This document shows positions 1 to 64,000 of a stretch of 64,000 bases of DNA, piece after piece (position 1 is the first letter of the stretch; the number at the start of each line of letters is the position of its first letter). The position numbers and the translations under genes were made by a program. The DNA lies in contig LODT01000006.1 in NCBI GenBank assembly GCA_001606155.1, positions 124,001-188,000 of the forward strand. The letters are read 5' to 3'. This DNA comes from Tieghemostelium lacteum (lineage: Eukaryota > Evosea > Eumycetozoa > Dictyosteliales > Raperosteliaceae). Below the pieces are notes generated by a model, which was not told the DNA's origin, did not search any database, and worked only from the letters and a program-made list of their open reading frames with translations.

Positions 1-2925
1 CAATTGAAAGATGCCAATGACTCTATCCAAATCCTCAGAGATCAACATCAAAAAGAAATTGAAGAAATTCAACAACAACAAGATGGTAATGCCTCCAAAC
101 AACTTGAATCCAAAGACATCGAGATTATCACACTTAGGGAAAGACTACAACAATTGGAACAACAAATACAATCCAAAGACACACAGATTAAAGATCTAAC
201 TGAAAAGGAAATGTTACTGAATAATGAAATTACTCAAATTAAATCTCAGGATTGTAAAGAATGTATTCAACTAAAAGACTCCAATACCTCTCTTAGAAAA
301 GACAGAGAACTAATGGTAGCTTTGGAAGAGGAATTATCATTATTGAAATCAAAACAATGTGAGAAATGTCCTGATCTTAGTAACCAATTAGATGGTTCCA
401 ATATCATAATTGATGAATTAAAGACTAAAGTCCTTCAACAGTCTAATCAGTTATTACAGTTACAGTCTAATCTACAAGAGGAAATAGACCGTTTGAAAAA
501 CAAAGACTGTCAGCATTGTATTTCCAAAGACTCTACAATTGATGATATGAAATGTCAATTAAATGAAAAAGTAAATGAAATTAAAGGATTGGAGACTAAA
601 TATGAGGAAGGATCAGGTATATATATCTCTAAAATGCTTTCTTTGGAACAAAATCTCTTAGACCAAATCAATACCAATAATAGTTATCATAGTCAATTTA
701 AGCAATTGGAAGAGAAACTAAAAGAACAATCAGAAAAGAAGTGTAATGTTTGTGTGGATTTACAAAATCAGATAAAATCACTTTCTGATAAAGAGATGTT
801 ACAGGTAGAGAGAATAAAAGTACTAGAGTCACAACTAGAACAAGAATGCAAGTCATCAATAGACCTAAGAGAGCTGATTGAAATTCTAGAAAATAGATTG
901 AAACTAGAGTGTAAATCTTGTCTTGAACTAAAGAGACTAATAGAGGATCTAAAGAATAAAACTCAATTGGTAGAGTCACAGTTATTACAAGAGTCTACAT
1001 CTGCAAAGAGTTTAGCTGAAAATCTACAACTACAAACTCAAAAGACACAGGAACTAAACGATAGAGCTATGCATTTGGAATCTAAACTCCAAGAAGAATG
1101 TACATCATGTCATAGTCTACAGGAACATTTAAATAGAGAATGTATATCATGTGTAGACTATAAACAACAAATTCAAGTTTTACATGATAAATTAAATCTA
1201 GAGTGCCAGTCTGGTATACAATTGAAAAATCAATTGAATGGGTTAAATAAGGATATTGAAATTCAGAAACAATCTGAAAAAGAAAAACTCACAAATCTAG
1301 AGAATGAACTACAAATTGCACAAAAGAAACAAACTGAGCATCAGTGTGGTAATTTCCCAGTTCCAGATTATGAATTAAAGTTACTTCGATTTATTGGAAC
1401 TTTAATCAACTTGGATTTAGTGAATTTGGAATGTAGAGAATGTTCAATGAAATCTCTAAGAGATGGTATAAGTCTAAGTCAATTGGTTAATCACTATTTC
1501 TCAGAGTCTATTGACCCAAGAGCTCTACACAAACAATGTAATGAAAAACAAGATTATATAGATAACATCTCACTGGTTATCAATTCAATTAAGGTATTGG
1601 AAACTAGTGTTTGTACCAGTTTTCAGGTATTGGATATTGTAGATTGCAAAGGGACAGAAATTTTCAAATTATGTTTTGAAATTGTCTACAATGGTCTATT
1701 GAATCAGTTTAACCTACAGACTCATCCAGAGTTATCATACTTTTGGAAACATAATCCAGAGGCATTGGAACACACAACCACTGAGAAATGGGAGAATTTT
1801 ATGGTACTAGAACCACCATATCTTTTACGTCGTTGGGTTAATCATTTCCTTAAACAAAACAATCAATCATTGGTACAAAACTTTAATAAGGATTTTAAAG
1901 ATTTCCGTGTTATCCATTGGCTGTTAACTATATTAACTGACTATAAAATCACTGACATTCAACCAGATTCCATTATGGAATATTGTAAAAACACATTGAA
2001 TATTGGTCAGTTGACAACCAAAGATGATATTGAATTTGGAAATGAACAAAAGACTCAAGTTATCCTATCACAGTTATTCATTATTCGTAGTGGTTTAGAT
2101 AGATTAATTAGTTCACATCAAGCACCACCAATGACTAATATATCACCAAGACAAAATCTACAAAGAATGGGTAGTGCCAACAGTCTATTAAAACTATCTA
2201 ATGAAGAGATTCAAAAAGAAATTATAGCACCATCATCTGAAGAGAAAGCTTGTAAAGTTTGGTTGAAATCCATTGATGTAAATATTAGTAATCTCGATGA
2301 TTTTAGAGATGGTATATTACTACTTAAGGCATTAGACAAAGTATCTAATGCCAGTGTTAATTGGAAGACTGTTACAATGAATCCAAGTAACACATTCCAA
2401 ATGACTGAAAACTGCAATTATGCCGTTAAAATTGGTAAAGAGTTAAAATTCTCTTTGGTTGGTATAGCAGGTAAGGACTTTGTAGATTGTAACAAAAAGT
2501 TTTTATTGTCATTTGTATGGCAGATGATGAGACTTTATGTATTACACAGAATAAGCTTACAATCACAGTCTAATCAAGAAAAAGAGTTTACTGAGAATGA
2601 TCTGATTAGAAAACTAAATCAAATACTATCACAACAAAATAAGAGTAGTTCTATAAAATCATTTAGTGATCCTTCACTTTCCAATGGTGTAACTCTACTG
2701 GATCTTCTAGATGCCATCAAACCTGGTAGTATTGACTATCAAGAGGTGAAATATGACGATTCACCAGACTCCAAGAAATCAAATACCAAATACGTTATCT
2801 CGGTTTCTAGACGTCTAGGATGTTCTGCAATCATCTTTGTGGAGGATATTATCGAAGTTAAATCCAATATGATTCTAAATTTTGTCTGTGATCTAATGAC
2901 AGTAACAAAAGTATTAGATTCTTAA
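1..2925 (+). CDS. Coiled-coil protein with four C-terminal CH domains (fimbrin/plastin-like), 5' end outside window
   Basis: The frame is open to the left edge, so the start lies outside and at least 974 residues are present. Residues about 1-440 are a long Gln/Glu/Lys/Leu-rich coiled coil carrying repeated CxxC pairs (C84/87, C119/122, C169/172, C247/250, C303/306, C366/369, C380/383). From about 450 there are four calponin-homology-like segments starting near 452, 595, 746 and 862. The third, EEKACKVWLKSI with DGILLLKALD, resembles fimbrin CH3, and the fourth holds NGVTLLDLLDAIKPGSIDY. Fimbrins bundle actin with four tandem CH domains, so an actin-binding role is inferred; the coiled-coil extension is not usual for fimbrin and would make it an oligomer. 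The EF hands of true fimbrin are not seen. An AATAAA follows the stop within 10 bases. Confidence 0.8.
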   Translation, partial: QLKDANDSIQILRDQHQKEIEEIQQQQDGNASKQLESKDIEIITLRERLQQLEQQIQSKDTQIKDLTEKEMLLNNEITQIKSQDCKECIQLKDSNTSLRKDRELMVALEEELSLLKSKQCEKCPDLSNQLDGSNIIIDELKTKVLQQSNQLLQLQSNLQEEIDRLKNKDCQHCISKDSTIDDMKCQLNEKVNEIKGLETKYEEGSGIYISKMLSLEQNLLDQINTNNSYHSQFKQLEEKLKEQSEKKCNVCVDLQNQIKSLSDKEMLQVERIKVLESQLEQECKSSIDLRELIEILENRLKLECKSCLELKRLIEDLKNKTQLVESQLLQESTSAKSLAENLQLQTQKTQELNDRAMHLESKLQEECTSCHSLQEHLNRECISCVDYKQQIQVLHDKLNLECQSGIQLKNQLNGLNKDIEIQKQSEKEKLTNLENELQIAQKKQTEHQCGNFPVPDYELKLLRFIGTLINLDLVNLECRECSMKSLRDGISLSQLVNHYFSESIDPRALHKQCNEKQDYIDNISLVINSIKVLETSVCTSFQVLDIVDCKGTEIFKLCFEIVYNGLLNQFNLQTHPELSYFWKHNPEALEHTTTEKWENFMVLEPPYLLRRWVNHFLKQNNQSLVQNFNKDFKDFRVIHWLLTILTDYKITDIQPDSIMEYCKNTLNIGQLTTKDDIEFGNEQKTQVILSQLFIIRSGLDRLISSHQAPPMTNISPRQNLQRMGSANSLLKLSNEEIQKEIIAPSSEEKACKVWLKSIDVNISNLDDFRDGILLLKALDKVSNASVNWKTVTMNPSNTFQMTENCNYAVKIGKELKFSLVGIAGKDFVDCNKKFLLSFVWQMMRLYVLHRISLQSQSNQEKEFTENDLIRKLNQILSQQNKSSSIKSFSDPSLSNGVTLLDLLDAIKPGSIDYQEVKYDDSPDSKKSNTKYVISVSRRLGCSAIIFVEDIIEVKSNMILNFVCDLMTVTKVLDS

Positions 2926-3064
2926 ACATAGTAATAAAAAAATATAATATAGCTTCTTATGTATTTATATTTCTAATCTCTTTACTTGAAAAAGAGAGTG
3001 TGTAGTATTTACATTATATCTTTAATTTATTATTTTTGTATTTTATCACTGTATTATTTTTCTA

Positions 3065-5497
3065 TTATTTGAGAGAAGGGAATTCAATAGTTGATTCAAT
3101 ATTTTTATGTTGGTGAATAGCATCAAGAACACTTGAGAACTTATTTGGAGGTGGATTTTTTTGATTTGCTTGTTGATGTTTGAGTTGAGACTGTTGTTGC
3201 TTGAGTTCTTCTTCTTCTTTTTTCTCTTGTTCTAGTCTAACTCTCTCCAATTCAAGTTTCTTTTGTTTCTCTTGTTCATTAATCTCACGTAATTCATTAG
3301 ATCTTTTAATATCAATAAATCTTTCCTTTTCTTTTACTCTTAGTTTTCTTTGTTCCTGACGTTTCTTATTTGTTCTGTGGCTATTTCTCGATTGTAATTC
3401 ATGAGCAAAATGATCCAAAGTCTCTTTGGATACCAAACCACTCATATCAATTTCAATAAATGTTATTGGAGTAGTAAGTGGAATCACAGTCAATGACTTA
3501 TATTGATTTCTTAGTGATTTTGTAAGTTCAAAGGTTTCCAACTCCAATATTTTTGAGGATATATTACCTGGTAGGAGTATTTCACCATTTACATCTCCTT
3601 TTGATAAATATTCTCTGGATAGAATTTTCATACATAGTGGATGTAGAAATATATCCTGACCATCACTTGATTGATAGATATAAAAATTACCATCATATGG
3701 TTGATTTTCATATTCAAATGATTCTTTGGTCTTATTATTATTATTGATAATGGGTTTATGAGGTAGTGATTCTAAAATTGGTTCTAATGTAGATGTTGAC
3801 GTTGTAGATGTAGTAGTTGTTGTAGCAGTTGGAATATTACTATAACTATCAAAAGTGTCATTATTATCATCTGAAAATTGACTATCTGGTGAATTTACAT
3901 AATGACTATCATAAAAGTCCTCTAATGCCATTCTAATTTCTAAATTATTACTATATTGGAAAGAATCAAATTTCATTTGTTTACTCTTTGGAACTGTGGT
4001 TACTATATAATTATCTTGTGGAGTTCTAGATTCAATTAATTTTTGAAATGCCAATCTTCTCTCTTGAATCTCTTTGGATGCAACATTTAGGAATTTTAAA
4101 GTTTGACCCTCATGTTCAGAAGTTGCAATTTCTATAGCAACATCAATCTCCTGTTGCTCTTTTGCTAGTATTGGTTCAATAGATGAGATAACAGAAAATC
4201 TAGAATACAGTGAATTGGAATCGTCTACAGTTGGGAAAGATACCTTACTAGGCTGTGACTGTGTAGATATATAAGGTACTGTTGATCCTTCAGAATATCT
4301 AATCAAACTCAACTGAATATCATCAGACTCCTCAAACTTCTTTACCTGTACAATTTTAATACTCTTTAAATCCTCTTTGGTTATTGGTTTTAAACACAGT
4401 GGACATTTATCTGTATGTGATAGATTTCTTAAAATGCATCCCCAACATGCTACATGACCACATTTTGTAATTTTTCTAAATATTAAGTATTAGTATGATA
4501 TGAGTAAATAAAAAATACAACACATACGGTGCATATGGAGGATCAAAGCAAATAGGACATTGAAATTCATTAGGTTGATTTAATAAATAAATAGCTTGTT
4601 CGATTTTATTCCAGGAAACTAGTGTATCAGGATCTAGATAATATATTAATAAGGGTTTATGATAAAATATTAATATCAAAATGCTTATTCATTTCTCCTT
4701 TATAAATATTTAGAATCATAAAATCTTACTAGATAAACTATTTCCATAATTTCCATATGGATTAATATAAAATGAATATCTTTATAAAGGTGGTGTAATA
4801 TGTTAATACATAAATTAATTAAATCTATTTGCATTAATATTTACTTTGCTTGTAAAAATGTTACTTCTTTTATAATGGATTGCTTTTGTTTATCTCTACT
4901 TCTATTTAACTGGTTACTATGATGTTTTTTATTATTATTATTGTTATTATTGTTTTGGTGATTGAAATTTCTCTTATTTGGATAATTATTAGGTCCATTG
5001 CTACCACCACCCCCACCTCCAGTATTGTATTGGTATTTTGGAGGTTCTTTGTGTCCACTAAAATTAATTAAATGTGTTACGTCTATCTGATTTTTTTTTT
5101 TATTTGGTGTAGAGGATGTAGTGGTAGTAGTTGTAGTACCACCAGGACTCGTAGATAGATTACTACCACTATTTTTTAATTTTTCAGTTTCATATTCTAC
5201 TTTACTGATTTCAATAGCTAATTGAATCTCATCATTCAATTGCTGTTGTTCTTTATGTGGTGGTTGTAAATTATTTACATATACCTGTTTATATTTTTTA
5301 TTTCCACGATAATGATTACCACCACCGCTACCTTTATTACTATTGTTGTTGTTGTTCTTATTCATTGTTAATTTATTGGTATCTGTAAGAGTATTGTTGT
5401 TGTTTGTAGTGATAGTAGAAGGAATCATTGTAGGCCTTGAATTTAATTTATGTCGATCATTATTTAAAGTTAAAGGAGAAGAGTTACAATTTTGCAT
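3065..5497 (-). CDS. RNF10-like RING finger E3 ubiquitin ligase, four exons
   Basis: Proposed exons on the minus strand are 5497-4845, 4779-4730, 4633-4528 and 4475-3065; the phases agree and give about 739 residues. The N-terminal exon is poly-Asn/Gly-rich and ends in a VTHLINFSG and FLQAK segment like RNF10. The small exons encode FYINPYGNYGN and NPDTLVSWNKIEQ, matching the DPDTLVNW region of RNF10. The RING is split by an intron: CPICFDPPYAP, then KITKCGHVACWGCILR and DKCPLC (C3HC4). The last exon has a Lys/Arg/Glu-rich helix and a Phe/Ser/Leu C-terminus. RNF10 ubiquitinates 40S ribosomal proteins in stalled-ribosome quality control; that role is inferred from family. The 5' start is uncertain: a donor-like AAG/GTAGGT lies upstream near 5560, so a 5' leader exon is possible. 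Confidence 0.85.
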
Positions 5498-5503
5498 ATA
5501 CAA

Positions 5504-5904
5504 TTAAAAAAAAATTAAATTAAATTAAAAAAAAAAAAAAAAATTTAAAATAACCTACCTTGAGGTTTTTGGTTCAAAGGAGATTCTTTTAAATTTGTCA
5601 AACCCAATTATGTATAATATTGTTGTTGTATGGAGGTGATTGTTTAAGTCTAAGCAATCTTTAGGAAAATGATGTAAAAAAAAAAAATAATTAAGTTTTG
5701 ATGTTTTCCTTGGTTTTTCTTATAATGAAAAGTAATTTCAAATGTGTAAATGTGAACGTTATGATGGAGGAATATTTGGAGGGGAGAAATAGAACTGTAA
5801 TTCCACAAAGTGTGTGTAAGTTTGTGGAGTGTGTTTATTCTAGTTTTAACATATTAAATTATATATAAAAAGACATTATTTTTTTGGGAGAGTGAGATTA
5901 AGAT
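5504..5904. other. Intergenic spacer between two minus-strand genes
   Basis: This 400-base stretch is the upstream region of the RNF10-like gene and the downstream region of the CHTOP-like gene. It is A/T-rich with an A-run near 5525-5545. It holds a 9-base-pair hairpin at 5638-5659 with a four-base loop and one G.U pair. No open frame of weight was found. Confidence 0.5.
5638..5659. repeat. Short inverted repeat (hairpin)
   Basis: GATTGTTTA and TAAGCAATC flank the four bases AGTC. The arms pair along 9 positions with one wobble. It lies upstream of the RNF10-like gene and may fall in its leader; function is unknown and chance occurrence is possible. Confidence 0.4.
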
Positions 5905-6336
5905 TTACACTGTATGATTATAGATTAATTGTTTGTTTTTTTTTTTTACTTCTTTCATTTGGTTACTTTCGGCAATGGAATCTAATTCAGCATCTAATTC
6001 TTCCTTGGTTGGGGTCTTTTCTCTTCTCTTTCCACCACGACCTCCACGACCACCTCTAGCACCACCTCTAGCACCACCTCTTGGTCCACCTCTTGATGAA
6101 CCACCTCTACCACCAGTATGTGATCTTCCGCTAGAACCACCTCTAGATGAACCACCTCTTCCACCTCTGGTTGATACGCTAGTATCTCTGGTGATGATAA
6201 CCTTACCGGGTTTACCTTTACCAGTTGGTGAGTGTGGGATTTTGGCACTCTTGATTTGAGTAAATCTATCATTTAATGTACTACCAGTTGATCCACCTTG
6301 GATCATAATTTTACGAGTTGGGTGCTTTTGTGACAT
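5905..6336 (-). CDS. CHTOP/FOP-like RGG-rich chromatin and mRNA-export protein
   Basis: A 143-residue basic protein. The N-terminal part has LNDRFTQI, close to the LNERFTNM segment of CHTOP. Residues about 55-105 are a dense RGG/RGGSSRGG tract, typical RNA-binding and arginine-methylation substrate sequence. It is followed by KTPTKEELDAELDSI, which matches the C-terminal FoP-duplication (UAP56-interacting) motif. In animals CHTOP is part of TREX and links arginine methylation to mRNA export; the same role is inferred here. The start ATG at 6336 is the only upstream Met in frame. The last 15 residues are Lys-rich and not conserved. The RGG coding stretch is much richer in G+C than its surroundings, which reflects the repeat and need not mean transfer. 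Confidence 0.8.
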   Translation of the reverse strand: MSQKHPTRKIMIQGGSTGSTLNDRFTQIKSAKIPHSPTGKGKPGKVIITRDTSVSTRGGRGGSSRGGSSGRSHTGGRGGSSRGGPRGGARGGARGGRGGRGGKRREKTPTKEELDAELDSIAESNQMKEVKKKNKQLIYNHTV

Positions 6337-7245
6337 TATTATTTATAAGTTGTTTTAATATTGTTGAAAAAGGAGAAAATATGAAATTGGTATTTAAAGA
6401 TATATATTTGTCGAGTTGTTTTTGTTGTTGTTAAACCACCTAATTTTTGAAATTCAATTTGTTTTGAATTATTGTTTTGAAAGAGTGTAAGTTAAATTGA
6501 AATTACTTGAAAGAAAGATAGTGAAAAGTTATCGTTAAAAACAGTGTGTATATATTATATCATAATTATATAATTATAATCAAAAAACAAATTCTTTTTC
6601 CCATATGGTACACCAAAATCTTTCTTGTCTGTCAGGAAATCCACAATATTGTCTTTTTTACACTGCGCTCTTATCAACCACTGGGCTCAGTTGTCTCCTC
6701 TAAGATTGTAGAGTAAAAAAAAGGGTGGGAGTGTACATGTTGACATTTTAGACATTCTACGATTCTGGTTTGTTGGTTACCTTGCAAACTAGATGAAAAA
6801 CATAACATAATGAGTGAGAGAGAGGAACATAAATCCTTGTTGGAGTTACCAAACACATGTGACCCTTTTTTTTTTTTTTATAAAAAGAATATAAAATTAC
6901 TGGTGTGATTATAACATGTTATTCTACCTTTATATATATTGTAATACTATTGATTTACTTTTTGTAAAATATAAAGTAATTAAATATTTAAATTTAAATA
7001 ATGACTAAGAGTTGAATAATAATAATGTTAGAAAAAAAAAATTAAAAAAAAAATTCAAATTTTAAATTAAAAAAGTACGTTATTGAAGTTTCAAAAACAG
7101 ATATTTATTTATCAATCAAGTAAATAAATTATTCAATCAATCTATTAAAATAAACAATAAATAATTCAAATAATTTCTTTTAATTAATAAAATTTAAATT
7201 TATTTTTTTTTAAAAAATTCAAAACATTTAGATAGACAGATCACA
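6337..7245. other. Intergenic region with a GC-richer structured island (about 6590-6860)
   Basis: Between the CHTOP-like gene and TRAPPC5 lies about 0.9 kb. Most is A/T-rich, but 6590-6860 is clearly less so and holds several short hairpins, for example CTCTA/TAGAG at about 6697-6712 and CTG/CAG around the GGGCTCAGTT segment near 6680. It has a plausible splice acceptor and short open stretches on the minus strand but no frame I can assign. It could be a structured non-coding RNA or a small multi-exon gene. An A-box-like GGGCTCAGTTG is present, but no matching B-box, so it is not a tRNA. Confidence 0.35.
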
Positions 7246-7941
7246 ATGAACAAAAATTCTATGAATATAGTGGATAAACCAATCCCCAAAGGAAAAACTG
7301 AGATTAATATAAGTTCATTTGCTTTTTTGTTCTCCGAGATGATACAGTATTGTCAGGATAGAATAAAAGCAGCACATGAATTAGAGAAAAAGTTTGTTTT
7401 TGTTTCCCAATAGATCAATGATGAAGAAGGTAGAATATAAACTAACAGATACTCAAATTATAGATTATCAGATATGGGAGTTATGATTGGACCAAGATTA
7501 TTAGAGTTATTAGTTGTCAGAGAAAAGAATTCAAAGAGAGAAACTAAACTTTTAGGTATACTTTCATTTATAAATACAACAGTTTGGAAAGCACTCTTTG
7601 GTAAACCTGCTGATTCTTTGGAAAAGAGTACAGAGGCTGAAGACGAATATATGATTTCAGATAATAATATGTTAGTAAACAAATTTATATCATTACCAAA
7701 GAATTTCAGTAGTTTAAATTGTGCTGCTTTTGTAGCTGGTATTGTAGAAGGTATTTTATGTTCTGCTGAATTTGTATGTATCCATTGATGTTTATATCTA
7801 TATCTAATGAGCTACTAATCATTATAATAAACACAGCCAGCAAGAGTCACAGCACATAATGTAGCAGTAGAAGGTAAAAAGTTTCCAAAGACTGTAATTT
7901 TAATTAAATTTAATCCAGAGGTAATAGAAAGAGGTGCATAA
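7246..7941 (+). CDS. TRAPP complex subunit 5 (TRAPPC5/Trs31-like)
   Basis: Three exons (7246-7391, 7464-7773, 7837-7941) join in phase to about 186 residues, against 188 in human TRAPPC5. The N-terminus [20 protein letters not shown] matches the family, as do [41 protein letters not shown]-like DEYMISDNN and [15 protein letters not shown]. The last exon gives [13 protein letters not shown] and [14 protein letters not shown] is the multi-subunit tethering complex and Rab1 (or Rab11) exchange factor of ER-Golgi and Golgi traffic; this is a core Bet3-fold subunit. The gene converges with the CH-ankyrin gene, the stops being 173 bp apart. Confidence 0.95.
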
Positions 7942-8114
7942 AGTAATATAGTATAAATTTGTATATAACTCCTTTGGTGAAGGAATGCTATATTTTAATT
8001 TTAAGAGGTTTTTATTTTTGAAAGGTTTAGAATAGATAGATATAAATAAGGGTGAGGAGGGTTTGTAATGTAGGGTTGGTTGAAGTGATGAGATGTTTGG
8101 TTTTTTTGGAGGTA

Positions 8115-9572
8115 TTAGGAAGTTGGAACTGGAGGACTATCTGGAATTTCCATATCTAAAATCTTTTGCTTGTTATTTTTAATTTTTAGTGATTTAAAGT
8201 CTTGATTGGTTTTCTCGGCTAGATAACGTGCAATTTCTTCATTACCATAGTGACAGGCCAAGTTGAGAGGTGTTCTTCCTTTATTATTCTTTTCAGTCAG
8301 ATCAGCATTGTATTTCAACAGTAGTTCGAGTACTTTAAAATGGTTCCAAAACACAGCCAAATGCAATGGAGTCGAACCATTAATATTCTTTTTGTTGATA
8401 TCAATCTTCTTCTTTAACAACAACTCGATAATCTCTAATCTAGGTTCCTCAGTACTGATCAAAATGTGAATTGGAGCATAACCCTTGATTTCAGAATTTT
8501 GAGAATTCAAGTCAATGTTAGTCTCATCCACCAGAAATCTTGTAATGTCGTCATTCTCATTATAGCATGCAATGTGGATAGGTTTCCATCCATTAAGCTT
8601 CGACAGACTTGGATCGGCTTTATATTTTTTAATAAGCATCTTAACAAGCTCCAAGTGACCTGAGCTACAGGAATGGAACAAAGCTGTGGTACCTTGATTA
8701 TTCTGACGATTAACATCGGCATGATGTTGGGAAATCAAAAGCTCAGCCATCTTAACATGTCCCTCAGCACAAGCGGCATGTAAAGGTGTCCATCCCTCAA
8801 GATTCTGAGCATCGACCTGAGCTCCCTTACCTAATAGGCTCAGCGCTGTTTCCATATTCCCTTTGTAAGCGGCTGAGTACAATGGTGTCCAACCATCAAG
8901 TCTTTGATGATCCACACGTGCGCCAGAGTTAGCAAGACTTTCCACAATATTCGCATAGTTTTCTTCAGCGGCTACATGTAAAGATGAAGCTCCATCTTGG
9001 TTTACAGCATTGACATCCGACCCAGCCTCCAAGAGTTTATCCACAAGTTTCTTGTGTCCCCTTAGTGTGGCGTAATGTAAAGCGGTATTTCCCTTATTAT
9101 TCGAAGAATTTACATTGGCACCGTGTTGAATGAGAATATCTACAATTTTTTCATCACCCTTTACCGATACCATCATAATAGGTGTTGATCCGTCCTTGTT
9201 GACTGCATTAACATCACAACGACCTTGTTCCAAAAGTACTTTAATCAGAGGTAGAGAAGCTTGTAAAACTGCTAAATGCAATGCAGTATTGGAGTCTTGA
9301 TCAACTCCATTCTGACATGTGATATCATCTCTCTCCAAAAGATATTTACAAATTTCCAAATGTTGACCTACTACCGCCAAATGTAATACATTCTTACCAA
9401 ATCCAAAACTACTATTTACATCAACTTTTGGATTCTTTTGTGACAAAATCTCTTTCAACAAATCTAAGTTTGCATCTTTAATAGATTGTTCTAATGACTG
9501 TATAGTATATACAGGTTTAACTGGTGTTTGTGGTTGTACATGTACAGATACAGGTTGTTGTTGTACTACTGG

Positions 9573-9645
<73 letters not shown>

Positions 9646-10568
9646 ACTAATGGTGATTGAGTTTGTGAAATTGAATTTGTACGTTGATGATTTATAGGTT
9701 GTGCTTGTGAAATTACTGAGGTTGAAGTGGTTGTGGTTGTTGGTTTAGTTAAAATGGCAGGATTTACAGGTTTGTTGACTTGTACAGAAGAGTTTATGGG
9801 TGAGCTTGGAAGTGTTGGTTTATTGAATTGTTGTTGATTATTGAATTTAAAAGATGGAGATGACTGTGGTGATTGTGTGGTTGAATTTAAGTTTTTAGGT
9901 TGTGGTGATGTAAAAATATTTCTATTAGAGAGATTTGAATAGGATTTATTAGCACCATTGTTGTTTGGTGATGATATATGATTACTGTTACTGTTACTAT
10001 TACTATTATTTATAAATGAATTGTCCCATTCCATTACTGGGTTATAACTAGTAGATGGTACAAAAGTGATTAGAGCCTCATCAGTAGGGTCATCAATAAG
10101 AGGCCATTTGACAGGAAACCCTTTTGCACATGCTATAGTTGCCATACAGTTAATGGTAGTTATAACCTTTTGAATATTCTTATTATCCCATAAATCAGTG
10201 GCTATGAATACCTGGTTTTCATTGATACCCATTTTTTTAGGTACCACCAAAAACGAGTTGATATTCTCAAGGAGTTTAAATGTTACTGATCCTGCTTTAT
10301 TGATTCGAGGTATGATACCTGGAAACATGACATTGGCGAGTTTACACAGTGCTACACCGTCTTTAAGTGCAGTGTGAATGTCTCTGTCTAATGACTCGTT
10401 AATCACTGATTCCACCCATTTCTTGCATTCCATTTGTCTGGCTTGCATTTCATAGGTTTGAAAATCAGACATGGTAATGGTAACAGATCCTGATGATATT
10501 TTTTTACCACCTGTTGGTCTGAATGGTCTGCTTCCACTACCACTAATACCTAAACTGTTGGTACTCAT
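8115..10568 (-). CDS. Calponin-homology domain plus ankyrin-repeat protein
   Basis: An uninterrupted 817-residue frame starting at the ATG at 10568. Residues about 40-145 are a single calponin-type CH domain (CKKWVESVINESL, ALKDGVALCKLANVMFPG, SFLVVPKKMGINENQVF). A Ser/Asn/Thr-rich linker follows, with a pure poly-Gln tract near residues 308-335. From about 360 to 795 there are roughly twelve ankyrin repeats with the usual TPLHxAxxxGHxxxVxxLLxxGAxVN pattern. A type of single CH domain seen in calponin and transgelin regulates or decorates actin; the ankyrin stack is a protein-binding surface. A cytoskeletal scaffold is inferred. The joining of the two domains is unusual outside amoebae, but I cannot say it is unique. 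Confidence 0.9.
9572..9646 (-). repeat. CAA trinucleotide tract coding poly-Gln
   Basis: A nearly uninterrupted run of (CAA)n on the minus strand (TTG/GTT on plus) coding about 25-28 Gln inside the CH-ankyrin protein. Such tracts are common in dictyostelid proteins and vary in length between strains. Confidence 0.9.
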
Positions 10569-11858
10569 ATTCTAGTGTCTGTATGTGTGTGTGTGTGTTT
10601 TGTGTGTTGTTTTAATAGAATTATTGTTTTATACAATAGAATACTATTTCCTCTGCAAACTATATTGTTGGTTTTTTTTTTTAATTATTTGAAAATTAAA
10701 AAAATATAGATATTATTAAGGTTGTGTTGGGATGTGTTCTTCAAGAGTTCTATTATTATTTTCTAATTAATGAATTATTATTACTATTATTATTATTGTA
10801 ATACTAATATGATGTAATTATACATTAAATGTAATATAAAATTAATGGGTAAATTAATTAGTGTCTGTGTCCTAAGTACTAGAAGTAAGGTAAGATATGG
10901 ATTATATTTGAATATTAATATTTTATAAGTTTTTTGTTGTTTTTGGGTGTGATAGTAGTGTGTGTATATATGAAAGAGTAAATAAAGATAAATACAAAAA
11001 AAAAAAAAAAACAAATTATAAAATTTAATACAATTAAAGATATAGATAGAGGAGTTATGTTGAAATATACAATTGTGAAGCTGATAAATTTTAATCAGAT
11101 AACAATAATATAATATATATGTATTTTATATTTTATAAATGTATCTATTTTTACTCTAACACCATTGGTGTTGTTGTTGGGTGGAGTGTGGGGAGTGTTT
11201 TTTGTTTTTTTTTTTTTGTTTTTGATTGAAACTCTAATTTCCTGCGATCAGCTAATTTCTCTTTCATTTAACCATTCAATTCAGTTAATTTATTCGTTTC
11301 GTATTATGATTACTTTAAATTGAATATCCACTACCAAATAAAGAAACTACTGAAATAGGCTATTTTTATGTAATTATAGTTGTGATTTTTGTTTAACTGA
11401 TTGCAAAAATAAACCATACCTTTTATATAAGTATATATTTTCACAGTTATGATTTGAATTTAGAAAACAGTTAAAAAAAAATAAAAAATTTTCAAAAATT
11501 TCCAAAGCTTATTTTTAAATTTACAAAATAGATATCTCAATTTCATGTATGATCAATCAAATACACCCATGGACTAAGATTTTTTTGATAATTTTTTTTT
11601 ATTATAATAATTAGGAAATATTTACAATTTTTGAAATATATTGTTTGTAGGTGGCTTGTTTTTTTTTTAATCATTAGTTATATATTATTATAATCTAGTT
11701 TTTTTATATATGAAAAATGGATTATAAATAATGATTAAATATTATTAGAAGTAATAATGGTGTGAAATGTGATTACGTGAATTTGATTTTTCTTTTGTTT
11801 TTTTTAGAGTTTCTTAAGATATTATATTTTTAAATTGATTCAAAATAGAACACTATGT
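10569..11858. other. Intergenic region, upstream of the CH-ankyrin gene and downstream of the GSK3-like gene
   Basis: About 1.3 kb of A/T-rich sequence with T and A runs and a G-tract cluster near 11165-11201 on the plus strand. A (GT)n stretch sits just upstream of the CH-ankyrin start. I found no credible open frame; a 73-residue Phe/Tyr/Leu-rich frame at 10793-11014 looks like translated AT-rich DNA. Confidence 0.5.
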
Positions 11859-13205
11859 TCAACCAATGGTTACTGGTGGATTATTATTATTAAGATTATT
11901 AACTGCATTATTACTATTGGAAAGAGATGCTTTACCATCCATTGTCTTACTAGACAATAGATTATTAGTTGAAGTTATAGAACTGGTATTGAGTCTAGAG
12001 AGAAAAGATTCCTTGTTCTCAGTGGTGGTTTTACTTGAACTATTTAGAGATGCCATATTTGAGGTATTCGATGAAGAGGTAGGAATTGGAGCACCTGTGG
12101 TTGTAGTTGTGGGTTTCAGGAAACATTTCATCTCATCAAACTGTTCCAGAGTCTGAACAGAGACATTTTGTAAGAAACTGTGTTGTAAGATCTCATCAAT
12201 ACCAGCTCTTTTAGTTGGATCAAATATAAAGATTTTAGAGAGAAGGTCAATAACTTCTTTGTCTTCGATATTATGCAAGGTATCATAGAATTTTGGAGTT
12301 ATGTTAGGAAGTTGCAATACATAGGGTTTAGAAGGTTTCATTGCGTCCATATCCTCTTGAGTTGGACTACCGAGAACCTCAATTATTCTAGCTAGTTGAT
12401 CGTTGCTGTTGATACCTGGGAATATAGGTTTACCAATAAGCATCTCAGCTAGAATGCAACCAATAGACCATATATCAATTTTTGTTGAATAGTTACTACA
12501 ACCAACCAACAGTTCTGGAGCACGATAGTATCTCGAGCAAATGTAGCTCATGGATACATGGTTTTGATCGAGTATTTTGGCGGAGCCAAAATCGGCAAGG
12601 GTCAATTCACCACGTGGATCGAGAAGAATGTTGTTGGGTGTAATGTCCCTGTGACAAATGTTCTTGGAGTGAATATGTTTAATGGCTTGACACAGCTGAT
12701 AGAATAACACACGGATAAATTGAATGGATGGTTGACGTTTCTTTAATAGATTAGCCAATGTGTACGGAATGAAATCAAACACAAGATTTTGCATCTTTTT
12801 GTTGTCTTCACTAGTATAAAACATATCGAGAATCTTTAGACAATTTGGATGATTAATAATCTTGAGAATATCGTATTCTCTAGAGATGAAATGATTGGAT
12901 TTCTCTACTTTCTTTATGGCAACCCTCTTATTGTCATGATTCTTTGCTTCAAATACTTTTCCAAATGTACCTTGTCCAACCATCTTAAATATTTCATATG
13001 GTACAACTTTAGGTTGTCCACTACTGCTACTGTTGTTGCTACTTGTAGTTGACGAGGTTGTTGATGCTATATTTGATGTAGATCCAATATTTTCATTGGA
13101 TTTTGTATTACTACTATTGGTATTTATATTACTAAGAGGTATTACTATGTTATTATTAGATTTTTGTAATTTATCTGGTATTCCTGTCATTTTTGAACTT
13201 AACAT
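11859..13205 (-). CDS. glkA: GSK3-like protein kinase
   Basis: A 448-residue CMGC kinase. The N-terminal 70 residues are Ser/Asn/Thr-rich. The kinase domain spans about 73-355: Gly-loop GQGTFGKVFEA, VAIKK lysine, SREYDIL alpha-C glutamate, catalytic loop ICHRDITPNNILL, ADFGSAK, and the GSK3 activation loop SMSYICSRYYRAPEL with the conserved Tyr and the Arg that reads primed substrates. The rest is Ser/Thr/Asn-rich. It matches the GSK3 family but is more divergent than a GSK3 orthologue, so it is most like dictyostelid GlkA; the symbol is tentative. The catalytic-loop Lys of HRDxKxxN is Thr here (codon ACA), while the HRD Asp and DFG remain. No intron is needed. Confidence 0.85.
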   Translation of the reverse strand: MLSSKMTGIPDKLQKSNNNIVIPLSNINTNSSNTKSNENIGSTSNIASTTSSTTSSNNSSSSGQPKVVPYEIFKMVGQGTFGKVFEAKNHDNKRVAIKKVEKSNHFISREYDILKIINHPNCLKILDMFYTSEDNKKMQNLVFDFIPYTLANLLKKRQPSIQFIRVLFYQLCQAIKHIHSKNICHRDITPNNILLDPRGELTLADFGSAKILDQNHVSMSYICSRYYRAPELLVGCSNYSTKIDIWSIGCILAEMLIGKPIFPGINSNDQLARIIEVLGSPTQEDMDAMKPSKPYVLQLPNITPKFYDTLHNIEDKEVIDLLSKIFIFDPTKRAGIDEILQHSFLQNVSVQTLEQFDEMKCFLKPTTTTTGAPIPTSSSNTSNMASLNSSSKTTTENKESFLSRLNTSSITSTNNLLSSKTMDGKASLSNSNNAVNNLNNNNPPVTIG

Positions 13206-15726
13206 ATTCTTTTACTAAATTTTTATTATTATTACTTATAAATATATTTTTTTTTGATTTACTGATTGATACAAAATAAATAATTTTTTTTTCCTAATGT
13301 AGTAGTATTAATTAAAAAAATACTATTTTAAGGATTTCTTGTGACTTGTTAGACAAAAAAAAAAAAAAAAAAAAAAGATATCTATATTTTTAGTATTTAG
13401 TATTAGTATAATGATAACTTTAAAAGAGTTGATTTGATAATGATTAAAGTAAATTTTTTTTTCCTATTAAAAAAAAAATATTGATTTTAACATAAAACAC
13501 ATACATTTAGTGACACAAATAGAACACAATAATTTAATTGACAATGTATTTAAAAGGAGATAAAAATAAATTTGTTTTGTAGATAGTAACTTGATGTTAA
13601 TTATATCTTTTTTTTTTTTTTTTTTTTTTTTGTAATTGTTTTTTGAACTGTGTTTATCTACAGCTAACTGGAGAGGTTATGTGTAAATCAAATGAAAAAA
13701 AAAATAAAAATAAAATAATTATTACTGTTATTGAGTGATGGTATTAACTGATACCAATAAAAATAAGAATATATCTATTTAAAGTGATTGGGATATCTAG
13801 AGTGATTTTTTGAGGTGAACCTCTTTTTTTATATATAAAGAAAAGTAAAATTTGAACAAATTTGGAAATTGAGTAAAGAGGATAGTCAAAGAGAAGTATT
13901 TAATAGATATTATTTAATTGATTGGTGTGGTGTTGATGAAAGATAGTGAGGATATTATGGTATTTACACCTAAGTAAATTTAATATTTTATTGGGTACTG
14001 ATAGATTGAGAGAAGGATATAAAATAACAACAACAACAAACAAAAAACAATTAAATATACAAATATTTAAAAAAAGTATTGTGAAGTTTAATTTTTTTTT
14101 AGTATTAAATAACAATTATTTTAAATTTTTAAAAAATATTTAGTGATATATCAAATATAGTAATTGTATTTAGTTTTGTGTTTTTTTTTAAGATATATAT
14201 TTACCACCCCGATTTGAATTTGATTTTATAACTATATTAAATCCGATCAATATAATATATATATTTTTAAATAAATACTAAATAATATATAATCATATGA
14301 ATTATTAATTTATATAAATATCTGGAAATTATAAATCAGGAAGTTGAAATCAAAACAAATATTATTATTTTTTATAATAATAAATTATTAAAAGCTAAAA
14401 CCAACGCTGTAATACAACAATTAGATTTATATTTCTACTGAAAGTGGAATAAATAATGTCTAGATTGAGTAAAATTTTTTTTTTTTTTTGTTATTGTTTT
14501 CTTTAAGTTCTCACTATAAAATGTGTGTGGGAGGGAGTTGGGGGGAATTTCTATTGAAAGAGAGAATAAAGTGTTGAGGGTGAAACTGGGGTGTGTTTAA
14601 AAAAAAAAAATTAAAGTGTGTGGTAGTCAAATACTGTTGAGTAAATAAATCACAGTATATGCACAAAAGACTAACTAAAACAATAATTATTTTGTTCTTT
14701 TCATTTGTTTATCTCATTCATCACACTTAAATTTATAGTAAGAATGAAAAACAAAATATAAACTGAGAGGGAGGTTATAGGGGTGTGGGTGTGAGTAAAT
14801 TATATTATAACTGTTGAATTTTAACTAAAGTTGATATTTGTAATAATGGATTTTGATTGGATAAAGTAGTTCATAAATTTCACTCTATGCCATTGATTTC
14901 ATGAAATTTAAAAGTTTACCTCTAAATTTTATCTCTCCCTTTAAAAAAATATCAAAATAGATTTAATTCATCTCTATTGATGATCAAATAAATCTAAATT
15001 GTAATGATTCCAATAACTATTATATTCAAATAAGATATATACAAAAATAAAAACCTGTTCATTGAGGAATAATTTTCAAATCATTTGACAATAATAACAA
15101 TTCAATTTATATTTTCATTACCTTTTGTTTTTTTTCTTTTTCAAAGAATTTATATGTAATATGATATGAAAAGTTTTTCTGGTAATATATATAAAATAAA
15201 TAAATAAATATAAAAATATAGTTAAACTAAAAACTAAAATAAAATTTTTTTTTATTTCAGTACTACATATGAAATTAATTATAAATATAAATATAAAATT
15301 TTAAAAAAGGTTGATCCAGTAGCTGAAGTACCTGATGACCCTCTAAAAAAAGATTTCTCCCAAAATAACCACCCTGTCAAATCAATTTTAAATTTCTAAA
15401 AAAAATTTAATACCACACAACACCCACCAAATTTGTGGTTGTGGAGAGTCTATAAATATGAATAATCTTTGAATTCCTGATTTTTCATTAATATAGTAGT
15501 AAGAAGCTAATACCTAATCACACATTTACTTTTCTTTTTTTAACTTTCACAAGTGTATCCAATAAAGTGGCTTTACAAATGTGGAATCAAAAGTTTCACT
15601 CTCCTTGGAGAAGAAATTCCAAGGAAAATGTAAATTTCTTTGGATGGGCCCAGCTTGATAACTCAATGTTGTAATAATTCTATTCTATCCAAAAAAAAAT
15701 TTTTATAACAATAATAAACACAATTC
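13206..15726. other. Long non-coding gap between the divergent GSK3-like and F-box genes
   Basis: About 2.5 kb, the longest gap in the window without gene relics. It is very A/T-rich with long A and T runs (for example near 13355-13376 and 13608-13631). Clusters of G-runs lie on the plus strand at 14527-14592 and 14767-14796. A less A/T-rich stretch at about 15300-15680 contains inverted repeats and no long frame. Both flanking genes read outward, so this holds their two promoters. Confidence 0.5.
15310..15670. other. Candidate structured non-coding segment
   Basis: Base composition rises above the flanks and there are local inverted repeats: CCTTGGA/TCCAAGG separated by eight bases at about 15603-15624, and an imperfect CACAAC-CCAC...GTGGTTGTGG fold around 15417-15443. 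No frame, tRNA boxes or known snRNA signature were recognised. It sits about 60-400 bases upstream of the F-box gene, so it may instead be its promoter and leader. Confidence 0.25.
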
Positions 15727-17869
15727 ATGAAAAGAAAATTAGAAATTAATTTTTCAAAACAACAAAATACTAAAAGAAATCATTTTGATTTTAAGGTGAG
15801 TTGCGATTAATGAATTAAGTTAAAGATATATTTAAATGACTAATATAATATATTAGATATTCACAGAAAATGATATTTATATAAATATTTTTAAATATCT
15901 ATGTTTTGAAAATAATTTTAATAGATTTTATTTAGTTTGTAAAGATTGGTATGATAAGTTTATTAACAGTAACAATAGATTATGGAGAGAACTATCAGTA
16001 ACAAGATGGTGTGAATTAAATAGTTATACAAACTTATTCTCACCAACATCAAAGTATTTTACAATACCCGAATCAAAATCAAAATTTAAAATATTTTATG
16101 ATGGATCAAAAGGAGAACCAACACCAAAATATGTATATGATGAAGTTCAGTTCGGTAAACCAACTATAACATACGAAGGCAATCGATATAGAGCAAGAAA
16201 TAAACCACCAGTTCAATATCTCATTAGAAATAGAAACAGTTTACCAAAATCATGGCAGGAGATATTTAAAGAGAGATATATTAAAGAGAACATCACTAGA
16301 GAGTATTATAAACTTCATCTTCAAGATTATAGTGATCAAGAGGATAAACGATCTATTATGAGGAAAGTAAAATCAATTTCAAGTATACCATCATTGAACA
16401 AATCTATCTATACGAATATTGAAAATACCAAAATTATTCCCATATTAGATTCTGTAATATACAGTGATCTAGTATCACAAAGAGATAATTATTTTCATGA
16501 TATTGATACTGGTATGGAACAGATAGACTATATGCTCTGTAGAGGTTCTATAATGAATTTAAATGGTGATATTGTAGAATTCTCATTTAGACAGTTACAC
16601 ACAATAGAGGGTGCTAGGGTTGAATATTTTTATAGAGATCCATTTGCTCATATTCAATTTGGTAAATATTACCATGTTATTTCAGAACTATATACCTGGG
16701 AATGTCGTGACAATTCTAGCCAATACCAAGCATATTACCAATTTATTAATGAAATAACTAAATTAATCAATGGAAATACTCCAATATTCTCCGGTACAGA
16801 TATTGAACAACTCATTAGTTATATCATCCCCACATATGCATTTAATAATGAATACTATCAGTTTTACCCTCTTAGGGTTGAAAATAATATCACCAATGAT
16901 ATACCTACCTCCACAATTAATAGAACAACTTGCAATAATAGTAATAATAATCCTAATATCACAGGAAATATAACAATATTCTCAACTATCATTAAATATT
17001 TATCAAATGATAATGAATTTAATAGATTATTTTTAGTATGTAAACAATGGACTCATAATTTAAATTATAAAGAAGCAATCTGGAAAGAAATTTGCTTTGA
17101 AAGATGGAAATATTTAGAGTTTTATAATAGTGTTCAATGTATTGAAAATTTAGAAAATAATACAATAGATAATAGTAATAATATTAAGAATAATAAGAAA
17201 AATGAAGGTAATATTATTAAAAATAGAAATTCATATCCTAATAAGTGGTCAACTCTATTTAAAGAAAGATATATTAAAGAAAATATTATTCTTAAATATT
17301 TTAATTTTAATTTACTTTCAATTAAAAGAGCAGATAAAATTGAAAAGTTGATAAAAAGAATCATTGATATTATAGAGATACCATGTCTAGATAAAATGAG
17401 ATATTATAAAGATATTGATAATATTCATTTAATTGGATTATTGGATTCTGTAATATTTAGTAATTATAAAATTAAAAGAAGTGATTTCTATGGTGGTATG
17501 GATTCTGGTATGGGATTAAAAGAATCAATGTCGCTATCAGGTACATTATTAAGTATTCAAGGTAAAATCATTCCATTTTCATTTGATTTATTATGGTGTA
17601 TTGAAGGTGGTCATTCTGATGGATATTATAGTGAAGGTGGTTTCATTATTTTTGGTAATGAACAGTTTAAAATTGATTATCATATCTACCCTAATGAAGA
17701 ATACCCACTATTTGATGAGTTTATATCAAATACAACTAAATTGATTAATGGTGATATAGATATATTTACTTCACAAGATACCAAATCATTTTTAAAATAC
17801 ATACTACCCAATTATGTATTCAATAACCCTTATTTTAATTTCTATGAATTAGAGATTATTGATAACTAA
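15727..17869 (+). CDS. F-box protein built of two tandem copies of one module
   Basis: Exon 1 (15727-15795, 23 codons, ending at GTGAGT) joins in phase 0 to exon 2 (15857-17869) for about 693 residues. The long frame continues upstream of the internal Met at 16358, which is not the start. An F-box-like segment opens the second exon (DIYINIFKYLCFENNFNRFYLVCKDW), and a second copy begins about 350 residues later (STIIKYLSNDNEFNRLFLVCKQW). Each is followed by a W-x-F-KERYIKEN element, an ILDSVI or LLDSVI strand, a glycine turn, an FSF segment with IEG, and a closing TKLING...YILP/YIIPxYxFNNxYxxFY block. F-boxes link substrates to SCF ubiquitin ligases via Skp1; the trailing domain would pick the substrate. 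I do not recognise that trailing domain. Confidence 0.8.
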
Positions 17870-18357
17870 AAAAATAAAAAATGATTAATTAAACTAATGT
17901 TTTACATTTTTCAATGAACACAAGAGAGGGAGGGTTTTTTTACATTATTCAGATATAAACCATTTCTTTGATTTATTTTTTTAATTTTTGATGTTAAAAA
18001 AAATAAAATAGAAAAATAAGAAAGAAAACAAATGAGGATTCAATGGAGATAGAAAATAAATATAAACCATAAATGTTTGTTCCGATTGAGAAATATAAAT
18101 TTTTATCTAAGATATCTATGGATACCCAACATTTATTTATTTATATTAAGAGGATTGACCTTCCAATAAGCTATGGACCTGTAGAAATTAATCAAGGTTC
18201 AAAGTAACATTTATTATTGCTGTATTTACCTCTAGTTTTGTACAAAAAAATTTTTTGGATAAACACATGATTTTATGATCCAAAGACTTGTTAAAAGTGA
18301 AGGAAGTGGTTATTTTATAGAATGATTTATTTATTAATTTTTTTTAAAACTATTTTT
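17870..18357. other. Convergent spacer between the F-box gene and VPS16
   Basis: A/T-rich 3' flanks of two converging genes. It contains one short open frame (18073-18207, listed separately) and otherwise poly-A/T stretches. Confidence 0.4.
18073..18207 (+). CDS. Possible 44-residue small ORF or gene relic
   Basis: An ATG-started frame of 45 codons coding a mixed, non-repetitive peptide (MFVPIEKYKF ... IDLPISYGPVEINQ) in a gap that is otherwise low-complexity. The composition is more protein-like than its surroundings. It could be a small gene, part of a longer 3' UTR, or a fragment of a decayed gene. No family was recognised. Confidence 0.2.
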   Translation: MFVPIEKYKFLSKISMDTQHLFIYIKRIDLPISYGPVEINQGSK

Positions 18358-20934
18358 TTATCTACGTTGTAATTGTGATCTCATTTGGTCGACCAAATTT
18401 AATACTTCGGGATTTGTACATTTTCTTGCAATGAGATTTAGTAAGTCTATTGATTTCTCTTTGAAAGCCACTTCAGCAGCTTCTCTGTAATAGTTGATTT
18501 GAATGTACAATTGAACTCTATTGACAGGGTCCTGAACCTTTGGAATATATTTCAAAGCCTCAGTAGGTTGATTCTGTTCTAGACAAACCTCAGCAAAAGG
18601 TTCATAGCCAATAGGTGATTTCTTTTCTTTACTAAACTGGAATAACTCCTCCCATTTATCCAAGGCAGAGAGAGCTTTGATTTTTATCCACCAGAATCTC
18701 TTGTCTGGTACCTTAAATTCAGATTTCAAATTCATAGCTTTCTTTGAGTCATTGGTGATAATTAGTTTATAGATGGTATCTGAGATGGACATACCTAAGA
18801 ATGACTCTTTTGTTGTGTTTTCCAACTCCTTTTGAAGAATCTCCAGTTTAATCTGTTCCTGTACTAGTTGGGCATTAGATTGGTCGTCTTTATCCTGTTT
18901 ATTCTGTTGAAAGAATTCTTTAGACTTTTCAAAAGATCCTAGACGTTTCTCAAAATTTGGTTCTCTAAATGCCTCATAGAGGAAGGTAAATGACATTTCT
19001 TTAGTCTGCTGTTTGATTCCATAAATTTCTTTGAGAAGATTCATATCCTTATTCTGTTTACAGTAACTAATCAATAGATCCACTGCAACACTCTTGGAGA
19101 AAGTAACTTCCAAGAAATCAGCCAAAGGACGATTTCTCTTCATATCTAATAATACCAAATATACAAGATCAGTATCACCTGATTCAATTGCTTTTCCAAG
19201 TGCAGTTTCAGACTCACCCATCTTTATCAGAGGAGGTACTTGATCAGCTGCCTTTGGTTCGTATTCCAGTAGTTTAGCAGCTAGTTTTTTCCTGTTAGCC
19301 ATGTAAGCTGCAGATGCAATATTTGCAAATGAAATTCCTGGTACTGATTCAAGTTTATTAATAATAATACGACTGAGTTCATTATCATCTATATCAGTTC
19401 TGACTTTAGTGCATGCCCAATGATTCAAAACTACATCGGATTTGATTTTTAGATAATCACACATTCTCCATGCTAATAAATGTTTACGACGATTAATCAG
19501 TTTATCAATGACCTCTTCAGGTCCAATTTCAGTGAACTGTTGAATAGTTAACGGAATTCCAATTTCAAAGTTTCTAACTGCATTTAGAGCTCTCAATGAA
19601 CGGCACATGTTTACAAATGCATTGGGATTGTATCCGTCAAGGAAACATTTTCCAAAGCTTGCAGCAGTTAGAAGCTTGCTCTGTTCACTTCCTGAGAATT
19701 CATATCCTGCAGCTAATATACAAGAATTAACAGCAAGTTCTAAATCACTTTTAATAGAACGAATAGATTCATCGGCTCTAGGTGACTTGTTTATAAAATG
19801 CTCAGTGGCATCATAGAGCATAGCTGCTGGTGATGTTGAACCAATTTTAAAGATATCAATTGTTACATCTGAAACTTTTCCAAAGAACTCTGATGTTCTG
19901 TTACTGATGATTCTTAAACCATCAATTTCAGTGACTAAAGATACTGATGAATCTGTTGTGTATTTTGCCCAGGTATCTCCTTGACTAAAGTATAATAAAA
20001 CTGGGTCTTTAACAGAATCCCAATACATCATTACACCATCATTTCCACACCATTTCAGTAGAGGTGCTTTCTGTGATTTGGTTTCAAATTTAACAGGACT
20101 TGTAGTACTACCATCAGTGTTTACAATCCATAAAACACCTCTGGCATCAAAACATGCCATTTTTATACCACTTGGTGATACCACCATTCTAGTGATATTA
20201 CTAATGGAATCCAATTGAGAATCTGCTTTATCCTCATCAATGAGATATAAAGTTTCATTAATAGAGGCAAATACCTCAACGCCTTGACTTACAGAATGTT
20301 TAGGTTCTAATATACACCAACCAGGTTTGACCTTTACTTCTTCTTGAATTTTTGCCAATTGGATAACTCTTCCACATTCTCTAATAATATCTTCCACTGA
20401 TGGTACTGTATAGAAATTAACCTGCCCTGTCAAAACAACTATACCATCACTCCATATCTTACAATCTATAATACCCTCTTTCTTTACTGCATCTCCCATT
20501 GAAAATTGGGATAAAAGTTCACAAAATATATTATAAATCAATACAATACCACTCCTGTTATATCATATCTATTAATACACACAATATTCCTTTCCTTTAT
20601 AAACCTATTATTTTAAAACCTACTCTAAAACTATAACTAATCTCTCTTTTTCAATCCAATCCATTGTTACTATATTTCCTTTTGTCGAATCCCACATCAT
20701 CTTTGACATTTCATAACCGGCAGCAGTGAATATTCTAATTATATTCTTACTGTTTTGTGAGTTTACTTCCAATAGTTTTGAAGAGTCTCTATAGACTACA
20801 ATAGGTCCACCAAAAGGTGCACCAACTACTATACTCTGTTTTAAATCAATATCCCATGGTAAACTATATATTTCCTTTTTACTATATGTTGAATTACCAA
20901 TAATACTCCAATTACTAGATGCTAGTACACTCAT
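18358..20934 (-). CDS. vps16: VPS16, core subunit of HOPS/CORVET
   Basis: Two exons, 20934-20624 and 20554-18358, joined in phase to 835 residues, close to human VPS16 (839). The first exon ends in EKERLVIVLE and the second resumes at SGIVLIYNIFCELLSQFSMG, matching the beta-propeller repeat of VPS16. The N-terminal half is the WD-like propeller (YDATEHFINKSPRADESIRSIK is a strong VPS16 segment) and the C-terminal half (from about 480) is the alpha-solenoid that binds VPS33. It acts in tethering and SNARE assembly for endosome-lysosome fusion. The gene is divergent from the ERMARD homologue, with 285 bp between start codons. Confidence 0.95.
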
Positions 20935-21219
20935 TTATTTATTTACCCAACAGAGAGTGGGATGTGAATTCTATAGAGTTCAAAAAAATCTGATGATGAA
21001 AATTAAAAAAAATTTTTGTTTAGATATTTCTTTTAACCAATATTTATTTACAGTTCAATTGTTAAAATAATTCAATTGATTTCCACATCGAATATGTATT
21101 CTGATTATATACAATTTGAATATTCTCAAATTCACAAATTTCTTTGATTTTTCGCATTTTGATTACTTTTTGTTTTATGATCATAAAACCACCAAGTAGT
21201 AAAAACACTACCATATCGA

Positions 21220-23409
21220 ATGTATAATTCTTATTTATCAAAGAATATTCAAAATTTAGTTTTATCAAATATTGATAATGAAAAACTAAAGGAAAATGAT
21301 AGTATTTTTTCCGATCATGGTATTTTATTACAATTTAAGTATTCATTGAACTACTATGATAAAGATTTAGATTATTGGTTACCACATAATGACATTATCA
21401 TCAACAATGGTGAACTATTGAAATTTTATCAAGAAAATACTAAATATCAAAGAATAAGATCCAAATATCTTCTAAATCACTACCACCAAAATAATACAAA
21501 AGATGGTAAAATATCAATAAAGAAATGCTATGAATCAGATCTTATCAACACCAATATTTTACCAAAAGTAATTATTAATATAATTATAGAGTTTATTTGA
21601 AATATATTAACATGATTATTATAATAATAGGAATTATTTATAAATTGTTTAAAAATGATTGAATCTGATTCGAATAATATCATTTTACCTTATTCTATAA
21701 TACTATCAATATTAGAAAAGGTGATTAGAAATATAATTTATTGGAAATCTGGTTCACAGTGTATTGTCGGTAGAATGTTAAGAGACCTTCTAGATGATCC
21801 TATACTCTCCGATGTAATTGGTAAAGAAACCACACTTATTTTAAAACTATTAATTGGACCACCAATTAGTTTGAATCTTAGAAATGTAGTATGGCATGGT
21901 TTCATTTCACCTAATAATGATGAACTGGATCTATCATTACTATTGTATATAATTCATGTGACATTGACAATATTACATCAAACACACCAACATAAAGTGT
22001 TGATTAAAGATTCTTCCGAAAGCTATAGTCTAAATACAAAATTAACAAAATATAAGCAACCAAGTGAAGATATACAAGTTCCATTTGTTAGTCTTTCTAA
22101 ATGTCAGATTGAAACCATACTGAAATCTACTGAATTTATATTACCAAATAGACTTAACCAATGGCTATCTTCATTGGAACACTATTATATATATACACAA
22201 TCACCAATGGATAAAAGAGATTGTATGGATTTGTATTATTCATTAGTACTATTGCTACCGCAATTAGAGCATTCTCTTAGGGTTTTATTTGTTAAAACCA
22301 ACGATCAGTTGTCAAAGGAGTTCCTATTGGCAGATTACACAAGCTTCTATACTACACTAGAAATATTCCTCTCACAACAATTGATTTTATCACCAATATC
22401 AAATGGACTTGAAAAACAACTTCAAGTGCCAACCACCTCCAAATCCTATACAAAATATGAAAATCCAAAATATTCAACATCAATCAACACCAATAGTAAT
22501 AATATGAGTGAAAATGTGACATTTAATAACATTATGATAGTGAATTTAGGTGCAGGTACAGTAGGACTATTGTTGGATCTGTTCATTTATCAATATGGAC
22601 CAAAACTTAGAGATAAGATTGCACATTTTGAAGTTGATCCCAATACCATACCACTAAAGTTAGTTGAATTAGTTTGGCAAGTCTCATTATCACTATCATT
22701 GAAATTTACCAAGCCAAAGTTTTTAGAGGATCATAAAGAATTTCAGAATATTATAAGTTTCACTGATGAATATAAACCAATGTTTCATGATAAATCTAAA
22801 TCTTTAGGATACCAAAATGAATTTAAAGGGTTGGTTAGTCAGTTAGAGACCTTCTGTTCTACCAATTTAACTGAATCTAATTCCATAAATAATGAAGTTC
22901 TTCAAGAGTACATTGGGGATATGAAATACAAACCAGTGATATCAGGTATCAACGTAAACGAAAAGTATGAGAATTTACAAACAGTTTATCACCATTATAT
23001 AGATAAAACTAAAGATCAAGTTGCTTTTAATTATGATTTGTTCCCAGGTAAAATAGAAGTAACTGTTCAAACATGGTTAAAGAAAATAGAGTTAATATCT
23101 ATTAAAATTGTAACTGAATTTAAAGATATCGGATATAAATACTATCAGTCTGTAATTGTTGATCAAAACTCCACAAAGAGATCACAAAATTCATTTTATA
23201 AATGGATTGGAATTACAGAACATTTTATTCTATATTTAAAAACATTAGTACTCCATTACCATTATTATATCTTCATGGAACAATACAGCAACAAAGATAT
23301 CTGTTACCTAGAGAAACTTTATCACCATCTAGAATTAATTTACCAAAAAGTTCCACCCTATGAATGGGATGTAATCTTAAAATTAATTTACACATATTCA
23401 ATAAATTAA
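21220..23409 (+). CDS. ERMARD-like protein (ER membrane-associated RNA degradation family)
   Basis: Two open frames (to 21567 and from 21631) are joined by a 63-nt intron, GTAATT...AATAATAG. The phase is kept and the result is about 708 residues, near the 678 of human ERMARD. Diagnostic sequence is in the second part: LRDLLDDPILSDVIG, LKLLIGPPISLNLRNVVWHGF and ISP, against LRDLLASEELAKVFG and GLNLRNVLWHGF in the human protein. The C-terminal third holds hydrophobic and Tyr/His-rich helices, as in the family. ERMARD is an ER-associated protein of unsettled biochemical role. The first-exon Met at 21220 is the first after an in-frame stop, but a further 5' exon cannot be ruled out. It converges on VPS26C with only 22 bp between stop codons. 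Confidence 0.8.
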
Positions 23410-23431
23410 TTGATAATAATAGTAAAATAAA

Positions 23432-24526
23432 TTATTTATTTCTAACCAATTTAATTGGGAAATTTTCAGTTATTAAATGACCATCCTCCAACATTACAAC
23501 TAAATTGACTTCAAATTCAATTTTAAAAGTCTTTGCAGCAGTAGTGGTACATGTAAAAAGTCTTGGGAAAACCATCCAAAGTGGCACTGCTAAATTTCTA
23601 GGTACATCACCATCTGCAATCTGAATATTTTGAATTTCAGTAACCTCTCTAGCGTGTCCTTCTGCACAACCACAAGTCTCTACACGAACCAATTGTAATT
23701 CTATAGATTTTATAATTGCCTCAGTCTGATCAATAGAAATGTATCCTTGAAATGCATCATTAATATTACAAATTGCTGTTTTTAATTCACCTGATATCTT
23801 AAAACTAGGTACCTCTGATTTTGAAATCTATTATATTCCACAAACACATTAGTACTTCCTCTAAAAGTATATATATATATATACAATATTGTAACCTACT
23901 CTTTTAAAATTTACTAAAGATTCAGGTGTAATTAGGAAATTTAGAGGTTGACCAACTTTCTTATCAGAATCTTGAGTGGGAACCTCTACAATGAATTCTA
24001 ATTGTTTCTGAAGATCTTTTGATAGAATACCTTTTTTAACATCACATCTAATTGTATATTGAATATTTACAAATACACCATGGTAGGTATCGTACAATTG
24101 TTGATTTGGTAGTGGTTCTAGAAGGAATTCAAATGGTAGTTCAGTGACACCAGGTTGAAATTTACCACCACTTGATATATTGATATTATAGTGTAACAGT
24201 GGAATAGGTTTCAATGAATTATAAAATGCATCAAATAGACCTACACTCTTGGAACTCAGTTGTAATTGAACTGATCCCTCTACTATAACTGTAATACCTG
24301 AATGTGAAAAATCCTCTTTACTATTGATAACTATATAACCTGTAACTATTTTCTATAATTTCCATTCAAATTTGAGAGAGAGAGAGAATATGAATGAAAG
24401 GGGTAGGGAAAATTGGTAAGAATCAATCATTTGGTTATTATTCATCAAAATTTTAAAATGAATTCATACACCTGGTTGATATACTTTATCAATTTTCTTT
24501 AATTTTATATCCAAAACATTATTCAT
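23432..24526 (-). CDS. vps26c: VPS26C (DSCR3), retriever complex subunit
   Basis: Three exons: 24526-24472, about 24345-23900 and 23827-23432, giving about 298 residues (human 297). The first exon encodes MNNVLDIKLKKIDKVYQPG. The second has the arrestin-fold signature SKSVGLFDAFYNSLKPI, then YDTYHGVFVNIQYTIRCD. The last has QLVRVETCGCAEGHAREVTE, IQNIQIADGDVPRNLAVP and VFPRLFTC, nearly identical to animal DSCR3. It forms retriever with VPS35L and VPS29 for recycling of endosomal cargo without retromer. The second acceptor could also be six bases further in (24339), also in frame. The 3' end nearly touches the ERMARD gene. Confidence 0.95.
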
Positions 24527-24843
24527 CTTCCACAGCCAACACACAATCAGATATTATAAATGTAAAATTAAAATTTTTAAAAATTAAAAAATGAAAAGTA
24601 ATTTGATATTTATTTGTATGAATTTATCATAAATTTTCATTTACAGAATTTCAATGTTTATTTAAATTAAACTTTTATTATATCATTTTAAAATTCAATA
24701 AATAGTAATTCTATTATGAATTAACTTACAACAGTTGCTAAACAATCGATTTTTAATTTTTTTTTAAAAAGTTTTCATTGTTTTTTGATCTTTTCAGTTT
24801 TAAAACCCAAACCATCAAATTTGTAATAAACAAAAAGAAGAAG
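24527..24843. promoter_or_regulatory. Shared divergent promoter of VPS26C and mitochondrial bL34
   Basis: The two start codons lie 317 bp apart on opposite strands. The sequence is A/T-rich with T-runs and no open frame. The core promoters of both genes must be here; no specific motif was identified. Confidence 0.5.
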
Positions 24844-25531
24844 ATGTCAGGAACATTTAGATATTTAAATAAAATAGCATCAACATCTTTCATTGATTCA
24901 TTGGTTACAAAACAATCAGGATCAATAAGAAATCTCATTAGACAATCAATTCAAGAGACCAACCCATCACTATATTCCAAAAACATTAATAATATCAATA
25001 TTTTAAATAATAACAATAGATTGTCTATAGTACCACTACAAAACCAATATAAATTAACATCACAATTAAATACTACATCATTTATTGAATCAGACGGTGA
25101 AATCGTTTTTGATGATGATTTCACTGAAATTACTACTCAGGAACCAACTGCATTTGATATTGATCCTTTAATTTCATCATTAGCACCATCAACATCCTCA
25201 AATAGTATGAGAATTATAAATATTTTAGATAATAATAGTATAATGGAAAATGAAATATATGGTAAGTTACTGTTAAAAATTAGCCGATAACTTAAATGAT
25301 ATTCAAAAAAATATCATAAATATCATATCATAATGAACTTATGTTAACACAAATATATTCTATACTATAGAAATTAATCAAGATTCATTAGAGTGTGTAA
25401 AAAGAACTTATCAACCTTCAGTTATAAAAAGAAAGAGAAAGCACGGATTTTTAAAGAGAATGTCAACAGTTGGTGGACGTAGAGTTATTCAAAAGAGAAT
25501 TGTAAGAGGAAGAGATGTTTTATCAGCTTAA
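24844..25531 (+). CDS. mrpl34: Mitochondrial large-subunit ribosomal protein bL34m with long N-terminal extension
   Basis: Exons 24844-25261 and 25371-25531 join across GTAAGT...TATAG to 192 residues. The C-terminal 44 residues are a textbook bL34: [20 protein letters not shown], then [19 protein letters not shown]. The first 145 residues are a basic, Ser/Asn-rich leader with mitochondrial presequence character ([16 protein letters not shown], Arg without acids at first), then a more acidic linker. The extension is long for bL34m (human about 92 residues in all). It acts in the mitochondrial 50S-like subunit. Confidence 0.92.
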
Positions 25532-25733
25532 AATGATATAAAAAAGGAATACATATATAAAGCTACATAGAATATTTTTTTTTTTATCTTTCAAATAATG
25601 GTTTTGATAACAAAAACCCTATTTATTAATTAATAATTGCAATGAGAGAAAAGAGAGTGAGACGGAAGGGATGTGGGGTTAAGTTTAAATATTTTTTTTT
25701 TTGATGGTTATTATTATTATATTTAGAGAATGA

Positions 25734-28700
25734 TTATTTAGTTGCTTTTGATCTTTTCTTTGGTGGTTTAGTTTGATCCTCTGAATTAGTTGCAGTGGAT
25801 TTTGATACTACTTCTTGATCATCTTCATCATCAGAATACATATTTCTAGTATTTCCATTAGAAGATGTTGTAGTTGTAGTTGTGGTAGTAGTAGTAGTAG
25901 TAGGTGATTTAACTTTTCTCTTTCCAAGAGTTGTTGAGGCAGCAGCTTTCTTTGAAGATGAAGCAGGTTTCTTAGTAGGACCAGGAGGTTTAGCAGTTGG
26001 TTTAATTTCAGTTGCAGCTAATAAGGCAGCAGCTTTCTTTTTCTCACGTTCAGCTTTCTTTCTCTCAGTTTCCTTAGCTCTTTCAATTTCCTCTTGATGT
26101 TCCTTGATAATGTATTTCAAAAGGATATCACAACGTGTCTTTAGCTCATTAGGAGTTCTAGTTTGAATATACCAATCGAAACGGAACTGAGAGGACTTTC
26201 TAATCTCCTCTTTGAGTTCATCCCAAGCACCATAACCCAACTTGTGCATCATACATACTAAAAATGTATCTTCGTCGTCAGTATAGTTTTTATTCTTTTT
26301 CAAACCATACTGAATCTTCAGTTGTTGCCATGGATTCTTGTATTTTGAAATCTTGTGATTTAGTGAGTCTTGAGTCTCCTTGTATTTCAGTAGTTTCTCT
26401 TCACCCTTTTCAATACGTGTAATCAATTTTTCATATTCAGCAACCTCTTTATAACGTTTCCAAAACACTGGAGAATACTCTGCAACCTCTTCCTCAGTCT
26501 TATTATCACCAATAGTCTCTGCAATACTTTCATAGGCTTTTCTTCCATACAACTCACAACCTCTTATAAAAGCACGGAAATCTAATTTTGTCCAATTTCC
26601 AAAACCTTGTTTCAGATACTTTTCTTTAAGATCCTGTTCATCTTTAGTGAGATCATTGAAATCTGGTTCAGGTTCTTCTTCCTTTTCCTTTTCCTCACCA
26701 TTGGTATTAGTAGGTTTCTCTTTCTCTTCTTTCTCCTTCTGATCATACCAATCACATTTCTTTTGATATGCTGCATTTTCCTTCTCATAGAGTTGATAGA
26801 GTTTAGCAGGATAGAATTGGAAATCGTGAATTGGAACCTGTTTAGGTGGTTTAATTTTTCTCTCTTCTTTACGTACAACTTTCTTCATTGGTATAGCGCC
26901 AATATTCTTGAGATAATCTTCTTGATCACCAATGAGTTTTCTCTCACGTTTGATATTCTCTGACCAGAACCCGGTACCAACATGTTGATTCTTGTAATCT
27001 ACACCATCAAATTGATAGAGGTTACCATCAAAAGATGCCAATTTCAGTGGATTTGCAGCAAGGTCTTTAATACGATTATCCAACTCGGTTGTCTTTTCTT
27101 CACCTTTCTTAAGAATCTTGTCAATATCCTCATCGGTAATTGTCGAAGATTTACTCTTGAAGATATCATCAGCACCAAATCTCACCATAGACAAGAGTTC
27201 ATTTCCATTGGCGTTCTTATTAGCCTCCACCAAACGACCCTGTTGAATAACCAAAGCATCCAACTGTAATTTCATTTCGGCTTTCTCCACCATTTTCTCT
27301 TCCATAGAATGTTCAGTTACAAAACGGTAGACAGTAACAGGTTTAGTCTGACCAATTCTATGAGCTCTATCCTGTGCCTGTAAATCACATTGTGGGTTCC
27401 AATCTGAGTCAAAAAGAACGACAATATCAGCTGTATTCAAAGTGATACCTAAACCACCAGCCCTGGTTGTAAGTAAAAAGGAAAAGTACTCTGAACCGGG
27501 TTCATTAAAGGCATCAATTTGAGTTTCTCTACTCTGAGAATCAGTAGAACCATCAATTCTACAATAGAGATGGCCTCTAAAGACCATAAAATCTTCAAGG
27601 ATATCCAACATTCTTGCCATTTGAGAGAATATCAGTACTCTACTGCCTCTGGATTTTAAACGTGTCAGAAGCTTATCTAATAGAATCATCTTTCCGGAGT
27701 TATTAATGAGATGTTCATCAGTTGTAAATGGTTCAGTTTCAACACCATCAAATAGATATGGATGGTTACATGCTTTTCTCAATTGCATACAGATATTCAG
27801 TAGTCTAACACGACCAGCAGCCTTTGTTCCTACCATAAGTGCATCTAAATTCTTGGATAACAAATTCTTATATAACTCTCTTTGTAACTGTGATAATCCT
27901 ACAAACAATTTAATTTCTTTTTTGGGAGGGAGTGATTTTTCAACTTCGGATTTTAATCTTCTCAACAAGAATGGTCTTAATACCTTATGTAATTTATCAA
28001 TTACCTCTTGTTGATTCTCTGTATTTTCCAAATCAAACCATTTATCAAAATCATCTGAAGATCCAAAAATATCTGGTAACAAAAAGTTTAATAATGCCCA
28101 TAATTCATGTAAATTATTCTGATAAGAAAAGTAGATTATTTAAATATATTAGGTTATTATGTGAATTAGTTTTGGTATATTTTTTTTTTAATACATACTT
28201 GTAAAGGTGTACCAGTAATTAACAGTCTAAATTGTGAATTAAATAATCTAACACCTTTAGAGAGTAGAGAATTTTCATTTTTGATACGATGGGCTTCATC
28301 AATGATCATATATCTCCATGAGAATTTTTTAAATGTTGTTTTTTCACGTAGTGCTACTTCATAGGTTGTGATACAGACATCGAATTTCTTAAAGATCAGT
28401 TTGTTCTTTTTGATATCCTCTCTTTCGTTTTTGTCACCATGGAATTTAACTACTCTGAGATTTGGACACCATTTCTTGAATTCTTTAGTCCACCCTGAGA
28501 GTGTAGACTTTGGAGCAATGATAAGATGTGGACCTTTGATACCTTTGTACTCATAGAGGTACCCGAGTAGAGATATAGTTTGTAGTGTTTTACCAAGACC
28601 CATTTCATCAGCCAATATACCATTGATACCACGTTCATACATTTGAATTAACCAATTCAATCCATAGATTTGGTAGTCTCTCATAGTACCATTTTTGATA

Positions 28701-29422
28701 TATGGTGGATTCGAAGTAAAGAAATTAAATGAGTGAGGTTCCTCTTCGTCAATTGCCTCCTTCATAATTTCTTCGTCTTCTTCCTTCTCAGTGATTTTAT
28801 TTCTTTTGGTTGGAGTTGACTGAATTTGACTACTGCTATTTCCATTTCCATTACTACTATTCTTTTTAGACTGTTTAGATGAATTGGATACAAAATGTGA
28901 GAAAATCTCTGTTCTCTCCAAGAGAAACTTTAAACGTTCCTTGGCTGATTTTGCTTGGTCGGCTTCCAATTGTTCACGTTGTTTCTTTTCTAATTCCTTT
29001 AGATTCTTTCTTTGAGTCTCACGAACTTGTTTTAAACGTTCCTTTTCTAATTTTATAGCAAGTAGTCTTTGTTTCTTTTCTTCTTCAGTTTCATCTTTTT
29101 TCTTTTTGAATCTTGATGCAATTGAAGATGCACTATTATTATTGTTATTGTTATTGTTATTGTTATTATTATTACTATCGGTATCCATTTTATCTTTACT
29201 TTCTTCTTCTTCCTCTTCTTCTTCAACTTCTTCATCATCTTCGTCATCGTCATTAAAACCATAGACAACTTCTTCTTCATCTCCATTTTTATCTTCCATT
29301 TCTACATCTTCAACTTCTTCATCTTCAACAATATCCTTTTCATCATCACTTTCATTCTCTGGTGAATTACTCTTTGTTGTTGTGGTTGTAGTTGTCAAAG
29401 GTGGTGATAGTTTTTTATTCAT
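25734..29422 (-). CDS. ISWI-family SNF2 chromatin-remodelling ATPase
   Basis: Two exons, 29422-28199 and 28118-25734, join in phase 0 to about 1,202 residues. The N-terminal 200 residues are very acidic ([13 protein letters not shown]) with a poly-Asn tract. The ATPase follows: [18 protein letters not shown] (Walker A), [13 protein letters not shown] (DEAH box), LITGTPLQ at the splice site, and helicase-C motifs [19 protein letters not shown] and [11 protein letters not shown]. Then come AutoN/NegC-like, HAND, SANT ([18 protein letters not shown]) and SLIDE ([21 protein letters not shown]) regions. The C-terminal tail is Lys/Thr/Ser-rich. ISWI slides and spaces nucleosomes. The acidic head and basic tail are longer than in fly ISWI (about 1,030 residues). 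Confidence 0.95.
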
Positions 29423-29909
29423 CTTTTTTTACTTTTCAAACCAATTCTATTGTTATTTTATCAAATTTACTAATAAATGTCTATGAGAGGGATAGGATAA
29501 ATAAACTTTAGATTTACTCTTCAGATTATTTTCAGATAATTATTAATTGAACTTCACACCCTAATTCTAATTTAAAATCTTTTTCTAAACTAGGTGACTA
29601 TTTAAAATTTCTATAGAAAACAAAATGAAATTCTAGTTATTTATATTTAAATCTTCAAGAAATAATGACACTCTTTGTTGATGTATCCTCCTCTGATAAA
29701 AAACAATATGAAAAAAAAAATTTTTGAAAGTGTTGGTGGAGAATGAGAGAAAAGAAAAAATTTGTTTTGAACTTTTAGTTGAATTGTTTCGTTTATTTTA
29801 ATCTCATTCTGTTATTGGAAATTACCAAAATTTTCAGTATGGAGATTACGCCTTTGGCAATCTATCATTTCAACAATGGAAAAGCCGTATTTAAAACCGT
29901 GTTTTCATA
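29423..29909. other. Spacer upstream of ISWI and downstream of DPH4
   Basis: About 490 bases, A/T-rich, holding the ISWI promoter and the DPH4 3' flank. Nothing else was recognised. Confidence 0.5.
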
Positions 29910-30555
29910 TTACTCTTGATCCAATGTACTAAACAATACTTTTATAGCCAATGAACATCCACCACAACATGCCACATCGATATCATTAGATAACTGATCT
30001 TCTCTAATTACAAATTTATCACCACATCTTTTTTGGGATTAAAGTGTTCATAGTTAAATTATTAGTATCTTGAATGTTTCAAATAAAAAAAAAAAAAATA
30101 GAAAACGAAAAAAGGAGGGAGATAAAACAATTAGAGATCTTTTGGGTAAAATGAGATAGTTTACCTGCAATTATAGTAGTATTCTAGTGTATCTTCGTTA
30201 TATTCCATATCATCCAAATCAATTTCATCAGTTATAGAATACTTTTGTCTTGATAATTCTTAATCAAAATAAGTTAGTGTTTAAATCTTTGGAATTACTA
30301 CTAAATTGTACAATTAAATATACCTAATAGTTGTGAATCGTAAATAGATCGTTTGTTAATGTCTCTTAGGCATTCATAAGCAGATTGTAAATCTAAATAT
30401 CTATTTTTAATAGATTCCACAAGTTCAATTGAAGAATGTTGTTGTTGTTGTTGTTTATCAGGATGATAAAGTAATACCAAAGAATTAAAAGATTTCTTTA
30501 TATCATTAAGAGTAGATTCTGGAGAGACTTGTAAAATTTCATAATAATTTTTCAT
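29910..30555 (-). CDS. dph4: DPH4 (DNAJC24), J-protein of diphthamide synthesis
   Basis: Three exons: 30555-30324, 30258-30165 and 30027-29910, giving 147 residues (human 149). Exon 1 is a J domain, YYEILQVSPESTLNDIKKSF, with the HPD motif in LLYHPDK. Exon 3 carries the CSL zinc finger, CGDKF...ACCGGCSLAIKVLF, whose first Cys pairs with one in NCR at the end of exon 2. DPH4 supplies Hsp70 co-chaperone and iron-carrier activity for the first step of diphthamide formation on EF2. A QQQQQ stretch directly after HPD enlarges the loop to helix III. The true start is the ATG at 30555. The gene is divergent from the BORCS7-like gene. Confidence 0.9.
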
Positions 30556-30736
30556 TCCATTCAAAACTGCACTACCCACTTCTCAACCAGATTTCTTCTT
30601 ACAAAAATGAAGAAATTGCAATTTGTAAAAAAAATTTTATTTTCAACACAAACCCCAATACTTTATAAACAACAGTAGAGAATTAGATGATTTTTAGTTA
30701 ATTTATCATCTAACTCATTCCATCAAATAGCAAATC
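30556..30736. promoter_or_regulatory. Divergent promoter, DPH4 and BORCS7-like gene
   Basis: Only 181 bp separate the two start codons on opposite strands. The interval has no open frame and includes an A-rich tract and a T-rich tract. A shared bidirectional promoter is inferred. Confidence 0.5.
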
Positions 30737-31398
30737 ATGAGTAATATAGTTATGCCATTTGTTAAATCACAACCTATTGATGATCCTTCAATGATTTTGA
30801 AAAAAGAGTTAACTGAGAAAGGAGAGAATATTGTAACTGATATGGGTAGAGCTATTAAAGCTCTTGTTAAACACTCAAATGTACATGAAGTATGTATCTA
30901 TAACAATCTAATAATCATAAATATCATATATTAACTATAGTTTAAGAACATAATGACAATTGCTAAAACATTTGAATCACATGAAACTAATGTTACTCAA
31001 ACTGATGAAGTAAATATAATCACACATTTCACACTAATATAAAACCTATTTCTAACACCTTATGTACATAAACTAATCTATAGATGATTGCTCAAATGAG
31101 TTTACTATCTAAAGAATTAAATCAACAGTAAGTATTTCTCTAATTTCATTTTAACTTCCTAATTTCTAATTGAAATATATTACCCCCGAATAATATAGAG
31201 TTAAAATACTTCAAACATCATTTCAAACATTAGATACAATCAATAAACAAGTTATAGATGTAAATAATCTACCGCACTCCTACACCAATATACCAAAAAT
31301 AAATAAAGATAATAGACAATAATTCATTGGAATTGAAAAATGATCTAAGTTTTAAAGACATTTGTGAAGATTACATCATAAATGATTTACAGCAATAA
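30737..31398 (+). CDS. Small helical protein, BORCS7-like (BORC complex)
   Basis: Five short exons (30737-30889, 30941-31009, 31084-31127, 31199-31259, 31309-31398) with consistent phases give 138 residues. The protein is almost wholly helical: LKKELTEKGENIVTDMGRAIKALVK, then FKNIMTIAKTFESHETNVTQ and IAQMSLLSKELNQQVKILQTSF. The order of a short amphipathic N-terminal helix, an LTEK segment, an A-x-x-F/M-hExHxxx region and a Gln-rich coil is like BORCS7, a subunit of BORC, which recruits Arl8 to lysosomes and drives their outward transport. The similarity is weak at sequence level, so the name is tentative; another BLOC/BORC coiled-coil subunit is possible. Confidence 0.45.
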
Positions 31399-31591
31399 AT
31401 TATGCACCAAACTAACGAAATTGAAATTTCATTTGGTGTGAAAAAAGGAAGTCTCACCTAAAAACAAAAAAACGAATAAAAAATTTTTTTTTTCGTTTTG
31501 AAAATTAAAATTTCTTTTAGCAAAGAACAACAATAACGAAAGTAATCTTTCATTTAATTGTTTCATACTAGTTTAGAATTTTCATGAAATA

Positions 31592-34500
31592 ATGGACAAT
31601 ACTGAAACAAAAGCTACAAGTACTACCACCACTGACATTCCACATGTAGAGGAAATGGACAATGATGAAGTAGTAAATGGTAACGGTACTGATACTACCA
31701 CCACACATGAAGAACCTGAACAACGTAGGTTTCTATAATTTTGAAATATCCAAAACATTGGTATAGATAGATCATATCATTAATCATCTCATCATTTTCC
31801 CCTTCAAAAAAAAAAATTGAAAATACACCTTTACTATTTAATATTGCAGAGGTTTCATTTTCACTGTTGATAAAGACACCAGTTGAGATTGGAACTATTC
31901 AAATTCAGGTTACACCTGCAGATACAGTATATGATATTCAAACATTTTTGAATGAAACCACAGAGACTTGTTTATACTCTAGTTATGCATTACACTATAA
32001 AAATGAGAAATTAAACGATTTTATGGAATTATCATCGATTCCAGATCTCACTGATGGATCAGTCTTGGAAATGTTACCTGTTGAATACAATGAAAGAACT
32101 GCTAGATTGCATGTTAAACGTCTTAGAGATATTCTCAATACTGGTATGCTATTGGACAATCAAAATCAATCTACAAACCCATCACTATTCTCTAGTTATT
32201 CATATCCAGAGAAAACTCAACAACCATTAACTGAAGAGAAACTACAACAACAATTTGAAGAAGAACAACAAAAGAAATCTAAAAGTGGTGGAAATCCCCC
32301 AAGTCAGAAAAAAACTAAAAATTCTGCAGTTTCAAAAAAACAGCAAGCTCTTCAAGAGGAAAATGAGAGAAAAGAGGAGATTACAGGTATTTCTCAATAT
32401 GAGAAACCATTACTCTCCAACTATTTCCCAAAACAGACAGCTACTAATATTCAATGTCTCAAGTCAATGATATTCTCTGGATGGTCACCAGTACCAGGTT
32501 ACAGAAAACTTCAAGGCGACTTGTTCTACCTCGATTGCACACTTCTCGAGGGACAAACCATTAACATTACAGCCAATGTCCGTGGATTCTTTGTCAACCA
32601 GACTACACTCTCCAATTTCAATCCATCACCTTCCGCCAACAAACTTCTTCACAGCCACTGTCTACATCAAGTACTCCAACAAGTTTCCAGACAATTCAAA
32701 TCTGGTTTATCAAAGGTTTTACATCACATTTCAACTCGTCACCCATACGAAATGCTTCCAGGTGCCATTCCACTCAACCAATGGATCTCAAGAACCAAAG
32801 TCCAACCTCAATACGATATCAACAAATCCCAAGACAGTGTCTTACTCGTACCTGACACTGACCTTCGTAGTCAACCCCGTGACTGGAACGAAGAACTCCA
32901 AGGTATTCGTGAACTCCCCAAACAAACCTTCCAAGAACGTATCATCAGAGACCGTGCATTCGCCAAAGTTCACGCTGATTTTGTTGAAGTTGCTGTAAAA
33001 GGCGCTCAAGCTGTAATCAGTAAAAGTATCCTACCTATAAACCCACTGGATAACGAGAGATCCCATATGTACCTCTACCACAATATCTTCTTTTCCTATG
33101 CCCTTGATACCCGTGACCTCTTCACCCATTGTGGAGGTGACAAAGCCGCAAGAGCCTCCGCCAACAATGACCTTAAAGGCATCCGTTTGTATAACCTTGC
33201 TGATGTAGATGGTCTACATACCGTCGGAACTTGTATCATTGATTACTGTGGTCAACGTATCATTGCTCAGACCTTGGTACCTGGTATTTTATCCAACGAA
33301 TCTACTAGTAATGTTTTATACGGTTCAATGGATAATGGAAAGTGTATTAAAGCAGACCCAGTATTCCATGAAAAACTTTCAAAAGCTGCAGCCATGTTAC
33401 ATCTCTCTGAAAGACCTGTCATCTCTGAACCTTCACAAACTGAAGAATCTCAACAAGAGTCTACTGAAACCACCAAAGAAGCTGAACAACCTCAAATTGT
33501 CAACCTCTGTACCAGTGTTGATTCTAAAGGTATCATTGGTATCGATGGTAGACATTACATTCTAGATCTTGTAAGAGCCACTCCAAGAGATCCAAACTAT
33601 CCAGACCAAAAGAACCAAATGTGTATCCTCAGACCTGAATTAGTAGCAACCTTTGCTGAATACATTAAAGACACCTGGTTAAGTAAAAAAATTCAAGAAA
33701 ATCGTGAAAAGAGAGCTAAGGCCAAAAAAGAAAAAGAACAACAACAACAACAACAATCTGGTGAATCTAAAGAACAAGAACAACAACAACAAGAAGAAGA
33801 AGATGATGAAGATAATATTGTTATTGATGAAAATGATAAACCACCTCATATTTCATTTAATCCAAATTTATATGGAAATGTGAAATTGGGAGGAAGTGAA
33901 GAGGAACAACAGAAGGATATGGAATCTTTGAATAGTGTTGGTGTCTTTTTGAAAAATATTATTATTCCAAAGTTAATTGAAGATTTGATAATGTTCAGTG
34001 CAGTACCAATTGACGGTCAAAATCTTACAAATATCATGCATGTTAGGGGTATTAATATGCGTTATTTGGGATACTTGGCAAAGAATGAAGCTGCTTCTAA
34101 GGTACCTTTTATCCAGGATATTTGCTTTAATGAGATGGTTTCTCGTGCTGCTAAACATCTCTTTAATGAGCAAATCCATGCTGGAGATCAGAGTGAACTC
34201 GCTGTGGTTTCTGCTCACTTTTTGAATTGTTTGTTGGGTACTACTACAGGTCAAGTCACAGCTGAAGACATTCAGAAACATCTTAGAATCAGTAACAAGA
34301 AGAAAGCTGCTGCTTTAAGTGCACTTACTCAAACATCTCTATGGGAGCAAATTGCCTTGTTGATTAAGGAGAAATACGACTTTGAGATTACAACTCACTC
34401 TGTTCCTATGGAGAGTCGTTTGATTGTTCTCAGATCACTTTGTTTGAAAGTTGGTTTACAAGTTCATGTCAAGGACTACGATTTCACCACTGATTTCACA

Positions 34501-35670
34501 TTTTCATCAGAAGACATTCTCGAATTGCAATGTGTTGTCAAACATCTCAATCCAAGATCCAGTGACGGTTTGGATCTTCTAGAACATGGAAAAGTCTTAC
34601 TCAATCAGAGAAAATTCGATATTGCTAAAGATCTACTTAACGAGTCTCTAACTATCCTCATTCAAGTCCATGGTCCAATCTATGCAGATGTTGCAGCATG
34701 TTATATGAACCTCGCTATCGTTTCATTCCATAAAGAAGACATAGACATGGCTATAGAGTACCAAAAGAACTGTGTCATCGTTACTGAGAAAGTCCATGGA
34801 GTTGACCATCATGATACTATTCATGCTTACAATAACCTAGCTGTATTCTGTCAGAGAGCTGGAAGATTAAATGAGTCTATGGGATACTTTAAACACGCAT
34901 TATATCTAACTGATCTCCTAGGTGGTGACTATAACCCTGAAAGAGCTTCAACTTATATCTCCATAGGCTACCTCTTACAGGAACTTGGTAACCATGAACT
35001 TGGTATTCATTACCTTCGTCTAGCACTCAAACATCAAGAAGCCATCGTCGGAACCGACCACATAATCTCCGCAGCTACTTACCATCACATTGCCATCAGT
35101 TTCCTACATTTGAAAGACTTTAAAGAAGCCATTGCAAATGAGAAACAAGCATTCCACATTTTAGAGAGAGAGTTGGGTCCTGATCATTTCCGTACAAAGG
35201 AATCCAATACCTTACTAACTCAACTAACTCAAACTGCAGTTCAGATTCAAAAGATGGCAATTGAACAAAACAAAATGCAACAACAAATGCAACAACAACA
35301 ACAAGCTGCCAAGAAACTTTCACAAAAGTTATCGAATCCAACTAATGTAGTTCCTTTGAAAAAAGAAGAACTTGAAAGATTAACAACTGGTCCTGTTAAT
35401 GACATTTTGAAATATATTAATAGTGCAACTAAACCAACTTTAAATAATAACAATAATAATAATAGTAATAATAATAACAATATTCACACTACAACTAATA
35501 GTAGTGGTATTAGACCAAAGATTCAATTAAAGAAATCAACAATTAAACCAAATATACCCTCAACTATTCCAGCTACTACAAATACTACTACCACTACCAC
35601 TACTACAACTACAACTTCCACAAATAATGTTTCTCAAAAATCAAAACCAAAATCAAAATCTTCTAAATAA
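31592..35670 (+). CDS. cluA: Clustered mitochondria protein CluA
   Basis: Exon 1 (31592-31724) and exon 2 (31850-35670) join across GTAGGT...TTGCAG to 1,317 residues, close to the 1,320 of D. discoideum CluA. In order: an acidic Thr-rich head, the CLU-N ubiquitin-like region (ALHYKNEKLNDFMELSSI), the GSKG-like and CLU central domains (from about 380; PINPLDNERSHMYLYHNIFFSYA), eIF3p135-like region, and a TPR block about 980-1150 (IYADVAACYMNLAIVSF, DTIHAYNNLAVFCQRAGR). Tails are poly-Gln, poly-Asn and Thr-rich. CluA/CLUH binds mRNAs for mitochondrial proteins and keeps mitochondria dispersed. Codons from about 32,500 to 33,250 are far richer in C at the third position than the gene's ends. Confidence 0.97.
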
Positions 35671-35820
35671 GATTCTCGAATAGATAAATTAGATAATAAA
35701 TTTATTAAACCTTAAATTAAATTACAATATTTTCAAGTAAATGAACATACTTTTTTTTGATATTTTATTTTTTTTTGGTTTTTTATTTTTTTTTAGTTTT
35801 GGTGATTTCATTAGATAGAA

Positions 35821-37457
35821 ATGTCATTAGCAAACACTTCATCAAGTGCAAATGAAGATGATATTTGGAGTCAAATTCTAAAAGAATCTTCAAATAAAAC
35901 CAACTATTTTGAAAAGAAACATGTTGTAATGTTAGGTGATCCAAATGCTGGTAAATCACTTTTACTCTCAAAGTTTCAACCTATATCTGATGTTGAATCT
36001 CTAAAGAGTATTGCATTAAGTTACACATTTACTGATATATTTGAAGATGATACAAGTGAAGGTAAATTTTGAAATATTAGACTTCAATATATAGTAGAGA
36101 TTTTAAGGTTACTAATTATATATATATCCAACAAATCCAAATAGATCCAATTGGTAGAATAAACTTTTGGTCTTTAGAAGGAGAGACAGCACATAATGAT
36201 TTATTAAAATTTGCATTAAATCACGAAAATATAAAGAATTGTATGATAATGATAACATTGGATTTCTCACAACCATGGAGTTTAGTTGATTCACTAAAGA
36301 AATGGTTAAACATATTGGAAGATCATATAAAATCAATATTTAAAGATAATAGTATTGGATTTAAGGATCTTCAAGATAAATTGTTAATCAAGTGGCATGA
36401 ATATGTTGAACCTGTTGCTGCTGTAACTACTAGCGATGCTACTAGTACTGCATCTACAACTACCACAACATCTGTACAAAAAAAGAAATTCAGAAAAGTC
36501 AATGCTACGCCTATTGAAGATACCAGTGTACTTCCACCATTAGGTGAAAATATCCTTACTCATAATCTAGGTGTACCTATCCTCATTGTCTGTTGTAAAT
36601 CAGATTCTGTTGTAATGTTAGAAAAAGATTTTGATTACAAAGATGATCTATTTGATTACATTCAACAATATCTCAGAAGAATAAGTTTACAATGTAATGT
36701 ATAGTTTATCTACTTTTAATTGATTTGATATATAAACTAACTTCAAACTTGATTATTTATAGATGGTGCAGGTTTAATTTATACATCAGCTAGAAAAGAA
36801 ATTAATTGTGATGTTGCTTTAGAGTATTTAGAAAATATGTTATTTGGATTTGAGTTGAAATCAAAGACTCAATTGATTGAAAAGGATCAGATATTTGTAC
36901 CTTCAGGTTGGGATACTTATGGAAAGATTACATTGGACTTTGAAAATCAAAAAGTTTGTAAAGATGCTCAAGAACTATACGAAAATGTGGTAAAGAAACC
37001 AAGTAGCATCAAGAGAAGAGAAATGAATCAACAGACTACTATAACAGCAGATGAAGATCAAGAATTTCTTCAAAAACTAAAGTCTAGTATGGAGAATGAA
37101 GGTGAAGATATGTCTTCAAAATTAGATCAACCCTCACTAGATGATAAGAATAAATTTGATAGCGCCAATAGTAGTAATATGAATAATAACAATAATAGTA
37201 GTAGCACTGGACAAACTAGTACCACTTCACCAACTAATTCACTGCGTACCAGTACTGGTGTTGGTTCAACTCAAAATCCTGAAAAGGCTGCATTAGCAAA
37301 CTTCTTCAATTCACTAATTTCCAAAGAAAAAACATCAAGAACTTCACTATCTTCTACATCCCTGGGTACTTCAACTTCTTCCTCTTCCACCAATGCCAGA
37401 TTAGATGCACAAAAAGAATTAGAAAAACTAAAACAACAACCACAGCCCAAAAAGTAA
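35821..37457 (+). CDS. Cytoplasmic dynein light intermediate chain
   Basis: Three exons: 35821-36061, 36145-36693 and 36763-37457, giving 494 residues (human DYNC1LI about 490-520). The P-loop LGDPNAGKSLLLSKF is near residue 40, followed by IWSQILKESS upstream and FWSLEGE as switch-like sequence. Then SLVDSLKKWLNILEDHI, and after the second intron YGAGLIYTSARKEIN and VPSGWDTYGKI, both matching the DLIC Ras-like domain. The C-terminal 200 residues are a disordered Ser/Thr-rich region with NPEKAALANFFNSLISKE, corresponding to the DLIC effector helix (PEKAxxxNFFNSLLxK) that binds activating adaptors. DLIC joins dynein to cargo adaptors. Confidence 0.93.
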
Positions 37458-38178
37458 AATAATATTCCCCTCATTCACCACAAAGTGAATTTCATTGAAT
37501 GAAAAAAAATAATAACAAACTCTGAATATTTATACCTATATATCATAATAACTACCCAAAAAAGATAATAATATAAACTTATATGAAATTAATTTTTTTG
37601 ATAAAGGTAATTAACCACCACAGCACTTTGATTTAGCTCATCCAATTTGGAAAATTAAAAAACTAGGTCCAATGAAATTTCCTGGGTGGTTGTTTTGTAA
37701 ATTTTTTTTGAAAATTTCATGGCATGAATTGTTATTGTTAAGATGACTGTGGATTTTTTGATGCCCAATCGTTTTTTGATATTTTCTTTTTTTTTTTTTT
37801 TCTTTCCCTATAAATTAAATTCTTCTTTAGTGTTAGCAGCATTACAATTAAATTAACTTGTCTGTCTTACATTGAAATAAAGAGTAATTATATATACCAC
37901 ACCACACACTATTCTCACATTTCTTCCACCCACTTTATTCACTATCCACAAACTCAAAATAAAATTCAAAACCCACTACTACCCCTTCAAGTGAACATAT
38001 GACTAATATAATAATTATCGATTTCTATTTGTATTCTATCAATCTCAAAAATAACAACTTCACACTTATATATTTTATAAAAATATCCAACACCACTACC
38101 ACACACATCAATTGACAACAACAAAAACAAAAATTCCTTTATTTGATTATTATTATCAAATATTTATATTTTAAAAGA
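37458..38178. other. Intergenic region, promoter of gluA
   Basis: About 0.7 kb between two plus-strand genes. The first part has a terminal stem CCACAG/CTGTGG enclosing about 130 bases at 37619-37752 and is less A/T-rich than normal spacer. The rest is a C/A/T-rich leader with CA-rich runs just upstream of the gluA ATG. No open frame was found. Confidence 0.4.
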
Positions 38179-40741
38179 ATGAACAAGAAGAATTTGGTAT
38201 TACTGTTGGTGACCTTATTGGTTGTCGACTATACATTTGCCAATATGATAAATATAGTTTCAGATAGTTTCAGAAATGAGGATTTTGACTCGGTCATCTC
38301 CAAACCACATGAGAAACTCTACAAAAGAACTATTAAATTACCAGAACCAAAGATCAAAAAACACTTGTCTAGTGAATCAAAGAAATATAGAGAAACCAGA
38401 GACATTTTTGTTGCTGATTTAATGTCTAAAATGTCTGTTCAAGAGAAAATTGGTCAAATGACTCAAGTAAGTATATGTTTTAGAAAATTACCTAAATGTT
38501 TGAAGATATTTTTCAAAAATCTAATTTTCCAAACCCACTTCAAAACCCTTTTTATTTGAAAATGTTTTATTTCCATTTTTATAGTTAGATATCTCAACCA
38601 TTACTATTCCAGGTTCAATTTTATTAAATGAAACTCAATTAAGTTATTTTGCCAAAACATACTTTGTTGGTAGTTTTTTGAATACCGTTACATCTGGTGG
38701 TGTACAAGGACCTTACCATTTCTATAATGTCTCCAATTGGTTATCCATTTTACAAACTATTCAACAGATTACCATTGAGTCATCTCCAAATCAGATTCCA
38801 ATGATTTACGGTTTAGATTCAGTTCATGGTGCTAACTACGTTCAAGGTGCTACTCTATTCCCACACAATACTGGTGTTGCTGCTACTTTTAATCCACAAT
38901 ATGCACATGATGTAGGAAGAGTTGCTGCTAAAGATACATCAGCAGTTGGTATTCCCTGGGTGTTTGCTCCAGTTTTAGGATTGGGTGTTCAACCACTCTG
39001 GTCTAGAATGTATGAGACTTTTGGTGAAGATCCATATTTGGTTAGTTTAATGGGTGCATCAGCAGTTCAAGGAATTCAAGGTAACAATAACACTGAAGAT
39101 GGATATCTATCAAGACCATCTGCAGTATGTACTGCCAAACATTACTTTGGATACAGTGATCCTGTAGCAGGAAAAGATCGTACCCCTGCTTGGATTCCAG
39201 AAAGAATGCTAAGACGTTACTTTTTACCAACTTTCAAAGCTGCCTTAGATGCTGGTGCCGGTACCATTATGATTAACTCTGGTGAAGTCAATGGTGTTCC
39301 AATGCATGCTTCTCATAAATACCTTACATCTGTTCTAAGAGACGAGCTAGATTTCGAAGGTGTTGCAGTCACTGACTGGCAAGATATTGAAAAACTTCAT
39401 TATTACCATAAAATTGCAGCCTCTGAGACTGAAGCTGTCGTCATGGCTTTAGATGCTGGTATTGATATGTCAATGGTTCCACTTGATGTCTCTTTCCCTA
39501 ACATTCTCTTGAAACTCGTTCAAGACGGTGTCATTCCTGAATCCAGACTTGACAAATCAGTCAAGAGAATTCTCAATCTAAAGTATTCTCTAGGTCTATT
39601 TGAACAACCATACCCAGAACCTTCTAACCAATACCTTGACACCATTGGTTCATTAGAAGACAGAGAAACCGCAGCTAATATGGTTGAGGAATCTATCACC
39701 CTCCTCCAAAACACCAATTCATTCCTACCTTTGAACCCATCAAATATTAAGAATATTCTTGTAACTGGACCCTCTTCCAACTCTTTGAGAAACCAAAATG
39801 GTGGTTGGTCAATTCACTGGCAAGGTGCTGTATCAGATGATGAATTCCCATTTGGAACTACCATCCTCTCTGGTATTCAACAAGTACTCAACGAAACCTC
39901 AGCTCAAGTAACCTATGAATTAGGTTGTGAAATTGGAACTCCTTTCAATCAATCACAAATTGATGCTTCAGTTCAAGCTGCCTCTCAAGCTGATGTTGTA
40001 GTTTTGGTAATTGGTGAATTACCAGAAGCTGAAATCCCAGGTGACACCAATGACCTTGCAATGGATCCAAATGAAGTTGCATTACTCACTCAATTGTTAG
40101 CTACTGGAACTCCAGTTGTTTTGATCCTCGTTGAACCAAGACCAAGAATCTTGTCCCCAGCTTTAGTAGCTCAATGCTCAGCTGTTCTAATGGCATATCT
40201 CCCAGGATCTGAAGGTGGTAAACCAATTGCTAACATTCTCTTTGGAAATGTAAATCCATCTGGTAGACTACCATTCACCTACCCATCGACAACCGGTGAC
40301 ATTGGTGTTTACTATTACCACAAGAATGCCAACACCAATGTAACTTTCCCACTATTTGAATTTGGTCATGGATTAAGTTACACTACATTTGATTACACTA
40401 ATATTGCCTGTAATGCCACTATGGTAAGTCCAAATAACTACACTGCTGCTTTGGGTGACTATGTTACCTTTGCTGTTGATTTACAAAATAATGGTACACT
40501 TCCAGGAAAAGAAGCTGCTTTACTCTATCTTTCTGATGTCTATGCTAGTATTACCCCAGAGGTTAAAATGCTCAGAGGTGTACAAAAAGTCTCATTGACA
40601 CCAGGTGAATCTACAACTTTGGAATTCTCACTCTCTCCATACGACTTTTCATTCATTGGTCTAGATGATAAGATTACCATGGAATCTGGTGAATTCATTA
40701 TCACTATTGGTTCTCAACAGATTAGTTTATATTTAGAATAA
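38179..40741 (+). CDS. gluA: Lysosomal beta-glucosidase, GH3 family
   Basis: Exons 38179-38466 and 38585-40741 join in phase 0 to 814 residues (D. discoideum GluA is about 820). The upstream in-frame codons from 38143 are leader, since the signal peptide MNKKNLVLLLVTLLVV begins at 38179. The GH3 N-terminal domain has PMIYGLDSVHGANYVQGATL and FGEDPYLVSLMG; the catalytic nucleophile Asp is in GVAVTDWQD. The C-terminal GH3 domain (LVTGPSSNSL, VVLVIGELPEAEIPGDTNDL, then LLYLSDVYASITPEVKMLRG) and a fibronectin-III-like tail close the protein. N-glycosylation sites are plentiful. It splits beta-glucosides and cellulose-derived sugars in lysosomes. Confidence 0.95.
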
Positions 40742-40848
40742 ACAAAAATAAAAAAAGACTCTTTTTCTAATATATTAATTTGTGTTTTTTAAATATTTAC
40801 AATTGTGTGACCAACCGCTGCAATATACCCCCGCTTTCTTCTTTTGTT

Positions 40849-42831
40849 TTATTTTCTGTGTTTTTTGATAGGCAATTCAACAAAGGAATTCTGTGAAGGC
40901 ATTTTCTCTAGAGTATATTGATTTGGATTTTTCTTTAATAGATTCAAGTTGTCAAAGTTGATCATACTGGGATTTAAAAGTCCGTTGTTATGTAAGGGTA
41001 TCTCTGAACCAGAGGAATTCATTGAACCTATAGAAGATGTTGACGAAGCCAAACTAGAGAAATCTGGTATTATTGGCCAATTATTACCACTGTTATGTTT
41101 ACTACTACTATTACTGTTACTGGTATTATTATTATTATGTCTATGATGATAATCCTGATCATCAAAGAGATTAATGGTATTCATACCTTTTGTAACATGA
41201 TCTGAAGTTGTACTTCCATTACTACCAATACTATCAGTAAAATCCATTGTAATAAAAGATGAGGTCGATGAAGATATCTGAGGTTGCATATTGGCAGCAA
41301 TTTGGTTACGGAATATCATAGAATGAGACTTTAGCAATCTCTTTCTTTTCTTTTTCTCCACACGTATAAATGTTTGAATTTTCTCTTTTAGTACATAGTT
41401 GGTCTGAATCTCATCAGGTGACATTTTTACACTGGTATAAGGATCAGTAAAGAACCCATTTCTAAAGTGTTTTTCAATGGTACTTCTATCTACATTATGT
41501 CCAGATTTCAAAATTACTGGATCAGTCATCATCTCCAATGTTATCGGATCAATAAATATAGTTGGTATTCCAGTTTCATTCAATACAATTCCTGGATGAT
41601 CTCTTAAAAATGCTTCAAATTCATCAATAATAGACGGCTTATGATACTTTTCCTCTACTTTCATTTCATCTTTTGGTTGATGTCCACTTGGTAATTTCGG
41701 AAATAAATTTACAGTTTGTACATTTGCACTACCATTACCACCATTCATATTATTACTGCTCATATTACTAGTATTATTATTACTAAATATATTATTTTGA
41801 AATAAATTTGATTTCATACTATTATTGTAGGATTGTTGTTGTTGAAGTTGTTGTAATTGTTGATAGTTTTGGTATAGTTGATTTAGTACCTCTTGAGGAC
41901 AGTTTTGAGAAGGTACACCCCAAATTTCAAAACCACCTAATGCTGCACATGATGATTGGTAAACTTTTAGAATTCGAATACGTATAGATTTTACACCAAT
42001 CAATAGATCACTATTCGAGTGAAATGGTTTCAGTTGTTCTTGCTTTTGAATTTTTGATAAAAATGAATTAGGTAGTGTCTGACCTCTATAATTAAATGAA
42101 CTGTTACAAATATACGTGTACAGGTCATCTTGACTATGTAAACTATCTACTGAACCTATAAACTTAAACTGTTGATGTATATATTTTAATTGTGCCGTCT
42201 TATTATTCAATGAATTTTCATTAAAATTTGGAACTGATAAATGAATATTATCATATAAAATTTGTGATTTGGTTAAATGTTTTACATTAATATTATTATT
42301 ATTACTATTATAGTTATTAATAATATTATTATTATTATTAATAAAATTGGAAGATAGTATATTATTTAGTCCAACTGTATTATCGACTGGTATAGTTAGA
42401 GTTCTAGGTGAAAGTAATGAATTATGATGTGTATTATGACTTGGTAGATTTTTCATTTCAGAATCTCTACCTTTGAGTAAAATATTCATTTTTGAGAGTA
42501 CTGAATCCATAGACTCATTACTAATATACACTGATATGGTATCTGAAATACATGTTCCAACTTTACATTTAATTCCAATCCTCTCTAAATCAATAGGATA
42601 ACTATAGTTATTAAAAATTAGTGAAATGCTAAATAATTTCCAATTTAATATTAATATACAATACTTGAAAGAAATAGTAATGTCTAAAGGTGTTTTTACA
42701 AATGATGAAGCTAAATATCCTTTATCATTTTGAATTAGATTTTCAATTTTATGGCCATCTGAAAAACTGGTACCTTCACAATAAATCTTTGCACCTAATT
42801 TCTCATGACATAAATTTATAAGTGGGAACAT
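40849..42831 (-). CDS. U-box E3 ligase, RNF37/UBOX5 homologue
   Basis: The open frame codes 660 residues, but a 63-nt, stop-free, 3n intron (42664-42602; GTATTG...AACTATAG) lies inside it. Removing it gives 639 residues and restores ITISFNYPIDLERIGIKCKVG, which aligns with the VTVSF region of UBOX5. The N-terminus MFPLINLCHEKLGAKIYCEG with GHKIENLI matches UBOX5. A middle part has ALGGFEIWGVPSQNCPQEVL, followed by the U-box (IFIDPITLEMMTDPVILKSG, FTDPYTSVKMSPDEI) at about 455-520. Long Asn/Ser/Gln tracts interrupt it. RNF37 is a nuclear U-box ligase that works with UBE2 enzymes; targets here are unknown. Confidence 0.85.
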   Translation of the reverse strand: MFPLINLCHEKLGAKIYCEGTSFSDGHKIENLIQNDKGYLASSFVKTPLDITISFKYCILILNWKLFSISLIFNNYSYPIDLERIGIKCKVGTCISDTISVYISNESMDSVLSKMNILLKGRDSEMKNLPSHNTHHNSLLSPRTLTIPVDNTVGLNNILSSNFINNNNNIINNYNSNNNNINVKHLTKSQILYDNIHLSVPNFNENSLNNKTAQLKYIHQQFKFIGSVDSLHSQDDLYTYICNSSFNYRGQTLPNSFLSKIQKQEQLKPFHSNSDLLIGVKSIRIRILKVYQSSCAALGGFEIWGVPSQNCPQEVLNQLYQNYQQLQQLQQQQSYNNSMKSNLFQNNIFSNNNTSNMSSNNMNGGNGSANVQTVNLFPKLPSGHQPKDEMKVEEKYHKPSIIDEFEAFLRDHPGIVLNETGIPTIFIDPITLEMMTDPVILKSGHNVDRSTIEKHFRNGFFTDPYTSVKMSPDEIQTNYVLKEKIQTFIRVEKKKRKRLLKSHSMIFRNQIAANMQPQISSSTSSFITMDFTDSIGSNGSTTSDHVTKGMNTINLFDDQDYHHRHNNNNTSNSNSSSKHNSGNNWPIIPDFSSLASSTSSIGSMNSSGSEIPLHNNGLLNPSMINFDNLNLLKKNPNQYTLEKMPSQNSFVELPIKKHRK

Positions 42832-43174
42832 GTGTCGAATATCCCTTAAAAGGTATGATTACTATCTACTAAAAAATACCAAATTGTTTCGTTACTTCTA
42901 ATCTTATAAGAAATTTACCAACAAACAAAGATATCTTGAAAAATGAAAAAAACTAAAACTGAAAAAAATTTAAAATATTGTTTTTATTGTAATCAATTAC
43001 CACCCCCCTTTCACCCCCACCTCATTCTTCATTTAAATTAAAGTAATCACCTTTTTTTTTTTTAATATTATGAAATAACAAATAAAAAGAAAGAGATACA
43101 TTTGATCTATCGTTTTTTTTGAGTATTTTTTTTTAATATTTTACTACTAAACAAATGTCATATCACCTAATAAT
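42832..43174. other. Spacer upstream of the RNF37 homologue, downstream of eL28
   Basis: About 340 bases of A/T-rich sequence with one sharp C-rich patch at 43000-43023 (G-rich on the minus strand: GG, five G, six G, GG). No frame was found. It is the promoter of the U-box gene. Confidence 0.45.
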
Positions 43175-43591
43175 TTATTTTTGTTGAGCTTCAGTGGTTT
43201 TTTTGGCATTTCTGGCTTTTTGGTATTTGGCATTGATGTTGGCCAATTTGAGTCTTTGTAATCTACCCAAAGCAGCAGCTCTCAATTCTGGAGCGTATGT
43301 AGTGGTGAGAGATCTAACATATCTGGCGGTTTTTTTGTAAGAGTGAGTTGGGAAAGATTGGACTTTCTTGGAGGCAGCTGGGAAACCTGCTTTCTTGACC
43401 AATTTGGATGAGACAACGAATTTACCGTTGTTTAATTCAACACCAACAACATTCTTTCTAGCGAGACCAGAATATTTGAGTGAGTTTTTGTTACGTAAGT
43501 TACCTGGTTCAGATGAGAAGACAACACCAGCTCTTTGAATTCTGAAGGCGTTGTTGTTCTTGATGACGTTCCAAATGAGATCTGTGGACAT
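43175..43591 (-). CDS. rpl28: 60S ribosomal protein eL28
   Basis: A 138-residue basic protein without introns. MSTDLIWNVIKNNNAFRIQR, FSSEPGNLRNKNSLKYSG and the LTTTYAPELRAAALGRLQRL-like C-terminal helix are characteristic of eL28 (human L28 137 residues). It sits on the surface of the large subunit. Codon choice is strongly biased to a few C- or T-ending codons (AAC, TTC, GGT, GCT), as in highly expressed genes. Confidence 0.96.
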   Translation of the reverse strand: MSTDLIWNVIKNNNAFRIQRAGVVFSSEPGNLRNKNSLKYSGLARKNVVGVELNNGKFVVSSKLVKKAGFPAASKKVQSFPTHSYKKTARYVRSLTTTYAPELRAAALGRLQRLKLANINAKYQKARNAKKTTEAQQK

Positions 43592-44156
43592 TTTCTATTT
43601 TGGATAATAAATAATAAAAATATTATATAAGTATTCCACGATCGTTTTGATTAAAAAAAAAAAAAAGAAATATATGACTATTTCATCCTATTTTTCTTAT
43701 TCCAATGTTTTGGTATAAATATTCTATAAGGCCTATAATCTCTATATATCCAAAATTTCAAGATGAATTTTCTATAGGTAGATGATAATCTATATCCAAA
43801 ATAATCTCTTCCATATTATTTTCAAATATTCAAAAAAAAAATTTTTTTGGTATATTTCATTCTCTTTTAGTGATGTGGTAAATTGCTATAATTCCTCTTA
43901 TTTAAATGATCCAAAAACATATAGAAATTTGGTGTGCCATAGTCATAATTTTTCTTTAAGGATTTAAGTGACATACCTTTCGTGTGTGATTTTGGTCTAA
44001 AAAAATTCGAAAATTTTTTTTTTTGATAAATAAAAAAAATCGTGAATCATTTTTTACCAAAGTTTTTACACAATTTTTACAACCTTCAGAAATTACATTT
44101 TTGAAAACAACAATTCTGGAAACATTTTGAAAATGTAATGTAATATGTACAATGTT
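43592..44156. other. Intergenic region upstream of eL28
   Basis: About 570 bases; A/T-rich, with A-runs near 43652 and near 44010. It includes a 61-residue frame (43782-43967, plus) of uncertain meaning: a segment PKTYRNLVCHSHNF is faintly F-box-like, but no start context or partner exon was found. The eL28 promoter lies at the left end. Confidence 0.35.
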
Positions 44157-44876
44157 TTATTTTGATCCGAATAGATTTAGAGTTGGTGGTGTATAAGATG
44201 ATTCTTCTTCTTTTTTGGTATCTACGGTCATTTTGGTATCTGTGTTGGTTGTAGTTGTGGTATCCTGTTGCTTTTGTGGTTTGTTATCGAGTTCTTTTGC
44301 TGCTTTTTGTAATTCCTCTTTTTCTAAAGTATCTATGGATTTGAATTTTTTCATTTGAGCTTGTTGTAGATATTTCTTATCACCATCCCAATTCTTTAGC
44401 CATTGAACTACAATGGATTTTGTTAAATCTGGTGCTAGATAACCACTAGTTTTAAAAGCAATAATTTCAGATTCTTTAAATGTTTTTAAGTAGTCTACTT
44501 TATTTGATCTGGTCTTTGATTGTCCCAATTCGACATCCAATTGATTTCTCTCTATATACTCTTCAATCATTTCAGCAATCTCTCTAGGTGTATAAATCTT
44601 TTTACCATCTTCTAATTTTGATTGAAACCAATCTAATTTTTCCTCTAATATTCCAATATTAGTACACTAAGAATACGGTCATCGCCTAGAGTTATGTATA
44701 TCAATCCAATACAACAAATAGAAATTTAACCTACTCAAATGATTTGATTCCTTATTTTTAATAGACTTGTGTTTTTCTTTATGTACTTGTCTTAGTGTAT
44801 CATTTGTAAGTTTTTTAGCTTTTCTAGATAATGGATGTAATGCTTTTTTTTCTGTATTGTTATTGTTATTTGACAT
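44157..44876 (-). CDS. tma16: TMA16-like translation-machinery-associated protein
   Basis: Exons 44876-44735 and 44644-44157 join in phase (GTAGGT donor, TATTAG acceptor) to 209 residues (human 203). The family features are ALHPLSRKAKKLTNDTLRQVHKEK near the N-terminus, LKEKLDWFQSKLEDGKKIYT just across the splice, and EMIEEYIERNQLDVELGQ. TMA16 binds 60S precursors and is a ribosome-biogenesis or translation factor. The C-terminal 50 residues are Thr/Lys-rich. Confidence 0.85.
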
Positions 44877-44969
44877 TTTGTTGTGTGTAAATTAAATAAT
44901 TTTTAGAAAAAAACGAATGACCCGAGTGTTTTTTAGATTTTTATGATTAAATTTATTTTAGAGGTTCTT

Positions 44970-46400
44970 CAATAAAATTACAATCAAAGATAGGCAATTC
45001 AACAAGATTTTTATATGAAAAATGTGAAACCTCACCCGATTCTTGTGTCTTTTAGGAACAAATCAATTTGGTTATTGGACAACTAAACATGGTATCTTTC
45101 ATTGATAACATTGTGGATCATTGTCCTATGGTATATATGTTGATATTAAACATCAGGGAACCGTCAATAGCCCAATACCATCATTCTTTAGTGGTCTACA
45201 GAGAATATCAAAACTCAAGGAACTGTCTATAACGATAGCCAATGTGATTGGTAAACTATTATAGGTTTCGTTCTAAGAAACCAAACAATAGAGGGAATGG
45301 AAATAGCAATCTCTCTGAACGAACATATCACTGATGATGAATCATTGAAAAACCTGAACAACAAGACCATGAAAAAACTGACTCTACATCAATTTAAAGG
45401 TACATTAGATATAGAGAAATCACTTTTAAAATCTTTAGTTGCACTAAAAGAGATCTATTTTAACAACCCAAATGTACTAGATTTGATAATGGGGTTGATG
45501 ATAGAGTTTTGATTGGAATTCAAACAAATGTTAAATAGATTAGAAAAACTCTCTGTACAATTTCAAACATTAAAATTAGTTCAATTAGATATGGAATTCA
45601 ATGAATCAACTGCAGACATTATAGTATTTTTAAAGGCTATTATTAATAATATATCTACACTAAAAACTCTTTGTTTATCTAAGGTACAACTATACGCTTT
45701 AAAAAATAAGGGTTTTTATGAAGAATTATGGATATGGATTTTTTGATGAACAGGACTATTTTAGATTGATTAAAACCGTTTCAGCTAGTCCAGAAACTAT
45801 TAAATTTAAAACAAATGGTATAAAAATGAGTATGTCATGTTCATTCAACATCAATTTAATAAAAATATTAAAGAATTTGTAGAACCAATATTAAAAGCGA
45901 TTTGTTTCTAAAGATTGGAAATAATAAATAGTTCATAGTTTCAAAATCTTAAGATAATTATATATATATATTGATTTCAATTCAAAAAATAACATAATAT
46001 AGATTATAATAAGATACTATGATATACCTGTCTGATTTTTTTTGATTTTTATTAATGTATTTTGGTTTAGTAATATAAGTGGTCAAGTTAGTATTCAAAA
46101 GATTTATTAAGAAACATTAATTTTTTGGAAAATCCTTTAACCATTAGTGCAAATATGTCAGTTTTGAAAAAAGTTGACTTTTTTGAAGTATTTATTTTTT
46201 AAAATAAATTAGAAATAATGATAGATAATAATAATAATTATCTATTTTATAAAATTTGGAAATTTAAGACAATTAGAGATAGAATCTTATATTTTCTTAG
46301 AAATTTTCAATTTGAAAGTAAATATGTCTAAAATCAGAAAAAACAAATCTTTATGCAATGTATAATTTTTTTGTTATTAAGTTTATTTGACATATTTTAA
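44970..46400 (+). pseudogene. Decayed leucine-rich-repeat-like (dictyostelid F-box/LRR type) gene
   Basis: The stretch reads in pieces in several frames as leucine/isoleucine-rich repeats: GLQRISKLKELSITIANVIG, TMKKLTLHQFKG, LKSLVALKEIYFNNPNVLDL, KLVQLDMEFNESTADIIVFL, STLKTLCLSKVQL, then NFLENPLTISANMSVLKKVD and FGNLRQLEIESYIFLEIFN. These have the spacing of the large dictyostelid families of LRR-like proteins. Stops and frame changes occur every 30-80 codons, so it is not functional. The best preserved parts are 45297-45512 and 45513-45746. No start or conserved N-terminal F-box was recognised. Confidence 0.7.
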
Positions 46401-46449
46401 AAGTATTTTTAGTTTTGTTCTTTATTTGTTTTTAGTAGTCTACCAATAA

Positions 46450-46830
46450 TCATGGTTGTGATAGAGAGAAATATGTAAATGGTAGCATAGTTATAGGGTT
46501 TATCATGAGAAATGGCTATAGAACCTATAAATTAGCTAATGGTCAAGAATATACTCTTATTCTTCAACACCCCAAAAGAATTTTTGTCAACAGATCTCAT
46601 TCCATTTTTGGCACACCCTACAGTCAAAGAATTGACTTGTTAGTTTATCCAGAAGAAAACTCTGACATGTAAAAAATACGGTTCTTTCAGAATTAGGCCT
46701 TGATGGAAAAAGAGATATTGGAATATCTTTATCAAGTAACAATCATATTGTCCCTAATCTTGATTACAATAAGATCTCAGAAAATTCTGAGTATAATGCA
46801 GATTTAAAATTAATGGATTCTTAGAAAATA
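46450..46830 (+). pseudogene. Fragment of an unrecognised protein gene
   Basis: One clear frame from about 46465 reads EKYVNGSIVIGFIMRNGYRT, then YKLANGQEYTLILQHPKRIF and SQRIDLLVYPEENSDM before a stop. After a short A/T gap a second frame reads LGLDGKRDIGISLSSNNHIV to LKLMDS and ends at 46824 inside the palindrome. The composition is that of a beta-rich domain. It is likely a gene relic; a live multi-exon gene cannot be excluded. The family is unknown. Confidence 0.45.
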
Positions 46831-46921
46831 TTAGAACATAAATTTAATTTATAAAGATATAAATTAATAAATATATCTTTATAAATTAAATTTATATTCT
46901 AATATTTTCTAAGAATCCATT
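46812..46921. repeat. Near-perfect palindrome, 49-bp arms with 12-bp loop
   Basis: The left arm (46812-46860) and right arm (46873-46921) are inverted copies that differ at one base. The 12-base centre is AAATTAATAAAT. The left arm includes the end of a coding-like frame, so the right arm looks like an inverted duplicate of it. It could form a long hairpin or cruciform. Confidence 0.95.
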
Positions 46922-46934
46922 TTATTTTTCAATA

Positions 46935-47081
46935 TTAGGTGACGCACTTAAGTTTGTTACTCCATCAATAGGCCTAATTATAACTAAAAAATTATTTGGT
47001 AAAGAGGAAGAAAATTATGGAAACCATGAATATCCATCATCCAATTTTCCTATAGATCAAAGCTCTTTTTTTTCCCAATAA
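46935..47081 (+). pseudogene. Short coding relic beyond the palindrome
   Basis: An open stretch reading GDALKFVTPSIGLIITKKLF, then GKEEENYGNHEYPSSNFPID, to a stop at 47081. It has no start in a suitable place. It lies just to the right of the palindrome and may belong to the same broken gene as the fragment to the left. Confidence 0.4.
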
Positions 47082-47164
47082 ATATTTAATAAATTTTATT
47101 TTATATCAATTCAAATGAATAATTTTTTTATATTTAAAATTTAATTTAATTTTATTTTCTGTAT

Positions 47165-47480
47165 TTACAATATTTAAAAATCCGGATAAACATCAATATT
47201 ATTGTCACCTGAATGAATAATCGATGGAATGCCTTATTCTAGATCTTGGTAAAATAAGTTTTCACCTAATTGAGAGATATCAATAACCAGTGGAATAACA
47301 TCATGTTTTGAGGTGGTATTAGAGTAGGTAATAGTTATAATTGAATTTGTGGTCTACATTTTGACAGACTGGTTTCTGTTTATTGTATACCAAGAATATA
47401 GAATTTACCCCAGTCCAATTATTTAATGGACCAACATACTGGATAGAGAATATCTAAATCACTAAACTCAAAAAAATTGT
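47165..47480 (-). pseudogene. Reverse-strand coding relic
   Basis: Reading leftwards, one frame gives YVGPLNNWTGVNSIFLVYNK, then KPVCQNVDHKFNYNYYL, and another gives HDVIPLVIDISQLGENLFYQ to GDNNIDVYPDF. Stops and a frame change break it. The VIDISQLGENL segment resembles LGLDGKRDIGISL in the fragment at 46700, so both may be from one family lying in opposite orientations. The family is not recognised. Confidence 0.5.
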
Positions 47481-47520
47481 TATTTTTTAAAAAATTGATT
47501 TTATTATAATAATGTTAATT

Positions 47521-49210
47521 TTAGAATAAATAATAAATAAATTGTAATAGTGATAATAAAAGAACTGAGGAAACTAATTTAGATGAAGAATTTGGAGAAT
47601 CATCATGATCACCACCATCAACTACAGTTCTAGTATCAGGATCAACACCCTTGAATAATAAACGAGAACGTTTTACAACTTGTTCACCAATTCTAGTACC
47701 CATATCTCTACCATTATAATCTGAGAAATCATAATGGATACCTCCATAACGTCTAGATAGACCTGCTTGTTCGGAGGCTGCTGAAAAGGTATCCCATTTC
47801 AATACAATATCTTCAGCAGGCACTGGATCTGAACATGTTGCTTCAATTTGAGAAGAACCCTTCTTGATAGTTACAGAGTCACCAAATTCATCGCTTCCAG
47901 TGAACATTTGAAGAACTTTAGCAGCAGAGGCACTAAATGTACTGTGACCACTAGTGAAATCAGGGAAAGCTGGTGTTACAAAATATTTGTCTTGATATGG
48001 AATCCAATCAGCTAAATCATAGTCTACATGGTTTTGACAAAGTCCATTCCATCCATTAACCATAATTCCTTTAAAGAGATATGGAATCATAGTTACTGGA
48101 CGAGCATTATCAAAGAATCTCTTGGTATCCCAACATGCAATACCAGCATCCATAACAGCATTACCAAGCATAAAGAACAACTTAATATCCTTATCTACAG
48201 AGTGTTTATCTCTCTCTGAAACATACTGAGCAATTTGACACCAATGACCTGGGGGTAATACAGTGTTTGGACCATCAGCCCAATACTCTGCAACTGATTT
48301 AATAAAATCAGTTATATTTGATGTGAATCCAATCAATTCCTGAGCAGATTTAATTAAATCATCTCTGGTACTATTGAATTTGGCGTAAGGTGGTGGGTTT
48401 TTGGGTCTGAAAAAGGCACCGGATTTCATGGAGAATGGTCTTACCATTGCCCATTGTGGAGTTGTAAATGATTGTTTAGTTGAGTTACCATCTTTCTGTG
48501 GTACTAATAATGGTTGCCAGTTATCTGGAGATCTTAATTGAGCTGGTTCAACATCGTTAGCTGGGGAGTAATTGGTATAATCACTGTATGGTTTACCTTC
48601 ATTTATATTACCCAATTGATTAGATCCATCGTTAACTCTATTTTCCATTGTATATTTTGCAGCTAAATTACCAACACCACTTGGACCAGAACTTGTTTTG
48701 GTAGAGTTATCATTGATATCATAACCATATTGACTCATTAGATTATTATAATAATTCCTATAAGCAAATTTCAATGAATTATCAAATTCATATAAAATTA
48801 ATATTTATATTAATTTCTAACTATTTATAGTAATATTAGGATACATACATTGATTTTGGATAAAACTGTGATACCATTCTATAAGCAGCATAGGATATTG
48901 CTTTGTTCATGTCATCAGATTTAACATCAGTTGGTGGATAACCATTGGTGAGATTTCTCAACATGTATACACCTCTAGCTGGTGAGTTATAGAATGCCCA
49001 AGCATCGTACATTGCAGTGTGTACCAATGCAATTGATCTAGAACCTACACTTGGAGGTGGACTAGTCTCAACAATACCTGTTAACAGAGCATTATTCCAT
49101 TGAATTACAATGTTGGCACCTTGGTAATCTTTTACAGTCGCTGTATTAATATAACCAATTAACACTGCAGCAATGGTAACTGATACCAAAGTTATAATAT
49201 TGGTTTTCAT
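47521..49210 (-). CDS. Secreted PAP2 / vanadium-dependent haloperoxidase-like protein, probably GPI-anchored
   Basis: Exons 49210-48849 and 48757-47521 join in phase to 532 residues. The N-terminus MKTNIITLVSVTIAAVLIGY is a signal peptide. The motifs of the PAP2/haloperoxidase superfamily are present: K-x6-RP in KRFFDNARP, a SGH in FPDFTSGHSTFSASA, and SRRYGGIHYDFSD as the third motif with its His. YDAWAFY in the N-terminal part also fits the haloperoxidase group. The C-terminal SSKLVSSVLLLSLLQFIYYL after a Ser/Asn linker looks like a GPI-attachment signal. Catalysis on phosphate esters versus vanadate-dependent halogen oxidation cannot be told from sequence alone. Confidence 0.8.
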
Positions 49211-50883
49211 TATAGTGATGATGTATTATATAAAAAAATTGTTTTTAACACAGTTGTTTAAAATTATTCTGATTTAAAATAGTGTGTTGTGTGTGTTTGT
49301 TTGTTTTATGAAAATAACAACCAAATAAACTCAGATTTATTTTATATGAAAAAATGTGTCTTCATTACTATTGGCTCATTTCCTTAATAGTGTTAAATTC
49401 ATTGTCATATGACACCATTTTGTAACCCACCATACACAAAATTTAAATTTAAATTTTTTAAAAATTAAAAGTGTGGGTTGTTCAAAAATATCTAAATTTT
49501 TATAGAATTTATGATTACGTATATTCAATTTTCGTAATTCTATTTTTATATAAAAAGATTAGTTTAAAAAATTTTTGTAAAATGTATATAAAAGGAAATT
49601 TAAGAATAGTTTCACTTTAAATTAAGAGAATAAAGTAGAATGAATATATTATCTATGAGATCACATATAATTTCTCAGATTTCTAAAGAATAAGATTGCA
49701 TTCCAATTCATTGTGTAAAATGCCAACTTTAATTAATTTTTGTTTTTTTTAATTTGAAAAGATTTGTAAAATGAAATCATTTTAAAAACACCAACAATAG
49801 GAGAGATGATAATGAGGTAGAGTTTAAACTTTAAAATAGTCTACAAATTTACTATTTTTATCTTTAATTAAATTAAAATTCTCTTTAAATGAGAATGATT
49901 TGATGAGTTTTTACTATATTGGAATAGTGTTAGTTTGGGGTTTGATTAGAATAATTTCAAAAAATGATTTTTATTAATTAATTATATATATAAAACCACC
50001 TTATCACACTTGAAACACACTTTTATTATTTTAAAAACATAGAGCAACAACTATAGTTGTTGAAAAACCAACAACATCACAAAAAATTATACTTGTTTTA
50101 ATTTGAAAGCATATTCAAATAACTAAATTAAGAAAAAGTTTTTATCCAAAACATACACATCTCAAACTGAGAATTTGGATAGATATACTTTGAAAATATA
50201 AAAACATTTTAACAATAACCAGAAAAACTAAACATTTTTAATCTATTCTTTTAAAGGGTATACAAATCAAAATCCACCACTATTTCCTTTATTTATTTAA
50301 TTTTGTTTTATTTATTGTTGTTATTATTTCTTTCTTTTACTTCTTCTATTTCTTCTTCTTTTATTATAATTTTATATTAATTAAATATTTTTTATAGTAA
50401 GCCAATAGAGACACACACACAACACATATATAAATATATAAATATAAACCACAAAATCACACACTCTCTAAGAAAACCCACCCACATTCCAACCAAATTA
50501 AACTCTATTTTTAAAATTTAGTTATATAAGGAGGGATCGTTATAACCAATTGATATTTATTCACCACCAAAACTCCAATTCTATTTAAAAAGCAAAAAAC
50601 ATCAACAACATCATCAAAAACTCTATTTTTAAACAATTTTCTAAATATATCTATAAAGGAATAACCATCTAATTTGAATCAAGAAAATTCCAACAACACC
50701 ATATACTCCATAGTTCTGCTCCTCCCCTAAGTTGATTATTTTCAAAAATTTTTTTATTCTATATATGTTTTTAATTTGTACAAATATTATTTAAAAATTT
50801 GTAGTATTTCTTAATATATATTCATCATCAATAATTTTTAAAAAAAATATTTAGAATCATATAAAGCATCATATTTAAAAAGT
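49211..50883. other. Divergent promoter region of the haloperoxidase-like and poly-Q/N genes
   Basis: About 1.67 kb with start codons facing outward. The right-hand 500 bases are rich in CA/ACC and A, like a long 5' leader: CA repeats near 50410-50430 and many AACAACA and ACCA stretches. No frame of weight was found. A gap this long suggests complex regulation of the gene at 50884. Confidence 0.5.
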
Positions 50884-51563
50884 ATGGAAGATTATGAAAT
50901 TCAATTAGCATCTAGATATAATCTACCAAATAATAATGTAGGAAATAATAATAATAATAATATTAATAATAATTTAAATATTCTAAAAAGAAAAATATCT
51001 CTATATAATCCAAATTCAAAGTTAAATAAATCATCATCCTCTGTCACCTCTTTAGTTTCTCCAGAAACCTCTCCAACTCTAACTGGATTTATAGAATCAA
51101 ATTCCAATAGTTCGTCATCTCCTTCATCTTCATCTTTGACCACAAACCAAAATACTTCATCTTCGACAACATCATCTTCATCATCAACATCCACTAGTAC
51201 TGTTGTAATTAGTAAATTTAAACAAATTTCAGAACCTGTTGTTGTACCATCACTTACAACTAGTTCTACTTTTGATCAATTACATAATCAGATATCTCAA
51301 TTGTCTCATCAAAAAGAGTTCTCTGATCTCCAACAACAGTTAGCAAATAGTGGAAATAGTGTACCAAATAGTTTGGCTAATTCATCTTCTTCAACTCCAA
51401 ATAATTCCACCACTAGTAAAAGATCATCTTCATTTGAAAATAATAACAATACAAATAATACTAATAATACAAAAGAGGAAATGATGGATAAATATCATAT
51501 AAACAATGAAAATATTTCAAATAACCGAGGAGAAAATTCTCCACCCCACCACCAACCCCAACC

Positions 51564-51630
<67 letters not shown>

Positions 51631-52653
51631 CCAAATTTAAAACTTCATTCGATAAATTTTGATATGAAGAGAAATAATAATAATAATACTAGTATTAGAA
51701 AACCTAATATACAACAATATCAACAATATCAACAACAATTACAACAGCATCAACAACAACAACAACAACAACAAACAGAACAATATGAAATGTCATCTAG
51801 TCCAACTATTCCAAGTGATGCTATTGATAATAATGAATTAGCAAGTACAATAATATCACAAAAGAGACAAATTAGAGATTTAACTGATTATATAAAATCA
51901 CTAGAAAAGAAGTTAGATACCCAAAATGCAGAGATTTATCATTTTAAAAGAGGTTTACAAACTACTTTATCTGATCTTGTTAATCTTTGTTCTAATCCAA
52001 ATAAATTATATCATCAACAACCACAACAACCACAACCACAACAACCACAACAACAACCGCAAATACAAATACAACAACCAAATTTACATACAGAGAATAC
52101 ATCAGATGACGATAACGAATTATTAAAAATACAAAAACAAAATATAAATAGTAATAATAGTAGTAATAAGAGTAATCGATTGATAAAACCTAGAATATCA
52201 CCAACACAAAGTATATTAAATGATTATGGTAATGATGATTTACAACAACATCAACATCAACAACAACAACAACAACAACAATATGGTACCAAAAGAAGTA
52301 GAACACCACCTAATACATCTTCATCACCTATAATGTTTAATAATAGTAATATAATAGCTAAACCTACTAGTAGTAGTGGTAGTAGTAGTAGTAGTAATAA
52401 AACTAATGTACCTACACTGCCATTGAAAAGTAATAGTAAAAGTATACAGTTTCATTACAGTATGCCAATTAGTAATCACAATAATATAGAATCAAATAAT
52501 AAAAAGTTAAAGGTTAGCCATTCATCTCCTTTATCACAACAACAACAATCACAACAATCACAACAATCACAACAACAATACCAATTTATCAATGTAGATA
52601 GTTCTGAAATTATTAGAAATTCGCCTGCTCTTTCTACTCTACACCACAACTAA
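50884..52653 (+). CDS. Poly-Gln/Asn/Ser-rich protein with a short coiled coil
   Basis: A 589-residue frame. Most is low complexity: Asn runs near residue 20, Ser/Thr near 60-100, a 22-Gln run near 228-249, more Gln later and Ser/Gln at the end. One ordered part, about residues 315-365 (ELASTIISQKRQIRDLTDYI, then KSLEKKLDTQNAEIYHFKR), is a leucine-rich coiled coil with a hydrophobic continuation, LQTTLSDLVNLC. No DNA-binding or catalytic domain was recognised. The composition is that of many dictyostelid transcription regulators or condensate-forming proteins, but that is only a guess. The start is the ATG at 50884 after an A/T-rich leader. Confidence 0.75.
51565..51630 (+). repeat. (CAA)22 tract coding poly-Gln
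   Basis: A pure CAA trinucleotide run of 22 units within the poly-Q/N protein gene. Shorter CAA runs occur near 51735-51775 and 52240-52280. Confidence 0.9.
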
Positions 52654-52823
52654 CTAGCTAGCTAAAAATCCTCCAATAAACAATATCAATTACAAATTAA
52701 ATGGACCCATTTTGTAATGGTTTACTCTCCCCATCTATTGCTGTTATGTTTCTCTATATATACTATTTTACTACTATTACCATTTATTTTAATCTGAATA
52801 GAGAGGTTGAATAATTGATATAG

Positions 52824-53177
52824 TTAGAAAACCGGGTGTATGTGTGTAATTGTGTATTTGAAACTTGTATTATACAAACTTTCTTTTGAAGAAGTTAACA
52901 TTTCATATTGTTTAAGTTTACTTTGATTGATATTTAAAACTTGCATATCTTTCTTTACTACATAATCTTGAAAATCATAGGTTTTATAGGATATATAACC
53001 AAGCACTGCTGCCCAAAAGATATGGGTTTGTGGTTTGTGGAAATATGGTCTACCACCATAGGCATTATTTATAATACCAACACCCACACCAAATGAAACT
53101 CCCATAAATAATTTAAAACTTTTTGAAATCTTTACAAATGGATTATAATCACTCGAAAATTGTTTGTTATCTGTCAT
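52824..53177 (-). CDS. Small membrane protein, possibly complex I subunit NDUFC2 (B14.5b)-like
   Basis: A 117-residue protein with two short hydrophobic segments: LFMGVSFGVGVGIINNAYGG (about 23-42) and FWAAVLGYISYKTYDF (about 54-69). The IINNAYGGRP element followed by a second membrane segment and a basic/acidic YVVKKDMQVL stretch resembles the layout of NDUFC2 (GLIDNLIRRRP, then a helix, then LVKREDYLY). Similarity is limited, so this is a tentative call; an unrelated inner-membrane protein is possible. It is divergent from the AMPK gamma gene, with 242 bp between start codons. Confidence 0.45.
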   Translation of the reverse strand: MTDNKQFSSDYNPFVKISKSFKLFMGVSFGVGVGIINNAYGGRPYFHKPQTHIFWAAVLGYISYKTYDFQDYVVKKDMQVLNINQSKLKQYEMLTSSKESLYNTSFKYTITHIHPVF

Positions 53178-53419
53178 TTTTGATATTTATCTGATTGTGT
53201 GAGGGGGTGGAAATATGAAAAAAAATTCAAAAAAAAAATTAAAATTTTATTTAGTCTGATCAATCTAATAATTAAAACATTTATTTCTTTAAATTATAGA
53301 TAATTATTTGAATCTATGTATTTATGAATAAAGAATTTTTTTATAAATATTTTTTTAAAATTTTTTCCTTTTTAGATTTTTTTTTCTAATTTAGCAAGTT
53401 CATTTCATATTACTTAAAA
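53178..53419. promoter_or_regulatory. Divergent promoter, NDUFC2-like and AMPK gamma genes
   Basis: 242 bp of T-rich and A-rich sequence between outward-facing start codons. No frame and no specific motif were recognised. Confidence 0.45.
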
Positions 53420-54532
53420 ATGGACTATCAAGAATTATTAAAAGATACAAAAATTGTGAATGGTTTTAAATCAACTAAAAAGATAATTTCAGTTAGACAT
53501 GATAATTCTATTAATGATATTTTAGAATTATTTTCATATTACCATATCTATTCAGCACCTGTTTTGACTGGTGAGGGTAAAATCTATACAATTATAGATA
53601 TGATGGATATAGTTTCCTTTATAATAAATATTTCAAATTTAAATTCAGAAGAGACAGTTAATATACTTGATCAAGATCCATCAAGTTTCTCAAAGTTTTT
53701 AGAAAATAATAGTGAAATATTTTCAAACACTAGATGTTTCCAAATATTAGGTAAATTATTAATTATAATAATAGAAGATGAACTATATTAACATACTAAT
53801 TTTTGATATTCTTTTGAATAGAGAATAAACCTAATAAGATTATAGTGGTAAATGAAAATGAATCATGTATAAAACTATTAGATGTATTCAGTGAGACTAT
53901 TAGTAAGGTTTTAATTGTAAATGACCAATTTGAAGTTGTTAATATTATTAGTCAATCCGATTTACTTTCCCTTATGGCACAGAATATCTATTGTTTGGGT
54001 AGTCTAAGAGATAAGATTATAGATAGAGTTGGAGTATCCACAACCATTAAAGCATCATTTCTACCTACAACAAGAGTTATAACTATACTCTTGGATCTTT
54101 TAAAAAAAGGATTAACATGCGCTCCAATTCTAGATTCAAATAATAGACTAATGGCAAATTTCTCAATTACCAATATTAAGGGTATAAGAAGACACAATTT
54201 CAATGAATTAATTTTACCTGTTATGGATTATTTGAATCTTCAAAAAATCAAAGAAAAGAAACATAATATCTCTAGTTTAAATGAATCTGTATGTATATTT
54301 AGTTAATCTTAAACCCTACTGTAAGTTACTAACAAAGGTTGTTTGGGTACAGTCATTTCACCCATTAGTTTGTAATGGTAACTGTTCGTTAGAATATGTT
54401 ATTTATAAGATTGTTGCAACTAAAGTACATCAATTATATGTTATTGATTATAAAGATGTTCCCATTTCAATTATTGGTATACTACCTTTAATTAAAGTTC
54501 TGTCACTAAAGAGAATGGATGTATCTCAATAA
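53420..54532 (+). CDS. prkag: AMP-activated protein kinase gamma subunit (four CBS domains)
   Basis: Exons 53420-53750, 53822-54288 and 54338-54532 join in phase to 330 residues, the length of human gamma-1 (331). The CBS units are visible as YHIYSAPVLTGEGKIYTIID, VLIVNDQFEVVNIISQSDLL, TCAPILDSNNRLMANFSITN and HQLYVIDYKDVPISIIGILP. In AMPK these bind AMP, ADP and ATP and sense energy state. The arginines and aspartates that contact nucleotide are only partly conserved to the eye: SQSDLL and SITNIKG stand where human has SQFDVI-like and DVYS-type motifs, so nucleotide binding may be limited to some sites. The stop codon lies inside the last codons of the opposite-strand SDR gene. Confidence 0.8.
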
Positions 54533-55257
54533 ACTATAGAATCACCTTGAATTTTAACAGTTTTTCCATTGTATGCTGAATCCCTATCTAGTAGGGGTAA
54601 AATAGATTTTGCAACATCTTCAGCTTTTGATATATTACTCAATTTTGAGTTTTTTAAGTGTTTAATCATATCAGTGTCGACATAACCTGGTGATATTAGA
54701 TTACAGGTTATGTTATATCTATTCATTTCCTGTGCTAGTGATTTTGAGAATCCTATTAGAGCTGATTTAGAAGCTGAATATACACTCTCTCCGGGGAACC
54801 CAGTTGCAGCCAAAACTGAACTAACCAACACTATTCTTCCATATCTCTCTTTTACCATATCTTTTAGTAAAGATTTGGATATTGACATTGCAGATATCGT
54901 ATTGGTATTCATTATAGATTGTATATCAGATGAAGTGGTTTGTAGAAGGAGTTTAGATTGAATGATACCAGCCGAGTGAACATATATATTAAATGCTTTA
55001 ACTGAATGCATTTCTTTTAGTTTTTGAATTGTAGGTTCCAATTCATGGATACCTTGTGATAGGTCATAAACCATACCAAAGTGTTTCTGACCTTCACAAA
55101 CTATAGGAAGTTCTTTAACAGCTTTTTCATTAATTTCACCATTTCTACTGACAATACAAACATTGGATCCTAGTTTAGCTAACTCTTTTGAGATCTCTAA
55201 ACCAATACCTCTACTACCACCAGTAACTAGAGAATTGATACCAACTAATTTAAACAT
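54526..55257 (-). CDS. Short-chain dehydrogenase/reductase, CBR4/FabG-like
   Basis: A 243-residue classical SDR. TGGSRGIG is the NAD(P)-binding loop, VHSAG stands for the NNAG motif, VSSVLAATGFPGESVYSASK holds the catalytic Ser, Tyr and Lys, and NLISPGYVDTDM follows. The NAG Asn is replaced by His in HSAG. The best fit is a 3-oxoacyl-ACP reductase or carbonyl reductase 4 type, acting in fatty-acid synthesis, perhaps in mitochondria; a plain N-terminus without a clear presequence leaves the site open. The 3' end overlaps the AMPK gamma coding sequence by 7 bases. Confidence 0.85.
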   Translation of the reverse strand: MFKLVGINSLVTGGSRGIGLEISKELAKLGSNVCIVSRNGEINEKAVKELPIVCEGQKHFGMVYDLSQGIHELEPTIQKLKEMHSVKAFNIYVHSAGIIQSKLLLQTTSSDIQSIMNTNTISAMSISKSLLKDMVKERYGRIVLVSSVLAATGFPGESVYSASKSALIGFSKSLAQEMNRYNITCNLISPGYVDTDMIKHLKNSKLSNISKAEDVAKSILPLLDRDSAYNGKTVKIQGDSIVY

Positions 55258-55362
55258 TTTTGTGATAACATCACCTTTTCGAAATGAACTTTGGTGTGAA
55301 ATTTACAAAAAAAAGTTTTTGTGAACATTTGTTTTATTATTGTTGTTGTTGGTGGTGGTTTG
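55258..55362. promoter_or_regulatory. Compact divergent promoter, SDR and NIF3 genes
   Basis: Only 105 bp lie between the SDR start (55257, minus) and the first NIF3 Met (55363, plus). It contains an A-run and a T/G-rich tract. A bidirectional promoter is inferred. Confidence 0.45.
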
Positions 55363-56484
55363 ATGATAAAAATCAACTCTATAAATAATTGCATTTATAA
55401 ATATTGTAGAACAATGACAAGTAGTACTAAAGGTATTAAATTTTCAGAGATTATAAAGACACTCAACCAAAACTATCCATTGAGTTTAGCAGAGAAATGG
55501 GATAATGTTGGTGTGCTAGTTGAAAATAGTGACAGTTCGGAGAAGATGATTGAAAATGTATTTTTAACTATTGATCTAACTGAACCTGTACTTCAAGAGG
55601 CTATTGATAAGAAATCAGATTTCATTATCACCTATCATCCACCACTCTTTGCTTCATTCAAACAAGTTACACAAAAATCAGCTAGTCAGAGAATTGCAAC
55701 TAAAGCTATAGAGAATAAGATTCCCATTTACTCTCCACATTCTATTCTGGATTCTGTAGAAAATGGCATGAATGATTGGATTGCTAAAGGTTTGTTAAAA
55801 ATGACAGAAGGAAAAGGACAGGTACGTCCAATTCAACCAGTTCAAGACTCTGTAAATACCAGTAGCAAGTATTCACATAAATTAACTGTATACACTCAAA
55901 TTGATAAAGAACAAAAACTAGTTTCATCCATGACACTCAATGTTCTCACTAATTTTGTTGAATATGGTAAAATCGAATATGGACTACAGTCATCTCAAAT
56001 TTCAGAAACCACAGAAAAATTGAGTGGTGAATTAAAAGATTTTATAGTGGGTTGGGAACTTAAACCTTTTGTTGAAAAATTGTCATCATCTGAAAAAGGT
56101 GCTGGAAGATTTGTAACTCTATCTAAAGAGGTTACCATTGAGGAAGCAGTTAAATGTGTAAAGTCTCTATTTAATATGGAATATATTCGTTTGGCTAAAC
56201 CTCTAGATGGTAAAACCAAAGGTATTAAAACCATCTCATTATGTGCTGGTAGTGGTGGAATGTTGATATTCAATGAGAAAGCTGATCTCTATCTAACTGG
56301 TGAACTTAAACATCACGAGATACTCGATGCTAATGCTAAAGGTTCTTATGTAATCGTATGTGATCATTCCAATTCCGAAAGAGGTTATCTACCAGAATAC
56401 AAATCAGCTCTATCAACTCTCTTTAAGGATAAACTAAACTTTACAATCTCCACTCTAGATAAAGATCCCTTGTCAATTGTGTAA
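55363..56484 (+). CDS. NIF3-like protein (NGG1-interacting factor 3 family)
   Basis: 373 residues from the Met at 55363; the Met at 55414 (MTSSTKG) is an alternative and would give 356. The extra 17 residues are Arg/Lys-bearing and hydroxylated, which could act as a mitochondrial signal. Family sequence is clear: LAEKWDNVGVLVE, FLTIDLTEPVLQEAIDKK, IITYHPPLFASFK with the metal-binding His, YSPHSILDSVENGMNDWIA, then near the C-terminus AGSGGMLI and DLYLTGELKHHEILDAN with further metal ligands, and DHSNSERG. NIF3 proteins are dinuclear-metal hydrolase-like hexamers of unsettled substrate. Confidence 0.92.
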   Translation: MIKINSINNCIYKYCRTMTSSTKGIKFSEIIKTLNQNYPLSLAEKWDNVGVLVENSDSSEKMIENVFLTIDLTEPVLQEAIDKKSDFIITYHPPLFASFKQVTQKSASQRIATKAIENKIPIYSPHSILDSVENGMNDWIAKGLLKMTEGKGQVRPIQPVQDSVNTSSKYSHKLTVYTQIDKEQKLVSSMTLNVLTNFVEYGKIEYGLQSSQISETTEKLSGELKDFIVGWELKPFVEKLSSSEKGAGRFVTLSKEVTIEEAVKCVKSLFNMEYIRLAKPLDGKTKGIKTISLCAGSGGMLIFNEKADLYLTGELKHHEILDANAKGSYVIVCDHSNSERGYLPEYKSALSTLFKDKLNFTISTLDKDPLSIV

Positions 56485-56784
56485 CATTATCCCGACACAA
56501 TAATAATCCAAAATAGACATAAAAATTATTTTTTTTTAGAGATTGCGTGGATTTACGCTTTGTTTTAAATAAAACCACACTGTTTAGTGTGTGAGGGATT
56601 TGCAGATTTCTTTTTAATTTTTTTTATTTTTATGTTGTTATTGGAAACAAATTTTATTTTTTGTCATCTTATCTTATCGCGAATACATCATATTTATTTT
56701 TAATAATCACAAATAAGAATAATCCAGCTAGCTATTAATTATCAAAAAAAAATATATAACTAAATGAAACAGTTTAATTATTAA
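56485..56784. other. Intergenic spacer before the mitochondrial carrier gene
   Basis: 300 bases of A/T-rich sequence holding the NIF3 3' flank and the carrier promoter. Nothing else was recognised. Confidence 0.45.
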
Positions 56785-57910
56785 ATGACATCACCATCAA
56801 CAAGCAACAGAAATAGAATTCTAAATAGTAATAATAATGGAAATAATATTTTCTTACAGGATCCTAAATGGCTAGGAATTGGAAAAGATGTATTTTCAGG
56901 ATCTATATCAGGCATGTGTTCATGTCTAGTCGGACACCCATTCGATACAATTAAGGTAATGTTACAAGACAAACCAAGTGGACATTTACCAAAGTTTGAT
57001 AACGGCTATCAAGCATTAAAGTATCTGGTGCAGACTGAAGGAGTCAAAGGTGTCTACAGAGGACTTAGTGTCCCACTATTTAGTGTATCTTTTATCAATT
57101 CCATATTCTTTGCCACTTATAACTTTAGTAGGTCTACAATGGACCAGTTAACTGGTGGCAATACAGAAGAACACTTGCATCTAAAGACACTGGTATCAGG
57201 TGGAATTGCAGGTGGAATGATATCACTATTTATAACACCAAGAGATCTTATTAAATCTAAATTACAAGTACAATGCAAACCTCTATTCACTGATAAATAT
57301 TGCTACGGACAACAGTATAAAGGACCTGTTGATGTTGTTAGACAAGTAGTCAAACATCAAGGTTACGCAGGACTATTTCGTGGTCTTAGACCAACCTTTT
57401 GTAGAGATATCCCCGGTGATATGGTCTATTTTACTGTCTATGAAAATATAAAGAAATTCCTAATTAATCTAACCTCAACCAATCGAGATGGTACCAAAAA
57501 TACAAATGATGTTCCATCATGGGTTGCAATTGTTGCTGGTGGTTCTGCTGGTGCCTCATTTTGGTTTAGTATCTATCCAATTGATGTTATAAAAACAAGG
57601 TAATTACTATTTGAAAATCATTTCATATATTGTGTGTTTATTTAGAAATTAACTGAATTAAATTCAATATAGAATTCAAACTCAACCTGAAAATCCTTTA
57701 ATTCCATTAAAATATACTGGAGTAATTCAAACTTTTAAAACTATTCTAAAAGAAGAAGGTTGGAGACCTTTCTACAGAGGATTTACAGCAACTATATTAA
57801 GATCATTTCCAACATCTGCATGTAATTTCCTAGTGTATGAAACTATAAAGAAATTTTTGAATAATTCCTTACCACCTTTGGAACCTCCAGGTCTAACAAA
57901 TCCAGAATAG
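56785..57910 (+). CDS. Mitochondrial substrate carrier (SLC25 family)
   Basis: Exons 56785-57599 and 57673-57910 join in phase to 350 residues. The three carrier repeats each show Px[DE]xx[KR]: GHPFDTIKVMLQ (repeat 1), ITPRDLIKSKLQV (repeat 2) and IYPIDVIKTR at the splice (repeat 3), with GVYRGL, GLFRGLRPTFCRDIPG and PFYRGFTATILRSFPTSACN as matching second halves. FRDIPGD-like CRDIPGDMVYF and the RSFP segment fit the basic amino-acid, ornithine or acylcarnitine carrier branch. The substrate cannot be fixed from sequence by eye. A 30-residue Asn/Ser N-terminal tail is dictyostelid in style. Confidence 0.93.
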
Positions 57911-58303
57911 AATCAATTAATTAGAAAAATAACTAAATTCTAATATAATCGAACAACAAACAAACAAATCAATCCGAAATATAAATACAGTCCCAAATAA
58001 CTTTAATTAATTTGGAACAGTTCAATTTAAACTATTTAAAATCTCTTATAATCATATGTTTATGTAAAATACATATATGGTATTAGTATTACTCTGTAGC
58101 GGAGAATTTTGTGTAATACGCAACAGAATTTTATTTTATCATTCTATTGAATATTTCATCAAATTTGGTTATTTGTGGAAGTGTGTGGGTATTCTTATAA
58201 TTTTGTGTAAAGGGGGATGGGGAGTTGGAGGGGTGTATTTTTCATTCCATGATTTTAATGGGTTTTAAATTAATTTTATATAAAAAGTGTAGTGTGGATA
58301 TTA
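57911..58303. other. Convergent spacer between carrier and Rab genes, with G-tract
   Basis: About 390 bases of 3' flank for both genes. A G-rich patch at 58212-58233 (five G, four G, GG, four G) stands out in the A/T-rich surroundings. Frames at 58077-58449 on the plus strand overlap the Rab gene's far end and look like shadows. Confidence 0.45.
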
Positions 58304-59147
58304 CTATGTACAACATGTTGTTGAGTTGCTTGATGGTTTATCATTTTGTTTTGAATTTGAAGTGGTTGTTGATTGATCTGATTGTAATTGAAAAGAGTTT
58401 TCCTCTGGTTTCGGAGGGTGATTTGTTTTTGCAACTTCTAATACTTTAGAAGTTAAAAATCTCATTGATTCGTCAATGTTAATATTTGAATGTGCAGATG
58501 TTGCAAACCAACCTATAAAATTATTTTCCCTAACAAAATTATCTAACATTTCAGCATCTATAACTGAACTCTTTAAATCGCACTAATATTTGAAATACAT
58601 GTATTAATATATATATGAGGATTTGGGAGAATAATTGTGGGGGAGGAAGAATATAAAGTTTGTCTCTTACTTTATTTGCTAATAATAGAACTGGAATTGG
58701 TTCTTGATTACCTAGAACCACTTTACTATTTAAATCATCTCTCCATTTGGTAACAGCTTCAAAAGTTGCAGGTCTGCAAAGATCAAATACAATGATTGCA
58801 GCAATTGCATATTTATAATAAACTCTAGTCATTGTTCCAAAACGTTCGTGACCAGCAATATCCCACAACTGTAGAGATACAACAGTTTTCTCATCCCAAA
58901 CCAATTCTTTCACTGCAAAATCTACACCAATTGTCAATTTATAATTTGGTGAAAATACACCTGTACAATATCTCTTTATAATCGATGTCTTTCCTACTGC
59001 ATAATCACCAATCACCAATATCTTATATAAATGTTGTTGTATTGGTTGTCCATTGTTATTTAATGTAGGTTCTTTACTTATACTATTTTGTTGTTGTGAT
59101 TTATCATTGTCACCATCTTCCAATACATCATCCATTATTTTACTCAT
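58304..59147 (-). CDS. Rab32-like small GTPase
   Basis: Exons 59147-58671 and 58582-58304 join in phase 0 to 251 residues. After a 40-residue Asn/Gln/Asp head come the P-loop GDYAVGKTSIIKRY, switch I KLTIGVDFAVKEL, switch II WDIAGHERFGTMTRVYYK, LLANKCDL (NKxD, over the splice) and ATSAHSNIN in place of the SAK motif. The IAG (not TAG) in switch II and MTRVYYK are marks of the Rab32/38 group. Position 3 of the DxxGQ motif is His, not the catalytic Gln (codon CAC). The C-terminus ends in two Cys (TTCCT) for geranylgeranyl. Rab32 works in lysosome-related organelles and phagosome maturation. Confidence 0.88.
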
Positions 59148-59337
59148 TTTCTTTAATTACTAAAAATCTATTATATAATACAGTAATATCAACACACAAC
59201 CAATGAGTAATTTAAAAAAAAAAAAAAAAAAAAATAATTTTCGATATAGCTTTCGTAGGGCCTCTGTAAACATACCTTCTATCTTCAAAAAATAAAAAAT
59301 CACATCAAAAAAAGGATCATCTTATAATTTATCATTT

Positions 59338-60798
59338 TTAGTTTATTGAATCGATTTTTCTCTTGTTTGAAAAGGGAATTTTATCTTCTTGTAATAAATT
59401 GGACATTGTATTCTCTCTTTCTAATTTTTCTTTGTCATTCAGTTGTCTGGATTCATATGTTACATATTCAGGTTTACCTATATTTTTGTCAACAAAAGTC
59501 TTATCGACTTTTGATTTAACCCTCTTGAGTGCCAATCTAGTCTTGACACGATTATAATAGACAGCATCATCCTTAACCAACAAAAAGTAGTTTTCATTCT
59601 CTTTATCCACCGCAACATCTGATGTAAATACTTTTTGCATTTGATATTGATATTGACCATCTTCATTCTGATCAATTTTATATTTCTTATTTTGACGACT
59701 ATCATTATTATTATTGTTATTATTATTATTATTATCATTTTCAATATCATCTTCAAAAGATGGTTGAACTTGTACCATTGTAGGTGAAATGAAATATACA
59801 AATTTACCAGTTGTACCTTTAATAGTACCCTTCTCACGAGCCATTTGCTGATTCTTTACATATATATTAAGCTCTTCACCATGCAAATGAGCAGGTGGTG
59901 CTTCAAATGGATCAGCATCAAAACTGACTTCTGTGTATTGGTTGGCCCACAAATCAAAATCTGGAAATACTGGTAGAATTTTAACAGGTTTCAAAGATGG
60001 GTTAGTAGGATGAACAAAGTTCTCATCCTTAATGGCATAAAATGTATTTTCAATAATCTCGCCAGGAGCCTCTTGATAAGGTTTTTCAATGAGGGCTAAT
60101 TGGTTGCTGGCACCTTGAGGTCTCATAGATGTATTTGGTTTCTTACCCAACTGATTCTCTTCAGTTACTGAGAGATACTCTGTCTTTCTCAACCAGGTTA
60201 CAGAGGGTCTAACAGGTTTCTTTACTGATTTCAATGACTTTTCTTCTTCCTCTTGCACTGAAAGTGATCGGAGGAGGGTTTGATCTTCGGTTGGTATTGG
60301 CAATTTAGATTTTGGGGTGTAGTATAGAGTTGGATCAATTAACTCTATAGGTATACCTAAATGTGGTTCAGTTAACATAGGATATTTATAGGATTTTTCC
60401 ATCGATGTGGTTCTATAGTTTATAAATTTACTAAAATCTGTTGGTATTAAAAGTAATTTTGGTTCGAATGGTATAGGTGGTAGACTGTTTTCAAATTTCA
60501 ATTTACAATTGAAATCTGAATCTATACTATTTAATATATCGACATTACTATTACTTGATGTTGATGTACTTGTAGTTGTTGCTACACTACTTGATTTTTG
60601 ACCTGGTTTAGATTTTGATGAACTACCATGACTACTTTGACCATGTCCGCTAGTACTAGTTCTAGGTCTATTATTACTACTAGTACTATTATGTCGTCCA
60701 TTACTACTATTAGTTATGTTATTATTATTATTTGGATTATTGGTTGTAGTTGGTTGAACATTATGTTTAGATGTTGGTGGAGGGATTTGGTCAGTCAT
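59338..60798 (-). CDS. paf1: PAF1, RNA polymerase II-associated factor 1
   Basis: Coding starts at the ATG at 60798 (MTDQIPPP), 486 residues; the upstream open codons to 60951 are Phe-rich leader. The first 115 residues are an Asn/Ser/Thr-rich head. The conserved Paf1 core begins with FENSLPPIPFEPKLLLIPTD, continues with YRTTSMEKSYKYPMLTEPHL and GIPIELIDPTLY, and has VTWLRKTEYLSV as the WMRKTEY signature. Then FPDFDLWANQYTEVSFDADP and a poly-Asn insert. PAF1 is the scaffold of the PAF1 elongation complex, which promotes H2B ubiquitination and H3K4 methylation. It is divergent from the cornichon gene. Confidence 0.94.
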   Translation of the reverse strand: MTDQIPPPTSKHNVQPTTTNNPNNNNNITNSSNGRHNSTSSNNRPRTSTSGHGQSSHGSSSKSKPGQKSSSVATTTSTSTSSNSNVDILNSIDSDFNCKLKFENSLPPIPFEPKLLLIPTDFSKFINYRTTSMEKSYKYPMLTEPHLGIPIELIDPTLYYTPKSKLPIPTEDQTLLRSLSVQEEEEKSLKSVKKPVRPSVTWLRKTEYLSVTEENQLGKKPNTSMRPQGASNQLALIEKPYQEAPGEIIENTFYAIKDENFVHPTNPSLKPVKILPVFPDFDLWANQYTEVSFDADPFEAPPAHLHGEELNIYVKNQQMAREKGTIKGTTGKFVYFISPTMVQVQPSFEDDIENDNNNNNNNNNNDSRQNKKYKIDQNEDGQYQYQMQKVFTSDVAVDKENENYFLLVKDDAVYYNRVKTRLALKRVKSKVDKTFVDKNIGKPEYVTYESRQLNDKEKLERENTMSNLLQEDKIPFSNKRKIDSIN

Positions 60799-60973
60799 TA
60801 TATATTTCAATCCTGATTTGTAAAATGAGGTACCACTAACAGTAAAAACACAAATGAAATACAGAATTTTGATTTTCAAAAATAAAAAAAAAAAAAAATT
60901 CATTTCATTTGACATTTTCAGAGATACTTTGTAGGTTGGGGTGATCTTCATTGAAAATTAAAAATATATATAG
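60799..60973. promoter_or_regulatory. Divergent promoter, PAF1 and cornichon genes
   Basis: 175 bp between outward-facing start codons, with an A-run at about 60880-60898. The Phe-rich open frame across it is leader sequence and not PAF1. Confidence 0.45.
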
Positions 60974-61489
60974 ATGGTGTGGTTATTAGTTTATTGGATT
61001 ATGGTAATGCTTTTGACAACGGCATCTGTGTTCTGTTGTGTGTTTTGTGTAGTTGCATTCACCGATTTAGAATCAGATCTAGTCAATCCTATTGATTTAG
61101 CAAGAAGAATTAACCCAATGTTTAAATTGGAAATGGGTATTCATTTAATTATATATTTAATGTTATTATTTAAATTTGAAGTTACATTACTAGTTCTCAA
61201 TAGTTTTGTATTGGGATATAATATTTATTGGTATGTATGAATATTTTACGATACCACGTCAGTAAACACTAATATTTTTAAATATAGCATACAAACTAAA
61301 CAAGATAGAGTTTCAGCATTGGAAATTTATAGAGTTATTAAGCATTTCAAAATGAGATATATCATAAAGATTGCTTTTAATATAGTTATATTCTTTTTGT
61401 ATTTATATTGGTTTATTCATTCCATAATAATTTCCTATGATTCACCAGTAAACACTAAAAAATCATGGCAAAAAGTTGGTTTTATGTAA
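60974..61489 (+). CDS. Cornichon family ER cargo receptor
   Basis: Exons 60974-61230 and 61288-61489 join in phase to 152 residues (human CNIH1 144, CNIH4 139). Three or four membrane segments are seen: the first 30 residues, about 54-84 and about 110-130. The loop DLESDLVNPIDLARRINPMF is the conserved cornichon signature (DL..D..NPI..C..LN). Cornichons are COPII adaptors that take membrane cargo from the ER. It is short of long extensions. Confidence 0.92.
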
Positions 61490-61793
61490 CCAAATATATA
61501 TATTTAATAAATAAATGAAAATATCTTGTACATTAAATTAATTTGAATCAAATAAAAAGAGTGTGAATATTTTTCAAATAATGGTTTTTTGTTTTTATTT
61601 TTAAAAATGGTTGTATTTGTTGATTAGATATTACCCTTTTCAACAATAACTATTTTGTAGCAAGGTGGAGGATTGGATTTATTACAAAAAAGAATGTTTA
61701 TAGTTTTCTTTTTTTTTTTGTTATTGATGATATTAATTAAATATGTATATTTAGAAATATAGTAGAGAGTATAAAAGAGAGATGGAGAATAGA

Positions 61794-62705
61794 TTAACCA
61801 AAGAGAGCTTTTGATATTGAACTTCCCCAACCACCTCTATTGTTTTGTGATTGTTTAGATTGACCTTGATCTTGGAAACCAAATGAAATGATACTTCCCC
61901 AACCCCAAGAACCTTTTGCTCCTTTTTGAGAGTTTTGATCTTTAGTAGGTTCTGGAAGATAGTCTGGTAGAGATTCGCTTTCTTCTTGACCATCTACAAC
62001 CAAAGATGCAGACAATCCTATATTGTTTCTAATAGTCATCTTTAGCTCATCGGTAGTCAAAGAAGTTCTGATTGTAGCTTGATAGGTATGCAAATCAATC
62101 ATAAATGAAATGACACCTCTGGTCTTTAACAGACAATCTTCAACTTGTGTTTTTATAGCTTGGGTATTCATACCTTTAATGTGAAATATAAATGTTTGAA
62201 TTGGTTTACTACTACTGTTATTACTACTATTATTGTTGTTATTGTTGGTGTTTACTGGTGGTTTACTTATTAACTTATCTTTAATTGGTAGTTTCTCACC
62301 AATTAACATTGAAAATGTAGTTGATTTAGCTGTATTAGTGTTGGCATTAGATGCTATATTTGAAGTATTAATATTTTCATTGTTAATGTTGGAAGGTGGT
62401 TGAATTTTTGAAAGTATCTTATTGGAGATTTCCAATTGTTCTGGTGTGCTGTGATAGCTGTCTAATATATTCTGTAATTGTGATACCAATCCTGGTTCTT
62501 TTGCCATTGTACTTTTATTGTTATTATGTTCTGATAAGAGATCCAGGGTCTCTAGTGTCATGCTTATAACTTGTGTATCTGAATTACTGTCACGGAGGAA
62601 CATTACTAGACCAGGTAAACAACCTTGATCTCTAACTATAGCCTCTCTATTATTTGGATCTTTAGATAGATTATACAATTGTTGTACAACATTTAATGCA
62701 CTCAT
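61794..62705 (-). CDS. armc1: ARMC1-like armadillo-repeat protein
   Basis: A 303-residue protein from the ATG at 62705. The N-terminal SALNVVQQLYNLSKDPNNRE with AIVRDQGCLPGLVMFL matches ARMC1 closely, followed by armadillo-type helices to about 100. After an Asn-rich linker comes a ferredoxin-like HMA-fold segment: FIFHIKGMNTQAIKTQVEDC and KTRGVISFMIDL, as in ARMC1. SLPDYLPEP and the Trp/Gly C-terminus (GSWGWGSIISFGF) also agree. Human ARMC1 associates with the mitochondrial outer membrane and the MIB/MICOS network and affects mitochondrial distribution. It converges on the cornichon gene, about 300 bp apart. Confidence 0.9.
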   Translation of the reverse strand: MSALNVVQQLYNLSKDPNNREAIVRDQGCLPGLVMFLRDSNSDTQVISMTLETLDLLSEHNNNKSTMAKEPGLVSQLQNILDSYHSTPEQLEISNKILSKIQPPSNINNENINTSNIASNANTNTAKSTTFSMLIGEKLPIKDKLISKPPVNTNNNNNNSSNNSSSKPIQTFIFHIKGMNTQAIKTQVEDCLLKTRGVISFMIDLHTYQATIRTSLTTDELKMTIRNNIGLSASLVVDGQEESESLPDYLPEPTKDQNSQKGAKGSWGWGSIISFGFQDQGQSKQSQNNRGGWGSSISKALFG

Positions 62706-63153
62706 TATTTTGATATGTTGTGGCTTCTTTGTGTAAAATTTTATTTTTTATTTTGGTGAAAATTTTATTTGATTTGTTGCAATTTTCAAATTTTTAAAAA
62801 TGCGCGCTCCGTTCAAAAAAATTAGATAATTTACAATTTCAAGTTTTAATAAGGATATTAATCTATTTTTCTAAATTCAAACTTTTTATTAATTTCATCT
62901 TTAAAAATAATATTCTTGTTCATGTATCATTTAAATAAAGTATTATTATAATATATTACTTTTACAAATAAAAATATCTAGTATTGTATTATTTATTTGA
63001 ATTTTATTTGTACAATCTGACCAAGAATTTTCTATTTCTTATCATATAATGGTGTATTTAACTTATAATTCTCAAAAAAAAATTAAGATTTTTTATAAAT
63101 ATAAAAACCATCATTTTTTTTCAAATTGAATTTCTAATAATATATAACAAATC
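62706..63153. other. Divergent promoter of ARMC1 and the last gene
   Basis: About 450 bases between outward start codons. A/T-rich; a GCGCGC-like CG-rich hexamer (TGCGCGCTCCG) near 62801-62812 is the only GC-rich spot. No frame was found. Confidence 0.45.
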
Positions 63154-64000
63154 ATGTTTCACAAATCTTTAATAAAGATATTAAAAACCAATATAAATAG
63201 TAATATCTATAATAAAAAGTTTTATAGTACAACTAGTTCAATATCTTCAAATTTATTAAATACACCTACAACAAATGTTGACCTGGGTATACCACCAGTT
63301 AATAATAGTAGTATATTGAGTAGTAATAGTACAACAGAAGTTAAAGTAAATGAACAACAACAAGAACAACAACAAGCACAACAACAAGTTATAAAAGGTA
63401 ACTGTTGGTGTATGTTAAAATGTAAATTACAAGATAAAAGAATAGAATCATCAAAAGTAAAACCAATAACCTATGAGAGCTCAAAAGGATGGGTATTGGG
63501 GGACTACAATGCCAATTATGAAGCACCTCTGACAAAGAACAGAAAACATCTTATATCTGCATTGATAAAGGAAAAGGATATATTTATATTAGAAGAACAG
63601 CAAGATAAGATTAATGAAGAAAAGAAATTGGTTAGGGATGAAGAGGAACCTGATGAATCTGAAATTGAAAAACAAGAGAAATCACAAACTAAACTGATAT
63701 TTCAATCACAAGAGGAACAAGAAGAAGCTAATAGAGAATATCCAGTTCTAAATGATGATACAACTTCACTAGGTCCTGTACATGTACTTTATAAAAATGA
63801 ATGGATTATAACTGTAGTAGAAAGAATAGAATTGGACCACAAAGACAATGAACCTTGGTTTACTTTAAAATTAAAAGTAATTATGATAAACTTACACTTT
63901 TTATAACCATTGTTGAATACTAATTCATTGAAAAACAAATTTATTATAACAGACACCAATTAGACAAAAGGATACTTATCATTGTACATTTAATATAGAA
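63154..64000 (+). CDS. Hypothetical mitochondrial protein, cut by the window end
   Basis: Exon 1 (63154-63876) is followed by an intron and a second exon from 63953 that runs off the window, giving at least 257 residues. The start MFHKSLIKILKTNINSNIYN with FYSTTSS is a clear mitochondrial presequence with a probable cleavage site. A Ser/Asn and Gln linker follows, then a conserved-looking core: KGNCWCMLKCKLQDKRIESS with a C-x-C and C, and WVLGDYNANYEAPLTKNRKH. An acidic, Glu-rich coil (about 145-195) precedes VHVLYKNEWIITVVERIELD. No family was recognised. Confidence 0.75.

Follow-up and report, generated by a model that had tools for sequence, protein, structure and literature searches.

A predicted fimbrin with a CC1 box and a CxxC-bearing coiled coil in Tieghemostelium lacteum

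Described relatives and predicted layout

The CC1 box is the motif of dynein adaptors that binds the dynein light intermediate chain (LIC). BICD2, BICDR1, TRAK/HAP1 and Spindly share an AAxxG box in the first coil, a long coil and a far C-terminal module. The first coil measures 35-39 nm in BICD2, HOOK and TRAK1 and about 20 nm in JIP3 and RILP; a Spindly motif is present in many adaptors and not obvious in JIP3 and RILP. On the side of the motor, LIC helix 1 is essential for the binding of SPDL1, BICD2, HOOK3, TRAK1 and others, contacts being made by its phenylalanines and leucines (PMC6336354, excerpt). An actin-binding CH region and a putative CC1 box are combined in one protein in Nesprin-2G, whose CH domains are N-terminal and which has spectrin repeats and a KASH anchor; it relies on BicD2 to bind dynein, and its motifs come in an atypical order (PMC11310688, excerpt). 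In Dictyostelium discoideum, the four-CH proteins encoded by fimC and fimD were obtained as HAP1_N-like hits of TRAK1 and Milton, and the resemblance was taken as a coiled-coil interaction (PMC5064798, excerpt). The excerpt does not describe the N-terminal extension of fimC/fimD as such, and the words CC1, BICD and light intermediate are absent from the main text of that paper. FimC protein accumulates at the mound and/or culmination stage (PMC12821622, excerpt).

The window analysed here comprises 64,000 nucleotides of T. lacteum contig LODT01000006.1. The gene at its start was completed with the upstream locus L005, in which position 6001 equals window position 1. The predicted product has 1468 residues, the last two thirds of which were covered by an earlier note on this DNA. 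Its predicted order from N to C terminus is a coil 1 with the CC1 box, a linker, a long coil 2 and a CH core of the fimbrin type that lacks EF hands:

L005:4449-5003, outside the window, + strand: exon 1, carrying the CC1 box, with a match to Pfam HAP1_N
L005:4881-4895, + strand: AAEIG of the CC1 box, 1.1 kb upstream of the window
L005:5004-5073, outside the window: predicted intron
From L005:5074, window part 1..2925, + strand: exon 2, coil 2 and CH core, stop codon TAA
1..1338, + strand: window part of coil 2 (window residues 1-446; heptad scoring)
1381..1680, + strand: CH1 (PF00307, 35.9 bits)
1780..2110, + strand: CH2, diverged, limits approximate and set by eye (alignment with the genome's own fimbrin; spanned by phmmer stretches of 1pxy and 7r94)
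2242..2538, + strand: CH3 (PF00307, 54.6 bits)
2593..2907, + strand: CH4 (PF00307, 60.1 bits)

According to heptad scoring, coil 2 starts about 54 residues upstream of the window; its length of about 500 residues corresponds to roughly 75 nm if helical. The four CH domains stand in the fimbrin arrangement of two actin-binding modules, three of them called by Pfam and CH2, which Pfam left uncalled, placed by alignment only. The best three PDB rows for the core were fimbrin, fimbrin-like and plastin-3 (phmmer; E 2.2e-61 to 4.2e-50), which bears out the fimbrin CH core read by the earlier note. While the core is shared with fimbrin/plastin, the protein differs from these in its diverged CH2, in about 935 extra N-terminal residues and in that no EF-hand match was found in window 1-2922 (E <= 0.1) or in the N-terminal pieces (E <= 1). 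EF-hand-like loops are visible by eye in the genome's own fimbrin. An AlphaFold model of the CH core, made without an alignment, was discarded at a mean pLDDT of 33.

The earlier note knew of no fimbrin with such an extension; FimC (fimbrin-3) and FimD (fimbrin-4), which by published description are likewise four-CH and HAP1_N-like, had already been reported (PMC5064798, excerpt) and are putative orthologues. A reading of such fimbrins as dynein-to-actin adaptors was not found in the literature searched, and none of the literature matches listed treated Dictyostelium together with a CC1 box. Among the matches joining dynein-adaptor and Dictyostelium/HAP1 topics, PMC5064798 alone mentions fimbrin. 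The literature matches on dynein activating adaptors with CH, actin binding or a CC1 box were, going by their listing, nesprin or KASH reviews.

CC1 box, HAP1_N and the LIC helix

The CC1 box of coil 1 reads LAAEIGRVLLEKN and is a more telling feature than the Cys pairs of coil 2. A paralogue with the same layout lies on contig C26. AAxxG occurs only once in each protein, at residue 145 here and 352 in the paralogue. Both genes share the box residues E-K-E-x-D, AAEIG, LL, K-N and D-L-E, at an overall identity of 26% over a 341-column alignment.

Exon 1 scored 39 bits against Pfam HAP1_N (cut-off 33.9); the N-terminal 492 residues as a single query (21 bits) and the paralogue (25.5 bits) stayed below the cut-off. 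A six-frame HAP1_N search of the whole genome (E <= 10) returned two places, exon 1 over the cut-off and one under it at 15.1 bits; since the paralogue was missed, this search is not exhaustive. As is usual for coils, four of the 14 control genomes from prokaryotes also gave weak matches, none over the cut-off. Against the PDB, all four rows returned for the CC1 region at E <= 10 were BICDR1 chains (best 0.0092). With a two-sequence profile, BICDR1 again came first (0.0044), and the remaining 18 of 22 rows, from E 0.06 up, were PI3K regulatory subunits (17) and ZapB (1). The paralogue's own PDB search placed a spectrin chain (0.023) above BICDR1 (0.041), with a best single spectrin stretch of 8.1.

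A BICDR1 35-mer was scanned without gaps over the open frames of selected loci, L025 and L026 among them. It scored 79 (15/35 identical) in the gene and 70 (12/35) in the paralogue, as against 31 for the next-best place, inside the paralogue, and 29 outside both genes; 3000 shuffles of each coil 1 reached maxima of 47 and 48. A further gene with four CH hits (C18, L023) was considered as a third CC1-box fimbrin and rejected: no AAxxG-LL was seen by eye, it was absent from the CC1 search, and it lay outside the top 12 places of the 35-mer scan.

Three features set the protein apart from known CC1-box adaptors: the C-terminal module is a fimbrin core, coil 1 is shorter, and the Spindly motif is missing from its usual place. 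A pattern scan of both proteins for the Spindly motif (L-Theta-X-E-Theta) found none at the usual adaptor place: the single match in the Cys-rich protein is the CC1 box itself (2.0 expected by shuffling), and none of the five matches in the paralogue (2.4 expected) lies between residues 352 and 950. Past the box, coil 1 extends for about 160 residues here by heptad scoring, which predicts a gap at residues 215-232, and for about 193 in the paralogue, where the end was placed by eye. Taking 0.15 nm per residue gives an estimated 24-29 nm, short of the 35-39 nm of BICD2, HOOK and TRAK1.

The presumed binding partner of the box is encoded in the same window, and the adaptor-binding helix of LIC is thus present in the same organism as the CC1-box gene:

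About 35821-37457: LIC gene (PF05783 over the cut-off)
37293..37328, + strand: LIC adaptor-binding helix 1, LANFFNSLISKE (match to the LIC1 peptide in the PDB; presumed partner of the CC1 box)

The helix agrees at 10 of 12 positions with LANFFNSLLSKK of the LIC1 peptide in 6b9h/6pse/6psd (E 0.03, 0.042). In the same PDB search, a viral spike row at 0.058 followed close behind the LIC rows.

Possible roles of the protein

The gene product, a protein of the FimC/FimD kind, is most likely a dynein adaptor with F-actin as its cargo (probability about 0.6). Coil 1, taken as a parallel dimer, would take up LIC helix 1 at its CC1 box, coil 2 would act as a long spacer between the ends, and the C-terminal fimbrin core would bind actin filaments. 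The protein would in this way connect dynein with the actin cortex or with actin structures.

A somewhat unlikely alternative is a plain actin cross-linker, in which the long coil dimerises the fimbrin core and the HAP1_N match reflects coil composition instead of LIC binding. The strong fimbrin core suits this role, two of the three HAP1_N scores fall below the cut-off, and the Spindly motif is absent at its usual place. Beside fimC and fimD, the HAP1_N-like proteins also include myosin II, kif4, rad50, smc1 and others (PMC5064798, excerpt), as expected from composition alone. Composition fits less well with a box that is kept in both paralogues despite their low overall identity, with a BICDR1 35-mer match far above shuffles and other scanned open frames, and with an LIC helix 1 that is kept in the genome. 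That the HAP1_N region serves chiefly for kinesin-1, with actin as an anchor, as in a Milton/TRAK-like adaptor, appears very unlikely: HAP1_N is the TRAK/Milton family domain, and TRAK1, TRAK2 and Milton bind kinesin-1 by that region (PMC5064798, excerpt), but the closest solved relative among the PDB matches is BICDR1, and according to the abstract of PMC5064798 the Dictyostelium proteome contains no Milt/TRAK domain.

As a dynein adaptor with an LIC-binding motif and a fimbrin core in one protein, the gene product would be a direct candidate for a dynein-cortex link and would bring an amoebozoan protein into the group of CC1-box adaptors. In D. discoideum, the microtubule array comes loose from its cortical anchorages when dynein is interfered with, and cortical dynein pulling has been suggested as a main driver of spindle elongation (PMC7140473, excerpt); the words adaptor and adapter are absent from this review.

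CxxC pairs of coil 2

All seven intact CxxC pairs of coil 2 lie in the window; an eighth, at residue 478, is within CH1. Residue numbers refer to the window 1-2925 frame and equal those of the earlier note plus one.

253..264, + strand: CxxC 85 (CKEC), heptad b/e from both sides
358..369, + strand: CxxC 120 (CEKC), at a register shift
508..519, + strand: CxxC 170 (CQHC), at a register shift
742..753, + strand: CxxC 248 (CNVC), register shift by heptad scoring, smaller by local phase
847..858, + strand: decayed copy 283 (CKSS), one Cys, e position
910..921, + strand: CxxC 304 (CKSC), e/a
994..1005, + strand: decayed copy 332 (STSA), no Cys, register kept (local phase)
1099..1110, + strand: CxxC 367 (CTSC), e/a
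1141..1152, + strand: CxxC 381 (CISC), e/a
1204..1215, + strand: decayed copy 402 (CQSG), one Cys, e position (heptad scoring at 2/3 penalties and local phase)

The earlier note's count of at least seven pairs holds: shuffling residues freely or within heptad columns gave a mean of 0.61 pairs in either control, and 0 of 20000 shuffles of either kind reached seven. The two copies it had listed as pairs at C282 and C401 exist with one Cys each (283 and 402), and the decayed copy that it placed at 331 was recovered at 332. Its spacing in multiples of seven applies to four of the six gaps between intact pairs (35, 50, 78, 56, 63 and 14; P = 0.004 in 200000 random placements); the largest modulo-7 class holds four of the seven pairs, which is not significant (P = 0.07).

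The heptad register could be assigned approximately. Within residues 260-446, classes 2 and 6 take up 28 of the 51 hydrophobic residues (L, I, V and M), and the eight Cys fall in 3 and 6 (e, a); next to these positions of the block-B pairs, d is polar. Within residues 1-150, 20 of 39 hydrophobics fall in classes 0 and 3 and four Cys in 1 and 4 (b, e). By local phase, whose amplitudes are weak (0.05-0.19) and whose angles carry no significance estimate, the offset from the core read from the upstream coil is +132 to +143 degrees for C1 and +81 to +92 for C2 of pairs 85, 120 and 170; read from the downstream coil, 85 is unchanged and 120, 170 and 248 shift to +49 to +68 (C1) and -2 to +16 (C2); the two-sided phase is 114/63, 89/38 and 88/36 (C1/C2) for 120, 170 and 248, and +58 to +107 (C1) and +7 to +56 (C2) for the six block-B copies. 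At each of the three penalties used, heptad scoring agrees with the phase for 85, 283, 304, 367 and 381, while 402 agrees at two of them; the positions of 120 and 170 vary with the penalty, and both are called non-coil at two of three. The proposal that all pairs share one face thus stands for the C-terminal block, which keeps a single register at e/a, and was rejected for the whole coil, as the upstream coil puts 85, 120 and 170 at b/e, with shifts at 120 and 170. Judged by the downstream coil, 85 alone departs clearly from one heptad slot.

The pairs probably belong to an internal repeat of coil 2 that is old and has diverged; the repeat itself has a CxxC core. Outside the Cys columns, the repeats of block B resemble one another (mean pair score 28.2, as against -0.07, SD 4.4, for same-register segments), as do those of block A (21.3, as against -12.1, SD 5.3, under a laxer control that admits segments in any register), with 0 of 4000 control draws reaching the score in each. 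At the DNA level the repeats are nearly gone: a scan of window 700-1350 found one 22-nt direct pair of 82%, which leaves a recent tandem duplication unsupported. A genome-wide family of such coils was likewise rejected, as a 183-residue query with the pairs matched only itself (E <= 0.01; five candidates scored). The paralogue has no Cys in 211 + 730 coil residues and expanded another, Cys-free repeat unit.

It is close to an even chance that the pairs are neutral passengers of this repeated coil. The likeness of the repeats outside the Cys columns, the decay of copies, the almost complete loss of repeats in the DNA and the different unit expanded in the paralogue all fit this view; the Cys retained in 7 of 10 copies in spite of the DNA divergence speak against it and hint at some constraint. 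A functional ladder, with metal binding or disulfides between chains, is unlikely and would be independent of the role of the protein as adaptor, cross-linker or TRAK relative. The seven pairs against 0.6 expected favour it, and in block B, with e/a beside a polar d, two chains could pool four thiols, making a local zinc or disulfide staple conceivable, which the adaptor layout does not need. Against the ladder stand the paralogue without Cys in either coil, the 3 of 10 copies that lost one or both Cys, and the b/e positions that the upstream coil assigns to 85, 120 and 170; disulfides are unlikely because the cytosol is reducing. The earlier note would have given up its reading if orthologues lacked the pairs or if these did not map to one heptad position; the one same-layout relative found, the paralogue, lacks them, and the N-terminal pairs leave the single slot, which tells in part against it.

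It is quite unlikely, as the widest form of the preferred adaptor reading, that dictyostelids have a family of adaptors joining dynein directly to F-actin, with a CC1 box and a fimbrin core at opposite ends and a spacer of possibly >75 nm, that represent the missing cortical dynein anchor, the spacer of the Cys-rich member being stiffened or regulated by interchain zinc or redox staples. The Rad50 zinc hook also has a CxxC in a long coil, but a single one at the apex of a hairpin and no series along the coil; a close match for coils with a CxxC series was not found in the literature searched. With its Cys pairs, coil 2 is a natural example of thiol sites spaced along a coil, for which the Cys-free paralogue provides a comparison.

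Gene model and fimbrin core

The open reading frame at window positions 1-1300, whose start lies outside the window, was followed to a TAA codon at position 2925. Upstream DNA (locus L005, whose position 6001 is window position 1) provided an ATG at L005:4449. Exon 1 runs to 5003 and is separated by a 70-base GT-AG intron from exon 2, at 5074-8925. The gene, located on contig C4 of the 23.3-Mb genome, where the window spans C4:124001-188000, has a predicted product of 1468 residues, in which window residue 1 corresponds to residue 495. The intron was predicted by eye and is supported by a paralogue on contig C26 (locus L012), because the latter reads through the equivalent stretch as one exon.

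The C-terminus is a fimbrin core with three Pfam CH domains, with CH2 seen by alignment only, and its top three PDB rows, at E 2.2e-61 to 4.2e-50, were a fimbrin, a fimbrin-like protein and plastin-3, in keeping with the CH core proposed in the earlier note. A Pfam search of the core and N-terminal pieces gave no EF-hand match. The closest matches to the core within the genome were the paralogue (41%) and a canonical fimbrin on contig C18 (40%), both in its second half. The same note had known of no fimbrin with such an extension, a claim that fails against PMC5064798, which singles out fimC as the best D. discoideum match, with a HAP1_N-like resemblance. The joining of a fimbrin core to HAP1_N-like sequence is therefore not new. 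CC1, BICD and light intermediate are all absent from the main text of that paper.

A candidate dynein-to-actin adaptor

The chief finding comes from the N-terminus. Exon 1 matches HAP1_N across LAAEIGRVLLEKN, which carries the AAxxG motif of the CC1 box, as defined in PMC9481740. A six-frame HAP1_N search of the whole genome returned two places at E <= 10, of which only exon 1 exceeded the cut-off; the paralogue was absent from this listing and, searched alone, scored 25.5, under the cut-off. A longer query lowered the HAP1_N score to 21 bits, and 4 of 14 prokaryote controls gave weak signals with the profile. All four PDB rows matched by the CC1 region were BICDR1 chains. With a two-sequence profile, BICDR1 again led the 22 rows, 18 of which were other coils, and a spectrin chain topped the PDB search of the paralogue itself. 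These other coils and the spectrin chain, like the scores under the cut-off, the unlisted paralogue and the prokaryote signals, tell against the CC1-box match. Comparison with a BICDR1 stretch gave scores of 79 for the window gene and 70 for the paralogue, and no other site in the scanned open frames exceeded 31.

The presumed partner, a dynein light intermediate chain (LIC), is encoded in the same window and contig, about 33 kb downstream, a proximity that may be coincidence:

Window 35821-37457, + strand: dynein light intermediate chain gene, several exons, conserved adaptor-binding helix

Its tail contains LANFFNSLISKE at 37293-37328, with 10 of 12 residues identical to the LIC1 peptide of 6b9h, 6pse and 6psd. 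The PDB matches of this helix had E-values of 0.03 and 0.042, and three viral spike rows in the same search (0.058, 2.2 and 8.4) were taken as chance. According to PMC6336354, the LIC helix binds SPDL1, BICD2, HOOK3, TRAK1 and others, and binding needs its phenylalanines and leucines.

The fimbrin-like protein would most likely be a dimer, with coil 1 predicted to bind dynein and the CH core predicted to bind actin filaments. A motif search found no Spindly motif at the expected place, and coil 1 is estimated at about 24-29 nm versus the expected 35-39 nm, interrupted by a predicted gap at residues 215-232. According to PMC9481740, the coil is also shorter in JIP3 and RILP, at about 20 nm, and neither has an obvious Spindly motif, so the missing motif and short coil 1 weaken the adaptor reading but are not fatal to it. 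The protein may bind LIC without fully activating dynein, and it merits attention as a candidate dynein-to-actin adaptor. The combination of CC1 box and LIC helix, and hence such an adaptor, was not found among the matches listed in the literature searched, a limited negative given the few subscription papers covered. Coils 1 and 2 are joined as follows:

Residues about 316-440 of the L005 protein, matching about 545-665 in L012: linker predicted to be non-coil, with weak conservation between the paralogues

The linker of the window gene, when scanned, had no Pfam match over the cut-off; it might form a small globular region or one that faces dynactin.

Cysteine pairs in coil 2 and the paralogue

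The cysteine pairs are real. Coil 2 holds seven intact CxxC pairs (window residue numbering), together with copies at 283 and 402 that lack one cysteine and one at 332 that lacks both, which bears out the previously noted series with degenerate copies. In shuffles retaining the 17 cysteines within 446 residues, the mean was 0.61 pairs and seven were reached in 0 of 20000, free and heptad-column alike. Spacing by multiples of seven stood for the gaps (4 of 6 divisible by seven, P = 0.004) but not for a common residue class, since no class took in more than 4 of the 7 pairs (P = 0.07). The proposed placement on one face likewise stood only in part. Relative to the local hydrophobic core, block B (copies 283-402) has its first cysteine at e, its second at a and the preceding E at d, whereas pairs 85, 120 and 170, judged from the upstream coil, lie at b and e. 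The register shifts at 120 and 170, where the downstream coil gives e/a and the heptad assignment varies with the penalty; 248 is a weaker case. Judged from the downstream coil alone, which is the reading kindest to the one-face claim, most sites would pass as e/a, with 85 as the clear exception. The local phases are weak (amplitude 0.05-0.19) and carry no significance value.

Away from the cysteine columns, the segments are more alike than random ones (three tests, each with 0 of 4000; register kept in the block-B control only) and therefore look like diverged internal repeats, in agreement with the suggested expanded repeat. DNA-level similarity is almost lost in the part scanned.

The paralogue (predicted 1920 residues) comprises a CC1 box, coil 1, a linker, a longer coil 2 and a CH core, with one Pfam CH domain in the exon 2 piece and two in exon 3. 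Blastp against the window gene gave 2e-61 over coil 2 and the CH core and 4e-9 over the N-terminal part, both E-values being inflated by the coils because the low-complexity filter was off. None of its eight cysteines lies in either coil and it has no CxxC; coil 1 of the window gene is also cysteine-free. The layout is thus common to both genes, whereas the cysteine pairs are not, and the pair repeat is probably gene- or lineage-specific. Coil 2 of the paralogue has expanded a different unit, read by eye in exon 2 as a cysteine-free internal repeat with the pattern KDxEISKLxxxxxEKD and apparently an independent expansion in the spacer. The third CH domain of the paralogue, in exon 3, showed weak NuMA and HOOK hook-domain profile matches (17.6 and 14.5 bits, under the cut-off).

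Neighbouring and other CH-domain genes

The following genes were also observed:

Window 3065-4489, - strand: RING-finger gene (PF13923, 28.1 bits versus 27), in tail-to-tail orientation to the fimbrin-like gene
Window 8115-10568, - strand: further CH-domain gene of 817 aa, combining a single N-terminal CH with long ankyrin repeats
Window 32023-35670, + strand: CLU (clustered mitochondria) homologue, immediately upstream of the LIC gene
L023 (C18:38501-46500) 1382-5620, - strand: multi-exon gene with four CH hits and a stretch rich in E, R and Q

No CC1 box was seen by eye in the L023 gene, which shows a weak likeness (30%) to the window fimbrin core.
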